Source of the DNA: Polyangiaceae bacterium
GTDB lineage: Bacteria; Myxococcota_A; Polyangia; Polyangiales; Polyangiaceae
Reading direction: 5' to 3'
Length of the DNA stretch: 57,771 nucleotides
NCBI GenBank assembly: GCA_023150915.1
Contig: JAKLKA010000032.1
Coordinates: 1 to 57,771 of the forward strand
The translations under genes and the position numbers were made by a program. The notes beneath the pieces are model-generated. The model was given only the letters and a program-made list of their open reading frames with translations. It made no database searches and had not been told where the DNA came from. Of the stretch, positions 1 to 57,771 are shown piece after piece; position 1 is the stretch's first letter; every line of letters begins with the position of its first letter.

Positions 1-2
1 TG

Positions 3-56
3 CGTCGCATCGCGTACACGCTGCTCTCGCTGTGGCGCAGCGTGACCTTCCCCGGT
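3..56 (+). other. Possible 3' remnant of a transposase or other upstream ORF at the window edge
   Basis: The first bases read, in frame 3, as LRRIAYTLLSLWRSVT. From memory this resembles the C-terminal part of some DDE transposases, but there is no start and no family stop; the frame simply stays open to about 623, over the next gene. Just after it, 41-60 forms a 7-bp hairpin (CGTGACC / GGTCACG), and CCCCGGTCAC occurs at 50-59 and again at 64-73. This could be a decayed insertion-sequence end or the tail of an unrelated gene. Nothing else was recognised before the first gene at 262. Confidence 0.25.
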
Positions 57-261
57 CACGCCACCCCGGTCACCGCCCCCGATGGCCGCGGCGTGATGCG
101 CCCGTGGCGGCAAGAGACGGGCCTCGCGCCTCGACCCCGGTCCGGTCGCCTCGCGCCTGAGCCGGACGCTGCAGGTCGCCCTGACGAGAACCGATCGGGA
201 GTGCGCCGGGCGGCGAACGCGTGCCGAGACCATGGCGCGCCGTGCTATAAGCGCGGCCGCC

Positions 262-1440
262 ATGGACCTCTCGTTCAGCCCCGAAGAGCTCGCGTTTCGC
301 GACGAAGTGCGCTCCTGGATCAAGAGCGCGCTGCCTCCGCACCTGGCCGCCAAGGCCGAGATGGACGCCGAGTTCACCCACGCCGAGGTGATGGAGTGGC
401 ACAAGATCCTGGCGGGCAAAGGCTGGGCCGCGCCGCACTGGCCGAAGGAAGTGGGCGGCGCCGGCTGGGACGCCGCGCGCCGCTTCTTGTTCAGCGAAGA
501 GCTGGAGCTGGCAGGCACGCCGCGGCTGTCGCCGTTCGGCCTGGCGATGGTCGGCCCGCTCATGATCCAGTTCGGCAACGACGCGCAGAAGAAGCGCTAC
601 CTGCCCAAGATCCTGAGCGGTGAAGAGGTCTGGTGCCAGGGCTACTCCGAGCCGAACGCCGGCAGCGATCTGGCTTCGCTGGCGCTCCGGGCCGAAGACC
701 GTGGCGACCACTTCATCCTGAACGGGCAGAAGACCTGGACGACCTACGCGCAGTACGCGGACTGGATCTTCGTGCTCGCGCGGACCAACGCCGAGGCCAA
801 GAAGAAGCAAGAAGGCATCAGCTTCATCTTGTGCGACATGAAGTCGCCGGGCGTGACCGCCAAACCCTTCTTGACCACCGGTGGGACGCCGGCGTTCTGC
901 GAAACCTGGTTCGAGAACGTGAGGGTTCCGAAAGAGAACCTGGTCGGGGAGCTGAACCAGGGCTGGACCTACGCCAAGGCGCTGCTCGGCCACGAGCGCA
1001 CCCTGGTGGCGGGCATCGGCATCAGCGCCCGGGCGCTGCTGCGGGCCAAGCGCATCGCGCGGGACACCCTGGCCGGCGGTCGGCCGCTGCTCGACGATCC
1101 GGTGATCCGCACGCGCATCGCCACGCTGGAAGTCCGCCTCGATGCGCTGCGCATGGCGAACTACCGCGCGCTGGCCGGGGCCAAGCTCGGGCACGCCCCG
1201 GGGCCCGAGTCCAGCATCTTGAAGCTCCGCGGCACCGAGATCCAACAGGGCTGCATGGACCTGCTCATGTTCCTGATGGGCGACAATTCGCTGTCGTGGT
1301 TCAACGAGCCCGGCGTCGTCCCCCCGCGCGAGCAGTGGGTCGCGCCGGGGTTCAACTACCTGCGCGCCGCCACCATCTATGCCGGCTCGAACGAGATTCA
1401 GAAGAACATCATCGCCAAGATGATCCTGGGGCTGCCATGA
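262..1440 (+). CDS. Acyl-CoA dehydrogenase (catalytic-type subunit)
   Basis: FAD-dependent acyl-CoA dehydrogenase of 392 residues, the usual family length, that would oxidise an acyl-CoA to the enoyl-CoA. The N-terminal helical domain starts MDLSFSPEELAFRDEV, the middle beta domain carries QGYSEPNAGSDLASL, and the C-terminal helical domain ends with YAGSNEIQ near residue 373. A glutamate at residue 245 (GHERTLVAG) sits where isovaleryl-CoA-type dehydrogenases carry their catalytic base, while the alternative MCAD-type position near 373 is Ala. The ATG at 262 was chosen over the in-frame ATG at 232 because homology begins there. The stop overlaps the start of the next dehydrogenase by ATGA, so the two are probably translated together and may form a heteromer. 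Confidence 0.93.
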   Translation: MDLSFSPEELAFRDEVRSWIKSALPPHLAAKAEMDAEFTHAEVMEWHKILAGKGWAAPHWPKEVGGAGWDAARRFLFSEELELAGTPRLSPFGLAMVGPLMIQFGNDAQKKRYLPKILSGEEVWCQGYSEPNAGSDLASLALRAEDRGDHFILNGQKTWTTYAQYADWIFVLARTNAEAKKKQEGISFILCDMKSPGVTAKPFLTTGGTPAFCETWFENVRVPKENLVGELNQGWTYAKALLGHERTLVAGIGISARALLRAKRIARDTLAGGRPLLDDPVIRTRIATLEVRLDALRMANYRALAGAKLGHAPGPESSILKLRGTEIQQGCMDLLMFLMGDNSLSWFNEPGVVPPREQWVAPGFNYLRAATIYAGSNEIQKNIIAKMILGLP

Positions 1441-2585
1441 ACTTCGACCTCACCGAAGACCAAACCCTGCTCGTCGACACCGTCCGCGACTTCGTGAAGA
1501 AGGAATCGCCGGTCGAGCGCATGCGCAAGCTGCGCGACACCGAGCTCGGCTGGGACCGGGCCGTGTGGAAGAAGATGGGCGAGCTCGGTTGGCTGGGCGT
1601 GATGTTCCCCGAGGCCGTGGGCGGCGCCGGCATGACCTTCGTCGAGGCGGGCCTGATCGTGCAAGAGCTGGGCACCACCCTCGTGCCCGAGCCGCTCATC
1701 CCGCTGTTCGTGGCCGGCAGCGCCCTGGCCGAGGCGGGCAGCGCCGAGCAGCAGCAGCGCTTCCTGGCGCCGGCCCTCGCCGGTGAGCAGAGCCTGGCCT
1801 TCGCCTTCTTGGAAGAGCAGAGCCGCCACGATCCGCACAGCGTGCGGACCCATGCCCATCCGGCCGGCGCGGGCTATCGCCTGCGCGGCAAGAAGCGCTG
1901 GGTGCTGAACGGCCACGCCGCCGACCAGATCGTGGTCTCGGCCCGCAGCGACGGCGGCGAGGCCAGCGCCGACGGCCTGTCGCTGTTCGTGATCGATCGC
2001 AGCCTGCCCGGCGTGCGTGTCCAGCCGGTCAGCACCATGGACGGCCAAAAGGCCGCCATGATCGAGCTCGCGGACGTCGAGGTCGGGGCAGATCGGGTGC
2101 TCGGCGGCGTGGGCAAGGCCGGGCCACTGCTCGCGGCGCTGATGGATCTGGGCGCCGCCGCCACCGTGTGCGAGGCCAGCGGCATCTTGCAGACCGTGCT
2201 GTGGATGACGCGCAACTACCTGATGGAGCGCAAGCAGTTCAACGTGCCGATTGGCAGCTTTCAGGCCTTGCAGCACCGCACGGTGGACATGTTCGTCGAG
2301 GCCGAGCTGACCAAGAGCGTGGCCATGCTGGCCATGATCAAGGCCCAAGATCCCGATCCGAACGAGCGACAGCGCGCGATCAGCGCCGCCAAGGCCAGCG
2401 TGATCGAGAGCGGCGCGTTCGTCACGCGGCAGGGCATCCAGCTGCACGGCGGCATCGGCGTCACCGACGAGCACGACGTGGGGCTGTACTTCAAGCGGAT
2501 GCACATCCTCGCGACGCTGTTCGGCGACGACGCCTTCCACCTCGCGCGTTACGCATCACTGCCGAGCTTCAGCGCAAACCTCTGA
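1437..2585 (+). CDS. Acyl-CoA dehydrogenase (partner subunit, probably lacks the catalytic Glu)
   Basis: Second acyl-CoA dehydrogenase, 382 residues, starting inside the stop of the first (ATGA overlap). It begins MNFDLTEDQTLLVDTVRDF and keeps the C-terminal signature QLHGGIGVTDEHDVG at about residues 335-349. The helix that carries Glu245 in the upstream protein reads DLGAAATVCEASG here, with no Glu at that point, and no YEGT-type C-terminal Glu is visible. Such asymmetric pairs are known as alpha2beta2 acyl-CoA dehydrogenases in actinobacterial sterol side-chain degradation; assembly here is inferred. The 3' end overlaps the convergent amidotransferase gene by 37 bp. Confidence 0.9.
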   Translation: MNFDLTEDQTLLVDTVRDFVKKESPVERMRKLRDTELGWDRAVWKKMGELGWLGVMFPEAVGGAGMTFVEAGLIVQELGTTLVPEPLIPLFVAGSALAEAGSAEQQQRFLAPALAGEQSLAFAFLEEQSRHDPHSVRTHAHPAGAGYRLRGKKRWVLNGHAADQIVVSARSDGGEASADGLSLFVIDRSLPGVRVQPVSTMDGQKAAMIELADVEVGADRVLGGVGKAGPLLAALMDLGAAATVCEASGILQTVLWMTRNYLMERKQFNVPIGSFQALQHRTVDMFVEAELTKSVAMLAMIKAQDPDPNERQRAISAAKASVIESGAFVTRQGIQLHGGIGVTDEHDVGLYFKRMHILATLFGDDAFHLARYASLPSFSANL

Positions 2586-3262
2586 AGAACGGTGGCCCCC
2601 GCTCGGGCGTCGTCGACCCCGGCCAGCACGGCATCGGGGTCGAGGTTCTCGTCTCGCAAGATGGCCCTGCGCTCTTCCACGTAGGCCCGCATCACGGTGG
2701 CGTCGAACTCGGGGTGCGCCTGCACCCCGAAGGCGTGCTCGCCGAAGCGCACGAAGGCGTGGGGGTCGAGCGGCGTGCGACCAAGCACCTGCGCGCCGGG
2801 TGGCAGCTCGACCACCACGTCACGGTGTGAGGTGTTCACGCGAAACGGACGGCACGAGCAGTCGAGCAGCGGGTCGTCGCCGCTGAGCTGGGCTTCGACG
2901 GTGCCGATCTGACGGCCCCGGGGGTTCGGGGCCACGCGGCCGCCCAGCGCCTGCCCCAGCAGCTGGTGCCCGAAGCAGATGCCGAGCACCGGAGCGCCGG
3001 AGGCGACCCAGGCGGCGAGGCGCGCCTCGGTCTCGAGCATCCACGGCGCCCGCTCGGTCACGCTGGCGCTCGAGCCGGTGACGATCATCGCCGAAAGCGC
3101 CTGGCGCTCGGGCCAGGGGGCCGGGCTCCGAGCGTCCAGCTCGAGCCATGGGCCGGGAAAGGCATCGCCGACCGTCGCACGAATCATGTCCGCGAAGCTG
3201 CCCCGAGCCGACCGCGCCCTGGGAACGGGGTCCCCCGTGACCAAGATGGCAATCGGACGCAT
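2549..3262 (-). CDS. Class I glutamine amidotransferase-like protein
   Basis: Stand-alone class I (triad) glutamine amidotransferase domain of 237 residues, similar to the GMP-synthase glutaminase half. The nucleophile elbow GICFGHQ places Cys at residue 96, and the His and Glu of the triad are in AHPEF (H183, E185). Such proteins hydrolyse glutamine or a gamma-glutamyl substrate, but no synthetase domain is fused or adjacent, so the substrate is unknown. The gene is divergent from the dipeptide-epimerase-like gene with only 28 bp between the start codons, so their promoters must overlap each other or the coding starts. Confidence 0.88.
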   Translation of the reverse strand: MRPIAILVTGDPVPRARSARGSFADMIRATVGDAFPGPWLELDARSPAPWPERQALSAMIVTGSSASVTERAPWMLETEARLAAWVASGAPVLGICFGHQLLGQALGGRVAPNPRGRQIGTVEAQLSGDDPLLDCSCRPFRVNTSHRDVVVELPPGAQVLGRTPLDPHAFVRFGEHAFGVQAHPEFDATVMRAYVEERRAILRDENLDPDAVLAGVDDARAGATVLQRFALKLGSDA

Positions 3263-3290
3263 CGCTGCCCTACTCTAGTCGTCGTCCCGC

Positions 3291-4361
3291 ATGCTCGCCA
3301 TCACCCAGCTCCGTGCCGAGCCGCTCGACGTGGCCCTGACGACGCCCTTCGGCATCGCCGGGGGAACGCAAGCGACGGCCCAGAACGTGCTGGTGCGCGT
3401 GACGCTGGAAGGCGGGGCCTTGGGCTTGGGCGAGGCGGCGCCGTTCCCGGTGGTCAGCGGCGAGACGCAGGACCAGACCCTGGCCACGCTCGACAACCTG
3501 CGCGCGGTGCTGGTGGGGCAGGACGCACGCCGCTGGCGGCGAATCGCCGCCCAGCTGGCCGAAGCCGCGCCCAGCGCCCCCGCAGCGCGCTGCGCCGTGG
3601 AGACGGCCCTGCTCGACGCGCTCTGTCGCCGCGCCGGGCTCTCGCTCTGGACCTTCTTCGGCGGCGCCGAGACCAGCTTGACCACCGATCTCACGCTGGT
3701 CACCGGCACGGTCGACGCGGCCCGCGCTGCCGCCGCCCAGGCCGCGACCGACGGGTTTTCCACACTCAAGGTCAAGATCGGCGGCGGCAGCATCGCCGAC
3801 GACGTGGCTCGCCTCGACGCGGTCCTCGACGCGGCGCCGCGCGCCAGGCTCATTCTGGACGCGAACGCCGCGCTGTCGGCCGACGACGCCCTCGCCGTGC
3901 TCGATGGGCTGGGCGCCCGGCGGACCCGGGTCGCGCTGTTCGAGCAGCCCACCGCAGCCGGCGACCTCGACGGCCTGCGCCGCGTGCGCGAGCAGGGGCG
4001 AGTGCCGGTGGCCGCCGACGAGAGCGCGAAGAACGCCCGCGCCGTGAGCGTGCTGGGGCGCGAGCGCGCCGCCGACGTGATCAACATCAAGCTGATGAAG
4101 TGCGGCATCGCCGAAGCGCTCGACATGGTGGGCGCCGCACGGGCCGCGGGCCTCGGGCTGATGGTGGGGGGCATGGTCGAGACCGAGCTCTGCATGACCA
4201 CGTCGGCCTGCTTCGCCGCCGGGCTCGGCGGCTTCTCGTTCGTCGATCTGGATACTCCGCTCTTCATGGCCAGCCGGCCGCTGGTCGGCGGGTTCGAGCA
4301 GCGGGGCCCGCGGCTGGCGCTTGCCGGCATCGTCGCTGGCCACGGAGTGAGCCACACTTGA
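3291..4361 (+). CDS. Enolase-superfamily enzyme, dipeptide (L-Ala-D/L-Glu) epimerase type
   Basis: 356-residue member of the muconate-lactonising subgroup of the enolase superfamily. Catalytic and metal residues are visible in order: KVK with Lys160 and Lys162, ILDAN (Asp190), LFEQP (Glu218), ADES (Asp243) and the second general base Lys267 in NIKLMK. A DLD motif at 319-321 in the last barrel strand matches the DxD that binds the dipeptide amino group in Ala-Glu epimerases, so peptidoglycan-peptide recycling is the best guess. The exact dipeptide specificity cannot be read from sequence. The ATG at 3291 follows the divergent amidotransferase start by 28 bp. Confidence 0.9.
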   Translation: MLAITQLRAEPLDVALTTPFGIAGGTQATAQNVLVRVTLEGGALGLGEAAPFPVVSGETQDQTLATLDNLRAVLVGQDARRWRRIAAQLAEAAPSAPAARCAVETALLDALCRRAGLSLWTFFGGAETSLTTDLTLVTGTVDAARAAAAQAATDGFSTLKVKIGGGSIADDVARLDAVLDAAPRARLILDANAALSADDALAVLDGLGARRTRVALFEQPTAAGDLDGLRRVREQGRVPVAADESAKNARAVSVLGRERAADVINIKLMKCGIAEALDMVGAARAAGLGLMVGGMVETELCMTTSACFAAGLGGFSFVDLDTPLFMASRPLVGGFEQRGPRLALAGIVAGHGVSHT

Positions 4362-4376
4362 GCTAAGGTCGTAGCG

Positions 4377-5855
4377 TTGCCCTTGCACCCCAAACAGCTG
4401 CTCTTGCCCTTCCCCGGCATGCCCGCCGACGGTGGGCGAGGGCTTGGCATCGCGCGCGCCGATCGGGTGTCGGTGAACCGCAATCTGCGGCTCTCCGGCA
4501 TCGAGTGGATCGGCTTCGACATGGACTACACGCTGGCCATCTACAACCAAGAGCAGATGGACGCGATCAGCATCGATCTGACCGCCGAGCGCATGGTCCG
4601 CCGGGGGTACCCCGCTTACTTGAAGCACTTGAGCTACGACGCGCGCTTCCCGATCCGCGGGCTCTTGGTCGACAAGAAGCTCGGGCACGTGCTGAAGATG
4701 GACCGCCACAAGGGCGTCTTGAAGGGCTATCACGGGCTGCGCCTGCTCGCGCAAGAAGAGCTGGACGAGCTCTATCACCACAAGCGCATCCGGCCGCACA
4801 CGCCGCGCTATCACTGGATCGACACGCTCTTCGCCCTGTCGGAGGTCACGGCCTATTCCGCCATCGTGGACGTGCTCGAGCGTCGCGGCGAGCACGTCGA
4901 CTACGCCAGCGTGTTCACCGACGTGCGCACATCGATCGACGAGGCCCACCGCGACGGTTCGGTGTACGCCCACGTGACCGCCGACTTCCCACGCTACATC
5001 GAGCGCGACCTCGACCTGGCGCGCACGTTGCACAAGGTCCGGTCGGCGGGGAAGAAGCTCTTCCTGCTCACCAACTCGCCCACCAGCTACACCGACCAGG
5101 TGATGAAGTACCTGCTGGGTGGCGCGCTGGCCGAGTACCCGAGCTGGCAGCACTACTTCGACATCGTGATCTGCGCCGCGCAGAAGCCCAACTGGTTCAT
5201 GGAAGGCAAACCGTTCCTGGAGCGCGAAGGCGACGGCACGCGCCCCGCCAAGGGCTGGCTCGAACGCGGGCGCATCTACGAGAACGGCAATCTCGCCGAC
5301 TTCGAGCGGCTGGTGAACGTCCGGGGGTCGAGCGTGCTCTATGTGGGCGACCACATCTACGGCGACATCTTGCGCTCCAAGAAAGAGACGTCGTGGCGCA
5401 CCGCCATGATCATCCAAGAGCTGGATGCCGAAATCGCCGCCCTCGAGACCTGCTCGGCCGAGCTGTCGCGGATCCGCGACCTGTACGACCAGCGCGAGAA
5501 GATCGAGGACGAGCTGCGCTTCTTCCAGACGCAGTTCAAAGAGCTGGGAAAGGCGGGCAACGGCGACGGGGTGGACCGGGTGGCGGACAAGGCCCGGGTG
5601 AAGCGCGCCATCGACCGGCTGCGAGCCGAGCTGCGTCGCATCGAGCACGAGCACACCGTGCTCCACGAGCGGGTCGACCGAACCTTCCACCCCTACTGGG
5701 GCTCGCTCTTGAAAGAAGAGAACGAGATGAGCGGCTTCGGCCTGCAAGTGGCCACCTATGCCGACATCTACATGCGCCGGGTCTCGAACCTGCTCGCCTA
5801 TTCCCCCCAGCAGTTCTTCCGTTCACCCCACGATCTGATGCCGCACGAGCTGTGA
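4377..5855 (+). CDS. HAD-IG family 5'-nucleotidase
   Basis: 492-residue HAD superfamily protein of the cytosolic purine 5'-nucleotidase (HAD-IG) type, expected to dephosphorylate nucleoside monophosphates. The nucleophile motif GFDMDYTLA places the two aspartates at 48 and 50; LLTNSPTSYT is the motif II region; VGDHIYGDI supplies the late acidic motif. A charged, probably coiled helical region (about 350-430) follows, as in other family members. The start is uncertain: TTG at 4377 is used, but an in-frame ATG lies at 4419 and conservation starts only near residue 28. It follows the epimerase gene by 15 bp, so they may be co-transcribed. Confidence 0.88.
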   Translation: MPLHPKQLLLPFPGMPADGGRGLGIARADRVSVNRNLRLSGIEWIGFDMDYTLAIYNQEQMDAISIDLTAERMVRRGYPAYLKHLSYDARFPIRGLLVDKKLGHVLKMDRHKGVLKGYHGLRLLAQEELDELYHHKRIRPHTPRYHWIDTLFALSEVTAYSAIVDVLERRGEHVDYASVFTDVRTSIDEAHRDGSVYAHVTADFPRYIERDLDLARTLHKVRSAGKKLFLLTNSPTSYTDQVMKYLLGGALAEYPSWQHYFDIVICAAQKPNWFMEGKPFLEREGDGTRPAKGWLERGRIYENGNLADFERLVNVRGSSVLYVGDHIYGDILRSKKETSWRTAMIIQELDAEIAALETCSAELSRIRDLYDQREKIEDELRFFQTQFKELGKAGNGDGVDRVADKARVKRAIDRLRAELRRIEHEHTVLHERVDRTFHPYWGSLLKEENEMSGFGLQVATYADIYMRRVSNLLAYSPQQFFRSPHDLMPHEL

Positions 5856-5982
5856 CGCCCCCGCGCCCGCGCGATCTGGCATCAAAACTGCCGTTTTCAC
5901 CTTTGGCTATGGCCCGAGCGGCGATCAGCACTAAAGATAGCGCCTGCTTCGCGCGTACAGCGCGCGTCCGAGGACAACCGTT

Positions 5983-6696
5983 ATGAATCTCGTATCGTGG
6001 CTCCAGCGGCTGATGACCAACTTCGGAGCGGGTTGGGTCATGTGGCTCCTGATCGTCCTGAGTGTGCTCTCCGTCGCCGTGATGCTCGAACGCGCGTGGT
6101 TCTACTGGTCGCTGCGCGACGATCTGGCCAAGCTCGCCCACGACCTGCGGGACCGGCTCAGGGCGAACGACGTCGACGGCGCCCGCAAGCGCATGGAATC
6201 GTCGCCCAGCGCCGAGGCCGCCGTGGTCACCGCCGGGCTCTTGGAAGCCGATCGGGGCAGCAAGGCCGCCGAGCAGGCCATGCAGGGCGCGCAGGCGCTG
6301 CAGCGCATCAAGCTCGAGCGACGCCTGGCCTTCCTGGGCACCTTGGGCAACAACGCGCCGTTCATCGGGCTGTTCGGCACGGTGATCGGCGTGGTTCAGG
6401 CCTTCGAGGCGCTGAGCCGCCAGAACCAGACGGCGCAGACCACCGGTGCCATGGCCCCGCAAGAGGTGATGTTCGCCATCGCCGAGGCGCTGGTGGCAAC
6501 GGCCGTGGGCCTCGCGGTCGCGATCCCCGCGGTGGTCATGTACAACGTGTTCCAGCGCCAGGCGAAGGCCATCTTGGCCAACACCGACGCGCTGACTCGC
6601 GTCTTGCTCTCTCACCTCGCCGCGGTCGAGTCGGGCAACGCCCCGGCCGTGTCGGGCGCTGGCTCGCGCAAGGGCGACCCCGAGGAAGAGGAGTGA
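5983..6696 (+). CDS. MotA/TolQ/ExbB family proton channel
   Basis: 237-residue inner-membrane channel subunit with the three-helix TolQ/ExbB layout: one helix near residues 17-37, a long cytoplasmic loop, then two helices around 112-140 and 165-190. The conserved segment LGTLGNNAPFIGLFGTVIGV starts the second helix. It would conduct protons to energise the TonB/TolA-like partner encoded two genes downstream. AGGAC lies 6 bp before the ATG. The next gene starts 3 bp after the stop with GAGGAAGAGGAG as its ribosome binding site, so this is the first gene of a three-gene operon. Confidence 0.93.
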   Translation: MNLVSWLQRLMTNFGAGWVMWLLIVLSVLSVAVMLERAWFYWSLRDDLAKLAHDLRDRLRANDVDGARKRMESSPSAEAAVVTAGLLEADRGSKAAEQAMQGAQALQRIKLERRLAFLGTLGNNAPFIGLFGTVIGVVQAFEALSRQNQTAQTTGAMAPQEVMFAIAEALVATAVGLAVAIPAVVMYNVFQRQAKAILANTDALTRVLLSHLAAVESGNAPAVSGAGSRKGDPEEEE

Positions 6697-6699
6697 GGC

Positions 6700-7143
6700 A
6701 TGGCGGCCAGCGGCGGTGAGGACGACGACGGACTGATCAGCGGCATCAACGTGACGCCGCTGGTGGACGTCACGCTGGTCTTGCTGATCATCTTCATGGT
6801 CACGGCGAAGATCATCGTCTCTCAGGGCATGCCGATGGATCTGCCGAAGGCGGCCAGCGGAGAAGACATTCAGACCGTGTTCAGCGTCGAGCTGGCGGCC
6901 GACGGCAAGACGGTGGTCGACTCGAAGGGCGTGGGCAGCGACGACGACATCTCGAAGCTGGCCAAGGACGCCAAGGCCAAGAACAAGGACCTTCGTGCGG
7001 TGATCCGCGCCGACAAGAAAGTGGAGCACGGTCGAGTGATCCACGTGCTCGACTTGCTGAAGCGCGCCGGCGTGGCCAAGATTGCCTTCGCAGTGACGCC
7101 GTCCGGTGAGGGGGTTCCGGTCGACACGACCAAGCCGAAGTGA
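6700..7143 (+). CDS. ExbD/TolR family biopolymer transport protein
   Basis: 147-residue ExbD/TolR protein: a short cytoplasmic start, a single transmembrane helix (about 21-40) and a periplasmic domain. The helix contains the family aspartate at residue 23 (TPLVDVTLVLLIIF), which takes part in proton translocation in characterised ExbD/TolR proteins. It would form the motor with the channel subunit just upstream and pass energy to the TonB-like protein starting 3 bp downstream. TolR and ExbD roles cannot be separated from sequence alone; there is no TolB or Pal gene in the cluster. Confidence 0.92.
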   Translation: MAASGGEDDDGLISGINVTPLVDVTLVLLIIFMVTAKIIVSQGMPMDLPKAASGEDIQTVFSVELAADGKTVVDSKGVGSDDDISKLAKDAKAKNKDLRAVIRADKKVEHGRVIHVLDLLKRAGVAKIAFAVTPSGEGVPVDTTKPK

Positions 7144-7145
7144 CC

Positions 7146-8036
7146 ATGACCGCCCTCGCCGAACCTGGCTCCCCGGTGTACGCGGACCGCGATCGCGACC
7201 CGCTCGGCCCGGTGCTGGCGCTGGGGGAAAGCGGCTTGCCCATGGGGGTCGCCCTGGGCCTGATCGGCGCCCTGCTGGTCCACGGCTTGGCCGCTTACAA
7301 GATGGCGTCGACGCTGTTCGAGGTCGCCACCTTCGCCCAGAACGTCCGCATGCTGGTGCTCGAGCGGCAGCAGGCGTCCATCGACATCGACGTCGCGAAA
7401 GAGCCCGAGCCGCCCGCCCCCCCGCTGCCCGCCGAGCCCGAAAAAGAGGCAGAGGTCGAGAAGCTGCCCGAGGCCAAACCCGAGGCCGCCCCGGATCAGA
7501 AGGCCGGCGAACCGCCGCCCGCAGCCGCCGAGGCCGGCAAGGTCCTCACCCAAGAGCCGGATCCGAACGAGCCCGTCGACATGACCGGCGAGGGCTTCGT
7601 GAGCGGGACCAGCGACCGCTTCGCCGGGGGCACCACCGCGGCCGCGGGCACGTCGAAGACCGCGGTGAAGGACCCGCGTGCAAAACCCGGCGGGGCCCCG
7701 GGCGGCAAGGGCGACAAGCCGGGTGCCGCGCCGCCACCCGCTGCGCCCGCCAAAGACGGCTCGCGCCCGGCCTCGCCCACCAGCCGCAGCTGGAACTGCG
7801 GCTTCCCTCCCGAGGCCGACTTCGAGCAGATCGACTACGCCACGGTGATGATCAGCGTGACGGTGGGCACGGACGGCCGAGCCAAGAGCGTGACCGTGCT
7901 CTCGGACCCGGGACACGGGTTCGGGCGTCTGGCGAAGAGCTGCGCGATGCGCATGCAGTACAACGTGGGCGTGGACAAAGACGGCCAGCCCCTGGTCAAG
8001 ACCACGAGCCCGTTCCCGGTGCGCTTCACCCGCTGA
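7146..8036 (+). CDS. TonB/TolA-like energy transducer
   Basis: 296-residue protein with the architecture of TonB: a cytoplasmic N-terminus of about 30 residues, one membrane helix (MGVALGLIGALLVHGLAAYK), a long Pro/Glu/Lys-rich periplasmic spacer, an Ala/Gly/Pro-rich linker, and a C-terminal TonB-type domain (YATVMISVTVGTDGRAKSV, ending FPVRFTR). It would transmit the energy of the upstream proton channel to outer-membrane receptors or to envelope constriction. The ATG at 7146 follows the ExbD stop by 2 bp; a GTG at 7140 overlapping that stop is an alternative. No TonB-dependent receptor is encoded nearby. Confidence 0.82.
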   Translation: MTALAEPGSPVYADRDRDPLGPVLALGESGLPMGVALGLIGALLVHGLAAYKMASTLFEVATFAQNVRMLVLERQQASIDIDVAKEPEPPAPPLPAEPEKEAEVEKLPEAKPEAAPDQKAGEPPPAAAEAGKVLTQEPDPNEPVDMTGEGFVSGTSDRFAGGTTAAAGTSKTAVKDPRAKPGGAPGGKGDKPGAAPPPAAPAKDGSRPASPTSRSWNCGFPPEADFEQIDYATVMISVTVGTDGRAKSVTVLSDPGHGFGRLAKSCAMRMQYNVGVDKDGQPLVKTTSPFPVRFTR

Positions 8037-8088
8037 CGCCGCACGAGAGTCGCCCGCCCAGCGACCTTTGCGCTAGAGTCCGGGACCG

Positions 8089-8556
8089 GTGAGCGAGGAC
8101 CGCGTCGAGCAACTGCGCAAAGTGGCGCTTTTTGCGGGCCTCAAGCCCCAGGCCCTGGAGCTGATCGCCAAGGTCGCCACCGAAGAGCGCCACACCACCG
8201 GGACCAAGATCTTTCAGCACGGCGACGCCGGGGACAAGCTGTACCTGATCCTCGAGGGCAAGGTGCGGATCAGCCGCGAGGTCCCGGGGATGGGCGAAGA
8301 AGCGCTCGCCGTCCTGGGGCCCGGAGAGGTCTTCGGCGAGATGGCCCTGCTCGACGAGTCCCCCCGCTCGGCCGACGCCCGCGTCCACGAGCGCTGTCGC
8401 CTGCTCGCGATCGCGAAAGACGGCTTCGATGACCTGCTCTTCCTGCACAAGGACCTGGCCTACGAGGTCCTCTGGAGCGTGGTGCGGATGCTGGTCGGCC
8501 GGCTGCGTGAGACGACCGACAAGCTCACCTTCCTCTCGGTCAGCGGGAAGTTCTGA
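8089..8556 (+). CDS. Cyclic nucleotide-binding domain protein without output domain
   Basis: 155-residue protein that is almost entirely a CRP/PKA-type cyclic nucleotide-binding domain. The phosphate-binding cassette GEVFGEMALLDESPRSADA is well preserved, including the Arg that contacts the cyclic phosphate. No helix-turn-helix follows as in CRP/FNR regulators; the protein ends after a short helical tail. It may act as a ligand-sensing partner of another protein. GTG is the start. It lies 52 bp after the TonB-like gene and about 190 bp before lexA, so membership of either transcription unit is uncertain. Confidence 0.85.
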   Translation: MSEDRVEQLRKVALFAGLKPQALELIAKVATEERHTTGTKIFQHGDAGDKLYLILEGKVRISREVPGMGEEALAVLGPGEVFGEMALLDESPRSADARVHERCRLLAIAKDGFDDLLFLHKDLAYEVLWSVVRMLVGRLRETTDKLTFLSVSGKF

Positions 8557-8712
8557 GCGCGCGCACAGCGACAGGCGTGGCTGCTGCGCGCCCGCAGCGT
8601 GCCGGGCGCGCAGCGCGGCCGCGGGCGGGCCGGGCCGCCGGCGGGGTCGCCGCCCGAGAAAAGGCCGGTTTTTTCCGGGTGCTGTGGGAAAACTGTGTAG
8701 GACATTTGACGC

Positions 8713-8729
8713 CCGCACGGCCGTTCAGT
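8713..8729 (+). promoter_or_regulatory. Candidate LexA operator (SOS box) of lexA
   Basis: CCGCACGGCCGTTCAGT ends 14 bp before the lexA ATG. It matches the Myxococcus xanthus LexA-box consensus, as I recall it (CTRHAMRYBYGTTCAGS), at 14 of 17 positions including the whole GTTCAG core. Its position fits negative autoregulation of lexA. The consensus is from memory and binding has not been shown. Confidence 0.55.
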
Positions 8730-8743
8730 AGCCTACCCCCACC

Positions 8744-9382
8744 ATGCAAGGACTCACGAAGCGCCAAGAGCAGACGTTGGCCTTCATTCGTCACTCGATC
8801 GAGGAACGCGGCTATCCGCCCACCCTGCGCGAAATCGGGGAGCACATGGGCATCAAGTCGACGAACGGGGTGAACGATCACCTCCGGGCCCTCGAGCGCA
8901 AGGGCTACCTGCGCCGCGAGGACATGAAGAGCCGCGCGCTCAAGCTCGTCGAAGACCCCAAGAACAAGCCGGCCGCCCCCAGCGCGGACGACCTGATGGA
9001 CGTGCCCATTTTGGGGCGCGTGGCCGCGGGCGCGCCGCTCTTGGCCGAAGAAAACGTGATCGACAACGTCCGCATCGACAAGATGCTGGTGCGGGGTGGG
9101 AAGGACGTTTTTGGCCTCAAAGTGACCGGCGACAGCATGATCGACGCCGGGATCTTCAGCGGCGACTACATCTTCGTGAAGAAGCAGGCCACGGCGGACC
9201 GTGGCGAGATCGTGGTGGCGCTGATCGGCGACGAAGCCACGGTGAAGTACTACTTCCCGGAGCGGGACTACGTCCGTTTCCAGCCGGCCAATGCGCAGAT
9301 GGCACCGATCTTGGTCCGCGCCACGGACTTCAAGCCCACCATGCTGCTGGGCAAGGTCATCGGGGTCTTCCGGAAGATCTGA
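8744..9382 (+). CDS. lexA: LexA repressor, SOS response regulator
   Basis: 212-residue LexA. The N-terminal winged helix-turn-helix ([21 protein letters not shown]) binds SOS operators. The C-terminal S24 peptidase domain has the self-cleavage bond Ala95-Gly96 in RVAAGAP, catalytic Ser131 in GDSM and Lys168 in EATVKYY. RecA-stimulated autocleavage would derepress DNA-damage genes. A candidate operator lies just upstream of the start (8713-8729), consistent with autoregulation. A GC hairpin directly follows the stop. Confidence 0.97.
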
Positions 9383-9397
9383 GGGCCGCCACGGCCC
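9383..9397 (+). terminator. Possible hairpin terminator after lexA
   Basis: GGGCCG-CCA-CGGCCC, a perfect 6-bp stem with a 3-nt loop, begins at the base after the lexA stop. There is no T-run behind it, so it may be a Rho-assisted or weak terminator, or an mRNA-stabilising stem. Confidence 0.3.
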
Positions 9398-9502
9398 CGT
9401 TCCCCGCTCGGTCCCTCGCCCCGGTGCTCCCCGCGCCCGGGCCGCGGCACGACCCGATGACGCCGATCTCCGCTCCAATCCGGACTCACCGTCCAGTGCT
9501 TA

Positions 9503-9532
9503 TTGACGCCTCAATCCGTCGGTTGGTAGCGT
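9503..9532 (+). promoter_or_regulatory. Candidate sigma-70-type promoter for the lipoprotein/OmpA pair
   Basis: TTGACG at 9503-9508 and TAGCGT at 9527-9532 are separated by 18 bp and lie 40 bp upstream of the first start codon of the two-gene envelope operon. The -35 is close to consensus and the -10 is weak. The rest of the 189-bp gap after lexA shows nothing else recognisable apart from the hairpin at 9383-9397. Confidence 0.35.
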
Positions 9533-9571
9533 CCCCGTAGCGAATTTCGGCTGTCCAGCCGAGGGCAACGG

Positions 9572-9907
9572 ATGACCAGGGAACTGAGCTTCGGTCGGGG
9601 AAGTTTGCGAGCGATCGCATGCGCCGGGTTGGTGGGGCTTGGCGCGTCGCTCGGCGGCTGCGGGCACACGCTCTACGTGTTTCAGGCGAACTCGGCGGCA
9701 AGCCGCCTCGAAGAGGCGCGCGAGCTCGGTGCCGAGAAGCTGGCGCCGTACGAGTTCTTCTACGCGCAGCAGCACTTGGAGAAGGCGCAAGAAGAGGCGG
9801 CGTCGGCCGACTACAGCGATGCGTCCAATCTCGCCGAGGTCGCAGAAGAATACGCCGACAAGGCCATCCGCCTGTCGCGCGAAGCACATCGTGGAGGTGG
9901 GCGATGA
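9572..9907 (+). CDS. Small lipoprotein, DUF4398-like
   Basis: 111-residue exported protein with a signal peptide ending in the lipobox LGGC (hydrophobic stretch IACAGLVGLGASLGG). The mature part is short and helical, rich in Ala/Glu (SRLEEARELGAEKLAPYE...), like DUF4398-type periplasmic lipoproteins commonly encoded beside OmpA-family proteins. Its stop overlaps the start of the OmpA gene by ATGA, so it is almost certainly made with that protein. Role unknown; an accessory to the cell-wall-binding OmpA protein is a guess. Confidence 0.8.
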   Translation: MTRELSFGRGSLRAIACAGLVGLGASLGGCGHTLYVFQANSAASRLEEARELGAEKLAPYEFFYAQQHLEKAQEEAASADYSDASNLAEVAEEYADKAIRLSREAHRGGGR

Positions 9908-11046
9908 GTCGCGCACTGGTTTGGGCGCTGGCGCTCGCGGTGCCCGCTGGCCTGATGGCAGCCTGTGCCGCGGGCCCCAAGCTGCGCGGTCAGATCGAGG
10001 GCCTGTCGAAGGTCGCCGATCAGGCCGAGCGCAACGGCGCCGTGCGCTGCGCCCCGCGCGAGCTGGCCACCGCGCAGAGCCACCTGAAGTTCGCGGCAAT
10101 GGAGCTCGACCAGGGCTTCATCTCGAAGGCCAAGCGCCACCTCTGGGTGGCTGAGCCGAACGCCCACGCGGCCGTCTTCCTCTCGCCTCCGCAATATTGC
10201 GCCGAGCGTGGTTTCGTCGAAATGAAGCCGAAGCCCAAGCCCGCGCCGGGCGATCGCGACGGGGACGGCTTCCTCGACCCGGCCGACGCGTGCCCGGACG
10301 AGCCCGAGAATTTCAACGCTTTCAAGGACGAAGACGGCTGCCCCGACGACCCGGACACCGACGGCGACGGCATGACCGATTCGGTCGATGCCTGCGTGCT
10401 CGAGCCCGAAGACAAAGATCAGTACCTGGACGAAGACGGCTGCCCCGAGGTCGACAACGACCTCGATGGCATCCTCGACCCGAAGGACAAGTGCATCAAC
10501 GATCCGGAAGACCCGGACGGCTACGAAGACGAAGACGGCTGCCCCGATCCCGACAACGACAAGGACACCGTCCCCGACCTGAAGGACCAGTGTCCGAACG
10601 AGATCGGCTCGGCGACGCAAGAGCCGCTCGGTTGCCCGGCGAAGCCGGCGCTAGTCGTGGTCACGGACTGCGAGGTGAAGATCACCCAGCAGATCCACTT
10701 CGAGTACAACAAGGCGGTCATCCGGAAAGAGAGCCACCCCGTGCTCGACGCGGTGGTCGAAGTGCTCGCCAAGAACCCCGACATCAAGCTCGAGGTCCAG
10801 GGTCACACCGACAACCGCGGCGGCGCCAAGTACAACAAGACGCTGAGCGACAAGCGCGCCGGCGCCGTGATGAAGTACCTGGTGTCCCGCGGCACCAGCG
10901 CCAGCCGGCTCACCTCGCACGGCTACGGCTTCGAGCGGCCGCTGGTCCCGAACAACTCCGACCAGAACATGGCGCTGAACCGCCGCGTTCAGTTCGTGCG
11001 CACCGAGGGCACCAAAGAAGGCTGCCCGAAGACCCAGAATAACTGA
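9904..11046 (+). CDS. OmpA-family peptidoglycan-associated protein with TSP3 repeats
   Basis: 380-residue lipoprotein (lipobox-like LMAAC in the signal peptide). Order of parts: an N-terminal helical domain to about residue 105, a Pro/Lys linker, a calcium-binding thrombospondin type 3 region with repeated DxDxDG and DEDGCP units (about 115-235), then a C-terminal OmpA domain (FEYNKAVIRKESHPVLDAV, GHTDNRGG, LSDKRAGAV) that binds peptidoglycan. It should tether the outer membrane to the wall, with the TSP3 rod as a calcium-stiffened spacer. The start overlaps the stop of the small lipoprotein gene by 4 bp. Confidence 0.9.
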   Translation: MSRALVWALALAVPAGLMAACAAGPKLRGQIEGLSKVADQAERNGAVRCAPRELATAQSHLKFAAMELDQGFISKAKRHLWVAEPNAHAAVFLSPPQYCAERGFVEMKPKPKPAPGDRDGDGFLDPADACPDEPENFNAFKDEDGCPDDPDTDGDGMTDSVDACVLEPEDKDQYLDEDGCPEVDNDLDGILDPKDKCINDPEDPDGYEDEDGCPDPDNDKDTVPDLKDQCPNEIGSATQEPLGCPAKPALVVVTDCEVKITQQIHFEYNKAVIRKESHPVLDAVVEVLAKNPDIKLEVQGHTDNRGGAKYNKTLSDKRAGAVMKYLVSRGTSASRLTSHGYGFERPLVPNNSDQNMALNRRVQFVRTEGTKEGCPKTQNN

Positions 11047-11177
11047 TGTCCGCGCCGCCCGGCCCCGGCCGCCCCTGAGCGGCTTCGATGGCGCCCCCGC
11101 CCGGGGCACCGGGAGCACCGCCCCGGCGAAAGCCCAGCTTCGATCGACCCCGAACACCCTACGGAGAGAACAGCCCC

Positions 11178-12932
11178 GTGTATCGCCGACCGCTCCTGAA
11201 GCTCATCACCGCCGCCCTCGTGGCGCTCGCCGCAGCCACCGCCACCGCGGCCCCGCGGGACGCGGCCGCGACCAAGAAGATCGACGAGGCGATCAACGTC
11301 CACTACCTGGCCACGGACTTCGACAAGGCCGAGGCCACGCTCACCGGCACGATCAACGCCTGCGGCGACAAGTGCAGCGGCAGCGTGATTGCCAAGGCGT
11401 GGATGTACGTCGGCATCGTGCGCGGCAGCGGCAAGAACGACCTCAAGGGGGCGAAGGAAGCGTTCCAGAAGGCGGTCGCGGCCGACGCGAAGGTCGGGCT
11501 GGACGACGCGCTGGCGACCCCCGAGACCAAGAAGGTCTTCGCCGAGGTGCAGTCGGGCGGCGCCAGCGGCGCCGGCGGCGAAGGCGGCAAGGGCGGCGAA
11601 GGCGGCAAGGGCGGCGAGGGCGGCGAGGGCGGCAAGAAGCCCCCGAAGTCCGACGCCTCGGGCGGCATGGAGTGCGAGCCCAAGGTGACCGAGGTCCAGA
11701 CCCGGCGCCCGGTTCCGATCTCGTGCACGTCGGAAGAAGAGGCCACCAAGGCCGAGCTGAAATACAAAGAGTTCGGCGGCGAGCAGTGGAAGACGGTCAA
11801 GATGAGCAAGAAGGGGGACGCCTTCCAGGCAGAGATCCCCTGCTCGGCCACCCAGCTCGCGGGAACGCTGCGCTTCTACATCCGAGCCATGGACGCCTCG
11901 GGCGAGGCTGTCGACACCTTCGGCACCAAGAGCAAGCCGGTCGAGGTGGCCGTGGTCGCCCAGACCGACCAGGACGCGCCGGCCTTCCCCGACAAAGATC
12001 CGCCCGCGCGCTGCGCCGAGCAAGAAGAGTGTCCGCCCGACTTCCCCGGCTGCAAGAAGGGCGGCGGGGGCACCAAGGGCTGGGGCTCGAGCTGCGCTTC
12101 CACCGACGAGTGCCAGTCGGGCCTGTCGTGTAACAACGGCACCTGCGAGCAGGGGCAGACCTGCGACGTGGATGCCGACTGCCCCAGCGGCGCGAAGTGC
12201 TCTGGCGGCAAGTGCGACACCAGCGGCCCCAGCGGTCCCTTCAAGAAGAACTGGCTCGGCATCCACGCGGCCTACGATCTGGCGATCGTGGGCGGTGACA
12301 ACGTGTGCTCCAAAGACAGCCAGGACAACGAGGGCTTCGCCTGCTTCGCCACCGGCACCGAAGACCAGTACAATGGCCTGCCCCAGCAGGGCATCGCCAA
12401 CAAGATTTCGACCGGCGTCGCTCCGGCCACGGCGCGCATCATGCTGTCGTTCGACCGCGTGCTGGGCAGCAACATCACCGTCGGCGGCCGCCTCGGCTAC
12501 GCGTTCAACGGCGGCCCCGCCGCAGGCGAGAACAAGGACGTGAAGTTCCTGCCGTTCCACGCCGAAGCGCGGGTGAAGTACTGGCTCGGCAAAGACGTGT
12601 TCGCGAAGAAGGGCCTTCGGCCGTACGTCGGCGCCGGCGGCGGCGTGGCGCAGATCGACGCCAAGCTGCCGGTGACGGTCTGGGACTGCTCGGCCGCCGC
12701 CAACCCGCAGACGTGTGCCACCACCCCCGCACCGGCCAAGGGCGCCGGCGGCCGCGAGCTGAAGCTCGACGCCTACAAGAAGCTCGGCCAGAGCTTCATC
12801 GGCCTCAACGGCGGCGCCGTCTTCGCGCTGACCCCGAACAGCGGGCTGCAGCTCAATCTCAACCTGATGTACATGCTCCCGACCACCGGTCAGGTCGTCG
12901 AGCCGAGCCTCGGCTACGTGATGGGGCTCTAG
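11178..12932 (+). CDS. Secreted envelope protein with Gly-rich linker, Cys-rich repeats and beta-barrel-like C-terminus
   Basis: 584 residues from GTG 11178, chosen because GGAGAGAA lies 7 bp upstream and a signal peptide starts there (PLLKLITAALVALAAATATA); the in-frame ATG at 11088 would add 30 residues without signal character. The mature N-terminus is a TPR-like helical segment, then GGKGGEGG-type repeats, an Ig-like middle part, a Cys-rich segment (CDVDADCPSGAKCSGGKCD) and a C-terminal half with alternating strands ending LNLNLMYMLPTTGQVVEPSL, which suggests an outer-membrane barrel. Common in myxobacteria as an uncharacterised protein; function unknown. Confidence 0.78.
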   Translation: MYRRPLLKLITAALVALAAATATAAPRDAAATKKIDEAINVHYLATDFDKAEATLTGTINACGDKCSGSVIAKAWMYVGIVRGSGKNDLKGAKEAFQKAVAADAKVGLDDALATPETKKVFAEVQSGGASGAGGEGGKGGEGGKGGEGGEGGKKPPKSDASGGMECEPKVTEVQTRRPVPISCTSEEEATKAELKYKEFGGEQWKTVKMSKKGDAFQAEIPCSATQLAGTLRFYIRAMDASGEAVDTFGTKSKPVEVAVVAQTDQDAPAFPDKDPPARCAEQEECPPDFPGCKKGGGGTKGWGSSCASTDECQSGLSCNNGTCEQGQTCDVDADCPSGAKCSGGKCDTSGPSGPFKKNWLGIHAAYDLAIVGGDNVCSKDSQDNEGFACFATGTEDQYNGLPQQGIANKISTGVAPATARIMLSFDRVLGSNITVGGRLGYAFNGGPAAGENKDVKFLPFHAEARVKYWLGKDVFAKKGLRPYVGAGGGVAQIDAKLPVTVWDCSAAANPQTCATTPAPAKGAGGRELKLDAYKKLGQSFIGLNGGAVFALTPNSGLQLNLNLMYMLPTTGQVVEPSLGYVMGL

Positions 12933-12950
12933 CCTTCGGCTCGAGGGCTC

Positions 12951-14795
12951 ATGGGCCCGAGGCACCTTCCGGAACTGCTCGAGCAACGCGCTCGCGCCAG
13001 CGGTGACGCCGTCGCGCTGCGCAGCAAGAAGTCCGGCCGCTGGAGCGCCGAGAGCTGGCGCGAGTGGCACGACGCCAGCCGGGCGCTATCCGTCGCGCTG
13101 ATCGCGGCCGGGCTCGAAAAGGGCGACCGCGTGCTGCTTCTGTCGAGCACCCGCGAAGAGTGGTGCCTCATCGACTTCGGCATCCTGGGTGCCGGCGCCG
13201 TCACCGTGCCGGTCTACCCTGCCGCGACCGCGGAACAGATCGGCGTGATCCTCGACAACTCGGGGGCGCGCCGGGCCTTCGTCGAGACCGCGGCGCAGCT
13301 CGCCGAGCTCGGCCGCGCGGGTGCGGCGCTCGGCACCCTGGAAGACGTGGTGGTGATCGATCCCTCCGCGCCGCTCGACCCGATCCCGCGCGAGGGCGCG
13401 CCCCCCATCCCGGTGAGGCGCTGGCTGGAAGCTCTGCGCGAGGCAGGCGCCGCCGCCGCCGCCACAGAGGCCGGCGCCGAGCTCGACCGCCGCCGGGCGA
13501 GCCTTTGCCCCGACGATCTGGCCACCATCGTCTACACCTCGGGGACCACCGGCGTTCCCCGGGGCGCCATGCTCACCCACGGCGCGCTGCTCGCCGAGGT
13601 CGAAGCCCTGCTCGAGGCGATCCCGGTCGGCCCGGAAGACGAGCAGCTGCTGTTCCTGCCGCTGGCGCACATCTTGGCGCGGGTGGTGATGTTCGCGTGC
13701 GTCGCGGGCGGTGCACGGACCGCGTTCGCCGACGGCATGCATCGTGTGATCGAGAGCTTCCGGGAGGTTCGCCCGACCTTCTTCGCCTCGGTGCCCCGGC
13801 TCTTCGAGAAGGTGTTCAGCGTGGCCACCGAGAACGCCGGCGCCGAGGGTGCGGTGAAAGAGCGGCTCTGGCGCTGGGCGGTGGGCATTGGGCTGTCCAC
13901 CTCGCGTGTGCTCCAGCGCGGCGATTCGCCCTCCGGCCTCTTGGCTGCTCGCCAGCGCTACGCCGACAAGATCGCGCTCTCGAAGGTCCGCGACCGCTTC
14001 GGCGGGCGCCTGCGCTTTGCGGTGAGCGGCGGGGCGCCGCTCTCGAAGGAGCTGGCCGAGTGGTTTCACGCCATGGGCATCTTGGTGCTCGAGGGCTATG
14101 GCCTGACGGAGATGTGCGGCTGCACCCACGTGAACCGCCGTGAGCATTACCGCTTCGGCAGCGTGGGCACGCCGCTCAGCGGCGTTCAGACCCGGATCGA
14201 GAGAGACGGCGAGATCCTGCTGCGCGGCCCCGGCCTGATGCGCGGTTTCTTCGGTCAGCCCGAGGCCTCGGCCGAGGTGATCGACGCCGAGGGTTGGCTG
14301 CACACCGGCGACGTCGGCCGGGTGGACGGCGACGGCTTCTTGACCATCGTCGACCGCAAGAAAGACCTGCTGGTCACCGCCGGCGGCTCGAACGTCGCTC
14401 CGCAGAACCTCGAGCGCCTCTTGAACCGCTCACCCTGGCTCAGCCAGGCCGTGGTGATCGGCGATCGCGAGCGGTATCTGGTGGCGCTGGTGACCTTGGA
14501 CATGGCCACCGTGAAGCCCTGGGCCGTGGACCACCGCCGAGGCACGGATCCCGGCGGGCTGTCGCGCGACCCCGAGCTCAGGGCGCTGATCCAGCTCGAC
14601 ATCGACGACGTGAACCGAAGGCTCTCGCGCTTCGAGCAGATCCGCCGCTTCACCATCTTGCCGCGCGAGCTCAGCGTGGCCGAAGGCGAGCTCACCGAGA
14701 CGCTGAAGCCTCGGCGCGATCGCATCCGCGAGCGCTACGCCAGCGTGATCCGCGAGATGTACGACGTTTCGGCGGTCAACCACCCGAAGCCGTGA
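12951..14795 (+). CDS. AMP-dependent synthetase / long-chain acyl-CoA ligase
   Basis: 614-residue adenylate-forming enzyme of the long-chain fatty acyl-CoA synthetase (FadD/FAA1-like) group, activating a carboxylate with ATP and loading it on CoA. The P-loop YTSGTTG is near residue 195, the adenine-binding GYGLTEMCG near 381, the HTGD motif near 450 followed by DRKKDLLVTAGGSNVAP, and the C-terminal lysine region ETLKPRRDRI near 585. All landmarks are intact. It may feed the acyl-CoA dehydrogenases at the left of the window. It overlaps the convergent DUF2085 gene by 20 bp at the 3' end. Confidence 0.92.
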   Translation: MGPRHLPELLEQRARASGDAVALRSKKSGRWSAESWREWHDASRALSVALIAAGLEKGDRVLLLSSTREEWCLIDFGILGAGAVTVPVYPAATAEQIGVILDNSGARRAFVETAAQLAELGRAGAALGTLEDVVVIDPSAPLDPIPREGAPPIPVRRWLEALREAGAAAAATEAGAELDRRRASLCPDDLATIVYTSGTTGVPRGAMLTHGALLAEVEALLEAIPVGPEDEQLLFLPLAHILARVVMFACVAGGARTAFADGMHRVIESFREVRPTFFASVPRLFEKVFSVATENAGAEGAVKERLWRWAVGIGLSTSRVLQRGDSPSGLLAARQRYADKIALSKVRDRFGGRLRFAVSGGAPLSKELAEWFHAMGILVLEGYGLTEMCGCTHVNRREHYRFGSVGTPLSGVQTRIERDGEILLRGPGLMRGFFGQPEASAEVIDAEGWLHTGDVGRVDGDGFLTIVDRKKDLLVTAGGSNVAPQNLERLLNRSPWLSQAVVIGDRERYLVALVTLDMATVKPWAVDHRRGTDPGGLSRDPELRALIQLDIDDVNRRLSRFEQIRRFTILPRELSVAEGELTETLKPRRDRIRERYASVIREMYDVSAVNHPKP

Positions 14796-15264
14796 CCGGC
14801 GGAGTGGGCTCGTCACCCCGGGCTGCCAGCACCAGGGCCGCCCCCACGGGGTAAGAGAGCACCAGGCCCGTGGCCAGCCGCACCCAGCCGGAAGGCGGGC
14901 GCATCGCCAGCCCTTCGGTCGCCACGTCCAAGAGCATGGCGACCGCGCCAAACGCGACCCAGATCCGCAGCGGCCACACGTCGAGCCGCGGCCTGAGGAT
15001 CAGCGCCCCCAGGCCCAGCCCCAGATAGATGCCGAAGCAGCGCGAGCAGACCGGCATCGCCTGCCCGAACAGCAAGAACGTGCGCCCGACCTCGCGGTGG
15101 CACTGCCAGGCGAACCAGGTCTCGAAGGGCCAGGCCAGGTGACGCAGCACGGGCACCCGACCGACGAAGGGCAGAACGATGGTCGAAAACCCCAAGGTGA
15201 CCAGCAGCGTGCGCACCACGCGCTCGAGCCGCTTCCCGGCAAGGCGTTCGAGCGACGGCGCCAT
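14776..15264 (-). CDS. DUF2085 integral membrane protein
   Basis: 162-residue membrane protein with about four hydrophobic segments. The conserved DUF2085 core is visible: a Cys-His pair (WQCHREVGRTF) followed by PVCSRCFGIYLGL. The conserved Cys/His set suggests metal or cofactor binding, but the family has no assigned function. The ATG at 15264 overlaps the stop of the upstream uracil-DNA glycosylase gene by one base (TGATG), so it is the last gene of a trxB-udg-DUF2085 operon. Confidence 0.82.
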   Translation of the reverse strand: MAPSLERLAGKRLERVVRTLLVTLGFSTIVLPFVGRVPVLRHLAWPFETWFAWQCHREVGRTFLLFGQAMPVCSRCFGIYLGLGLGALILRPRLDVWPLRIWVAFGAVAMLLDVATEGLAMRPPSGWVRLATGLVLSYPVGAALVLAARGDEPTPPVTASGG

Positions 15265-16106
15265 CACTTCTTGGGTGGGGGCAGCGCCCGACCCATCTGT
15301 CGCAGCACTGCCTGCAGATCGGTCCACACCTCGCGCTTGGCGCTGGGCGTTCGAAGCAGGTAGGCAGGGTGGAAGGTCGGCATCACCGCGATGCGGCCCT
15401 TGTAGAGCTTCCACTTGCCGCGCAGCCGAGTGATGCCCTCGGTGGTGCCGAGCAGCCCCTGCACTGCCGTCGCGCCCAGCGCCACGATCACCTCGGGGTT
15501 CAAGATTGCCAGCTGTCGCTCGAGGAAGTGCACGCAAGCGGCCATCTCGTCGGGGGAAGGCTTGCGGTTGTTGGGTGGGCGACACTTCACGATGTTCGCG
15601 ACGTAGACCTCGTCGCGAGTCAGCCCCATCGCCTCGATCATCTTGTCGAGCAGCTGGCCCGCCGCACCCACGAACGGCAGGCCCTGCGCGTCTTCTTCCG
15701 CGCCGGGGCCCTCGCCGACGAAACACAGCCCCGCGGCGCCCGACCCGCGCGCAAACACCGTCTGCGTGCGGGTCGAGTGCAAGCCGCACGCGACGCACTC
15801 GCTGACCTCTGCCGCGATCACCGCCAGCTGACGCGCGCGCTCGGTGGGCTCGATCACCGGACCCGGCAGCACTGCCGCCGGCTTCGGCGGCGCCGCCGGC
15901 CGGGTGGACACCGGCGCCGCGGCCGCGGGGGCACCCGTCGCCACCGGCGCCGAGACCTCCGTGCCCCGCCGCGACCGCGCCAGCTCGGCCGTGGCTGCGG
16001 GCAGGCCGCTGGCACCGGTGACCTGCTGCCACTCGGCGTGCGCGGCGAGCGCCGCCGCCAGCTCGCGCAGCTCGTCGTGCGGATCCGGCTCGGGGGGCAG
16101 GGTCAT
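15264..16106 (-). CDS. Uracil-DNA glycosylase, family 4 (Fe-S)
   Basis: 280-residue family-4 uracil-DNA glycosylase that removes uracil from DNA. Four cysteines for the 4Fe-4S cluster are present at 104, 107, 175 and 191. Motif A GEGPGAEED (131-139) and motif B around TFHPAYLLR (His246) form the uracil pocket. Residues 1-95 are a low-complexity Ala/Pro extension typical of GC-rich organisms. The start ATG overlaps the trxB stop by one base (TGATG) and the stop overlaps the next ATG in the same way. Confidence 0.93.
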   Translation of the reverse strand: MTLPPEPDPHDELRELAAALAAHAEWQQVTGASGLPAATAELARSRRGTEVSAPVATGAPAAAAPVSTRPAAPPKPAAVLPGPVIEPTERARQLAVIAAEVSECVACGLHSTRTQTVFARGSGAAGLCFVGEGPGAEEDAQGLPFVGAAGQLLDKMIEAMGLTRDEVYVANIVKCRPPNNRKPSPDEMAACVHFLERQLAILNPEVIVALGATAVQGLLGTTEGITRLRGKWKLYKGRIAVMPTFHPAYLLRTPSAKREVWTDLQAVLRQMGRALPPPKK

Positions 16107-17071
16107 CAGTGGTCGTTCGCCTGAAGCCAGCGCTCCGCGTCCAGCGCCGCCATGCAACCGGTGCCCGCGGCGGTGACGGCCTGGCGATAAGTCCAGTCGG
16201 CGACGTCGCCCGCGGCGAATACTCCCGAGACGTTGGTCCGGGTGCTCCCCGGCTCGACCTTCAAGTAGCCGTTCGGCTGAAGCTCGAGCTGCCCCTTGAA
16301 AAGCTCGGTCATGGGGGTGTGCCCGATGGCGACGAACAGCGCGCCGATCTCGATGCTGCGAACCTCGCCGGTCTTGACGCTCTTCACCCGCACGGCGGTG
16401 ACCTTGTCGGCTGACACGTCGAGCACGTCGTCCACCACGTGGCTGTAGAGGATCTCGATCTTCGGGTTCGCGGTCACCCGCTGCTGCATGGCCTTCGACG
16501 CCCGGAACTCGTCGCGGCGATGGATCAGCGTGACCTTCGAACACAGGCCGGCGAGGTAGCTCGCCTCTTCCATCGCCGTGTCACCGCCGCCCACCACGGC
16601 CACGGCCTGATTGCGGTAGAGCGCGCCGTCACACACGGCACAGGCACTGACGCCCTTGTTCTTCAGCTTCTCTTCGTTCGGGAGCCCCACATAGTTGGCG
16701 CGGGCGCCGGTCGCGATGATCACCGTCTTGGCCAGGTGCAGCTCGTTCTCGTCCTCGCCCACCCAGATCTTGAAAGGGCGGGACGAGAAGTCGACCTTCT
16801 GAACGTCGGCCGTCACGATCTCGGTGCCCTGCCGCTCCGCCTGCTCGCGGAACTTCGCCATCATCTCTTGACCGGTCACCCCCTCGGGGAACCCGGGGTA
16901 GTTCTCGACGTCGGTGGTGAACATCAACTGCCCGCCAGGGATGAGCCCGCCGGCATTGAAACCTTCGACGCAGAAGGGCTTCAGGTTGGCGCGCGCCGCG
17001 TAGATCGACGCGGTGAGCCCCGCCGGGCCAGAGCCGATGATGAGGACGTTGTGAAGTCGCGGTTCGGACAT
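16106..17071 (-). CDS. trxB: Thioredoxin reductase
   Basis: 321-residue low-molecular-weight thioredoxin reductase that transfers electrons from NADPH via FAD to thioredoxin. The FAD-binding GSGPAGL is at 13-19, the redox disulfide CAVC at 144-147 followed by DG, the NADPH-binding GGGDTAMEEASYL in the inserted domain, and the C-terminal FAD motif VFAAGDV. All are intact. It heads an operon with the uracil-DNA glycosylase and DUF2085 genes and lies 47 bp downstream of rlmM, so readthrough from that upstream run is possible. Confidence 0.97.
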   Translation of the reverse strand: MSEPRLHNVLIIGSGPAGLTASIYAARANLKPFCVEGFNAGGLIPGGQLMFTTDVENYPGFPEGVTGQEMMAKFREQAERQGTEIVTADVQKVDFSSRPFKIWVGEDENELHLAKTVIIATGARANYVGLPNEEKLKNKGVSACAVCDGALYRNQAVAVVGGGDTAMEEASYLAGLCSKVTLIHRRDEFRASKAMQQRVTANPKIEILYSHVVDDVLDVSADKVTAVRVKSVKTGEVRSIEIGALFVAIGHTPMTELFKGQLELQPNGYLKVEPGSTRTNVSGVFAAGDVADWTYRQAVTAAGTGCMAALDAERWLQANDH

Positions 17072-17118
17072 GGGTCCGAGTGTCCTAGCAAAGCGCAGCG
17101 CCGGCCCCAAGGCCTGCG

Positions 17119-18081
17119 TCAGGCATGCGCAAACAGCGTGATCTCGTCTCGATCGTGGTAGAGCTGCCGCGTTCGGACGCCTTTCCAGCCGCCACCCTGG
17201 ACGATGCCACAGGCCTCGGCCACGGCGGCGACACGCTTCTTCATCGGCAGCTTGAGGTTGGACAGCACGAGCCGCGCCATGCCCTCGCGCCCCCAGCGCG
17301 CGAGCAGCTTCGCCACCTGGGCGGGCCGCTCGACCATGTCGCAGAGCAGCCAGTCCGCCGGCTCGTCGGGCCGGTACTCGAAGGCGTTGCCGCGAACGTG
17401 ACGCAGGCGTCGGTCCTTGGCGATGGCCGGCGCCATGGCGGCACGGTCCACGGCGATCACCCTCGCGCGCCGGGCGAGCAGCGCGAAGGTCCACCCGCCG
17501 GGGGCGGCGCCCAGATCGACGCACACCTCGCCGGGGCCCGGGCCGTGGCCCACCCAGGTCAGTGCTTCCAGAAGCTTGGCGGTGGCGCGTGACGGGGCGC
17601 CGGGCGGAAGCTTCATGCGTGCCCGCCCGCCGGGCCACGTCGACGCCACCTCGCTCACCGCCGAAGCGCCGATGAAGGCCTGGTCCTCTGCCGTGACGGC
17701 GATCTGCACCAGTGGCTCACCGGGTGCCAAACGGTCGGCGCGCCGCTCGCGAGCGGCGGCGTCTCCCAGGCCCGTGCGCAGCTCGCGCCCGATGCGATCG
17801 GCCAGACCCGTCAGGGCGTTGCCGGCGTCGCTGTCGGGGACCCACACGTGAAGCGCGAAGCTGCCGTCTCCGGCAAGCTCGCGCACCCGGGGCAGGCACT
17901 GCTCGACGCGGGCGCGGGTCTCGGCGAAGATCGGCAGCCCTTGTCGGCCGAAGGTCGGCAGCGTGCCCGGCTTTTCGCGGCCGCGGCACAGCGCCGGCGC
18001 GATCACTCGCCCGCCGGCCAGCTCTTCGGCTAGGTCCGGCTCGAACCCCGCGCGACACGTCCAGATCGAGTCGGTGGCCAT
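17119..18081 (-). CDS. rlmM: 23S rRNA 2'-O-ribose methyltransferase RlmM
   Basis: 320-residue SAM-dependent methyltransferase matching RlmM, which in E. coli methylates the ribose of C2498 of 23S rRNA. The SAM motif VDLGAAPGGWTF (188-199) and the candidate K-D-K-E tetrad (Lys169, Asp248 in LLCDMVE, Lys277 in NLKLPMKKR, Glu313 in HDRDEITLF) are visible. The N-terminal THUMP-like part (1-150) is present but shorter than in E. coli (366 residues in total). It starts 13 bp after the stop of the FadL-like gene and is the last gene of that run. Confidence 0.92.
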   Translation of the reverse strand: MATDSIWTCRAGFEPDLAEELAGGRVIAPALCRGREKPGTLPTFGRQGLPIFAETRARVEQCLPRVRELAGDGSFALHVWVPDSDAGNALTGLADRIGRELRTGLGDAAARERRADRLAPGEPLVQIAVTAEDQAFIGASAVSEVASTWPGGRARMKLPPGAPSRATAKLLEALTWVGHGPGPGEVCVDLGAAPGGWTFALLARRARVIAVDRAAMAPAIAKDRRLRHVRGNAFEYRPDEPADWLLCDMVERPAQVAKLLARWGREGMARLVLSNLKLPMKKRVAAVAEACGIVQGGGWKGVRTRQLYHDRDEITLFAHA

Positions 18082-18094
18082 CGCCCGGGCACGC

Positions 18095-19624
18095 TCAGAA
18101 GCGCAGCGTGGCCCCGGCCGAGAACACGTTCACGCTCTGGCGAAAGCGCCCGCTGTTGATGCCATACGGCGAGCGATAGGGCGGGTTGGCGTTGGCGTCA
18201 CCGCTGACCACCAGCAGCTTGCCCCGGTCCCCGTTGTCGATCTCGCTGAAGAACACGTGCATGTAGCCGACCTCGATGTCGACCATCGACAGGCGATACG
18301 TTCCGCCCACCGACAGCCCGATGCGCTGGCTGGCCAAGAACGATACGTTGGCGTACTCGTCGTTCTGGACGTTGGGCTCCCAGAAGCCGCCAGCACGAAC
18401 CGCCAGCCGCGCGGGCATGACCACATAGTCGCCCCCCAGGCGGACGCCCACGCTGTCGCGCTTCACCCTGAACTCCATGTCGTTGTTCTCGGGGACGACC
18501 GCGCCGTTGGCGGTGCCCTTCACCGGTACGGCGGGTGACGCGGGAAAGCGCAGCTGCGCGCGGTCGTAGTCGCTGTTCTTGGTGTACGACACGTCCAGCT
18601 CGACGTCGAAGACGTCGTCCGCGAGGGGGTCGCGAACGCCCGTCGCGCTCTCGCGCTGGCGCCGCGGCTGGTGGAAGCGCGCGCCGATGCGCGCCTCGAG
18701 GGGGTTGGCGACGCGAAAGTGCCCGAGGCCCTTCTCGACCTGGCTCGACTCGGTCAGATCCGGGTCATCGGCGGTGCCGTTGTTGGTCCAGTAGTTGGCC
18801 TTCAGGGTCAGATCGCCGTGGGCGTCGAAGGCGTCTTGCATCAGCACGTTCACGCCCAGGTCCAGGTTGCGGCTCGGCGAGTACAGCATCCCGAAGGTCG
18901 CCCCCGGGATGAACCAATCGGCGACGTCGAGCTCGGCGCGAACGTCCTCGGTCACCGGATCCTGGTAGACCCCATTCACCGCCGACGGCGACAGGCTCAT
19001 GTTGGCGTTGGCCAGCTTGTAGCTGGCGAACCCCCACACGAAGCCCAGCCCCACCCGGAAGCCCTTGGCAGGCTCGAAGCCCGCCGAGAGCGTGGTGTTG
19101 AGCGCCAGGCCGTCTTGCTCGATCAGCATGTAGCGCTGGGGTGAAGGCAGCTCGGGCTTTGCGCCCTGGTCGTTGCGGATCCGCACCGTCTCAGGGAAGC
19201 GCAGCGCGCCGTACACGTTCGGCGGCGCGACCGAGAGCCCGAGGCCCAGCCGCTCGGTGGCGCGAAACACGCCCGCCACCGCGGGCAGCGGTGTGGGGGT
19301 GCCTTGGTTGTCGTTGCAGACCTCGGGGTATCGAAGCCCGTTCTGACCCACACGGATCCGCTCGCCGTCGCCCTGGCGCTGGAAGCACACCTTGTTCAGG
19401 ACCAGATGAACGTTGGCCAGCACGCCCGACTTCTGACCGGCCAGCCCGGCCGGGTTCTGCAAGGTGGCGAGCGGGCTGGACGCCCGGGCCACCCAGGCCC
19501 CGGCGCGACCGAGCGGCTCGGTACCGGTATCGGGAAAGTCTTGCACGTCCGTGGCGTGCGCAGCGTGACTGGCGCCGAACACCGCCGCAGCGCTCAGCCA
19601 GGCCCGTGCGCGTCGCGTGCTCAT
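18095..19624 (-). CDS. FadL/OmpP1/TodX-type outer-membrane transport protein
   Basis: 509-residue outer-membrane protein with a signal peptide (AWLSAAAVFGASHAAHA) and the FadL-family N-terminal pattern: a Gly-rich hatch segment GTEPLGRAGAWVARASSPLA, then QNPAGLAG, followed by alternating beta strands and a C-terminal aromatic residue (SAGATLRF), as expected for assembly by the BAM machinery. FadL proteins import long-chain fatty acids and other hydrophobic compounds. The ATG overlaps the stop of the MXAN_5187-like gene (ATGA), and rlmM follows 13 bp downstream. Confidence 0.88.
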   Translation of the reverse strand: MSTRRARAWLSAAAVFGASHAAHATDVQDFPDTGTEPLGRAGAWVARASSPLATLQNPAGLAGQKSGVLANVHLVLNKVCFQRQGDGERIRVGQNGLRYPEVCNDNQGTPTPLPAVAGVFRATERLGLGLSVAPPNVYGALRFPETVRIRNDQGAKPELPSPQRYMLIEQDGLALNTTLSAGFEPAKGFRVGLGFVWGFASYKLANANMSLSPSAVNGVYQDPVTEDVRAELDVADWFIPGATFGMLYSPSRNLDLGVNVLMQDAFDAHGDLTLKANYWTNNGTADDPDLTESSQVEKGLGHFRVANPLEARIGARFHQPRRQRESATGVRDPLADDVFDVELDVSYTKNSDYDRAQLRFPASPAVPVKGTANGAVVPENNDMEFRVKRDSVGVRLGGDYVVMPARLAVRAGGFWEPNVQNDEYANVSFLASQRIGLSVGGTYRLSMVDIEVGYMHVFFSEIDNGDRGKLLVVSGDANANPPYRSPYGINSGRFRQSVNVFSAGATLRF

Positions 19625-21249
19625 GCTTTGATGGGGCTCGCCTTGAGCGCAGCCTTGCCGTCCTTGATGTAGACGCTGAACTTCACCTTGGCCGCGCCGT
19701 GGCGCTGCACCAACGCATCGCGGTTCTTCTTCAGGGTCTGCTCGAACTTCTCGTAGGTGAAGCCCTCGGTGTTCTCGCCGCACTGTTGCTTGAGCGCCAC
19801 GAACTCTTCGTACACCGCCAGCCAGTCGGCGGCCTCGCTCTGCCCCGAGCTGGGGACCGCCTCGGGGGTGGACGCCGCGCTCGGCGCCGACGGCTGAGGC
19901 CGCGGGGGCGGCGGGGCGCCGCCGTGCCGCGGCGGCGGCTTGGGCAAGCGCGGCTGCGACGGAGCCGAGGGCAGCGTGGGCTCGAGGCTCACGGGTGCCG
20001 ACGCAATCGGGGTGGACGGCTGCGCGTCGCCCGGGAACGAGAACGCGCTCATCTGGGGCTCTGCGGGCAGATCACCCAGCACCTGGGTCAAATCCGCGGC
20101 GCGGCGGGGCACGCCGCCCTTGGCGGCGACCTTGTCGACGCCGTCGTTCAGGTCCGAGGCAATCTTGCGGTAGATGCCGCGGAACTTGCTGGGCGCGAGC
20201 TGGTCGACCTCGCCCTTGGCCATCTTCGCGGCTTCGCGACGGAAGATCGCCAAAGGACGTGAGTGCTCGAAGATGGAGAAGAGCAGGCCCAGGAACATCG
20301 CACCGATCACGATGCCCGCCACCAGCGGCACCGGCACGCCCTTCTTGTCCTTGTCGTCGGCCTGCTTGAAGAAGCCCAAGGGTCCGTTCACGCGGGCCGG
20401 CAGCCGCCCCACGGCAAACCCCGCGCCCAACTCCCACGCCTCACCGGGCAAGCGCGAGTACTGCACCCCGAGCCCCAACCCGCCGATGGTGCGGATGCCG
20501 CTGCGACCCTTCTCGGTGTAGTCGGCGTCGCTCTCGATGGTGCCCAGGTCGCTCACGATCTGATCGAGCTGGGCCTTGTCGAAGCCTTCGGGGGCGCCCG
20601 CGGCCACGCGCTGCCCCTTGGTGTAGAACGCGACGGCGGCGCCCGTGCGGCTCGACAGCTCGCGCGCGAACTTGTCGTCGATGATCCGCGCGCCGACGAT
20701 GGCGCCAGCCGGGAAGCCCCCGGCCTCGACCTCGACGGGGCGCGTCACCACGCGATAGATGCGGTCGAGCACCAGGGTGTCGTCGCGGATGAAGCCGTGA
20801 AGCGCGTCGGCCACCACCGGGTACCCGCCGAGCTCGAAGTCTTCCATCCCGGCGGCCTGTTCGTACCCCACGTGGGCCACCACCCGGCCATGTTGATCGA
20901 CGGCGAACACCGCGTCGAAGCCGAACTCGGCCTGGACCTGGGCGTTCACCTTGCGCAGCGCGGCGCCCACCTTGTCGCGCGCCTCTTCCGGGACCTTCGC
21001 GTCCGAGTCGCTGGATTTTTGCAGGAATTTCCCGACGTCGGGGTCGAGTGCGAAGGCGATCAGCTGGGCTGAGCGCTGACGCGCGTCGTTGCCCAGGTAC
21101 CACGACACGACCTGCGAGTCGCTCGACAGGGCCTCGCCCATCGCGCGGGACCCGACGCGGTTGTACATGCCAGCGGCCAAGAACAGCACGAACGCCGCCA
21201 CCCCGAGCAAGAGCCCGAGCACGACGTACCAGAAGCGAGACAGCAGCAT
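19621..21249 (-). CDS. MXAN_5187-family membrane sensor-like protein
   Basis: 542-residue protein recognised as similar to the myxobacterial MXAN_5187 family. An N-terminal membrane helix (FWYVVLGLLLGVAAFVLFLA) and a second one near residue 305 (VPLVAGIVIGAMFLGLLFSI) flank a periplasmic Cache-like domain (AVDQHGRVVAHVGYE). After the second helix come a HAMP-like segment, a long Pro/Ala/Ser linker (about 395-470) and the conserved C-terminal domain (VYEEFVALKQQCGENTEGF). No kinase domain is present. It is joined by overlapping codons to the cupredoxin-like gene upstream (TAATG) and the FadL-like gene downstream (ATGA), suggesting a shared envelope role. Confidence 0.85.
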   Translation of the reverse strand: MLLSRFWYVVLGLLLGVAAFVLFLAAGMYNRVGSRAMGEALSSDSQVVSWYLGNDARQRSAQLIAFALDPDVGKFLQKSSDSDAKVPEEARDKVGAALRKVNAQVQAEFGFDAVFAVDQHGRVVAHVGYEQAAGMEDFELGGYPVVADALHGFIRDDTLVLDRIYRVVTRPVEVEAGGFPAGAIVGARIIDDKFARELSSRTGAAVAFYTKGQRVAAGAPEGFDKAQLDQIVSDLGTIESDADYTEKGRSGIRTIGGLGLGVQYSRLPGEAWELGAGFAVGRLPARVNGPLGFFKQADDKDKKGVPVPLVAGIVIGAMFLGLLFSIFEHSRPLAIFRREAAKMAKGEVDQLAPSKFRGIYRKIASDLNDGVDKVAAKGGVPRRAADLTQVLGDLPAEPQMSAFSFPGDAQPSTPIASAPVSLEPTLPSAPSQPRLPKPPPRHGGAPPPPRPQPSAPSAASTPEAVPSSGQSEAADWLAVYEEFVALKQQCGENTEGFTYEKFEQTLKKNRDALVQRHGAAKVKFSVYIKDGKAALKASPIKA

Positions 21250-22016
21250 TACTTGCCTTTGTCCTTTTCCTTGTCCTTGTCGTCCGCCTTCTTCTCCGCC
21301 TTCTTCTCCTCGGCGACCTTCAGCGCTTCCTTCAGCTCGAAGTCGCCGGCCTTGACCTCGATGGGCATGGCGGGCCCGACCTTCTTGCCGGCGAAGTACG
21401 CCTGCACGGTGTACTTGCCCTCGGCGGGGATGGTCAGAGAAAACTCACCCTTCAGATTCGGATAGGCGATGGCGGCGACGTTGGGCTCCGCGATCACCCA
21501 CATGCGCAGGCTGGGTGCCGCCTCGTCGCGGATCTCGAACGAGCCGGCAGCGGAGGCCGTCCAGTCGCGACGAGCACCCTTGATGGTGTCGCCGGGCTGG
21601 AACGTCGCCACGTTGACGCCGAACAGGCGGTGCTTGAACGGGTCGGTGTTGTGGAACTGCAGCTGCTGACCTGGCGGAACCACGATCGTGACCGGCGTGG
21701 TGCGCCCGCCGCCGACCCGGATCAGAATCGCGGTCTTCTGCGGGGACTGCTTCTCCTCGGCCAGCGCCACGATGCACAGCTCTTTGGGAATGTGCGGATA
21801 GAGGTGCCGGTACTCGGGCTTCACCGTGGGGACGATCTCGCGGAACGAGTACCCGCGCTTCTTGGGATCGCGGGCCTCTTCCCAGACCGGGTTGAGCAAC
21901 GCGCGGAAGCCCGCGACCTTGCCTTTTACCTTGGCGGCCTCTGCGACCCCGGCCGAACCGAGCACCGCAAGGCCGACCCCCAGGAGCAGGGCGACACGCC
22001 CGACCGTGGAAATCAT
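21249..22016 (-). CDS. Exported cupredoxin-like domain protein
   Basis: 255-residue exported protein with a clear signal peptide (ALLLGVGLAVLGSAGVAEA). The mature protein resembles plastocyanin-like folds found next to MXAN_5187 genes: VTIVVPPGQQLQFHNTDPF, a segment ending KHRLFGV, then SFEIRDEAAPSLRMWVIAEPN. A complete type I copper site (His...Cys...His...Met) is not seen, so copper binding is doubtful. The C-terminus is a highly charged Lys/Glu/Asp tail. It is the first gene of the four-gene minus-strand operon; the candidate structured RNA lies 52 bp upstream of its start on the same strand. Confidence 0.82.
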   Translation of the reverse strand: MISTVGRVALLLGVGLAVLGSAGVAEAAKVKGKVAGFRALLNPVWEEARDPKKRGYSFREIVPTVKPEYRHLYPHIPKELCIVALAEEKQSPQKTAILIRVGGGRTTPVTIVVPPGQQLQFHNTDPFKHRLFGVNVATFQPGDTIKGARRDWTASAAGSFEIRDEAAPSLRMWVIAEPNVAAIAYPNLKGEFSLTIPAEGKYTVQAYFAGKKVGPAMPIEVKAGDFELKEALKVAEEKKAEKKADDKDKEKDKGK

Positions 22017-22067
22017 CGGGGCCGACGGTAGTTCAGGCCACGACCGGACGGAAGGCCCCGGATAGGC

Positions 22068-22306
22068 GAACGGGCCGACTTTTCAGCCAGCCCGTTCATG
22101 GGTTCCTTACCGCCTGAGCCGTGAGTTTGGTTGCGTAGCCCGAACCCCTAGCACCGCTAGGTGGGACATTCGTCGGGGCTTCCGGCTTCCCGGTGAGAAA
22201 GTCCGGGCCTGCACTCCACCCGCGAAATCACGTCCCGGGTTCGTATGCTTGTCAGGAGTTCGTTACTGCGCTCCTCTCGTACTCCGCAGAGGGAACCACT
22301 CTCAGG
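22068..22306 (-). ncRNA. Candidate structured RNA (free-standing ncRNA or mRNA leader) in a divergent intergenic region
   Basis: Read on the minus strand, this segment folds by eye into many compatible helices: 22289-22285/22270-22266 enclosing a sarcin-ricin-type loop; 22259-22255/22217-22213 stacked on 22240-22236/22222-22218; 22207-22203/22193-22189; 22180-22173/22143-22137 enclosing 22161-22156/22152-22147; and a continuous 13-pair hairpin 22097-22085/22080-22068 capped by a GAAA tetraloop. Two long-range pairings cross each other: CCTGAG 22306-22301 with 22117-22112, and GGTTCC 22297-22292 with 22106-22101. GAAA and AGTACGAGAGGA are proper RNA motifs only on this strand. No known RNA family was recognised. 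It could be a leader of the cupredoxin operon. Confidence 0.45.
22266..22289 (-). other. Sarcin-ricin-type (bulged-G) hairpin
   Basis: On the minus strand CTGCG and CGCAG form a 5-bp stem around GAGTACGAGAGGAG. The inner AGTA-C-GAGA-G-GA is the sequence of the 23S rRNA sarcin-ricin loop core (a bulged-G motif below a GAGA tetraloop). The closing stem differs from the usual rRNA stem yet pairs perfectly. Confidence 0.6.
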
Positions 22307-22346
22307 TTATTTATCGGCACCCCCGTCGTCAACCGCAGCGCGCGGC

Positions 22347-22361
22347 TTTTCTCCGAGAAAA
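22347..22361. promoter_or_regulatory. Perfect 15-bp palindrome, possible operator
   Basis: TTTTCTC-C-GAGAAAA, a 7-bp inverted repeat about a single central base, lies in a GC-rich divergent intergenic region between the structured-RNA candidate and the PglZ-like gene. Its AT-rich arms stand out from the local composition. It could be a dimeric regulator site controlling either direction. The rest of the 22307-22474 stretch holds a lone TTGACA at 22399-22404 without a matching -10 box. Confidence 0.35.
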
Positions 22362-22474
22362 TCCCGATCATTTCGCGCTGCGCCACCCCCCTTGCCGCTT
22401 GACATCGGAGGCGCGCGGACGGGGGCGCGCCGGAAACTGGGCCGAACGAGCGCACCTGGGTCATCCCTGCCGGC

Positions 22475-24292
22475 ATGACGTGGGCGACTTCGACCAATGA
22501 CCAGCCATCGGGGACCTCGGGCGAGGTGCGCTTCGTGGACGGCTCCGAGCGCGCGGACCTGGAGGCGATGGCGACGCGCGCGGGGCTCTTGCTCGTGCCG
22601 ATCGAGCCGCCGCGGCCCGCGCTGCGCGGGCGCCTGGCCCTGCTGATCGAGTCGGCGGTCGAAGAGCAGCTGGAGCGGAAGGGCGCGCCCCCCCCCGGCG
22701 TGGGCGCCTCGAGCGACCTCGACGCCTCGCTCAGCGACCAGCTCTACCGGGCACGCCTGGTAGGCAACTCGGGGCTCGCGATCTCGCTCTACAGCCTGGA
22801 GGGCATCGCCAACCTCGCCGGGTCCGTCGACGCCGAGGACAGCGCGGTTCTGCGCTGGTGGCTCGCGGCAGCCCGCGAGCGACCGGTGCACCTGTATCTG
22901 GCGGCCAGCGATCGCGGCGTGGGCGTCTACGGCGAGCCCGTGGCGCTCGCCTCTCTCCTGGCGAGCGGCGCAACCGTCGCTGAGCCGATGAGCTCACCTA
23001 GCGCTGCCCCGGAGGTCCGACAGAGCGCCGAGACCATGGATCTGTCCGAGGTCCCCCCGGCCGTGGCCGAGGTCGCGGCGCGCATCGTGGTTCACGACGA
23101 GACCGACCCCACGCCTTCGCCGGGCCCAGTGACGTGCGAACCGGTGAACGATGCCGAGGCGCTGATGCAAGCCATGGCGGCCATCTTCGCCGACGAAACC
23201 ACACCGTCCGAGCCGCTTCCCCGCGTCGAGGCGTCAGACGCCGAGCGGGTCGAGGCAGCACTCTCGTTCGAGCCCGACGCCGAGGCCGCGCCGTCGCCGT
23301 CGATGGCGCCGCCGGCGGTCGAGCCGTTCTGCTCGCCGCCCACCCCCCAGGTGGTCGAGGCCGCCGTGGAGCCCGAGCCCGCGCAGACGCTTCCGCCGAG
23401 CGAGGCCGTGACAATCGACCCGCCGGCCAAGAAGACCCACCCGCCGCTGGCGCCCAACGCCGCCAGCGAGTGGCGCCGCTGGGTCGGCGAGCTCGAGAGC
23501 ACCCGCGGGCCCAAGCCGCTGGCCGTGATCGAGCGCACCTTCGTCTCGGCTTACGTGCCGCTGACCGACGCGCTCGCGCGCGGCGTGGCCGGCGAAGAGG
23601 CCGAGCCCGTGGCCCAGGCCTGGGCCAAGAGCTTCGCCAAGAGCTACAGCGAGGCCTTCGACGCCCTGCGGGTGCGCGGCAAGCGCCCCACCATGGTGCT
23701 CGACGTGCCGGATCTGGCGCTTCGCATCGGCCGCCTGCACGGGGCGCGCTCCGCGCAGCTGGTGCTGGTCGACGGCATGCGGTTCGATCTCGGCGTACGG
23801 GTGAACGAGCGCCTGAAGTCGCTCTTGGGGCAGCATGCCGCCCTGACCGAGCGCTTGTTGCTCTGGTCGGCACTGCCCTCGACCACCGCGATGCAGCTCG
23901 AGTTGATCGGACGGGGCGCCCAGGGCCTGAAAGAAGTGACCGAGCAGACCGACAGCGAAATTCCCGTCGCGCGCGGACGCTCGGCGGCCACCCTGCGTCG
24001 CATCCGCGCGGGTCAGCGCGAGGTGCTCAAGCTGGATCTGGTCGAGAGCGCCATGAGCGTTCCCGGTGGCCCGCTCGCCGAGCGGCTCGACGACCTGGCA
24101 GACGAGGCCGCGGAAGCCCTGGCAGCGCACCTGTTGCGTCTGCCGCCGCGCACGCTGGCAGTGGTGTTCGGCGACCACGGCTTCACCCTCGATCAGGTCG
24201 GCGGCGGCACCAGCGCCGGGCACTCGGGGGGCGCGTCCCCGGAAGAGGTGCTCGTCCCCGCCTTCGCCTGGCTGGTCGGCGCCGTGCACTGA
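22475..24292 (+). CDS. PglZ-like / alkaline-phosphatase-superfamily domain protein
   Basis: 605-residue cytoplasmic protein with three parts: an N-terminal folded region (about 1-170), a long acidic Pro/Ala-rich and probably disordered segment (about 170-330), and a C-terminal domain resembling PglZ. In that domain VLVDGMRFDLG (Asp433) and VVFGDHGF (Asp567-His568) are spaced as the metal-binding motifs of alkaline-phosphatase-fold proteins. PglZ proteins are core components of BREX phage defence, but no brxC, pglX or other BREX gene lies nearby, so this is an orphan with unknown substrate. It is divergent from the cupredoxin operon across the candidate RNA region. Confidence 0.75.
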   Translation: MTWATSTNDQPSGTSGEVRFVDGSERADLEAMATRAGLLLVPIEPPRPALRGRLALLIESAVEEQLERKGAPPPGVGASSDLDASLSDQLYRARLVGNSGLAISLYSLEGIANLAGSVDAEDSAVLRWWLAAARERPVHLYLAASDRGVGVYGEPVALASLLASGATVAEPMSSPSAAPEVRQSAETMDLSEVPPAVAEVAARIVVHDETDPTPSPGPVTCEPVNDAEALMQAMAAIFADETTPSEPLPRVEASDAERVEAALSFEPDAEAAPSPSMAPPAVEPFCSPPTPQVVEAAVEPEPAQTLPPSEAVTIDPPAKKTHPPLAPNAASEWRRWVGELESTRGPKPLAVIERTFVSAYVPLTDALARGVAGEEAEPVAQAWAKSFAKSYSEAFDALRVRGKRPTMVLDVPDLALRIGRLHGARSAQLVLVDGMRFDLGVRVNERLKSLLGQHAALTERLLLWSALPSTTAMQLELIGRGAQGLKEVTEQTDSEIPVARGRSAATLRRIRAGQREVLKLDLVESAMSVPGGPLAERLDDLADEAAEALAAHLLRLPPRTLAVVFGDHGFTLDQVGGGTSAGHSGGASPEEVLVPAFAWLVGAVH

Positions 24293-24358
24293 ACGCGGTT
24301 TTCCCGCCGCTCGGCGCCGGCGCATGACGGCGCGCCCGCGGCGTTGTAGCTGAGAACC

Positions 24359-25987
24359 ATGACCATGGTCCACGGCGGGCGCCTCGTCGCCCAGGCGCTC
24401 AAGCGGCACGGCATCGATCACGTCTTCACGCTCTGCGGCGGTCACATTCAGGCGATCTACGACGGCTGCCTCGACGAAGGCATCCGCGTGGTCGACACCC
24501 GCCACGAGCAGACCTCGGGGCACTGCGCCGACGGCTACGCCCGAGTCACCGGCAAGCCCGGCGTGTGCCTGGTCACCGCGGGGCCCGGCATCACCGACGT
24601 GGTGACCGCCGTCGCCAACGCGCAGCGCGCCGGCGTCCCGATGATCTGCATCGGCGGGGCTGGCCCCAAGGCGCTGTGCGACATGGGGTCGCTGCAGGAC
24701 ATGGACTCGGTCACCCTGATGCGCCCCATCTCCAAGTGGAGCGTTCAGGTCCCCGAGATCCGGCGGGTGAAGGAGTACATCGACAGCGCGTTCCGCATCG
24801 CGCAGTCGAACCTGCCGGGCCCGGTCTACCTCGAGATGCCGCTCGATCTGCTCATGAACTGGCACGAGGACGAGGACCCGATCACCGCCCCCATGCCCCC
24901 GCCACGCCCGAGCGGCGACCCCCAGAGCATCGAGCGCGCGGTCGCCCTCTTGAAGCAGGCCGAGCGTCCCAGCTTCATCATCGGCGCCCAGCTCCGCTGG
25001 TCGGAAGATCGGGAGATCGTCCGCCGCTTCGCCGACAAGGTGCGGGCTCCGTTCTTCTTGAACGGAATGGCGCGCGGCGCCCTGCCCCATGCCCACGAGT
25101 GCTCGTTCACTCGCTCGCGCAAGCAGGCTCTTGCCGAGAGCGACCTGATCTTCGTGTTCGGCACCCCCTTCGACTTCCGGGTCGACTACGGCCGCCCCGG
25201 CACCTGGAATCCGGCGGCGAAGATCGTCCAGGTCGACCTGGACGGCGCAGAGCTCGGGCGCAACCGCGCCATCGACGTCGGCATCCACGGGGACAGTGGA
25301 CTGGTGCTCGCCCAGCTGCTCGACGCCGTCGGCCAGAAAGAGGTGCCGGCTTGGCTCAGCGGGCTGCGCGCCGCCGAGGACAAACGCCGCGGGAAGATGA
25401 AGGCAGAGATCGAGAGCGACTCCGATCCGCCGAACCCGCTGCGGGTCTGTCACGAAGTGGGCAAGCGGCTCGGCAAGCGCGACGTGGTGATCGGTGACGG
25501 CGGCGACTTCGTGGCAACCGCCGCCTACGTGATCCCGCTCGAGTGGCCCCAGCTCTGGATGGACCCGGGTCCCCTCGGCACGCTGGGCATTGGGCCGGGC
25601 TACGCCATGGCAGCAGCCCTGGCACGCCCCGACGCGCGCACCGTGATCATGTACGGCGACGGCTCGTTCGGGCTCAACGGCATGGAGTTCGAGGCCATGG
25701 CCCGCCAGAAGCTGCCGGTGGTCGCAGTGATCGGCAACGACGCCAGCTGGACCCAGATCCGGCGCGGCCAGGTGGCGATGTACGGCGAGGAGCGCGCGAT
25801 CGCCACCAAGCTCGAGTACACGCGCTACGACCAGGTGGTCGAGGCACTGGGCGGAAGAGGCTTCTGGGTCGAGCGCAGCGCCGATCTGGGCCCGGCCCTC
25901 GACGCGGCTTTCGCCGCCGGCGTGCCCGCGTGCGTCAACGTGAAGATCGCCGGGAGCGACTTCCGCAAAGACGCCATCAGCGTGTGA
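24359..25987 (+). CDS. Thiamine-diphosphate enzyme, acetolactate synthase-like
   Basis: 542-residue ThDP-dependent enzyme of the acetohydroxyacid synthase / 2-hydroxyacyl-CoA lyase / oxalyl-CoA decarboxylase group. The catalytic Glu is in RHEQTSGHCADGYAR (about residue 50), a central dehydrogenase-like domain follows (IFVFGTPFDFRVDYGRPG), and the ThDP-binding motif begins GDGSFGLNGMEFEAM near 434 and ends with IGND. No small regulatory subunit or other branched-chain amino-acid gene is adjacent, so a lyase or decarboxylase role is as likely as acetolactate synthesis. Two ATGs (24359, 24365) could start it. The 3' end overlaps the convergent lipoprotein by 11 bp. Confidence 0.88.
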   Translation: MTMVHGGRLVAQALKRHGIDHVFTLCGGHIQAIYDGCLDEGIRVVDTRHEQTSGHCADGYARVTGKPGVCLVTAGPGITDVVTAVANAQRAGVPMICIGGAGPKALCDMGSLQDMDSVTLMRPISKWSVQVPEIRRVKEYIDSAFRIAQSNLPGPVYLEMPLDLLMNWHEDEDPITAPMPPPRPSGDPQSIERAVALLKQAERPSFIIGAQLRWSEDREIVRRFADKVRAPFFLNGMARGALPHAHECSFTRSRKQALAESDLIFVFGTPFDFRVDYGRPGTWNPAAKIVQVDLDGAELGRNRAIDVGIHGDSGLVLAQLLDAVGQKEVPAWLSGLRAAEDKRRGKMKAEIESDSDPPNPLRVCHEVGKRLGKRDVVIGDGGDFVATAAYVIPLEWPQLWMDPGPLGTLGIGPGYAMAAALARPDARTVIMYGDGSFGLNGMEFEAMARQKLPVVAVIGNDASWTQIRRGQVAMYGEERAIATKLEYTRYDQVVEALGGRGFWVERSADLGPALDAAFAAGVPACVNVKIAGSDFRKDAISV

Positions 25988-26771
25988 CGATCTCCAGGTC
26001 GAAGCGATTGCCCCCGAACTGCTCGACCGGCTCGTAGAGCGGCGGCGCGATGTCGTACGCGCCGCTCGAGTAACCCGGGCTTCCGAGATCGGACCAACGA
26101 AACGCCTGGTCCAGGTTCACCCGCAGCGAAAGCGTCCCGGTGGCGCCGGCGGGCACCTGCAGGTCGATCGGGAAGTACACGGCCCAGCGTCCGCTCTCGT
26201 CGAACGCTTCGGCCTCGGCCGTGCTCGAGTGCTTGGGAACGGGGAAGGCGCCCTCCCACGACCGGTCGGCGCCCGCCCCGACGAAGACGTGGCGGAAGTG
26301 CCCCTGCTTCAGCGTCTGGCCGTCGACCTGCGCCGCGTCGCTGGTGGCCATCAGCGCACGAAGCCGGCCCGGCGTCGCGGTCGAGGCCTGGTGGAGCGTC
26401 GCATCGACCTCGAAGCGCGACCAGTCCTGGACGAGACGCGCCTTCACGTAGTGCCCCGGTCGGACCTGGGACGGACCGATGATCGCGAGGGTGGTCGGCT
26501 GGGCGTCGGTGTAGCTCACGCTCACGTTCGCTGGCGACGCGTCCAGCACGGTCCAGACGCCGCCGGCGTCGTCGATCAGCTCCAGCGAGCGCACGCCCGC
26601 GCTGACCTCCCGGGCCGTCTGACCGGTGAGACCGTCTTGGTGCGGATAAGCGTCGTACGCTCCGACCATGCTGACCCGCAGCTCCGTTGCGGGGCTGGTC
26701 GCCTCCCCGTCCGAGCCACCGCAGCCACTCACCAACGCCAAGAGACCCACCACGCAACCCAGCTTCCACAT
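25977..26771 (-). CDS. Lipoprotein of unknown function
   Basis: 264-residue predicted lipoprotein. ATG 26771 gives a compact signal peptide MWKLGCVVGLLALVSGC with lipobox VSGC; the longer in-frame start would add 16 residues ahead of it. The mature part shows alternating strands in its middle (YVKARLVQDWSRFEVDATL) and carries no family motif I recognise. The 3' end overlaps the ThDP enzyme gene by 11 bp. The 363 bp upstream, to the RRM gene, hold the RRM promoter and leader and nothing else seen. Confidence 0.75.
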   Translation of the reverse strand: MWKLGCVVGLLALVSGCGGSDGEATSPATELRVSMVGAYDAYPHQDGLTGQTAREVSAGVRSLELIDDAGGVWTVLDASPANVSVSYTDAQPTTLAIIGPSQVRPGHYVKARLVQDWSRFEVDATLHQASTATPGRLRALMATSDAAQVDGQTLKQGHFRHVFVGAGADRSWEGAFPVPKHSSTAEAEAFDESGRWAVYFPIDLQVPAGATGTLSLRVNLDQAFRWSDLGSPGYSSGAYDIAPPLYEPVEQFGGNRFDLEIVTR

Positions 26772-26912
26772 CGCGGGACCCCGAGAGCACGGACCATGCC
26801 ACGGGCCCGGGTGCGGCATCCTGCGGTTCGACGCGCGGAACGTGATCTTCGGTTCTCGGCCGCTCCACGCCGTGCGTTCACACGCCGATTACCGCAGGAA
26901 AGGCCAGTTTCG

Positions 26913-26941
26913 TTGCGTGTGTGGAGAAACGCGGCTACGGT
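26913..26941 (+). promoter_or_regulatory. Candidate promoter for the RRM operon
   Basis: TTGCGT at 26913-26918 and TACGGT at 26936-26941 are separated by 17 bp. Transcription from here would give a leader of roughly 185 nt before the RRM start codon, similar in length to leaders of cold-inducible mRNAs. Both boxes depart from consensus, so this is tentative. Confidence 0.3.
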
Positions 26942-27062
26942 CCGCGCCGTCACAGCGTTTTCGGTCCCGCCTGCCTGCCTCTCGTCCCTGAGATCGCGGA
27001 AAGTCGATTCCCCGACAGCGATCCTGTGGTGGCAGCAACCGCTGCCTCCGGCGTCTCAGGGT

Positions 27063-27116
27063 GCGGTTTTCCTGGTTCGTCGGCCACGAGCGCGACCCCC
27101 GCGCGAAAAAAACCGC
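27063..27116 (+). promoter_or_regulatory. Long stem in the RRM mRNA leader
   Basis: GCGGTTTT (27063-27070) and AAAACCGC (27109-27116) are perfect inverted repeats. The 38-nt loop contains a second perfect stem GCGCG/CGCGC. The structure ends 6 nt before the GAGG ribosome binding site and 18 nt before the ATG, so it could control translation, for example with temperature. Confidence 0.4.
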
Positions 27117-27134
27117 GAATCAGAGGACAAGCAG

Positions 27135-27463
<329 letters not shown>

Positions 27464-27464
<1 letters not shown>

Positions 27465-27796
27465 TGACCGAACCCCGCGATCGCGGCGGCGCGGCGAGCG
27501 CTGCGCCGCCGCCCGCGGACCCCGATGGGCCGAGGCTGCGCGATGCCGTCGATCGAGAGGTCGACGCCATCGGGCGAGCCTGGGCCGACAGCGCCATTGC
27601 CGCGTTTCGGAGCGAAGGACGCTCGATCACCGGCGGTTGGCCTGGAACCATGAGTGAGGCCCGCGCCCGCGTGAGCGGTTGCGGTCGTGGCGCGAGTCGG
27701 CGAGCAGAGCCGGATCGCGAAGCCTTGGCGCGGCGCGCCTACGTGGTAGCAAAGGCCACGTGGCTCCGGCGGACCGCGCCGGACGGCGATGATTGA
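27464..27796 (+). CDS. Small hypothetical protein in the RRM operon
   Basis: 110-residue protein starting within the RRM stop codon (TGATG), so it is translated with the RRM gene if real. It is rich in Arg, Ala, Asp and Pro, with an amphipathic central helix (RLRDAVDREVDAIGRAWADS). No domain or signal peptide is seen. The overlap with the RRM gene and the absence of another ORF here favour a real gene, but the composition is also what random GC-rich sequence gives. Confidence 0.5.
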
Positions 27797-27810
27797 AGAC
27801 GGAGGCTGCG

Positions 27811-28005
27811 ATGGCTGGAAACCCGAGCGCAAAGAAGCGGCAGAAGGAAGCCGCACGACGCGAGCACCAGAAAGACAAGGCGGAACGACGCGAGCAACGC
27901 AAGGCCGAGAAGGGCCCGCGCGGAGACGCGAGCGGTGAGGACCCGGACTTGGCCGGGATCATCCCCGGGCCACAGCCGTTGCCGCCCTCGGACGACCCCG
28001 CTTGA
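27811..28005 (+). CDS. Small, highly charged hypothetical protein
   Basis: 64-residue protein, start ATG 27811, preceded by GGAGG 5 bp upstream; an in-frame TTG at 27793 is less likely. The first 40 residues are almost entirely charged (AKKRQKEAARREHQKDKAER), predicted as one long basic helix, followed by an acidic, Pro-rich tail. It resembles small basic proteins seen in other myxobacteria; nucleic-acid or ribosome binding is plausible but unproven. Third gene of the RRM cluster. Confidence 0.6.
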   Translation: MAGNPSAKKRQKEAARREHQKDKAERREQRKAEKGPRGDASGEDPDLAGIIPGPQPLPPSDDPA

Positions 28006-28008
28006 GGC

Positions 28009-29391
<1,383 letters not shown>

Positions 29392-29438
29392 GGCCGGGAA
29401 GGGACCTCCGCGCCCATCGCGCGTCAAGTCGGATGAGA

Positions 29439-30599
29439 TCACTGCACGAGCGTCAACTCGAGCATCAGGTCGACCTCTTCGGTACCACGCACCACGCGGA
29501 CCTTGACCTTGTCGCCGGGCTTCTTGCCGTCGAGCGCGTTGTACAGGTCGTCGTAGCTCTTGACCCGCGCCTCGCCGACCTTGACGATCACGTCCCCCAG
29601 GGTGATCCCCTCTTCGTTCTGCGTGAGGCCACGGAGCCCGGACTTCTCGGCAGGTGTGCCCGGAAGGACCTCGAGCACGACCACGCCAGCAATGCGATAG
29701 CGGCGCTCGAGCCGCTGCATGGGGTCGATACGGATGCCAAATCCCACTTGGTCCACCTTACCCTTTGCCACCAGCTCCGGCACGATGCGCCGGATGGTCT
29801 CGACCGGGACCGCGAAGCCGATGCCGGCCCACGCCCCGCTCTTGGAGAAGATCATGGTGTTCATGCCGATCAAGAAGCCGCGGCTGTCGAGCAGCGGCCC
29901 GCCGGAGTTGCCCGGGTTGATCGCGGCATCGGTCTGGATCATGTCGCGGATGCTGACCCCGCCGGCGCCGTCCACCGTGCGGCCGAGGGCGCTGACCACC
30001 CCGGTGGTCAGGGTGTGATCGAGACCGAAGGGGTTGCCGATCGCGATGACCTTCTGCCCCACGTCGAGCCGATCGCTGCTCGGCGGCAAGCTGATGGCCC
30101 GCAAGACGTCTCGCGGCGCATCGATCTTCAGCACCGAGATGTCCTTGCGTGGCTCGCTGCCGACGACCCGCGCCGGATAGGCCTTCTGGTTCTGGAGCGT
30201 GACCGTCAGCGCGCGGGCGTCGCGCACCACGTGAAAATTCGTCACCACGTGACCCTTGTCGTCCCACAAGAAGCCGGTGCCGGCGCCGGACGGCACCTCC
30301 ATGGCCTTGCCCTGAAGCCAGTCCACGACCACCTGCTTCTGCGTGACGAACACCACGCTCGGCGCAGCGCGCTGGAACACCTCGATGGTGTTCCGCTCGT
30401 CCTCGATCTTCCCCTCTTTCGACACCGGTGTCACCGGCGGGGGCATGCCCAGCGTCGGCGGCGGCTTCACGCTGGCGGTCGCGCTCGGTGGCGGCGGCGC
30501 GGGCCCCACCGGCGGCCGTGCGGGTTCGCGGTGACACGCCCCGAGCGCAACGAGCGCGAGCACCCAGATCACGAATCGCCGTGGCGCCACGACCCTCAC
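29439..30599 (-). CDS. HtrA/DegP-like serine protease lipoprotein with PDZ domain
   Basis: 386-residue periplasmic protease anchored as a lipoprotein (signal peptide ending LGAC, Cys22). After a Pro-rich linker comes the trypsin-like domain with catalytic triad His123 (TNFHVV), Asp153 (KDISVLKID) and Ser232 (GNSGGPLL), then one C-terminal PDZ domain (GVVVLEVLPGTPAEKSGLRG). It would degrade or refold misfolded envelope proteins. The GTG start overlaps the stop of the sigma-54 activator by GTGA, so the two are translationally coupled. Confidence 0.92.
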   Translation of the reverse strand: MRVVAPRRFVIWVLALVALGACHREPARPPVGPAPPPPSATASVKPPPTLGMPPPVTPVSKEGKIEDERNTIEVFQRAAPSVVFVTQKQVVVDWLQGKAMEVPSGAGTGFLWDDKGHVVTNFHVVRDARALTVTLQNQKAYPARVVGSEPRKDISVLKIDAPRDVLRAISLPPSSDRLDVGQKVIAIGNPFGLDHTLTTGVVSALGRTVDGAGGVSIRDMIQTDAAINPGNSGGPLLDSRGFLIGMNTMIFSKSGAWAGIGFAVPVETIRRIVPELVAKGKVDQVGFGIRIDPMQRLERRYRIAGVVVLEVLPGTPAEKSGLRGLTQNEEGITLGDVIVKVGEARVKSYDDLYNALDGKKPGDKVKVRVVRGTEEVDLMLELTLVQ

Positions 30600-32452
30600 T
30601 CCTTCTCGACCGGTGTACCGCCGGCGCCGCTGGGCATCGGGTTCTGCTCTTTCTCGAGATAGCGAAAGATGGTGCGCGGGTCCACGCCCAGGTCCCGCGC
30701 GGTCTGCGTGCGGTTGCCGTTGTTGCGCTCGAGCACCTCGAGCACGTAGCGCCGCTGGAAGTCCTCTTTCGCCTTCTCGAGCGGCACGATGGCCTCCATC
30801 GCCTCGGGACCGAGATCCATGTCCTCGGGGCCGAGCAGCGACTTGTCGCACAGCACCAGCGCCTTCTTGATGCGGTTCTCGAGCTGCCGAATGTTGCCGG
30901 GCCAGGTGTAGCGCTTGATGGCCGCCAGGGCCTGGGGTGAATAGCCGCGCACCGGGCTCTTGAGCTCGTCGGCGTATTTGCTGAGCAGCGCCTTGGCGAT
31001 GATGAAGATGTCGTCGGCGCGCTCGCGCAACGGCGGCAGCCAGATGTTCACCACGTTGAGCCGATAGTAGAGGTCCTCGCGGAACTCCCCGGTCTTGATC
31101 ATCTCTTCCAGGTTGCGGTTGGTCGCGGCGATGATGCGGATGTCGCACTTCTCGGGCCGGCTGTCGCCCACGCGGAACACCACGCGCTCTTGAATTGCGC
31201 GCAAGAGCTTGACCTGCAGCTGCAGCGTGAGCTCACCCACCTCGTCCAGGAAGAGCGTCCCGGCGTCGGCCTGCTGGAACTTGCCCGGCCGGCTGGCCAC
31301 CGCCCCCGTGAAGGCGCCCTTCACGTGGCCGAACATCTCGCTCTCCATCAGGTTCTCGGGGATGGCCCCGCAGTTGACCGTGATGAACGGCCCCTTCTCG
31401 CGGTTGCTGCGACGATGAAGCTCTCGGGCGATCAGCTCTTTGCCGGTGCCCGTCTCGCCGGTGATCATCACGCTGATGTCGGTGGCTGCCACTTTTTGCA
31501 GCTTGCGAAACACCTCCATCATGCTGGCGCAGCTGCCGATGATCTCGCCGAAGCGTTTGTCGTGCAGCTCGGTCTTCAGCTTCTCTTTGTCCGCGCGCAG
31601 CGCGCTGACCAGCATGGCGTTCTGCAAGATCAGCGACGCCTGTGAGCCGAACACGTTGAGCAGGTCGAGCTGGGTGCGGTCGAACAGGTGCTTGATCTCG
31701 TCGTTGCCCACATAGAGCGCGCCGATCACCTCACCCTGGGCCAGAAGCGGCACGCACATGACGCTGGACAACCGCAGAGCGATCACGCTCTCGCTCTTGC
31801 CGAAGGTGGTGTCGGTCAGCGCGTCGCTGACGATCACCGGACGTTTGCTCTCGATCACCTGGCGCACGATGCTGTCGCTGATGGCGCCAGACGGGTCCTG
31901 AATGGCCTCGCGCTGCACGTTCCGGCTGGCACGCACGGTGGGGTGCCGATCACCCGCGTCACCCGGCTCGACCAAGAGCACGATGCCGCGCGACGCCCCG
32001 GTCAGCTCGATCACGTCGTCGAGCAGGGTCTCGAGCAGGTCGTCCACCGAGCGCGAGGTCATCAGCCGCTCGCTGAACGACTGCAAGCGCCTGAGGCCCC
32101 GAAGCTCGTTCGAGGCCCCACCGCCCGCTTCGTGCTCGTCGGCCACCGCGGGCGCCGAGAGCTCGCTGAACATGCTGAAGCCGAGCTGCGCCCGCCCCAG
32201 CGTCAGGCGGTCACCGTTGACCAACCGGGCGCGGCGCTTCTTCTTGCCGTTGATCAGGATCTCGGCGGTGCGGTCGATTTCTTCCAGCTGGAAATCACGC
32301 CCGTCGAACACGATTTGGGCATGGTGCTCGGCCGCGCTCGGGTCCGGCAACCGGACGTCGTTGTCCAGCGCGCGGCCCAGGGTGGTGACCGGTTTGTGGA
32401 TGGGCGTGAGCACCGGCGCGCCGTCGGACGGGTAGTAGCGAACCAGGGCCAT
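30596..32452 (-). CDS. Sigma-54-dependent activator with FHA and GAF domains
   Basis: 618-residue NtrC-family transcription activator. Domains in order: FHA (about 24-95, TLGRALDNDVRLPDPSAAEH), GAF (about 125-290), AAA+ sigma-54 interaction domain (Walker A GETGTGKE, the GAFTGA loop, Walker B GTLFLDEVGEL, arginine region REDLYYRLNVV) and a Fis-type helix-turn-helix (about 575-605, NRTQTARDLGVDPRTIFRYL). The FHA domain suggests activation by a Ser/Thr-kinase phosphoprotein, a pattern typical of myxobacteria. It is first in an operon with HtrA and Cbs. No sigma-54 promoter was found by eye upstream. Confidence 0.95.
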   Translation of the reverse strand: MALVRYYPSDGAPVLTPIHKPVTTLGRALDNDVRLPDPSAAEHHAQIVFDGRDFQLEEIDRTAEILINGKKKRRARLVNGDRLTLGRAQLGFSMFSELSAPAVADEHEAGGGASNELRGLRRLQSFSERLMTSRSVDDLLETLLDDVIELTGASRGIVLLVEPGDAGDRHPTVRASRNVQREAIQDPSGAISDSIVRQVIESKRPVIVSDALTDTTFGKSESVIALRLSSVMCVPLLAQGEVIGALYVGNDEIKHLFDRTQLDLLNVFGSQASLILQNAMLVSALRADKEKLKTELHDKRFGEIIGSCASMMEVFRKLQKVAATDISVMITGETGTGKELIARELHRRSNREKGPFITVNCGAIPENLMESEMFGHVKGAFTGAVASRPGKFQQADAGTLFLDEVGELTLQLQVKLLRAIQERVVFRVGDSRPEKCDIRIIAATNRNLEEMIKTGEFREDLYYRLNVVNIWLPPLRERADDIFIIAKALLSKYADELKSPVRGYSPQALAAIKRYTWPGNIRQLENRIKKALVLCDKSLLGPEDMDLGPEAMEAIVPLEKAKEDFQRRYVLEVLERNNGNRTQTARDLGVDPRTIFRYLEKEQNPMPSGAGGTPVEKE

Positions 32453-32585
32453 TTGCGGGACAGGCTAGAGCGAATCTCGCCGTGAGACGAGCTGAAGTTG
32501 ACGGCCCAGTCCAGACCGGCAGATTTCGTCCGGCAGCGTCGGCTCGGCGCGCCCAGCGACGTCCACGCGATCTCGCGACGGGCCG

Positions 32586-33743
32586 TCAGTAGAGCAGCCC
32601 GCCGACCGAAACCCCGGCGCCGCCGGGGATCGCCATCGGCCCCACGGTCGTGATGCTCGCGAAGCGGTTGCCCAGCGGCGCGTCGTCGCGCTTGCCGATC
32701 TCGTACTCGTCGATCTCACCGGACCCGAAGATCGCGCCGGCGGCGATGCCCAGCGTCGTGGCCGTGCCCATGAACAAGAAGCCACGCTTCGCCGGCGGCG
32801 AGTCCTCGCCGGCGTAGAACAAGAACACCGGCAGCGAGGCGGCCACGCCGATGCCGGCACCGGCCCACATCCACCCGACCTGCTCGTAGCTCGGGACGTA
32901 GATCGCGCTGGTCGCCGCGCCAGCAGCCAGCAAGATGTTGTAGCCGAGCAGGCCGCCGAGCGATGCGCTGTCGTTGGCGGCGCCCCAATCGGCGTCGGCC
33001 TCGGACCCGCCGTAGCCGAACATGGTGCCGATGGCCGAGCCCCACACCACGGCGCTCGAGGTCAGAAGCGAGCTCTTCGGTGATGGCTCGAGGTAATAGC
33101 CGGTGGCGAAGCCGGCCACGCCGCCCACCGTGGCGCCGAGCGTGGTGGCTCGCGCCAGCCCCTTGAAGCCCCAGGCCTCGCTCTCGTCGGTGGTGACGAA
33201 CTGGTAGCTCCAGATGCCGATGCCCTCGCCCGCGCCGATCACCAACCCCGAGGCAATGGCGGCGGGCATGCCGCGGTCCATCTCGGGGTCGTCGAGGAAG
33301 TACGCGCCCACGGGCGCGGCCACGCCGAGCAGGGCGGGTGGGATCAAGAAGATCCCGGGGTCGGAGATGCCCACCTCGGTGGAAAACCACACGCCGGTGC
33401 CGACGCCGTAGAGCGCCGCGGTGGTGTATAGCAGGCCCATCTCGACGTCGTCGCGCTTGTTCGACCGCTGCGCCGGGCCCGGCGGCTGCTGGCCGTAGCC
33501 CGGCTGACCGTACCCCGGCGGCTGGCCGTACCCCGGTTGCGGTTGTCCGTACCCCGGTTGCGGTTGCCCGTACCCCGGTTGCGGTTGCCCGTACCCCGGT
33601 TGCGGCTGCCCGTACCCGGGTTGCGGCTGCCCGTACCCCGGTTGCGGCTGCCCGTACCCCGGCTGTGGCCGGCCGTACTGCGCACCGGCGCTCGCCGAAA
33701 TCAGCGTGGCGGCCAGCGCGACGGCGGGCGCTCGGAGGAACAT
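32586..33743 (-). CDS. Exported protein with PGYGQPQ repeats and hydrophobic C-terminal domain
   Basis: 385 residues from ATG 33743 (GTG 33755 is possible). The signal peptide [21 protein letters not shown] is followed at once by a low-complexity stretch with six PGYGQPQ heptads and shorter variants, encoded by 21-bp tandem repeats. The remaining 300 residues are Gly/Ala-rich with many short hydrophobic segments separated by acidic turns, suggesting a membrane or outer-membrane domain. Similar uncharacterised proteins occur in myxobacteria. Function unknown. Confidence 0.72.
33528..33668 (-). repeat. 21-bp tandem repeat encoding PGYGQPQ
   Basis: CCGTACCCC recurs every 21 bp from about 33547 to 33653 on the plus strand with few substitutions (one copy has CCGTACCCGGG). 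This is a coding minisatellite within the exported protein and could change in copy number by slippage. Confidence 0.8.
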
Positions 33744-33820
33744 CTGCGCGCTCACGGTGGAAAGCTCATCCGACCGACCCGGTGGGGTCAAGTGTCCGAC
33801 GCACTTCGGCCTGGGTGCAT

Positions 33821-34834
33821 TCAGCCCCACTCGCGCTTGAGCGGCCGGGTCAGGACGTCCCGCACTGCCAAAAGTGGCTGCTTGCCCTCGTACAGCACGC
33901 GGTACACCTCGTTGCAGATGGGCAGCTCGACGTCGAGGGCTCGGGCCAGCTGGTAGGCGCTTTTCGCGGTCTTGACGCCCTCGGCCACATGACCGAGGCC
34001 CGCAAGCACGTCGTCGAGCGAACGGCCGCGCCCCATCTCGAAGCCCACGGTGCGGTTCCGGCTCAGCTCTCCGGTGCAGGTCAGTACCAGATCGCCCATG
34101 CCCGCGAGCCCGGCCAGCGTCAGGACGTTGCCGCTCTTGGCGATGGCAATGCGCGCTATCTCTGCCAGCCCTCGGGTGATCAGCGCGGCGCGGGTGTTGT
34201 GCCCGAACCCCAGGCCGTCGCATGCCCCCGCAGCGATGGCGATCACGTTCTTCAGCGCGCCGCCGACCTCGACGCCGACGGGGTCGTCACTGGAGTAGAC
34301 GCGGAACCGATCGGTGGCGAACCGCTGCTGGACCTCGACCGACCGGTCGTGGTCGAAACCTGCCACCACCACGTTGGTCGGGCTCCCCTGGGCGACCTCT
34401 TTCGCGAAGCTGGGGCCGGACAAGAACGTCGAGACTTGACGGGCCTCGGGGCCGAGCACGTCGACCAGGATCTCGCTCATCAGCATCAAGCTGTCGTTCT
34501 CGATGCCCTTGGTCGCGCTCACCAGCGGCACGCCGGGCGGCACATGGCTTCGCATGCGCACCAGCGTGGCGCGAAACGCGTCCGAGGGAACCACCAGCAC
34601 GATCATGCTGGCGCCGCCGGCGGCTTCGCCCAGGTCCGAGGTGACGGCCACCGAGCCTGGCAGGGCGAAGCCCGGGAAGAACGCACGGTTCTCGCGGTCC
34701 CGGCGCAGGGCATCGCAGTGCTCCTTCTGCCAGGTCCAGAGAACGACCTGCTCGCCCTTCTGCGCGAGCAAGATCGACAGCGCCGTGCCCCAAGCTCCGG
34801 CTCCGATGACCGCGACGTGGTCCGACTTCGCCAT
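33821..34834 (-). CDS. gpsA: NAD(P)-dependent glycerol-3-phosphate dehydrogenase
   Basis: 337-residue GpsA, which reduces dihydroxyacetone phosphate to sn-glycerol-3-phosphate for phospholipid synthesis. The Rossmann motif [12 protein letters not shown] is at the N-terminus; the catalytic region [13 protein letters not shown], the conserved [15 protein letters not shown] and [11 protein letters not shown] are all intact. Length is normal. ATG 34834 is used because the dinucleotide fold starts at once. It is divergent from the lipoprotein gene at 34880 with 45 bp between them. Confidence 0.96.
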
Positions 34835-34879
34835 GACGGGCGGGATACTACTCCGGCAAAGGTCGAGTATGCTCGCGCC

Positions 34880-35956
34880 ATGCGCCGCGCCCGGCTCTTC
34901 ATCCTCCTCTCCACCGCGCTCCTGGGCACCTCGGGGTGCCCCAAGAAAGAGACCCTCGGCGCGGCGTCGATGTCGGTCTTGGGCCCCGGGGTGATCAACA
35001 ACCCCAAGAACAAGTCGTTGCGCTTCGACATCCTGAAGTTCGGTTTGGAGCGCTTCTGCTTCGAGATGACGCGCCGCGGGGCACCGCTCAAGCTGTCCGA
35101 CGATCAGCCCGTGGCCGGTCGGTTCTTTGCCGACACCTGCAGCCAAACGGTGCTGGACGACGAGCACCGCAAGAGCATCATCGTGCAGTACACCGGCAAG
35201 GGCTACGGCTGGACCAACGTCACGGGTCGCATCGGATTCACCGCGGCCGGCTTGGTGGAATACGCGCCGGACTTCCAGCTACACGACAACGGGTCGATGT
35301 ACATCTACTTCCGCCCGCGCAAGATCGACTCGACCCAGTTCACCACGCTCATGGTCGAGAGCGGCGTCGCCCGGGGCGGCATGGGTCTGCTCAACGTGAA
35401 CCCCGACCAGATCGGCCGACAGATCGTCGACGGCCAATTGCAGCGCGGCTTCACGGTGATCCGCTACAACGACAAGGGCGAGACCGACTTCGCGCTGGGC
35501 TACGTGCCCAAGGGTCGCCGGCCGTTCAAGCCCTTCGTGGTGGACAGCGCCGACAAGGTCACACTGAGCAACGAGCGCACCGAGGTCCACACCGGCCAGA
35601 TGGACTTCATCGGTGGGTTCGAGCTCACCGACGGCGATCAGGCGCTCTACCTGACCGCGAGCATCGATGGCGCGGCGGGGGTGGACGCCTTCCTGGTACC
35701 GAAATTCCTGGGCGACCAGATGATCGAGCGCTACGTGAAGACCGCGGGCGCCGCCGGCTTGCCCCAGCCGCCGCTCCTCGACGAAGCCCTTGCCCAGGGC
35801 CAGGTCTGGAAGCGCTTCGTGCCCGCGCCGAAGGGGGTCTACTACCTGGTGATCGACAACTCGAATCAGGTGGGTCGCACCGCGCCGCAGGCCCAGGTCG
35901 GCGACGATCGCGCCGCGAAGGTGGACTACGTCGTCCAATCGGGTGAGCGCCCATGA
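34880..35956 (+). CDS. Lipoprotein of unknown function
   Basis: 358-residue predicted lipoprotein with signal peptide MRRARLFILLSTALLGTSGC (lipobox TSGC). The mature protein is soluble-looking with mixed strands and helices (FDILKFGLERFCFEMTRRG, YGWTNVTGRIGFTAAGL) and contains two cysteines besides the lipidated one. No domain recognised. It is read divergently from gpsA and followed 69 bp later by lepB in the same direction, so it may share a transcript with signal peptidase. Confidence 0.78.
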   Translation: MRRARLFILLSTALLGTSGCPKKETLGAASMSVLGPGVINNPKNKSLRFDILKFGLERFCFEMTRRGAPLKLSDDQPVAGRFFADTCSQTVLDDEHRKSIIVQYTGKGYGWTNVTGRIGFTAAGLVEYAPDFQLHDNGSMYIYFRPRKIDSTQFTTLMVESGVARGGMGLLNVNPDQIGRQIVDGQLQRGFTVIRYNDKGETDFALGYVPKGRRPFKPFVVDSADKVTLSNERTEVHTGQMDFIGGFELTDGDQALYLTASIDGAAGVDAFLVPKFLGDQMIERYVKTAGAAGLPQPPLLDEALAQGQVWKRFVPAPKGVYYLVIDNSNQVGRTAPQAQVGDDRAAKVDYVVQSGERP

Positions 35957-36025
35957 CCGGCATTTGCCGAAAGTTGTCGCCGGGGCTCGGAGGGTGATTT
36001 AGAAAGCCCCGACTCGGCCCGACCC

Positions 36026-37342
36026 GTGCAACCTCAAAAGCTTCCGCGCACCCTGTTCTGGGCCGTCTGGTTCGTCCTGGTCCCGCTGGCGCTCGCAGCG
36101 CTGACGGTCTGGGCGCTCAAGCCGGGCGCGGGCGAGGTCGCGACCTCGGGTTTTGGCAAGCTGCGTTTCATCGTGCAGGACCAACCGGTGCCGAGCGGCA
36201 TCGTGCTGTTCACCCTGTACGAGATGCTGCTCTATCACTTCCGGTACTACCTGCCGTTCGCGGCGAACGTGGGTCTCGGGGGCCGCTCCGACGTGCCGCC
36301 CGAGCTTCGTCGCGGCTACGAGCAGGCGGCGCACCTGCTCGACGAGGTCGAGCGCCTGCGCGACCGAAACGCCAAGGCCATCGAGCGCAACGTGCCGCGC
36401 AGCGCCCGTGACAAGTTGGACGAAGGCCTCGAGGCCCTCAAGGCCACGATGGACGAGAAAGAGTTCGACCCCGAAGCGTTCGAGGCCGCTCACGAGTCGG
36501 CCTCGAAGCTGGTCGAACGGCACCTGGGCCGCTGGCGCAAGGGCGAGCTGCGCGAATACGCCGAATCGATCGGCGTCGCGGTGGGCGTGGCGCTCCTCTT
36601 GCGCGCCTTCGTGGTCGAGGCGTTCAAGATCCCCAGCGGGTCGATGCTGCCCACGCTGCAGATCCAGGACCACATCTTCGTCAACAAGTTCTCCTACGGC
36701 CCGACCGTTCCGTTCACCAAGAACCGGGTGCTCTCGCGCCTGCCGCCGAAATACGGGGACGTGATGGTCTTCGAGTTCCCCGACCCCAACCCGCAGAACC
36801 CGCGCCAGGACTTCATCAAGCGCGCCATCGCGCTGCCGGGCGACACCCTGAGCGTCGAGGCGGGGCACCCGATCATCAACGGCTGGCGCGTGCCCAACTG
36901 CTTCGTCGGGGCCTACGAGTTCCACGAGGGTGACGAGACCAACACCAAGCGTGGCGACCTGTTCGTCGAGTTCTTGGGCGAGTACAGCTACCTGACCTTG
37001 TTCGAGGACGATCGCTTCGACGGGCGCCAGGGGCCGTATCAGGTCGAGCCCGGTGAAGTCTGGGTCCTGGGCGACAACCGCAACAACTCCAGCGACTCGC
37101 GCGCGTGGTTCGGCGGGCGCGGTGGCGGCGTGCCCTTCGCCAACATCAAGGGCCGCGCGCTGTTCGTCTGGATGAGCTTCGGGGCGGATGGTGGCATCAC
37201 CTGGGACCGCCTGTTGGTCAACGTGATGGGTCAGCCGCGGCTGCCGAAAGAGGCCCCCCAGGCGCTGGTCGCCGGCATCCACAAGTGCCTTGCGTCACGC
37301 CCGCCAGTCTCGGAAACCACCCCGCCGCGCCCCAAAAACTAG
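36026..37342 (+). CDS. lepB: Signal peptidase I
   Basis: 438-residue type I signal peptidase that cleaves signal peptides of exported proteins on the outer face of the inner membrane. Two membrane helices (about 7-30 and 185-202) flank an unusually long cytoplasmic, charged, helical insert (about 60-180). Catalytic Ser206 is in IPSGSMLPT and the general base Lys265 in FIKRAIALPGD; GDNRNNSSDSRAW is the late family box. GTG start. The long loop between the two helices is much larger than in E. coli. Confidence 0.95.
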   Translation: MQPQKLPRTLFWAVWFVLVPLALAALTVWALKPGAGEVATSGFGKLRFIVQDQPVPSGIVLFTLYEMLLYHFRYYLPFAANVGLGGRSDVPPELRRGYEQAAHLLDEVERLRDRNAKAIERNVPRSARDKLDEGLEALKATMDEKEFDPEAFEAAHESASKLVERHLGRWRKGELREYAESIGVAVGVALLLRAFVVEAFKIPSGSMLPTLQIQDHIFVNKFSYGPTVPFTKNRVLSRLPPKYGDVMVFEFPDPNPQNPRQDFIKRAIALPGDTLSVEAGHPIINGWRVPNCFVGAYEFHEGDETNTKRGDLFVEFLGEYSYLTLFEDDRFDGRQGPYQVEPGEVWVLGDNRNNSSDSRAWFGGRGGGVPFANIKGRALFVWMSFGADGGITWDRLLVNVMGQPRLPKEAPQALVAGIHKCLASRPPVSETTPPRPKN

Positions 37343-37436
37343 GAGCGCGTCTTCGGCACGGGGAAGCCAGCGTCGCTTGCCCTCGACGCCGCGTCATCGG
37401 GTTTGCTACCGTCGCCCCTCCACGGAGGAGGAACGG

Positions 37437-38084
37437 ATGCGCATGCACGACAAGTGGACGATCACGGCTTCGGCCGCCCTGCTGATGGGGGCGCTCTTCG
37501 CCTGCAAGAAGAAAGAGGAGCCGCCGCCCGCACCGACGCCTCCGCCGGCGCCGACGCCCACTGCCAGCGCCGAGCCGCCGAAGGAAGAGAAGAAGAAGGA
37601 CGACGACGTCAAACGCTACGGCGACAAGGAGAAGGAAGAGAGCGGCACGGTGATGGTGCTGCTTCCGAACGCCAAGGTCTACAAAGAGGCCGACGACAGC
37701 ACCACGCACATCGCCACGCTGTCGAAAGGGACGCTGGTCAACCGCAAGGTCCGCTACAGCAACTGGATGCTGGTGGACTGGCCGAGCGGCGTGGGGCAGC
37801 TCTCACCCGGCTGGATCGTCACCAAGCACCTGGACGACAAGATCCTCAAGATCGACCTGGACAAGGTCAAGAACCAGGACGCGGGCGTGGTGATCTCGGA
37901 CGCCGGCGCCAAGCCCGCCGACGCGTCGACGGCCACTCCCGATGCCGGCGCCACGACCCCGGACGCTTCCGCCACCACTCCCGACGCCGGGGCAACGCCG
38001 TCCAAGCCCGACGCGGCGGTCGTGCCGCCCGCCAAGCCCGACGCGGGCCGCCTGAAGGGGCTCCCGGTCATCATCCCGAAGTAG
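37437..38084 (+). CDS. Lipoprotein with SH3-like domain and Asp-Ala-Gly tail repeats
   Basis: 215-residue lipoprotein (signal peptide ending LFAC). A Pro/Ala/Lys/Glu linker (about 24-65) leads to an SH3-like domain (TVMVLLPNAKVYKEADDSTT..NWMLVDWPSG..GWIVTKHL). The C-terminal 70 residues are repeats of TPDAGATTPDAS type. Bacterial SH3 domains usually bind peptidoglycan peptides, so a wall-binding role is likely. GGAGGAGG lies 5 bp before the ATG, a strong ribosome binding site. Confidence 0.8.
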   Translation: MRMHDKWTITASAALLMGALFACKKKEEPPPAPTPPPAPTPTASAEPPKEEKKKDDDVKRYGDKEKEESGTVMVLLPNAKVYKEADDSTTHIATLSKGTLVNRKVRYSNWMLVDWPSGVGQLSPGWIVTKHLDDKILKIDLDKVKNQDAGVVISDAGAKPADASTATPDAGATTPDASATTPDAGATPSKPDAAVVPPAKPDAGRLKGLPVIIPK

Positions 38085-38197
38085 TCGGCGCGCCTGCAAT
38101 CGAGCCGCCGTGGCCGTCGCTGACGCGCCGCGGCGGCTTTCGTTTTGGGCAACACACCGCTCGACCGCCATCGCCGACGGTCGTATGAGTTCCGCGC

Positions 38198-39382
38198 ATG
38201 ACCGAGACGATGCGCGCCCTGGTTTACGACCGAGAGAGGGACCCTTGGGACGCCAGCCGCGGGCTTCGGCTGGCGGAAATTCCCAAGGTCACTCTGGACG
38301 AGAAGCGCGACTATCACGACCGCTCGCGGGTGCTGATCAAGCCGAAGTTCGTCGGCTTCTGTGGCAGCGACCGCGGGATCTGGTTCCGCCGCGCCTTCAA
38401 GGACATGATCTGCGGCTCGCTCGACAAAGAGGGGCAGCAGCAGCGCCAGACTCGCAACCAGCGCGTGATCGGCCACGAGCTGTTCGGCGAGATCGTCGCC
38501 GTCGGAAGCGACGCCAAGCGCAGCCACGGCCTTGAGATCGGCGACATGGTAGCCGCCGAGAGCCACATCTTCTGCGGGGTCTGCTACCAGTGCCGCAACG
38601 GCGACGCGCACGTCTGCGCCGACGATCTGATCATCGGCATCAGCTACGACGGCGCCTTCGCCGACTACGTGAAGCTGCCGGCACAGGTCATCTGGCGAAC
38701 CGACACCCACAAGATCCGCCCAGAGGTGGCTGCCATCCAAGAGCCGTTCGGCAACGCCGTGCACGCCTGTACCAAGGTGAACCTGCGCGGCAAGCGCGTG
38801 GCCATCGTCGGCTGCGGCACCATCGGTTTGTTTGCGGTGGCCATTGCCCGGGCGCTGGGCGCGCAGACCATCATCGGCATCGAGCCGGTGGAAAGCCACG
38901 CCGCCATGGCCAAGAAGCTGGGCGCCGATCACGTGCTCTCGCCGGGGAACATCGGTCCCAGCGACTATGCCCACGACAAAGACCTGGTGGCCGAGGTGCG
39001 CAAACTGACCGACGGCGTGGGCGTGGACGTGGCGCTCGAGATGAGCGGGCTCAATTCGAGCGTGAACAACGCCATCCACGCGGCGCGGCGCGGGGGGGAC
39101 GTGATCTTGTTCGGGCTGAAGAGCGGCGACGCCGTGATCGAGAGCTTCGACCGGCTGATCGTCGACGGCATCGCGCTGCACAGCGTTATCGGGCGCCGCG
39201 TTTGGGAAACCTGGCACATCACGCGCCACCTGCTCGAGTCGCGCGATCCGAACATTCACGACCTGATCTTCGAGGTGATTTTGAACCGCGGGGATGGCCC
39301 CATCGTGGATTTCGGCAAATACGACAAAGACACCTTCGAAGATCGGATCAAGACCTTCCCCAAGGTCGTCCTCAGGTTCTGA
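38198..39382 (+). CDS. tdh: Zinc-dependent dehydrogenase, probable L-threonine 3-dehydrogenase
   Basis: 394-residue medium-chain zinc alcohol dehydrogenase. The catalytic-zinc Cys is in GFCGSDRG (about residue 55) with GHELFGEI after it; the structural zinc Cys cluster [15 protein letters not shown] is at 126-140; the NAD-binding [18 protein letters not shown] follows. Oxidation of threonine to 2-amino-3-ketobutyrate is inferred chiefly because kbl starts 14 bp downstream. It is about 50 residues longer than classical Tdh and lacks the usual CGTDLHIY wording, so activity on a related substrate is possible. Confidence 0.85.
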
Positions 39383-39396
39383 CCGGGAGCGCCGCC

Positions 39397-40586
<1,190 letters not shown>

Positions 40587-40590
<4 letters not shown>

Positions 40591-40775
40591 AGCCCGGGGC
40601 CAGTGGGCTCGAACGGCGGGTCTTCGGGTCCGAGCCCGTCCTCGCCCACGCGATAGACACCGCTCTCGCAGCGCACCCGCGGCCGGCGCTCGGAGGCCGC
40701 CTCATCCTCCTCCGCTTGGAGGAGCCCCGCCAGCAAGATGCCCAGCGTGGTCGAGAGGCGTTCGCGCTCAGTCAT
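40587..40775 (-). CDS. Small hypothetical protein
   Basis: 62-residue ORF convergent with kbl (4-bp overlap) and 41 bp downstream of the small membrane protein gene on the same strand. An N-terminal helix ([19 protein letters not shown]) is followed by a charged, Pro-rich tail. No family recognised; it could be the last gene of the membrane-protein/lipoprotein operon or a chance ORF. Confidence 0.4.
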
Positions 40776-40816
40776 GGACGCCCCTCTTTACGCCCGCCCC
40801 GGCAGAGTCCTTCCTC

Positions 40817-41197
40817 TCAGCCCTTCTCGGCTTCCGGGGCGGGCTTGGGCAAGAGCTGCAGACCCAGCCTTTCCTGCAACTTCTCGGCTCGGTGGGCCTG
40901 CACCCACACCGTCACCAGAAGCACCACCCAGGCCACGAAGAGCGCGCCCCCGCCCACTCGGATGACGGGCCAGGGCACCCCGACGCGGGGCCCCCCGAGC
41001 TGGAGCAGATAGTCGACCGCCAGCTTGGCGAAGCAGCCCAGGCTGCCCAGGTTGTAGGCGCCCAGGGCCATGGCCTTCCACCGCTCGAACTCTGCCGGGT
41101 CGACGCCGGGGTGATCGGCTGCTTCCCGCCGCCGCACGTCCAGCTTGCGGACCGTCAGCCAGATGCCGAACACCAGGGCGAGGACGTCGAACAGCAT
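40817..41197 (-). CDS. Small integral membrane protein
   Basis: 126 residues from an ATG that overlaps the upstream stop by one base (TGATG). An N-terminal helix (MLFDVLALVFGIWLTV), a charged loop (RKLDVRRREAADH), a short hydrophobic segment near the middle and a strong C-terminal helix (GGALFVAWVVLLVTVWVQA) suggest two or three membrane spans, followed by a cytoplasmic tail. No named family recognised. Coupled to the beta-propeller-like lipoprotein gene, so possibly a partner. Confidence 0.7.
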   Translation of the reverse strand: MLFDVLALVFGIWLTVRKLDVRRREAADHPGVDPAEFERWKAMALGAYNLGSLGCFAKLAVDYLLQLGGPRVGVPWPVIRVGGGALFVAWVVLLVTVWVQAHRAEKLQERLGLQLLPKPAPEAEKG

Positions 41198-42432
41198 CAG
41201 AACTGACCCAGGAAGCGCGGCGGAAGGCCGATCGCGTCGTGTACGTCGATGGCTGTGGCCTCGCCGACGCGCCCGCCGTCTTCGACCGTGAATCGGTGCA
41301 CCGCCGTGCGCCCCGCGTCGCTCGCAAAGCACGCCCCACACGCCGCCCCGCAGCGCACGTCCCCCAGGGTGAACGCTTCGCCCTGAGACTCGAGCAGCGT
41401 CCGCCGCTCGAGCCCCGGCAGCGCGATCTCGACCACGCTGTCGGGAAGCGCCGAAGCGCTGCTCGAGGCCAGGCGGCCGAAGGTGTTGGCCACCAGCGTG
41501 CTGCCGCTGGCCCAGGCCACGCCAAACGCGAACGGCGCGCCGGCCACGGCTGGCGCGCGGGTCACCTCGACCAGCTTCGGCCCCACGGCCACCACCACCA
41601 CCGCCGACTCGCCCACGCTGGGTTCGGACCCGCCCAGGAACCGCCCCGAGCACGAGACCGCCACACGCTGCCCGTCCGGCGAGGGCGCCAGACCGTTGCA
41701 CTCGTACAGCCCGTCGAGCACCAGCACGTCCTCGATCGACCCCGTGCTCGGATCGAACGCCACCAGGCGCGAGGCCACGGCTTCGGAGTGGTCGGCCGTC
41801 TTTCCCAAGAGCGTGACCACGACTCGAGCGCCGACCTTGGCCATCCGGTGCGGGCTCGCGTGGAACTTCGCCGGGGCGCCGGCCATGGCCGGCGTCAGAT
41901 CGATGCTGCCGACCACCGAGGGGCCGCTCGGGTCGACCACCAGCACGTCGTCACCGCGGTCCGGGGCCACCGCGCTCGAGTCGGGGTTCCGGTGAAAACG
42001 GGTGATCAGCGCGCGCGTCTCGCTCAGCGCCAGATAGTCATGCGGGTTGGCGTCGAACCCCGAACGAACGCTGAGCTGCCCGGTGACCTGGGCCGTCGCC
42101 ACGTCTACCCAGGTGATCACCGACGCCGGATAGCGGTCGAGCAACACCAGCGCGTTGCCGGCGTGGGGCTCCGTGGGCAGCATCACGTCGCCGGTCAACT
42201 TGGCCGAGAGCTTGGCGCCGGCAGTCGCGCTGGAGATGAACGACGGTGACAGCACGCTGCCGTCCCAACCCAGCAGCGACACGTTGGTGGACTGATAGTC
42301 CGTGTGGACCACGCCCACGCCGCGTCCGCAGGCGCCGGGGGTCACCTGGGTGCCCCCGGTGGACCCCGGCGGCGAGGGCGCACCGCAGCCGACCATCAGC
42401 GTGGCAAAACAGGCACTGGCGAGAGCTCTCAT
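41197..42432 (-). CDS. Lipoprotein, beta-propeller-like
   Basis: 411-residue lipoprotein with signal peptide MRALASACFATLMVGC (start ATG 42432 chosen over an in-frame upstream ATG at 42453). The mature protein shows repeated strand-turn units of the YncE/WD-like kind (VVDPSGPSVVGSIDL, LVAFDPSTGSIEDVLVLDG, LAPSPDGQRVAVSC), suggesting a beta-propeller that binds a ligand in the periplasm or at the outer membrane. Several conserved-looking Cys pairs near the end (CGAACGACF) are unusual and could bind metal. Function unknown. Confidence 0.75.
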   Translation of the reverse strand: MRALASACFATLMVGCGAPSPPGSTGGTQVTPGACGRGVGVVHTDYQSTNVSLLGWDGSVLSPSFISSATAGAKLSAKLTGDVMLPTEPHAGNALVLLDRYPASVITWVDVATAQVTGQLSVRSGFDANPHDYLALSETRALITRFHRNPDSSAVAPDRGDDVLVVDPSGPSVVGSIDLTPAMAGAPAKFHASPHRMAKVGARVVVTLLGKTADHSEAVASRLVAFDPSTGSIEDVLVLDGLYECNGLAPSPDGQRVAVSCSGRFLGGSEPSVGESAVVVVAVGPKLVEVTRAPAVAGAPFAFGVAWASGSTLVANTFGRLASSSASALPDSVVEIALPGLERRTLLESQGEAFTLGDVRCGAACGACFASDAGRTAVHRFTVEDGGRVGEATAIDVHDAIGLPPRFLGQF

Positions 42433-42659
42433 CGGGATGCGGGAGACAAGCACGACCGGGGGCGTCGGGCAAACCCATCCCCGCCCGGAAGTCGGGCCGG
42501 ACGGATGCGAAAAGGGACGCGTCGTCCATCAGTCGAGGCGTGGCGCGTGTCCTGCCCGGGCGTGCCCGTGACCACCACTCGGTCGCCGCCCGCGCACACT
42601 GCGTCGATCGCCGAGGGGTTGGCCTGTGCGCGCATGACGTCGAGCGCTCACTCGGTTTC

Positions 42660-43497
42660 GCGCGCGCGACGACTTCCGACGCGGAGGACAACGCCGAGCA
42701 AGTCCTCGCCGAACCGCGCGGCAAGTCCAAGCGGCAGATCGAGGAGCTGATTGCTCGGTGGTATCCGCGGCCGGACGTGGCGACGACCATCACCACGGTG
42801 GCGCCCGTGCCGGAGCAGACGGAGTTATCAACATGGTCCGGGACAGGTGACCCCGGACCCGCGCCGACCCCCGCCCCTCGCGCACGCCTCGAGCCGCTGT
42901 CGCCGGTGAGCGTTCGCTTGGAGCTCACCGCGCGGGCCGCGTTCCGCGACAAGCTCGAGCAGGCCCAGGCTCTGCTCAGCCACAAGGTGCCGAGCGGCGA
43001 CCTCGCCACCCTCCTCGAACTCGGGCTGGACCTGCTCATCGCGGAAGAGACGAAGCGCCGCTCCGGCGCGGGTAAGCCGCGCAAGCGCCGCGAGACCAAG
43101 CCGGGCTCGCGGCATGTGCCGGTCAACGTCCAGCGCGCGGTGCGAAAGCGGGACGGCGACCAGTACACCTTCACGGATGCCGAAGGCGGACAACTGCTGC
43201 TTGCTGTGTACGGGTCACAATGCCTTCCGAGCGCGCCAGGTCTTCGGCGAGGAGCACATCCAGAACAAGATCGCCGAGGCTCGCGCTCGCCACCCAGTGC
43301 GCGCAGCGCCCCCGGAGTCGCCGGCGCCAGCGGCCGCCTCCACCTCCGACGTCTTCGAGAGGGTTCGCGCGGGCCTGGTGCGTCTGGGGTTCAAGCGAGC
43401 CCAGGCCGAGCAAGCCGTCCGGCACGTGCGCGCGCGTGGAGTGGAGCCTCGACCCGAGCCGCTGCTCCGCGCCGCAATCGCGGTGCTCACACCCTGA
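42660..43497 (+). pseudogene. Decayed HNH endonuclease of the myxobacterial type
   Basis: Translation in one frame gives the familiar region before the nuclease domain (EPRGKSKRQIEELIARW, RLELTARAAFRDKLEQAQAL, SRHVPVNVQRAVRKRDGDQY, FTDAEG). The reading then changes frame to NAFRARQVFGEEHIQNKIAE and the usual C-terminal tail up to the stop at 43497. Between them the His-Asn-His core (about 20 residues with the EFDH motif) is missing, so a deletion plus a frameshift removed the active site. The N-terminal half of the usual protein is also absent. Clearly inactive; typical of the many HNH copies in these genomes. The 227 bp before it show nothing recognisable. Confidence 0.75.
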
Positions 43498-43602
43498 GAC
43501 GCTTCGAGCCCACCCCCACACAAAGGGGGTGGGCCGGAGTGCCGTCAGTCGCCTCGGCAGCGTCAGCGGCCCCGGTACAACTGCGATGACCGGCTCGGGC
43601 GC

Positions 43603-44100
43603 GTGCGCGCGAGCAGAACCCACGCGCGACCGTCGCGCACCGGGCTCTCGCCGGCCGAGTTCCTGGCGTGGGAGGCGAGCCAGCCCGAGCGCCACGAGTA
43701 CTACGGTGGCGAGGTCTTCGCGATGGCAGCCCGCGTCACAGCGCCCTGGCGATGAACGTGGGCGCGCTGCTGGTCGCCGGGCTCCGCGACAAGGGCTGCA
43801 CCGTCCTCTCGTCGGACCAGAAACTCGGGCTTGGGCAGGGCAACCGATACGTGTACGCAGACGTGACAGTGGTGTGCGGACCGTTGGGCTTGCAGCCGGG
43901 AACGGACGACGTGCTCGAGAATCCGAGCATCGTGGTCGCGGTGCTCTCGCACACGACCGAGCAATACGACCGCGGCCTGAAGTGGGACGGCTGTTCGAGT
44001 GAAGCGGGCTACGCAGCGCGAACGGGCGGCGCCGCGTACTGGTTGAGCCAGCACGTCGATCCCAGCGAGTTCTGGCAAGCGAAACCCGGCATGCTTTCTG
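43603..44100 (+). pseudogene. Decayed Uma2-family (DUF820) nuclease
   Basis: GTG at 43603 opens a normal Uma2 start (TGLSPAEFLAWEASQPERHE, then YYGGEVFAMA), but that frame stops at 43752. The family sequence continues in another frame from about 43730: SPRHSALAMNVGALL, SSDQKLGLGQGNRYVYAD, then VVAVLSHTTEQYDRGLKWDG. A short deletion of about 7 nt at the GG-repeat before SPRHS would explain the shift. After residue KWDG the family C-terminus is unrecognisable. Two separate lesions make this a pseudogene. An intact, different Uma2 gene lies at 46815. Confidence 0.75.
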
Positions 44101-44116
44101 CAACTGGTTGAACCAC

Positions 44117-44662
44117 ATGAACCATCTGGTCAGCCTCTCGGGGGCCCACCACCTGCTCATTCGCCTGCCCGCAGCGGCCATCCCGCTGGCAGGTCTCACG
44201 CCGGCCGAGCGCGCCGTGGTCGAGGGCGCCCTGGCGGGAAAGTCCAACGCGGTGATGGCCGGCGAGCGCCACACCACCACCCGCACCATCGCCAATCAGC
44301 TCTCGGCAGCTTATCGCAAGCTGGGCGTCCGCAGCCGGGGCGAGCTGGCCAAGAAGCTCTGGCCGCCGAGCAGCCCGCCGAGCCCGGCGGTTCGCGAGCT
44401 CTTGAGCGGCAGCTGGACGCTGGTCGAGCGCGTCGACTCGGGCGAGCGGCGCTGGGCCATTGCGCGCCCGCGCAAGGCGCCGCTCACCGAAGAAGAAATG
44501 GCGGCGCTGCGCTCCCGGGCGCGCGGGGCATCGCTCTCGATCATCGCTCGCGAGCTGGGGATTAGCGAGCCCACGGCGTCGCGCCGAGTGAAGCGCGGCA
44601 TGCAGAAGCTCGGCGTGGCGTCCGTGGCCGAGCTGGTGCGCGTGCTGGCCCAATGCGCGTGA
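44117..44662 (+). CDS. Regulator with two LuxR-type helix-turn-helix domains
   Basis: 181-residue DNA-binding protein with two GerE/LuxR-type HTH units and no receiver or sensor domain. The first is LTPAERAVVEGALAGKSNAV...TRTIANQLSAAYRKLGV (about 26-80); the second is LTEEEMAALRSRARGASLS...SEPTASRRVKRGMQKLGV (about 120-175). ATG 44117 is used; a TTG at 44108 would add three residues. It directly follows the decayed Uma2 gene and ends one base before the convergent beta-helix lipoprotein stop. Target genes unknown; the first HTH is the more degenerate. Confidence 0.82.
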   Translation: MNHLVSLSGAHHLLIRLPAAAIPLAGLTPAERAVVEGALAGKSNAVMAGERHTTTRTIANQLSAAYRKLGVRSRGELAKKLWPPSSPPSPAVRELLSGSWTLVERVDSGERRWAIARPRKAPLTEEEMAALRSRARGASLSIIARELGISEPTASRRVKRGMQKLGVASVAELVRVLAQCA

Positions 44663-44663
44663 G

Positions 44664-46124
44664 TCAGGGCTTGCGCTCGTCGGCGCCGAGGTCCGGGGCA
44701 CCCTGATCGTGGGCCTGCCCGTCGATGTCCACGCCTGCGCCGGTCACGGTTGCACCCTTGTCGATGGCGTTGGCGGCGCCGGCGGTCAGGTGAAAGTCTT
44801 TGCCGGCGTTCACCAAGTAGGCGAGCGGCGTGCTCTGCAGGTTGTGGTCCACGGTGCCCTGCGCGCCGTCGCGCTGGGTGATCTTGTGGGTCAGGTTGTT
44901 CTGGATCACGGCAAAGGTCTCGCCAAACCGATAGTCGATCGAGCTGAAGAACTTGGTGGCACCGCTGCCGTGCAGCACCGTGTTGTGAAACACCTGGGGC
45001 TGCTTGGCGATGTGAAGCTCGATGCCGGTGTCGTAATACGCGTGATTGGCCCAGATCACGTTGTTGCGGATCACGCCGTCGTAATGGGCGAGCTTGGCGC
45101 CGCCATGGGGCTTGTCGGCATACACCCGGTCGCCGAGGCCGCCGCCCAGCCCGAAGCCGATGCCGCGCGCGCAGTCGACGATGGTGTTGTTCTCGACCAG
45201 CGTGTCGCGGGCACCCTTCCAGAAATGAATGGCGTGCTCGGCCAGCCCGCCCGTGTCGCAATAGATGCCCTCGAAGCGGTTGTTCCGCACCACCCACTTC
45301 CAGCCCGCGTGCACGTCGATGCCGCCGGTGTAGCAGCCTCCGCAGCAGCTCTCGACCTTGGGCCGCCCCGCGGCGGTCATCACGAATTCGGAGCACTCGA
45401 CCCGGCCTTCGTCGATGTAGCCGGGCGTGGACCCATTCGGGTTCACCTTGATGAACTGCTCGCCGTTGTCCACCAGCCGCGCGCCGTACACCACCAGGTT
45501 CTTCACGTCCTGGCCCGCCCCGGGCGGATAGGCGTGGATGGCGTGGTCCACGGCGTGGGTCAGGGTCAGGTGCGCGATGGTGACGTTGCTCGCGCTCACG
45601 GCCACCAGCTCGTTCACGGCGTACTTTCCGTCGATGATCACCTTCTGGGCGTCGTTCGACGCCGAGCGCAGGCTCACCCCCGCCTTCGCGAGCTGAAGCG
45701 TCGAGGTGATGGCGTACGTCCCGTCGGCGAGCAGAATGGTCGAGCCCGCTGCGGCCCCCATCACCAGCGAGTGCAGGCTGCCGGCGTCCGACGGCTTGGC
45801 GTTGATCACCGCGCCGGTGGCAGCGGGCAACGCAGGGCACGCGAGGCTGGTGCCTCCGCCCCCGCCGCCGGTGCCGCCGCCGCCGGTGGCGCCACTGCCA
45901 CCCGTGCCCCCGCCGGTGCCGCCGCCGCTGCTGCCCCCAGCGCCCCCGCTGCCCCCGGTGGCGCTGCCCGCGCTGCCGGCGCTGCCACCGGTGGCAGCAC
46001 CGCCGCTCGCCGAGCTTCCGCCGCTGCTCGAACCGCCGGTCGACGAGCTCGAGCCCGAGTCGTCGTCCGAACCGCACGCCGCAAGCCCAAGAACCAAGCA
46101 CCCCGCCGCGATCACGCTCCGCAT
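44664..46124 (-). CDS. Lipoprotein with right-handed parallel beta-helix domain
   Basis: 486-residue lipoprotein (signal MRSVIAAGCLVLGLAAC). A long Gly/Ser/Thr linker (about 20-92) presents a parallel beta-helix domain built of repeated rungs (VSASNVTIAHLTLTHAVDHA, WVVRNNRFEGIYCDTG, TLVENNTIVDCARGIGF, GVIRNNVIWANHAYYDTGIE), the fold of pectate lyases and related carbohydrate-active proteins. The end (DIDGQAHDQGAPDLGADE) matches the calcium-site style tail of such proteins. Substrate unknown; a surface polysaccharide-binding or lyase role is likely. Confidence 0.86.
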   Translation of the reverse strand: MRSVIAAGCLVLGLAACGSDDDSGSSSSTGGSSSGGSSASGGAATGGSAGSAGSATGGSGGAGGSSGGGTGGGTGGSGATGGGGTGGGGGGTSLACPALPAATGAVINAKPSDAGSLHSLVMGAAAGSTILLADGTYAITSTLQLAKAGVSLRSASNDAQKVIIDGKYAVNELVAVSASNVTIAHLTLTHAVDHAIHAYPPGAGQDVKNLVVYGARLVDNGEQFIKVNPNGSTPGYIDEGRVECSEFVMTAAGRPKVESCCGGCYTGGIDVHAGWKWVVRNNRFEGIYCDTGGLAEHAIHFWKGARDTLVENNTIVDCARGIGFGLGGGLGDRVYADKPHGGAKLAHYDGVIRNNVIWANHAYYDTGIELHIAKQPQVFHNTVLHGSGATKFFSSIDYRFGETFAVIQNNLTHKITQRDGAQGTVDHNLQSTPLAYLVNAGKDFHLTAGAANAIDKGATVTGAGVDIDGQAHDQGAPDLGADERKP

Positions 46125-46179
46125 GCGCTCAGGTTACGAGACAAACGCGGCCCGGAACAGATCCGGCTGGAGCCGCGCG

Positions 46180-46710
46180 TCACTTCGTGCAGGAAGCGCC
46201 GGTGTGCACGAACGTCTCGCTTTTCGACGCGGCGCATGGCCAGCGGGTGGTGGTCAGCCTCGAGAAGAAGCAGTCCAGAAAGGGCTGCGTCCAGCCCGCG
46301 TGGCTCTTGGCCGGCTTGGCAAGGGCAACGCAGCCGTGTTCGTCGAAGGAGAGCGTGAACCCGGAGCAGCCGGCGTTTTCGCCGATGGGGCAGGGCAGCA
46401 CCAGTCCTTGCTGGAGCAGCGCGGTCAGCGAGCCTGCATCGGCGCCAGCACACCCGTCTTGGAGCGCGCCGCACTGCGCTTCGGAGAGGGAGAAGGGCAT
46501 GGGCCCCAACTCCTTGATCAGGGCAGCCGCGTCGGCCGGATCCAGCCCAGTGTCTGGCGTCGGCGGGCCGCCGCCTTGCCCGGCGGTCGCGTCCGCGAAA
46601 CCGGCCGCGCCGCCTGACGGCAAGTCACGATCCGACATCGTCTGACCGCCGCAACGCGCGCAGAGCAGCAGCGCGGCACTCGACACGACTTTCGAAGCGA
46701 GGCGGCGCAT
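46180..46710 (-). CDS. Small exported Cys-containing protein
   Basis: 176-residue exported protein with signal peptide MRRLASKVVSSAALLLCARC; Cys20 could be lipidated but the lipobox (ARC) is poor. The mature protein contains a Gly/Pro-rich segment and a compact domain with five cysteines (EAQCGALQDGCAG, LPCPIGENAGCSG), probably disulfide-bonded. No family recognised. It lies 55 bp upstream of the beta-helix lipoprotein gene on the same strand and may be co-expressed with it. Confidence 0.62.
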   Translation of the reverse strand: MRRLASKVVSSAALLLCARCGGQTMSDRDLPSGGAAGFADATAGQGGGPPTPDTGLDPADAAALIKELGPMPFSLSEAQCGALQDGCAGADAGSLTALLQQGLVLPCPIGENAGCSGFTLSFDEHGCVALAKPAKSHAGWTQPFLDCFFSRLTTTRWPCAASKSETFVHTGASCTK

Positions 46711-46814
46711 CCTCGACGAAGGCTAGCGGCTGCGGCCGAGGCGGGCAACGCGCGCCGCGACCAAGACGACGGTGCGCGATTGCAGCGTCCACCGGGTGAG
46801 GGCACGCTCGTGCC

Positions 46815-47375
46815 GTGGCCAGTCCCGCTCGAACTCACGCGACCTACGCGGATCTCCTGGCCGTGCCCCCGGGCAAAGTTGCCCAGCTCATCGGCGGAGT
46901 GCTCCACACCCATCCGCGACCGGCCGCGCGACACACCAACGCAGCATCCGTCTTGGGCGAAGAGCTCGGTCCGCCGTTTCGGCGCGGTCGCGGCGGTCCC
47001 GGCGGTTGGGTCATCCTGGATGGGCCGGAGCTGCATCTCGGCGCCGACATCTTGGTTCCCGATCTTTCGGGCTGGCGCCGCGCGCGCATGCCAGAGATCC
47101 CCGACGCGGCGTTCTTCACCCTGCCACCCGATTGGGTGTGCGAGGTCCTTTCTCCGTCCACCGAGGCGATGGATCGCGACGAGAAGCTACCGGTCTACGC
47201 GCGCGAATGCGTAGCGCACGTCTGGCTCGTCGACCCCATCGCGAAGACGCTGGAAGTGCTGCGGCTCGACGGGGACACCTACCGCGTGATTGCCACGTGG
47301 CGGGAGTCCGCTCGGGTGCACGCCGAGCCCTTCGACGCGATCGAGCTCGACTTGTCGCTGCTCTGGCAACTGTGA
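46815..47375 (+). CDS. Uma2-family (DUF820) PD-(D/E)xK endonuclease
   Basis: 186-residue Uma2 protein with an apparently intact nuclease core: Asp in ADILVPDLSGWR, Glu in WVCEVLSPST and Lys in MDRDEKLPVYA, then the usual WLVDP strand and the C-terminal FDAIELDLSLLW. GTG start. Uma2 proteins are predicted restriction-endonuclease-fold enzymes abundant in cyanobacteria and myxobacteria; their role is unknown. Its stop overlaps the GTG of the shortened antitoxin gene (GTGA), placing it as the first gene of a three-gene unit with MazF. Confidence 0.87.
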   Translation: MASPARTHATYADLLAVPPGKVAQLIGGVLHTHPRPAARHTNAASVLGEELGPPFRRGRGGPGGWVILDGPELHLGADILVPDLSGWRRARMPEIPDAAFFTLPPDWVCEVLSPSTEAMDRDEKLPVYARECVAHVWLVDPIAKTLEVLRLDGDTYRVIATWRESARVHAEPFDAIELDLSLLWQL

Positions 47376-47539
47376 GGTCCCGGCGCGGCGCCGCTCGGGA
47401 CGCGGTCCTCTCGTACCTCGAGGCGCGCCGCCGCCGCGACGTCGATGCGCGCATCCGCGCTGCCTACTCGGGAGGCGAACGGGATCTCCTGACGGACGTC
47501 GAGGAGATGCTCGAAGGACAGGCATGGCCCGAGAAGTGA
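47372..47539 (+). CDS. Shortened antitoxin of a MazEF-type module
   Basis: 55-residue protein from a GTG overlapping the Uma2 stop. It matches the C-terminal part of ribbon-helix-helix antitoxins that pair with MazF: DAVLSYLEARRRRDVDARI, then AAYSGGERDLLTDVEEM and a Trp near the end (GQAWPEK). The N-terminal DNA-binding ribbon-helix-helix normally found before this is missing. It overlaps mazF by 16 bp, the usual antitoxin-toxin arrangement. It may still neutralise the toxin through its C-terminal part but should not bind DNA. Confidence 0.6.
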   Translation: MRSRRGAARDAVLSYLEARRRRDVDARIRAAYSGGERDLLTDVEEMLEGQAWPEK

Positions 47540-47850
47540 GCCGTGGCGAGATCCGCCTCTACACATTTCGCTCACCGGACAAGCGCAGGCCGGTGCTGGT
47601 TCTCAGCCGGCAGGTCCTCCTCGACGTGTTGCAGACGGCAACGGTCGTGCCGATCACATCGTCCATGCACGGTTCACCCTCGGAGGTCGAGTTGGGCGTA
47701 GCCGAGGGGCTCGAGTCACCATCGTGTGCGAACCTGGCGAACGTGCAGACCGTACGACAGAAGGATCTGTCGCGGATCGTAGGGAGCGCTGGTCCCGAGA
47801 AGCTCGAGGAGATCTGCCGCGCGCTCGCCGTGGCCACCGGCTGCGACTGA
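47524..47850 (+). CDS. mazF: MazF/PemK-family toxin (endoribonuclease)
   Basis: 108-residue MazF-type toxin. The N-terminal strand SRGEIRLYTF, the loop DKRRPVLVLSR and TATVVPITSSMHGSPSEVEL are the family landmarks, including the Arg and Ser/Thr residues that line the RNase site. MazF cleaves mRNA at short single-stranded sequences. It is encoded 16 bp inside the end of the shortened antitoxin and downstream of a Uma2 gene. Length is normal and no damage is seen, so a functioning antitoxin must exist here or elsewhere. Confidence 0.9.
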   Translation: MAREVSRGEIRLYTFRSPDKRRPVLVLSRQVLLDVLQTATVVPITSSMHGSPSEVELGVAEGLESPSCANLANVQTVRQKDLSRIVGSAGPEKLEEICRALAVATGCD

Positions 47851-47924
47851 ATGCGGATCCGCACTCCCGCGGTGCACGGCAAGGGCCGGGGGCGCGCAGG
47901 CCCGGTGCGGCGTCACGGTTTGGC

Positions 47925-49496
47925 TCACTTGGGCACGCGCCACACCGCAGCGTGAGCCGCGCCCGGCACCGCACCGATCCAGTAGACATGCGTCGCGTCC
48001 GCCGCGACCGCGAAGACCGTGGTGTCCTTGGCGAGCGTGTGACGCGCGCCGGTCGACTTCGAGAAGGCGACGAGGTCAGAAGACAGTCCGACGTAGAGCG
48101 CGGTCGCGTCCATCGCGAGCGCCGGGCTCAGCAACCCTTGCGCGTACACGGCGCGCTCCACCAGAGCGTGGTCAGTGCGGAAGACCTTGTGCAACTTCTG
48201 GTTATCGCGCGCCAAGAAGTAGGCGCCGCTCGCGTCGACTGCGCTGTCACCCGGGTACCCCCCGGCGGCCAAGAGTTGCGTCCCGCCTTCGCTGCTGCAG
48301 TCGATTCGGCGGCGCATGACGAAGCCGGCGGGCGCTGCATACACGTAGTCCTCCCAGAGCGAGAGCCCGAGCGTCAGCTGCCCGACCACACCGATCTCGC
48401 GCACGCCGCCCGTCCACTCGTAGAGGCGCCCCGGCGCTGAGCCCCAGTCGCCCGGAACCACATCGGTCGACCACAGCACGCGCCCTTGACCGACGACCAG
48501 ATCCCTGGGCGCGCCTTCCCGCGCGGCCAGTAGCTGCGGTGCGCCCTCGCGCCACCGGTACACCGCGCCCTCCCCCGGGTGTCCCGGCCCGCCTCCCCCA
48601 CCGAGCGACGGAGCACTCAGCACTACGGCCCAGTGTGGCATTCCGTTCACGGTGTCGAGCGCCGCGACGAAGGGCAGTCCATCCGCGAGGACCACCGGCG
48701 GACCGCCGGACTTGTGCCACGCGACGACGCGCCCGGGCACACCGGCTCCCGGATCGCCCGACTCGGACCAGTACACCCGACTCGAGTCGACCGCGATCCG
48801 GGCGGCAAGCTCGTCCAGGTGCACGAGGGCGTTGTCCAGCTGTGCGATCATCTCGGGAGTACAAACGCCCGGCGTCTCGCAGCCGTTCGCCGGATCGCCG
48901 TCGCAGCTCGACCAGCCGTCCTCGCAGTGGACGCTGCACACTCCGAGCGCACAGGCGGGCACTTCGTGCGCCCCTGTCGCGCCACACGCCTGGCCGCAAC
49001 CTCCGCAGCTTTCCACGTCGAGCAGTGGCTCGGCGCACTGTCCACCACAGAGAGCCGCCCCGGAGCAGAGGCATGCTCCGGCGACACACGCCTCGCCCGC
49101 GCCGGGACAGCGCGCGAAGTCGTCGACCCTGCCGTTGCAGTCGTTGTCCCGCCCGTCGCACTCCTCCTGTCCCGACCATTCACACGAGCAGAAGTCGTCG
49201 TCGCCCGCGAAGCCGCGGCTGCACGACCACTCCGGACCGGGCCCGCAGTCTAGGTTTTCGTAGCACCGCTTCGTGCACACACCGTGGCACGCCATCCCGA
49301 GCGCGCAGTCGCCGCTTTTCCGACAAACCGACGGGCACTCGGGACCGTCGGCGACCGCCCAACCCGACGGCCCAGTCACAGCGACGCGCTCGCGCTCACC
49401 CTCGCTGCACGCCGACGCGAGCAGCAACGCAGCCGCCAACGCCGGCGCCAGCGCGACAGCGCTGGTCCGCGACCGCAATCCGCCCGCCCGACGCAT
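47925..49496 (-). CDS. Large Cys-rich lipoprotein with beta-propeller-like C-terminus
   Basis: 523-residue lipoprotein; ATG 49496 gives signal peptide ending LLLASAC. The first part (about 35-200) is Cys-rich with short EGF/MopE-like units (CPSVCRKSGDCALGMACHG, EECDGRDNDCNGRVDDF, SCGGCGQAC), typical of myxobacterial surface proteins. The C-terminal 300 residues show repeats of the kind seen in six-bladed propellers (AAYVG/VYW/LVA units such as AVDSSRVYWSESG, GQGRVLWSTD, AMDATALYVGLSS). Ligand unknown. Confidence 0.82.
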   Translation of the reverse strand: MRRAGGLRSRTSAVALAPALAAALLLASACSEGERERVAVTGPSGWAVADGPECPSVCRKSGDCALGMACHGVCTKRCYENLDCGPGPEWSCSRGFAGDDDFCSCEWSGQEECDGRDNDCNGRVDDFARCPGAGEACVAGACLCSGAALCGGQCAEPLLDVESCGGCGQACGATGAHEVPACALGVCSVHCEDGWSSCDGDPANGCETPGVCTPEMIAQLDNALVHLDELAARIAVDSSRVYWSESGDPGAGVPGRVVAWHKSGGPPVVLADGLPFVAALDTVNGMPHWAVVLSAPSLGGGGGPGHPGEGAVYRWREGAPQLLAAREGAPRDLVVGQGRVLWSTDVVPGDWGSAPGRLYEWTGGVREIGVVGQLTLGLSLWEDYVYAAPAGFVMRRRIDCSSEGGTQLLAAGGYPGDSAVDASGAYFLARDNQKLHKVFRTDHALVERAVYAQGLLSPALAMDATALYVGLSSDLVAFSKSTGARHTLAKDTTVFAVAADATHVYWIGAVPGAAHAAVWRVPK

Positions 49497-49659
49497 GTTG
49501 CCAGTGTGACACGACGAAGGGGCCATCGGGCGCCGCAGCGGCCGCGGCTGCCCCTTGCCCCCGCTTGCCGGCAGCGTGGCGGCGAGGCACCGGTCGTCGC
49601 CAGGCTCGACCGGCGCGAATCCGCTATGCGCTCAGCGTTTCGTAGGCGACAATCTGCCC

Positions 49660-51024
49660 GTGGGGTTCGGTGCCCGCGCCGCGAGTCTGGTGTGTTGTGT
49701 CGGCGCGTTGGCGTGTGGCCAGGTCACGATCGAGGAGCAGGCTGCGCCCAGCGCCCCTGCCGAGGGTTGGGTGCGAACCTGGTCGGGCAGCGGTCAGACG
49801 GAGCTGCACGCGCTTGCGGTGGGCAGCGAACGAGTTTGGGTGGGCGGGCAGTTCACAGGAACGACGGACTTCGATCCCGGGCCGACCGCCCTGGAGCTGG
49901 TCGGCGCAGACGCCTCCGAGCCCAGCGGGTACCTGTCCTGGTTTGCTGTGGATGGCACATGGCTCGGGGCTCGCACCTCGTTCATCCCCGAGAGCATCGC
50001 CGCCGATCCCGAAGGCGGCGCCTACCTCATCGGAATGCAGGGGAGCACGCTCGGCAACGGCGAGGTCTTCCTGCAGCGCGTCGGCGCAGACGGGCACGAG
50101 CTCTGGACGCACAGCTGGGACTGGGCGGCCGTCTCCTTCAGCGGGGCGGTGACGGTGGTTCCCGACGGTGGTGTCGTCGCGTCGTTCACGTACCACGTCC
50201 CGACGGACCTCGACCCCGGGCCCGCCGAATGGACGGTGGAGACCCAGGGCGGCGAGGACGTCGCCATCGTGGCATTCGCTCCCGATGGAGGCTTTCGTTG
50301 GGGGTCGACGTTCGGGGGCCCGGGGGACGACTCAGGCGGAGCCTCGGCATCGATGGCCGACGGGGGGGTAATCGTCTCGGGGAGCGTCGCAGACCCTTCT
50401 GCGCCGGGCAGCTTCGGAGCCGATCACGCCTGGCTTGCGCGTCTTGACGCTCACGGGGCGAAGCTGTGGTCGCGAGAATGGGGTGGAGATCACCACGCCA
50501 GCGCCGGTGGCGTGGCGGTGGACCAGAACGGGACGATCTACCTCTTCCAGCATCTCGGCATCGCCGATGGGGGCAGCGCGTCCATCGACCTCGATCCCGG
50601 GCCGGGCACCCACTTCGTCACGGTCTACAGCAAGGAGCTGTTTCTTTCGCGGTTCGACGCGGAAGGTGGCTTCCGCTGGGCCGAGCCGAATCTCGGAGGC
50701 TCGCTCTGGGCACGCGGGGACTCGGTCATGATCGCGGGGTGGTGCGGCGCGATCGTGGATCTCGATCCCGGCCCGGCGCTGGACCCGTGCGTTGGGATGT
50801 TCGGCATGACGGTCAGCGCTGAAGGTGAGTACCTGGGCACGAAGCAGCGTCCCGCTGACTCCAGCGGGAACTGGGCCTATTCAGCCATCGGGTCTCGTGA
50901 CGCCAGCACGCTCTTCGTCGCCGGCCAGTACTTCGAACCCGCGAAACAGCCGAACCCGTTCGGTCCGCCGTTCGCACCGGTGCCAGGCAACGGATCGTTC
51001 CTGGCACTCGCGCCCTTGGACTGA
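49660..51024 (+). CDS. Lipoprotein with DPGP-containing beta-propeller-like repeats
   Basis: 454 residues from GTG 49660, chosen because it gives a lipoprotein signal peptide ending ALAC; an in-frame ATG at 49555 would add 35 non-hydrophobic residues. The mature part has repeats of about 60-90 residues, each with a (F/L)DPGP signature (DFDPGPTALEL, DLDPGPAEW, DLDPGPGTHF, DLDPGPALD) preceded by strands such as GVVASFTYHVPT. This resembles secreted SBBP/delta-60-like repeat proteins and suggests a propeller. Divergent from the Cys-rich lipoprotein. The 217 bp after it show no convincing gene. Confidence 0.78.
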   Translation: MGFGARAASLVCCVGALACGQVTIEEQAAPSAPAEGWVRTWSGSGQTELHALAVGSERVWVGGQFTGTTDFDPGPTALELVGADASEPSGYLSWFAVDGTWLGARTSFIPESIAADPEGGAYLIGMQGSTLGNGEVFLQRVGADGHELWTHSWDWAAVSFSGAVTVVPDGGVVASFTYHVPTDLDPGPAEWTVETQGGEDVAIVAFAPDGGFRWGSTFGGPGDDSGGASASMADGGVIVSGSVADPSAPGSFGADHAWLARLDAHGAKLWSREWGGDHHASAGGVAVDQNGTIYLFQHLGIADGGSASIDLDPGPGTHFVTVYSKELFLSRFDAEGGFRWAEPNLGGSLWARGDSVMIAGWCGAIVDLDPGPALDPCVGMFGMTVSAEGEYLGTKQRPADSSGNWAYSAIGSRDASTLFVAGQYFEPAKQPNPFGPPFAPVPGNGSFLALAPLD

Positions 51025-51241
51025 AGCGCCAACCCTGCCGCCCGTTCCCCCGCGGTGCCGCCGCTGCTGGAACCGAATCGTAATGCAGATCCGCGCTCGC
51101 CCTCTCTGCTCGGCAAGCAGCGTCAGCCACTGACGCTCGTCCGTCGGCGGGATGCGGTTTGAATACACCTGGACGCGGCGCGTGCCCCCGTCGGGCACAA
51201 GAAGGTTGCGACAGCCGGTGACGGACGCGGCCGCCAGTTCG

Positions 51242-51937
51242 TCAAGGCGGTGGCTTGCCCTTCGTGACGCGGCGGCTCTCGATGCGAAGCCCCTGCGCTC
51301 CACGCGGCGCGAAGCGGATGGTCTCGGACCAGGAGTGCGTCGGACCGGTCGGACCGGCCGTGTGCACGACGGCGTAGTCCACCACGACGCGGTCGCCGTC
51401 GCGCTCCAGACGGAGCTCGTCGAAAGCGGACTGGGAGAAGGCCGTGGTGGGGATCTGGGCACAGCGCGACGGCGCATCGTCGCCCAGCCAGCCCAAGATG
51501 AACGCCCTGTGCTTCGCGCCGCACTGCTCACCCAGCCCCAGCGCGTCCGTCAGCTCGCAGCGCATCTTGCCCGCTCCTCCGTCCGGGCTTGGAGCCGACG
51601 TCCAGGTGCAGTCGGTGCCGACCGTGGTCGAGAGGTAACCGACCGCCGCTCGCTCGGCGTCGCTCAGCCGCCCGATTGCGGGGCGGTCGAGCGTCAGGGC
51701 CCATCCGGCTTCTTCGCCCTGACGCCAGAGCAGCCTCCGCGGGCCAGGAGTCGGCGGCTGCGGCAGGGGGGCCGGGGCAGGTCGCGCCGCGACGGCGGGT
51801 GCGCTCGGCTCAGCCGCCCCCGGTCGCACGTTCGAACCTTCGCACGCCGCCAGCAGCGCCAGGATGAACGTCAGCGATACGCCGCGGGCTGGCGCGACGA
51901 AGCGACTGCGCGCACCCGGCCGGAAAACTTCCGACAC
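51242..51937 (-). CDS. Lipoprotein of unknown function
   Basis: 231 residues from GTG 51937, the only sensible start that precedes the signal peptide (SLTFILALLAAC). A Pro/Ala linker leads to a mixed alpha/beta domain (WALTLDRPAIGRLSDAERAA, MRCELTDALGLGEQCGAK, HSWSETIRFAPRGAQGLRIE). No family is recognised. The N-region before the hydrophobic core is long (20 residues), so the start is uncertain. It is preceded by a strong palindromic hairpin at 51958-51998. Confidence 0.65.
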   Translation of the reverse strand: MSEVFRPGARSRFVAPARGVSLTFILALLAACEGSNVRPGAAEPSAPAVAARPAPAPLPQPPTPGPRRLLWRQGEEAGWALTLDRPAIGRLSDAERAAVGYLSTTVGTDCTWTSAPSPDGGAGKMRCELTDALGLGEQCGAKHRAFILGWLGDDAPSRCAQIPTTAFSQSAFDELRLERDGDRVVVDYAVVHTAGPTGPTHSWSETIRFAPRGAQGLRIESRRVTKGKPPP

Positions 51938-51957
51938 TGCGGCAGCCAAAATGAAGC

Positions 51958-51998
51958 GTCCCCCCCGAATCGCGCAAAGCGCGATTCTTGGGGGGGAC
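51958..51998. repeat. Very stable intergenic palindrome (REP-like)
   Basis: GTCCCCCCC-GAATCGCGC, AAA loop, GCGCGATTC-TT-GGGGGGGAC: 18 paired positions with only a TT bulge. A second small hairpin GCCGC-GCA-GCGGC (52003-52015) follows, then a run of seven G at 52021-52027. Neither strand gives the T-run of a Rho-independent terminator. The layout resembles a mobile REP/palindromic repeat; it could also act as a bidirectional terminator between the two minus-strand lipoprotein genes. Confidence 0.6.
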
Positions 51999-52032
51999 CG
52001 GCGCCGCGCAGCGGCGACGAGGGGGGGCAGCC

Positions 52033-52725
52033 TCATTTCTCGTAGAGCTGCGCCGCCGCGATGCCCGAGCCGCCAGCGACCTCGAGCACCATCTTGACCG
52101 GGACGGCCATCGGGAACGCGTTCTTGTAGCAGTTCGGCTTCTTGCCGAGCACCGCTTGCGCGCCCGTGTCCTGATCGTTCGCCAGCACCATGGCCGAGCC
52201 CGGGATGGGCGTGACCGCGACGAACTTCACGTTGACCTCGGTGACCGCGGGCAGACCCGACGCGACGACCGTGTAGCACTTGCCGGGCTGCAGCTGGATC
52301 TGCGACTCGAGGACCTGGCCTTGCTGGAAGTTCCCAGCGAGGGCCGAGCCCACCGGCTTGCTGCCGGGGACCGCGTGCTGCGTGGCCATCTGGTTCAGCA
52401 CCTGCGTGGCCGCGCCGGCCAGCATTGGATCGACCGGCTGCGCCTGACCGCCACCCGCCGGAGCCGCCGTGGGCGCCGCCGTGGGCTGAGCCGTGGGCTG
52501 ACCGGTGGGCTGACCCGCCGGGTACCCACCGGGCTGCTGCTGGTAGCCGCCGGGCTGCTGCTGATAACCACCCGGCTGCTGCTGATAGCCGCCGGGCTGC
52601 TGCTGATAGCCACCCGGCTGCTGCTGGTAGCCCGCCGTCTGGGCGTCGCTGTCCTTCTTCTTGCAACCCACGACGCCGCTCAGAACGACCGCGCCGACAA
52701 CACCAAGGATGAACCCGTTTCGCAT
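52033..52725 (-). CDS. Lipoprotein with GGYQQQP repeats
   Basis: 230-residue lipoprotein: signal peptide MRNGFILGVVGAVVLSGVVGC, then five (A/G)GYQQQP heptads, a Gln/Pro/Thr/Ala-rich linker, and a compact C-terminal domain with two Cys (GKCYTVVASGLPAVTEVNV, KPNCYKNAFPM). GAGGAG lies upstream of the ATG. The domain resembles those of other myxobacterial lipoproteins that carry a low-complexity stalk; function unknown. The repeat is encoded by 21-bp tandem units at about 52525-52632 that could vary in number. Confidence 0.8.
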   Translation of the reverse strand: MRNGFILGVVGAVVLSGVVGCKKKDSDAQTAGYQQQPGGYQQQPGGYQQQPGGYQQQPGGYQQQPGGYPAGQPTGQPTAQPTAAPTAAPAGGGQAQPVDPMLAGAATQVLNQMATQHAVPGSKPVGSALAGNFQQGQVLESQIQLQPGKCYTVVASGLPAVTEVNVKFVAVTPIPGSAMVLANDQDTGAQAVLGKKPNCYKNAFPMAVPVKMVLEVAGGSGIAAAQLYEK

Positions 52726-52880
52726 GACAACTCCTCGCTCGCGCCTCTCGTGCCGTCTTCGCACGCGCGGCGACTCGAGCCGCGGAAGGCTACAATTAGA
52801 CGGGCAGCGGGGTAAAGCTCGTCACGCGGGGCGCCAAAACCCGCGAAGGCCGCCGGAAGGACACGGGAAACCGAGCAGGC

Positions 52881-55193
52881 TCAGGGCAGGCCGACCGTGC
52901 CCGGGGCCCGATCGACGCCCCCGCTGTGCTCGGTCTTGGGCGCGCCGGCCGTGGGTTCGAACACGTGCAGGCTCCAGCTGGCGCCGTCGGCAGCCGCCGG
53001 AGCCCCACCGGGAAGCGAGTACGTGTCGGTGCCTTCCGCGTCGACGAAGATGCCGTAGGTCGGCATGTCGTCGCGGCTGGTGTACGGCCCGCCGTGTCCC
53101 AGGGACGCGCAGCCGTAGGTGTTGTTTCCGGCGGGCGTGTACTGGTCGTTGCCGCCGACGTTGATCGAGCCGCCCGCGCCCTGCGAGTTGCCGCAGCCCA
53201 GCGAGAGCCCCGGCGCAGTGTACTGGTCGTCACCGCCCAGATCGACGTGCAGCGCACCGGAGAAGTCGTGACCCACGCCGATGCTGGTGGCGCGGATCGG
53301 GAAGCTGGGGTTGTACAGATCGTTTCCGGCGCGATCGAAGTGCGCGCCGAGCGCGAAGTGCGCGCTGGCCCCCTGCACGTACCAGAGGCCCTTGTAGGTG
53401 TCGTCGCCGGCCTTGTCGGTGAGCAGGCCGAAGCCCAGCCAGTACCCCGAGCCCTGCGCGAACACGCTGGCGGTGTAGCTGTCTTTGCCCGCGCGGTCGT
53501 AGAGCACGCCGTGCCCACCCGCCATGTACAGGCCCTTGGTGTCGTCGCGGCGACCGAAGCCGGCGCCCTGACACATGCTGGTGTTGCCCTCTTTCGGCAG
53601 CTGCGCCGAGGGGTAGAGCGAGTCGCCGCCCACCTTGGGATCGCCCGGATCGGCGAACCACGTGTCGTCGCCGCCACCGTCCACCGCCACGCCCACGCCG
53701 TGCACGTAGCCGAAGCCCTGCGAGGCATAGAAGGTGCGGTACTCGTCGTTGCCGGCAGCGTCGATCAGCGCGCCGATGCCCCACATGGCCGAGCCCTGGC
53801 TGGTGTTCTCGGCGACGTACTTGTCCGCGCCGCCCTGATCGAACAGCGCACCCACGCCCAGCGCGCCCGCGCCCTGAGACAGCGCCAGCGAGGCGTACAC
53901 GTCGTCGGCCACGCCGAGATCCCACGCGAGGCCCACCCCCAGAATTCCGCTGCCCTGACGGCCGACGCGGGACAAGGTCTGACCCATGGCGCCGCCGAAG
54001 CCATAGCGCCCCGCCGAGTCCGACGGTGGGCGAGTGGGCGTGTCCAGCGAGTCGGGCACGATGGCGTAGCCGTAGTGATCTTTGCCGGCCAGATCGATGG
54101 CCACGCCCACGGGCAGCTCGCGACGACCGGACCCGACCGGCACCTCGTAAGTGTCGTCGCCGCCCAGCTCGAGCAAGAGCGCGCTCTTCTCGGCCAGGTG
54201 ACCCGCCGTGTAACTGTCGGCGTTCGGGCCGCCGATCACCACTGCGCCGAGCGGGGTGTCGACGGCCAGCGGCGACGACGCCTTGCCGGCGAACTTGCCC
54301 AGGTCCGCCGCCTCGACCGCGCGCGCCACCAGCGCCGCCGCCGTGGCGATGCGCTTCTCGTCCACCTTCTTCAGGTACCCCACGCTGGTCTTGTCGACCG
54401 TGAAGGGATCGGTGGGGATGATCACGAAGCTGTAGACGCGGCTCAAGAAGTCGAGCTCGTCGGACACCTCGGTGCCCACTGCCGCGCGCACCTCGCCGGC
54501 GGCCCATGCCAGGGTGGCGAGCACCGGCACCAAGGCTTGCTGCAGATCGAGGGGCACGCCCTGGGTCGCTGCAGCGAGCGCCGCGGCGTCGCCCGCGCCG
54601 AGCTTGGCCAGCGCGGCGGCCAGCGGTGAGGCCGCTGCCAGCGCCGCCTCCCAGCCGCCCAGCTCGGCACACGCGTCCAGGGTGTGGCCTTTGCGCACCG
54701 ATGCGGCGAGCAGCACGCTGGACACGGTCTGCTTCCCGTCGAGCGCCGCATCCAGATACCCCTCGGTCTCGAGCGCGAAGGCGGGGATCCGCAGCAGCCC
54801 TTGGTGCAGCGGGCGGAAGCTGGGCAGCTGATACGCGTCGTCGGCGAAGATCGGCTTCCAGATCGCCATGGTCGCGTCCGAAAACCCGTAGCCGCAGCGG
54901 TCGATGCCGGCCTTGCCCAGCGCGTCGTCGAGCGCGTCGGCCGCGGCGGGCTTCTTCGCCGGGCAGGCGGCGTCACCGGCGGGCGGGGCCACCGCGGGGG
55001 ACTTCACGCACACCGCGGCCAGCGGCTGCACCACGTCCCCGGCCTCGCCGGCGGTGCCACCCGTTCCGCCGGCGTCCGAGCCGCCGCTGCCACCGGTGGA
55101 TGCCGACCCGCCGCCGTCGTCGTCACCGCTGCACGCCGCCAGCGCCACACCCGACAGAACCGCGACCAGGCCCAGCCCCGAGAGCACCCGCAT
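52881..55193 (-). CDS. Large lipoprotein with GDDxY / SQG glycine-rich repeats
   Basis: 770-residue lipoprotein (signal MRVLSGLGLVAVLSGVALAAC). After a Gly/Ser/Thr linker comes a helical domain (about 50-290), then about eight repeats of roughly 30 residues in the C-terminal 450: G-(D/N/K)-D-x-Y, a short loop, (S/A)-Q-G-x-G, and GxGxLxD before the next unit (e.g. GGDDTYEV, ADDVYASLALSQGAGALGVG, AGNDEYRTFYASQGFG, AGDDTYKGLWYVQGA). The pattern recalls calcium-binding RTX-like turns but differs from the nonapeptide GGxGxDxUx. Calcium binding and cell-surface location are inferences. Confidence 0.8.
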   Translation of the reverse strand: MRVLSGLGLVAVLSGVALAACSGDDDGGGSASTGGSGGSDAGGTGGTAGEAGDVVQPLAAVCVKSPAVAPPAGDAACPAKKPAAADALDDALGKAGIDRCGYGFSDATMAIWKPIFADDAYQLPSFRPLHQGLLRIPAFALETEGYLDAALDGKQTVSSVLLAASVRKGHTLDACAELGGWEAALAAASPLAAALAKLGAGDAAALAAATQGVPLDLQQALVPVLATLAWAAGEVRAAVGTEVSDELDFLSRVYSFVIIPTDPFTVDKTSVGYLKKVDEKRIATAAALVARAVEAADLGKFAGKASSPLAVDTPLGAVVIGGPNADSYTAGHLAEKSALLLELGGDDTYEVPVGSGRRELPVGVAIDLAGKDHYGYAIVPDSLDTPTRPPSDSAGRYGFGGAMGQTLSRVGRQGSGILGVGLAWDLGVADDVYASLALSQGAGALGVGALFDQGGADKYVAENTSQGSAMWGIGALIDAAGNDEYRTFYASQGFGYVHGVGVAVDGGGDDTWFADPGDPKVGGDSLYPSAQLPKEGNTSMCQGAGFGRRDDTKGLYMAGGHGVLYDRAGKDSYTASVFAQGSGYWLGFGLLTDKAGDDTYKGLWYVQGASAHFALGAHFDRAGNDLYNPSFPIRATSIGVGHDFSGALHVDLGGDDQYTAPGLSLGCGNSQGAGGSINVGGNDQYTPAGNNTYGCASLGHGGPYTSRDDMPTYGIFVDAEGTDTYSLPGGAPAAADGASWSLHVFEPTAGAPKTEHSGGVDRAPGTVGLP

Positions 55194-55247
55194 GAGGCGG
55201 CGAGCTTAGCGTGGAACCAAGGCTCGTCCAGCGCTACCTTCGCCGGC

Positions 55248-56051
55248 GTGCGCTTCGCCCTGTTCAGCGATCAACACTTCGGGCCCAAGGCCTTCTTCGC
55301 GGGCAAGCTGCGCAAGCTGAGCCACGAAGCGGGCGCGCTGACCCGGGCTTTCGTCGAGCGGATGAACACCGTGGAGCGGCCCGAGCTGGTGGTGAACCTG
55401 GGGGACGTGCTGGAAGACGACAGCCCCGAGCGCGATCGCGCTCGCTACGGCCAGTTCTTGGACATCGTGTCCGCGCTGAACGCGCCGCTGATTCACGTGG
55501 CCGGCAATCACGACCAGATCCAGCTCACCGAGGACGACCTGCGCGCGCTGTGGGGGCACACCGGGCCGCTTCACTACAGCCGCGACGTGGGCGGGGTGCA
55601 CTTCGTGGTGCTGAACACCCTCGAGACGAAAGACGTGTGCGTGCGGCTGCCCCAGGCGCAACTCGAGTGGCTGGCGCTCGACCTGGCCGCGGCCACCAGC
55701 CCCGTGGTGGTGCTGATGCACCACCCTGCGAGCGAGCAAGATCTGACGGGCAACCGCTGGTTCGAGAAGGCCCCGCACATTTGCCGGCTGGCCGAGCGGC
55801 GCGAGCTTCGGCGCGTGCTCGAACAGAGCGGCAAGGTGGTGGCGGTGTTCAACGGTCACGCGCACTGGAACCACCTGGACGTGATCGCGGGCATTCCCTA
55901 TCTCACGTTGCAGAGCCTGATCGAGAACCTGGACGACGACGCGCCGGGCCGGCCGGCGGCGTGCTTCGCCGTGGTCGATCTCGAACCGCGGCGGCTCTGC
56001 GTGCGCGTCGAGGGCGCAGAGCCGGCGCGCTATCAGCTCGAGCTTGGCTGA
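55248..56051 (+). CDS. Calcineurin-like metallophosphoesterase
   Basis: 267-residue metallophosphoesterase with all five metal-site motifs: DxH at Asp8-His10 (FSDQHFG), GD in VNLGDVLED, GNHD, the His pair MHHPA, and GHAH. It lacks a signal peptide and probably acts in the cytoplasm on a phosphodiester or phosphomonoester such as a cyclic nucleotide or UDP-sugar lipid precursor; which cannot be told. GTG start. It is divergent from the GDDxY lipoprotein (54 bp apart) and its 3' end overlaps the convergent lgt gene by 19 bp. Confidence 0.9.
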   Translation: MRFALFSDQHFGPKAFFAGKLRKLSHEAGALTRAFVERMNTVERPELVVNLGDVLEDDSPERDRARYGQFLDIVSALNAPLIHVAGNHDQIQLTEDDLRALWGHTGPLHYSRDVGGVHFVVLNTLETKDVCVRLPQAQLEWLALDLAAATSPVVVLMHHPASEQDLTGNRWFEKAPHICRLAERRELRRVLEQSGKVVAVFNGHAHWNHLDVIAGIPYLTLQSLIENLDDDAPGRPAACFAVVDLEPRRLCVRVEGAEPARYQLELG

Positions 56052-57394
56052 GGCTTCTTCTTCTTTGCCTTCGGCTTGGGCGCCGGGGGCGGCTCGGATG
56101 CTTCTTCGGGTTCGGCCCCGCCGTCCGAGTCGTCTGCCTCGGGCGCGGCGCCGGGCCCCAGGCTCATGGCGGCCGCGGGGTGCTGCTTCCCGGCTTCGTC
56201 CAGCGTGTACCAGGCGACCCCGGCGGCCACGCCGGTGAAGAGGCCAATCCACTGCGAGGTGGAGAGCTGGGTGGACGCCGCCTGGGCGAAGCTGGCGGGC
56301 CTCAGCGCAAGGTACAACGCCACCGGCGGGACCAGCGCCAAGGCGTCGGTCGCCCAGCGCAGGTTCGGCGGGCGAACGCTGCGCGACGGGCCATAGATGT
56401 AGGCGGCAGCGAAGATCAAGAGCGCCGCGGGCAGGTACACGTGCGTGCCGACGAACGGCCCGAGCTCGCCGCGCTCGGCGTCGTCGCGCAAGATCTCGAC
56501 CGCGAAGCGCAAGTAGCCGTACCCCAGCGTGAACGCCAGGAACACCTGGCCGCGGAAACGGCGGTGCTTTCGCACCAGGAACACCAGCCCGAGCAGCACC
56601 GCGCCGGCCAGCATCTCGTACAGCTGCGTCGGGTGCACGGGCAGCGAGGCGGTGGCATCGGGTGAGAGGCCGCGCTGGTTCACGTGCTGGATCCAGGCCG
56701 GCGAGCCCGAGCCCTCGAGCAGCGTGCCCTCGGTCCAGCGCGGGAAGGTGCCCAGCCGCCTGAGCCAGGCCGGCGCGCCCTCACCCAGCGGCGTGCCGAA
56801 GTCGCAGCCGAACAGGTAGCAGCCCAGGCGCGTGATCAGAAGGCCGCTGGCCAGGCTGGGGACGGCCACGTCGGCCCAGGGCAAGAGGCGGATCTTCTGG
56901 CTGCGCAGGTAGGCGAACGACCCGATGAAGCCACCGATGAACCCGCCATACGCCACCAGACCGCCGCGCCGGAACGCGAACAGGTCGCGGAAGACGTCGA
57001 ACTCTTGCGGGTTGGTGACGAAGTACAAGAGCCGCGCGCCGATCAGCGCCGACGCCGCGGTTACGAAGTAGCAGTTCGCCATCTTGTGGCGCGGCAGGCC
57101 ATCGCGCTCGGCCAACCCCAGCGTCAGGAACCAACCGACCACGATGCTGACGCAGAGCATGGCGCCGTAGCTGTAGATGGGCAGCGGCGAGAGCGTGGTG
57201 ACCTGACCGCGATAGCTGAACGCGCTGAGCCCGGCCGCTGCGGCCAGCACCAGCCCGATCACCAGCAGGTCGCCCGCGCGCTTCTGGTAGCCGAAGAGCG
57301 CGAGCAGCGCGCCCAGCGCGGCCAAGACCACGAGCGCGGGGAACAGTGGAATGGTCCACGCAGGCAGCGGCAGCTGGAACAGAACGGGATGCAT
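56033..57394 (-). CDS. lgt: Prolipoprotein diacylglyceryl transferase with extended C-terminus
   Basis: 453-residue Lgt, which transfers diacylglycerol from phosphatidylglycerol to the lipobox Cys of prolipoproteins in the inner membrane. Conserved pieces: GGLVAYGGFIGGF, the signature RLGCYLFGCDFGTPLG with its essential Arg, and HPTQLYE. Seven or more membrane helices are visible. The usual H of the HGG motif is Tyr here. About 110 C-terminal residues, with two extra helices and a Lys/Pro/Glu-rich tail, go beyond the typical protein. ATG 57394 is used because the family starts at HPVLF. Convergent overlap of 19 bp with the phosphoesterase. Confidence 0.93.
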   Translation of the reverse strand: MHPVLFQLPLPAWTIPLFPALVVLAALGALLALFGYQKRAGDLLVIGLVLAAAAGLSAFSYRGQVTTLSPLPIYSYGAMLCVSIVVGWFLTLGLAERDGLPRHKMANCYFVTAASALIGARLLYFVTNPQEFDVFRDLFAFRRGGLVAYGGFIGGFIGSFAYLRSQKIRLLPWADVAVPSLASGLLITRLGCYLFGCDFGTPLGEGAPAWLRRLGTFPRWTEGTLLEGSGSPAWIQHVNQRGLSPDATASLPVHPTQLYEMLAGAVLLGLVFLVRKHRRFRGQVFLAFTLGYGYLRFAVEILRDDAERGELGPFVGTHVYLPAALLIFAAAYIYGPSRSVRPPNLRWATDALALVPPVALYLALRPASFAQAASTQLSTSQWIGLFTGVAAGVAWYTLDEAGKQHPAAAMSLGPGAAPEADDSDGGAEPEEASEPPPAPKPKAKKKKPQPSSS

Positions 57395-57465
57395 CGCGCG
57401 GCCTTCCCATACCGCGCAAAACGTCGCGCCACAAAGCCCGGGCGAAGGTGCTAGCATGCAGAGCC

Positions 57466-57771
57466 GTGACGCGCCTCGCTTCGTTCATCGTGCTCTCGAC
57501 GCTGGCCATCGCCTGCGTTCCGACCGACGACCCGCCCGCACCGGCACAAACCGCCGTGGCGGCGCAGCCCGCACCGCCGCCGCCGGCCCCCGCGCCGCAA
57601 GCCACGGGTCGCCTGGATCCGAACCGCCCGCTGCCTTCGGCGCTGCCCTCTGCGAATCCCTTTGCCCAGAACGCCGAGGCCGGCCCGCGCCGGCCGTCGG
57701 GCTCGGCGCGGCTCACTGCCCCGGCGCTGCGCGATCCAGACATCGCGCCCTCGATGGCGCCGGCCCCCGCC
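57466..57771 (+). CDS. Start of a lipoprotein gene (cut by the window edge)
   Basis: The first 102 codons of a lipoprotein, GTG start. Signal peptide VTRLASFIVLSTLAIAC, followed by a Pro/Ala-rich linker (PPAPAQTAVAAQPAPPPPAP) as in the other lipoproteins of the window. The reading frame is open to the end. Divergent from lgt with 71 bp between starts. The folded domain lies outside the window, so no function can be given. Confidence 0.7.
   Translation, partial: MTRLASFIVLSTLAIACVPTDDPPAPAQTAVAAQPAPPPPAPAPQATGRLDPNRPLPSALPSANPFAQNAEAGPRRPSGSARLTAPALRDPDIAPSMAPAPA

Follow-up and report, generated by a model that had tools for sequence, protein, structure and literature searches.

A Uma2 gene running into a shortened MazE-type antitoxin gene and an intact mazF in a Polyangiaceae genome

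We analyzed a 57,771-nt stretch of a Polyangiaceae draft genome (the window), in which the gene of a Uma2-family protein runs into a 55-codon antitoxin gene and then into mazF. By homology, the 55-residue protein is a MazE-type antitoxin minus its first 27–28 residues (the ribbon and helix 1), and the locus has the look of a one-off rearrangement in which the toxin-blocking tail was spared, rather than of a conserved new three-gene system. The reading that we favor, and hold to be probable if well short of certain, is that mazEF was joined to the end of Uma2, which would have left a minimal, tail-only antitoxin, no self-repression and expression driven from before Uma2.

The locus and its three proteins

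An ORF analysis of the window gave three overlapping frames, Uma2, antitoxin and MazF. The title of the original prediction, which called the genes fused, is wrong in this respect, and the layout it gave is exact to the base:

46711–46814, no strand: 104-bp gap between a divergent ORF and Uma2, presumed from the ORF layout to be the promoter region
46815–47375, plus strand: Uma2-family protein of 186 aa, complete as judged by its relatives (PF05685, E 4e-21; D83, E110 and K124 aligned with solved Uma2 chains)
47367–47394, no strand: 28-bp junction between the end of Uma2 similarity and the start of mazE similarity, holding the Uma2 stop and the antitoxin GTG
47372–47539, plus strand: MazE-type antitoxin by homology, 55 aa, without ribbon and helix 1, with helix 2 and the toxin-facing C-terminal tail kept
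47514–47518, plus strand: AAGGA, Shine–Dalgarno-like, 5 nt before the MazF ATG and inside the antitoxin gene; the homologue in the same-genus genome G001 has AAGGA too
47524–47850, plus strand: MazF/PemK-family toxin of 108 aa, frame intact (PF02452, E 2.4e-14; phmmer match to M. tuberculosis MazF3)

The Uma2 stop and the antitoxin start share GTGA, and antitoxin and MazF overlap by 16 bp (47524–47539). Because the ORF before the unit is divergent (46180–46710, minus strand) and the one after it convergent (47925–49526, minus strand), the unit looks self-contained; neither flanking ORF has a Pfam match. No sigma-70 consensus or terminator-like site was found in 46600–48000, a search that says little for a GC-rich genome.

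The Uma2 protein belongs to its family by a Pfam match spanning positions 6–169 of 172, and Pfam finds only this domain in it, with no other DNA-binding domain and no sign of a regulatory one. Residues D83, E110 and K124 align with acidic and lysine residues in the nuclease core of solved Uma2 chains (relatives in the PDB are 9y1l, 6okh, 3ot2 and 1wdj), and we take them to be the catalytic residues of the PD-(D/E)XK fold. We examined the ends of 42 Uma2 loci, 37 of them alignable with the window's Uma2. Relatives at 53–72% identity reach the same LW near the end, most of them followed by A and at least one residue before the stop. Since relatives end at this same LW plus one or more residues, the window's Uma2 is complete by this comparison, with the origin of at most its last two codons in doubt. 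The gene (46815–47375) also matches the PADLOC candidate defense model PDC-S03 (E 9.6e-16). The family (PF05685, COG4636) was described in 2009 (PMC2701414) as a likely solo toxin, rarely found with known antitoxins; the window's Uma2 is a complete member that differs in directly preceding an antitoxin remnant and MazF.

MazF is intact, as had been claimed: its 108-aa frame is open, the Pfam match covers positions 2–107 of 109, and phmmer aligns it with the solved MazF3 of M. tuberculosis at E 3.9e-11. The antitoxin gene lies upstream of it and overlaps it, in the usual MazEF order. The 16-bp overlap, which the original prediction mentions, is nothing odd in itself, as 47 of 53 loci with this antitoxin type share the offset between the antitoxin end and MazF (the window having been fetched twice); on this count the overlap is ancestral. 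A phage or plasmid origin gained no support: no relative of MazF was found in viral_contigs, and the 7 of 72,556 plasmid records that matched it were all below 40% identity.

The 55-residue protein matches no antitoxin family in Pfam or NCBIfam, its one sub-threshold Pfam match being FliG_M (E 0.23). When 14 full-length antitoxins from related MazF loci were made into a profile, this matched the 55-residue protein with 40.8 bits over model positions 26–77, that is, to the model end; the protein is also about 66–67% identical over 52 residues to the full-length antitoxin of G001 (80 aa, residues 28/29–80). With these two matches, the homology is far above chance and the absence of 27–28 N-terminal residues is clear; comparison with relatives shows both the missing part and the whole proteins. 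The antitoxin had been predicted to lack the ribbon-helix-helix. This holds for the ribbon and helix 1, the profile match starting at position 26, and does not hold for helix 2, which is kept except for its first residues. The predicted retention of the toxin-facing C-terminus stands, as far as homology tells, with the match running to the model end and the last 10 residues being those of G001. Antitoxins with the complete ribbon-helix-helix domain that defines this kind of MazEF are present in G001 and in a second genome of the genus, G002, and absent from the window.

Where the missing part might lie was searched for in several ways. Among the matches listed for the six frames of the window (profile, tblastn), no other piece of a MazE-type antitoxin scored above chance, and in the rest of the genome the G001 antitoxin found only a paralogue on contig C212 and one weak match on C219 (E 0.51). 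The C212 antitoxin is full-length, of the same tail type and 35% identical to that of G001. An insertion of Uma2 into mazE was rejected, as no front piece of mazE was found before Uma2, in the window or in the genome. Also rejected was a longer antitoxin starting at GTG 47297 (80 aa), in which the extra residues are read from Uma2 coding DNA in a different frame and do not match the front of the antitoxin profile; an in-frame start inside Uma2, this GTG for example, would be a minor possibility for the true antitoxin start. The antitoxin GTG itself is preceded by no Shine–Dalgarno-like sequence, so that reinitiation at GTGA is an assumption.

Relatives, junction and gene order

The closest MazF found, 81% identical to the window's, is that of G001, where it follows an 80-residue antitoxin of the ribbon-helix-helix type whose end is placed, relative to MazF, as in the window. 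In G002 an 86-codon frame holds the antitoxin at full length (75%), with its MazF cut off by the contig end. Neither antitoxin has a Uma2 beside it, within 10 kb in G001 and within 6 kb on the one side that the contig end leaves in G002; mazEF of G001 lies on contig C3 and its best Uma2, among the matches listed, on C2. Uma2 similarity ends in the window at codon 184 (to 47366) and DNA similarity to G001 mazE begins at 47395, which places the breakpoint in 47367–47394. That two separate genes were joined there in a draft contig as an assembly artefact is the least probable of the readings we considered: the genome is a draft of 295 contigs, yet the junction lies deep inside a 57.8-kb contig with frames open on both sides, and no second copy of the antitoxin front half was found in the genome with the full antitoxin as query.

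The mazEF site of G001 is empty in the window's genome, its flanks lying 261 bp apart on contig C83 (648 bp in G001), and in G002 the same flanks lie 3.8 kb apart on C16. For the window's own site, the flanking stretches are syntenic in both G001 and G002, where other ORFs fill the interval and no match to Uma2 or antitoxin was found between the flanks. With the G001 site empty here and the window's site otherwise occupied in G001 and G002, mazE copies sit at three sites in three genomes, and the mazEF module is mobile, to judge from this synteny. The interval 46150–51949 of the window is a variable site: the three genomes compared within the genus differ in the genes that lie between the same flanks. 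A further stretch of the window, 43000–43634, belongs to a dispersed repeat family, of which the window's genome has numerous partial copies and G001 about a dozen near-identical places; the neighboring ORFs have no Pfam match.

According to the original prediction, relatives with a full-length antitoxin at this site and no Uma2 would speak for a one-off deletion. G001 and G002 do have full-length antitoxins without Uma2, at other sites; since these do not lie at the window's chromosomal position, the prediction's test came out only in a weaker form. The deletion it had proposed, joining two unrelated genes, gains support from the full-length antitoxin in both relatives, the complete Uma2 and the lack of a conserved order.

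We searched for this order from both sides. Translations in six frames of 135 loci holding relatives of the window's MazF were searched with a Uma2 profile. Species genomes supplied 80 of these loci, a set of 59 relatives 30, an order scan of 183 genomes 18 and the window's own genome 7, some loci having been fetched twice (L005 = L016 = the window; L007 = L040 = contig C132 of the window's genome, G000). The species-genome loci were the best 80 of at least 92 confirmed and had flanks of up to 3 kb, the other genome-search loci flanks of 1.5 kb; more distant linkage, or MazF unlike the window's, could be missed. Uma2 lay directly upstream of MazF in 1 of the 135 loci (including the best 80 of at least 92 from species genomes), and MazF directly downstream of Uma2 in 1 of 38 distinct Uma2 loci (42 fetched, among the matches listed). 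Both were the window itself. The conserved Uma2–antitoxin–MazF order for which a check had been proposed is thus not found, and a conserved Uma2–MazF operon was rejected. Looser neighborhoods occur: L025 has a divergent Uma2 near MazF, and a MazF-like frame lies upstream of Uma2 on the same strand at two loci, L172, where the match covers 63 residues about 1.4 kb from Uma2, and L010, which is the C132 locus. At the latter (L007 = L040), the antitoxin is unlike the ribbon-helix-helix type and Uma2 follows MazF by ∼320 bp.

These counts bear on whether Uma2 is a working third member that acts on the MazF pair, by neutralization or regulation, or is guarded by it, a reading to which we give a low probability. 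The overlap would couple the frames translationally, Uma2 matches a candidate defense protein (PDC-S03, E 9.6e-16), L062 (see below) links another restriction-type protein to a MazE tail and MazF, and a second MazF locus of the genome, C132, has its Uma2 ∼320 bp downstream. Set against this are the single occurrence of the order on either side (1/135 and 1/38), which leaves the suggestion that Uma2 took over a role without support, the lack of any DNA-binding domain besides Uma2 in Pfam, and the reversed order at C132, with an antitoxin unlike the window's. Beyond the C132 neighborhood and the L062 fusion, nothing hints at a Uma2–MazF partnership.

Rates of change and other antitoxins without an N-terminus

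Between the window and G001, MazF has diverged with a dN of 0.165 and a dS of 1.22 (NG86), and with four outgroups the changes unique to the window and to G001 numbered 4:6, 4:9, 5:4 and 5:5. This shows the window's MazF to be under purifying selection and not accelerated relative to G001, as far as substitution counts can tell. The antitoxin (dN 0.275, dS 1.13) gave ratios of 6:2, 7:2, 7:2 and 8:4, a faster change on the window's branch, with the first residues of helix 2 taking up to 4 of 8 window-only changes, depending on the outgroup. Its last 10 residues are identical in both genomes; as 16 bp at this end also belong to the MazF gene, the conservation is not independent and may be partly that of MazF.

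The faster change would also fit decay. In that case the module is dying and its antitoxin is a relic without function, while MazF persists because its expression is low, its toxicity weak or another antitoxin in the cell keeps it in check. This is the main rival, given the faster antitoxin change, the tail conservation that is not independent, and a MazF divergence most of which may be older than the junction; we nevertheless regard it as unlikely. The loss of the promoter and the antitoxin N-terminus agrees with it, as do six further PemK/MazF loci in the genome, one of which (C212) has an antitoxin that shares the tail type and is full-length, and a locus elsewhere, L077, that pairs a broken MazF with a truncated antitoxin. 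Against it, the window's MazF is intact and not accelerated, and the toxin-facing end of the antitoxin is unchanged.

Antitoxins of the window's tail type, taken as matches to the antitoxin profile of 15 bits or more that reach model position 74 or beyond, were found in 50 of 130 distinct MazF loci (including the best 80 of at least 92 from species genomes), 45 of them N-terminally complete and 5 scored short; the other 80 have other antitoxins, or none recognized by the profile. With L100 set aside for its contig end, 4 of 49 lack the N-terminus: the window, L062, L070 and L077. Three of these antitoxins (window, L070 and L077) have their first residue near one structural boundary, the start of helix 2; for L070 we chose the start ourselves, as its frame opens with unrelated residues further upstream. 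L062 and L070 have an intact MazF. That of L077 reads in two frames and is therefore broken or mis-sequenced; an upstream frame on the opposite strand of this locus resembles, by eye, a Phd-type antitoxin. At L063 (JAKFYH010000059.1) MazF matches at residues 7–107 in one frame, and directly upstream no antitoxin of the window's type was recognized. In L024, L025, L039, L040, L190–L193, L202 and others, MazF is preceded by a different short antitoxin-like frame, by eye of an LxPLVxKLxxxERxRLARL... type, with no or a weak match to the ribbon-helix-helix profile.

L062 (positions 101–2983; OY282447.1, a Pseudomonadales chromosome) encodes a 961-residue methyltransferase (domain matches N6_Mtase and Eco57I; type IIG-like matches in PADLOC). 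A MazE tail forms its C-terminal end, in frame, and an intact MazF comes next. Alignments with paralogues from the host genome stop at residue 914 (one stop inside) and residue 904, so the enzyme is complete and carries the tail as an addition; a homologue in G062 also aligns to residue 904. As in the window, a complete restriction-type gene is joined to a MazE tail with an intact MazF after it; L062 differs in being a true in-frame fusion, in having lost helix 2 as well, and in its unrelated upstream gene. Among 58 genomes around and including the host, only the host has the fusion. None of the plasmid matches listed for the protein (15 of 90 records) covers the tail, 14 of them stopping no later than residue 903 of 961 and the other at 926. 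A family of methyltransferase–tail fusions was rejected on these two results. There is a slim chance that restriction-type genes have repeatedly captured MazE tails, Uma2 by coupled translation in the window and an Eco57I-type methyltransferase by in-frame fusion in L062, so that MazF would be held only while the nuclease or restriction-modification gene is translated. The toxin would then act as a guard on a defense gene, perhaps at first by accident.

A proposed tail-only antitoxin behind Uma2

In the working that we favor, a mobile mazEF module would have become attached to the 3′ end of a complete Uma2 gene, solitary and unrelated to it, at the cost of the module's own promoter and the first 27–28 codons of mazE. 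Most of helix 2, the C-terminal tail, which binds the groove of MazF in other MazE proteins, and the MazF ribosome-binding site (AAGGA) inside the antitoxin gene would have been kept, and with them what is needed to restrain MazF. Transcription of the unit would probably start from the promoter before Uma2, and the antitoxin would be translated by termination–reinitiation at GTGA, coupled to Uma2; Uma2 would supply transcription and translation, and no antitoxin activity. Since the ribosome-binding site of MazF and the toxin-facing tail survived, a minimal antitoxin may be made in this way. The 55-residue protein would neutralize MazF without binding operator DNA, so that the pair would not be self-regulated. 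Self-repression of the operon is expected to be lost, because both its own promoter region and the DNA-contact part of the antitoxin are absent. The earlier statement that this antitoxin cannot repress transcription as usual would be consistent with published work on MazE6 and DNA, which places the DNA contacts in the ribbon and the start of helix 2 and toxin binding in the C-terminal part (PMC9477884).

That a tail could suffice is suggested by work on MazE fragments, as described in PMC8145246. There, short C-terminal pieces of MazE inhibit MazF in vitro, truncated pieces are comparable to full antitoxins in their affinity for M. tuberculosis MazF proteins, and a 15-residue helix abolishes cleavage by MazF-mt9 in vitro at a ratio of 10:1. 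A 10-residue peptide no longer binds the toxin according to the same text (PMC8145246), so that short tails can fail.

The window's unit resembles MazEF systems with a ribbon-helix-helix MazE (such as M. tuberculosis MazEF6 and MazEF9) in its MazF/PemK toxin, the antitoxin coming first, the overlapping frames and the toxin-facing tail, and differs from them in lacking the antitoxin ribbon and helix 1 and a promoter region of its own, and in the preceding Uma2 gene. It would work like MazEF yet lacks the DNA-binding domain, a defining feature of this type. The nearest functional parallel to its antitoxin is PaaA2 of paaR2-paaA2-parE2, as described in PMC8630535, an antitoxin likewise without DNA-binding motifs behind another operon gene. 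The first gene of that operon encodes an HTH regulator, whereas in the window it is a Uma2 without sign of a regulatory domain and its linkage is not conserved. At the level of titles and the beginnings of abstracts, with subscription literature mostly outside the search, no published description of a Uma2–short antitoxin–MazF arrangement was found.

If the 55-residue protein works, the locus would be a natural case of MazF neutralized by helix 2 and the tail alone, and of a module that endures without self-repression by being placed under another gene. The visible scars of toxin–antitoxin rearrangements would then be those that keep the tail. The 4 of 49 truncated antitoxins of this tail type, three of them with the same boundary, offer natural test cases for tail-only antitoxins.
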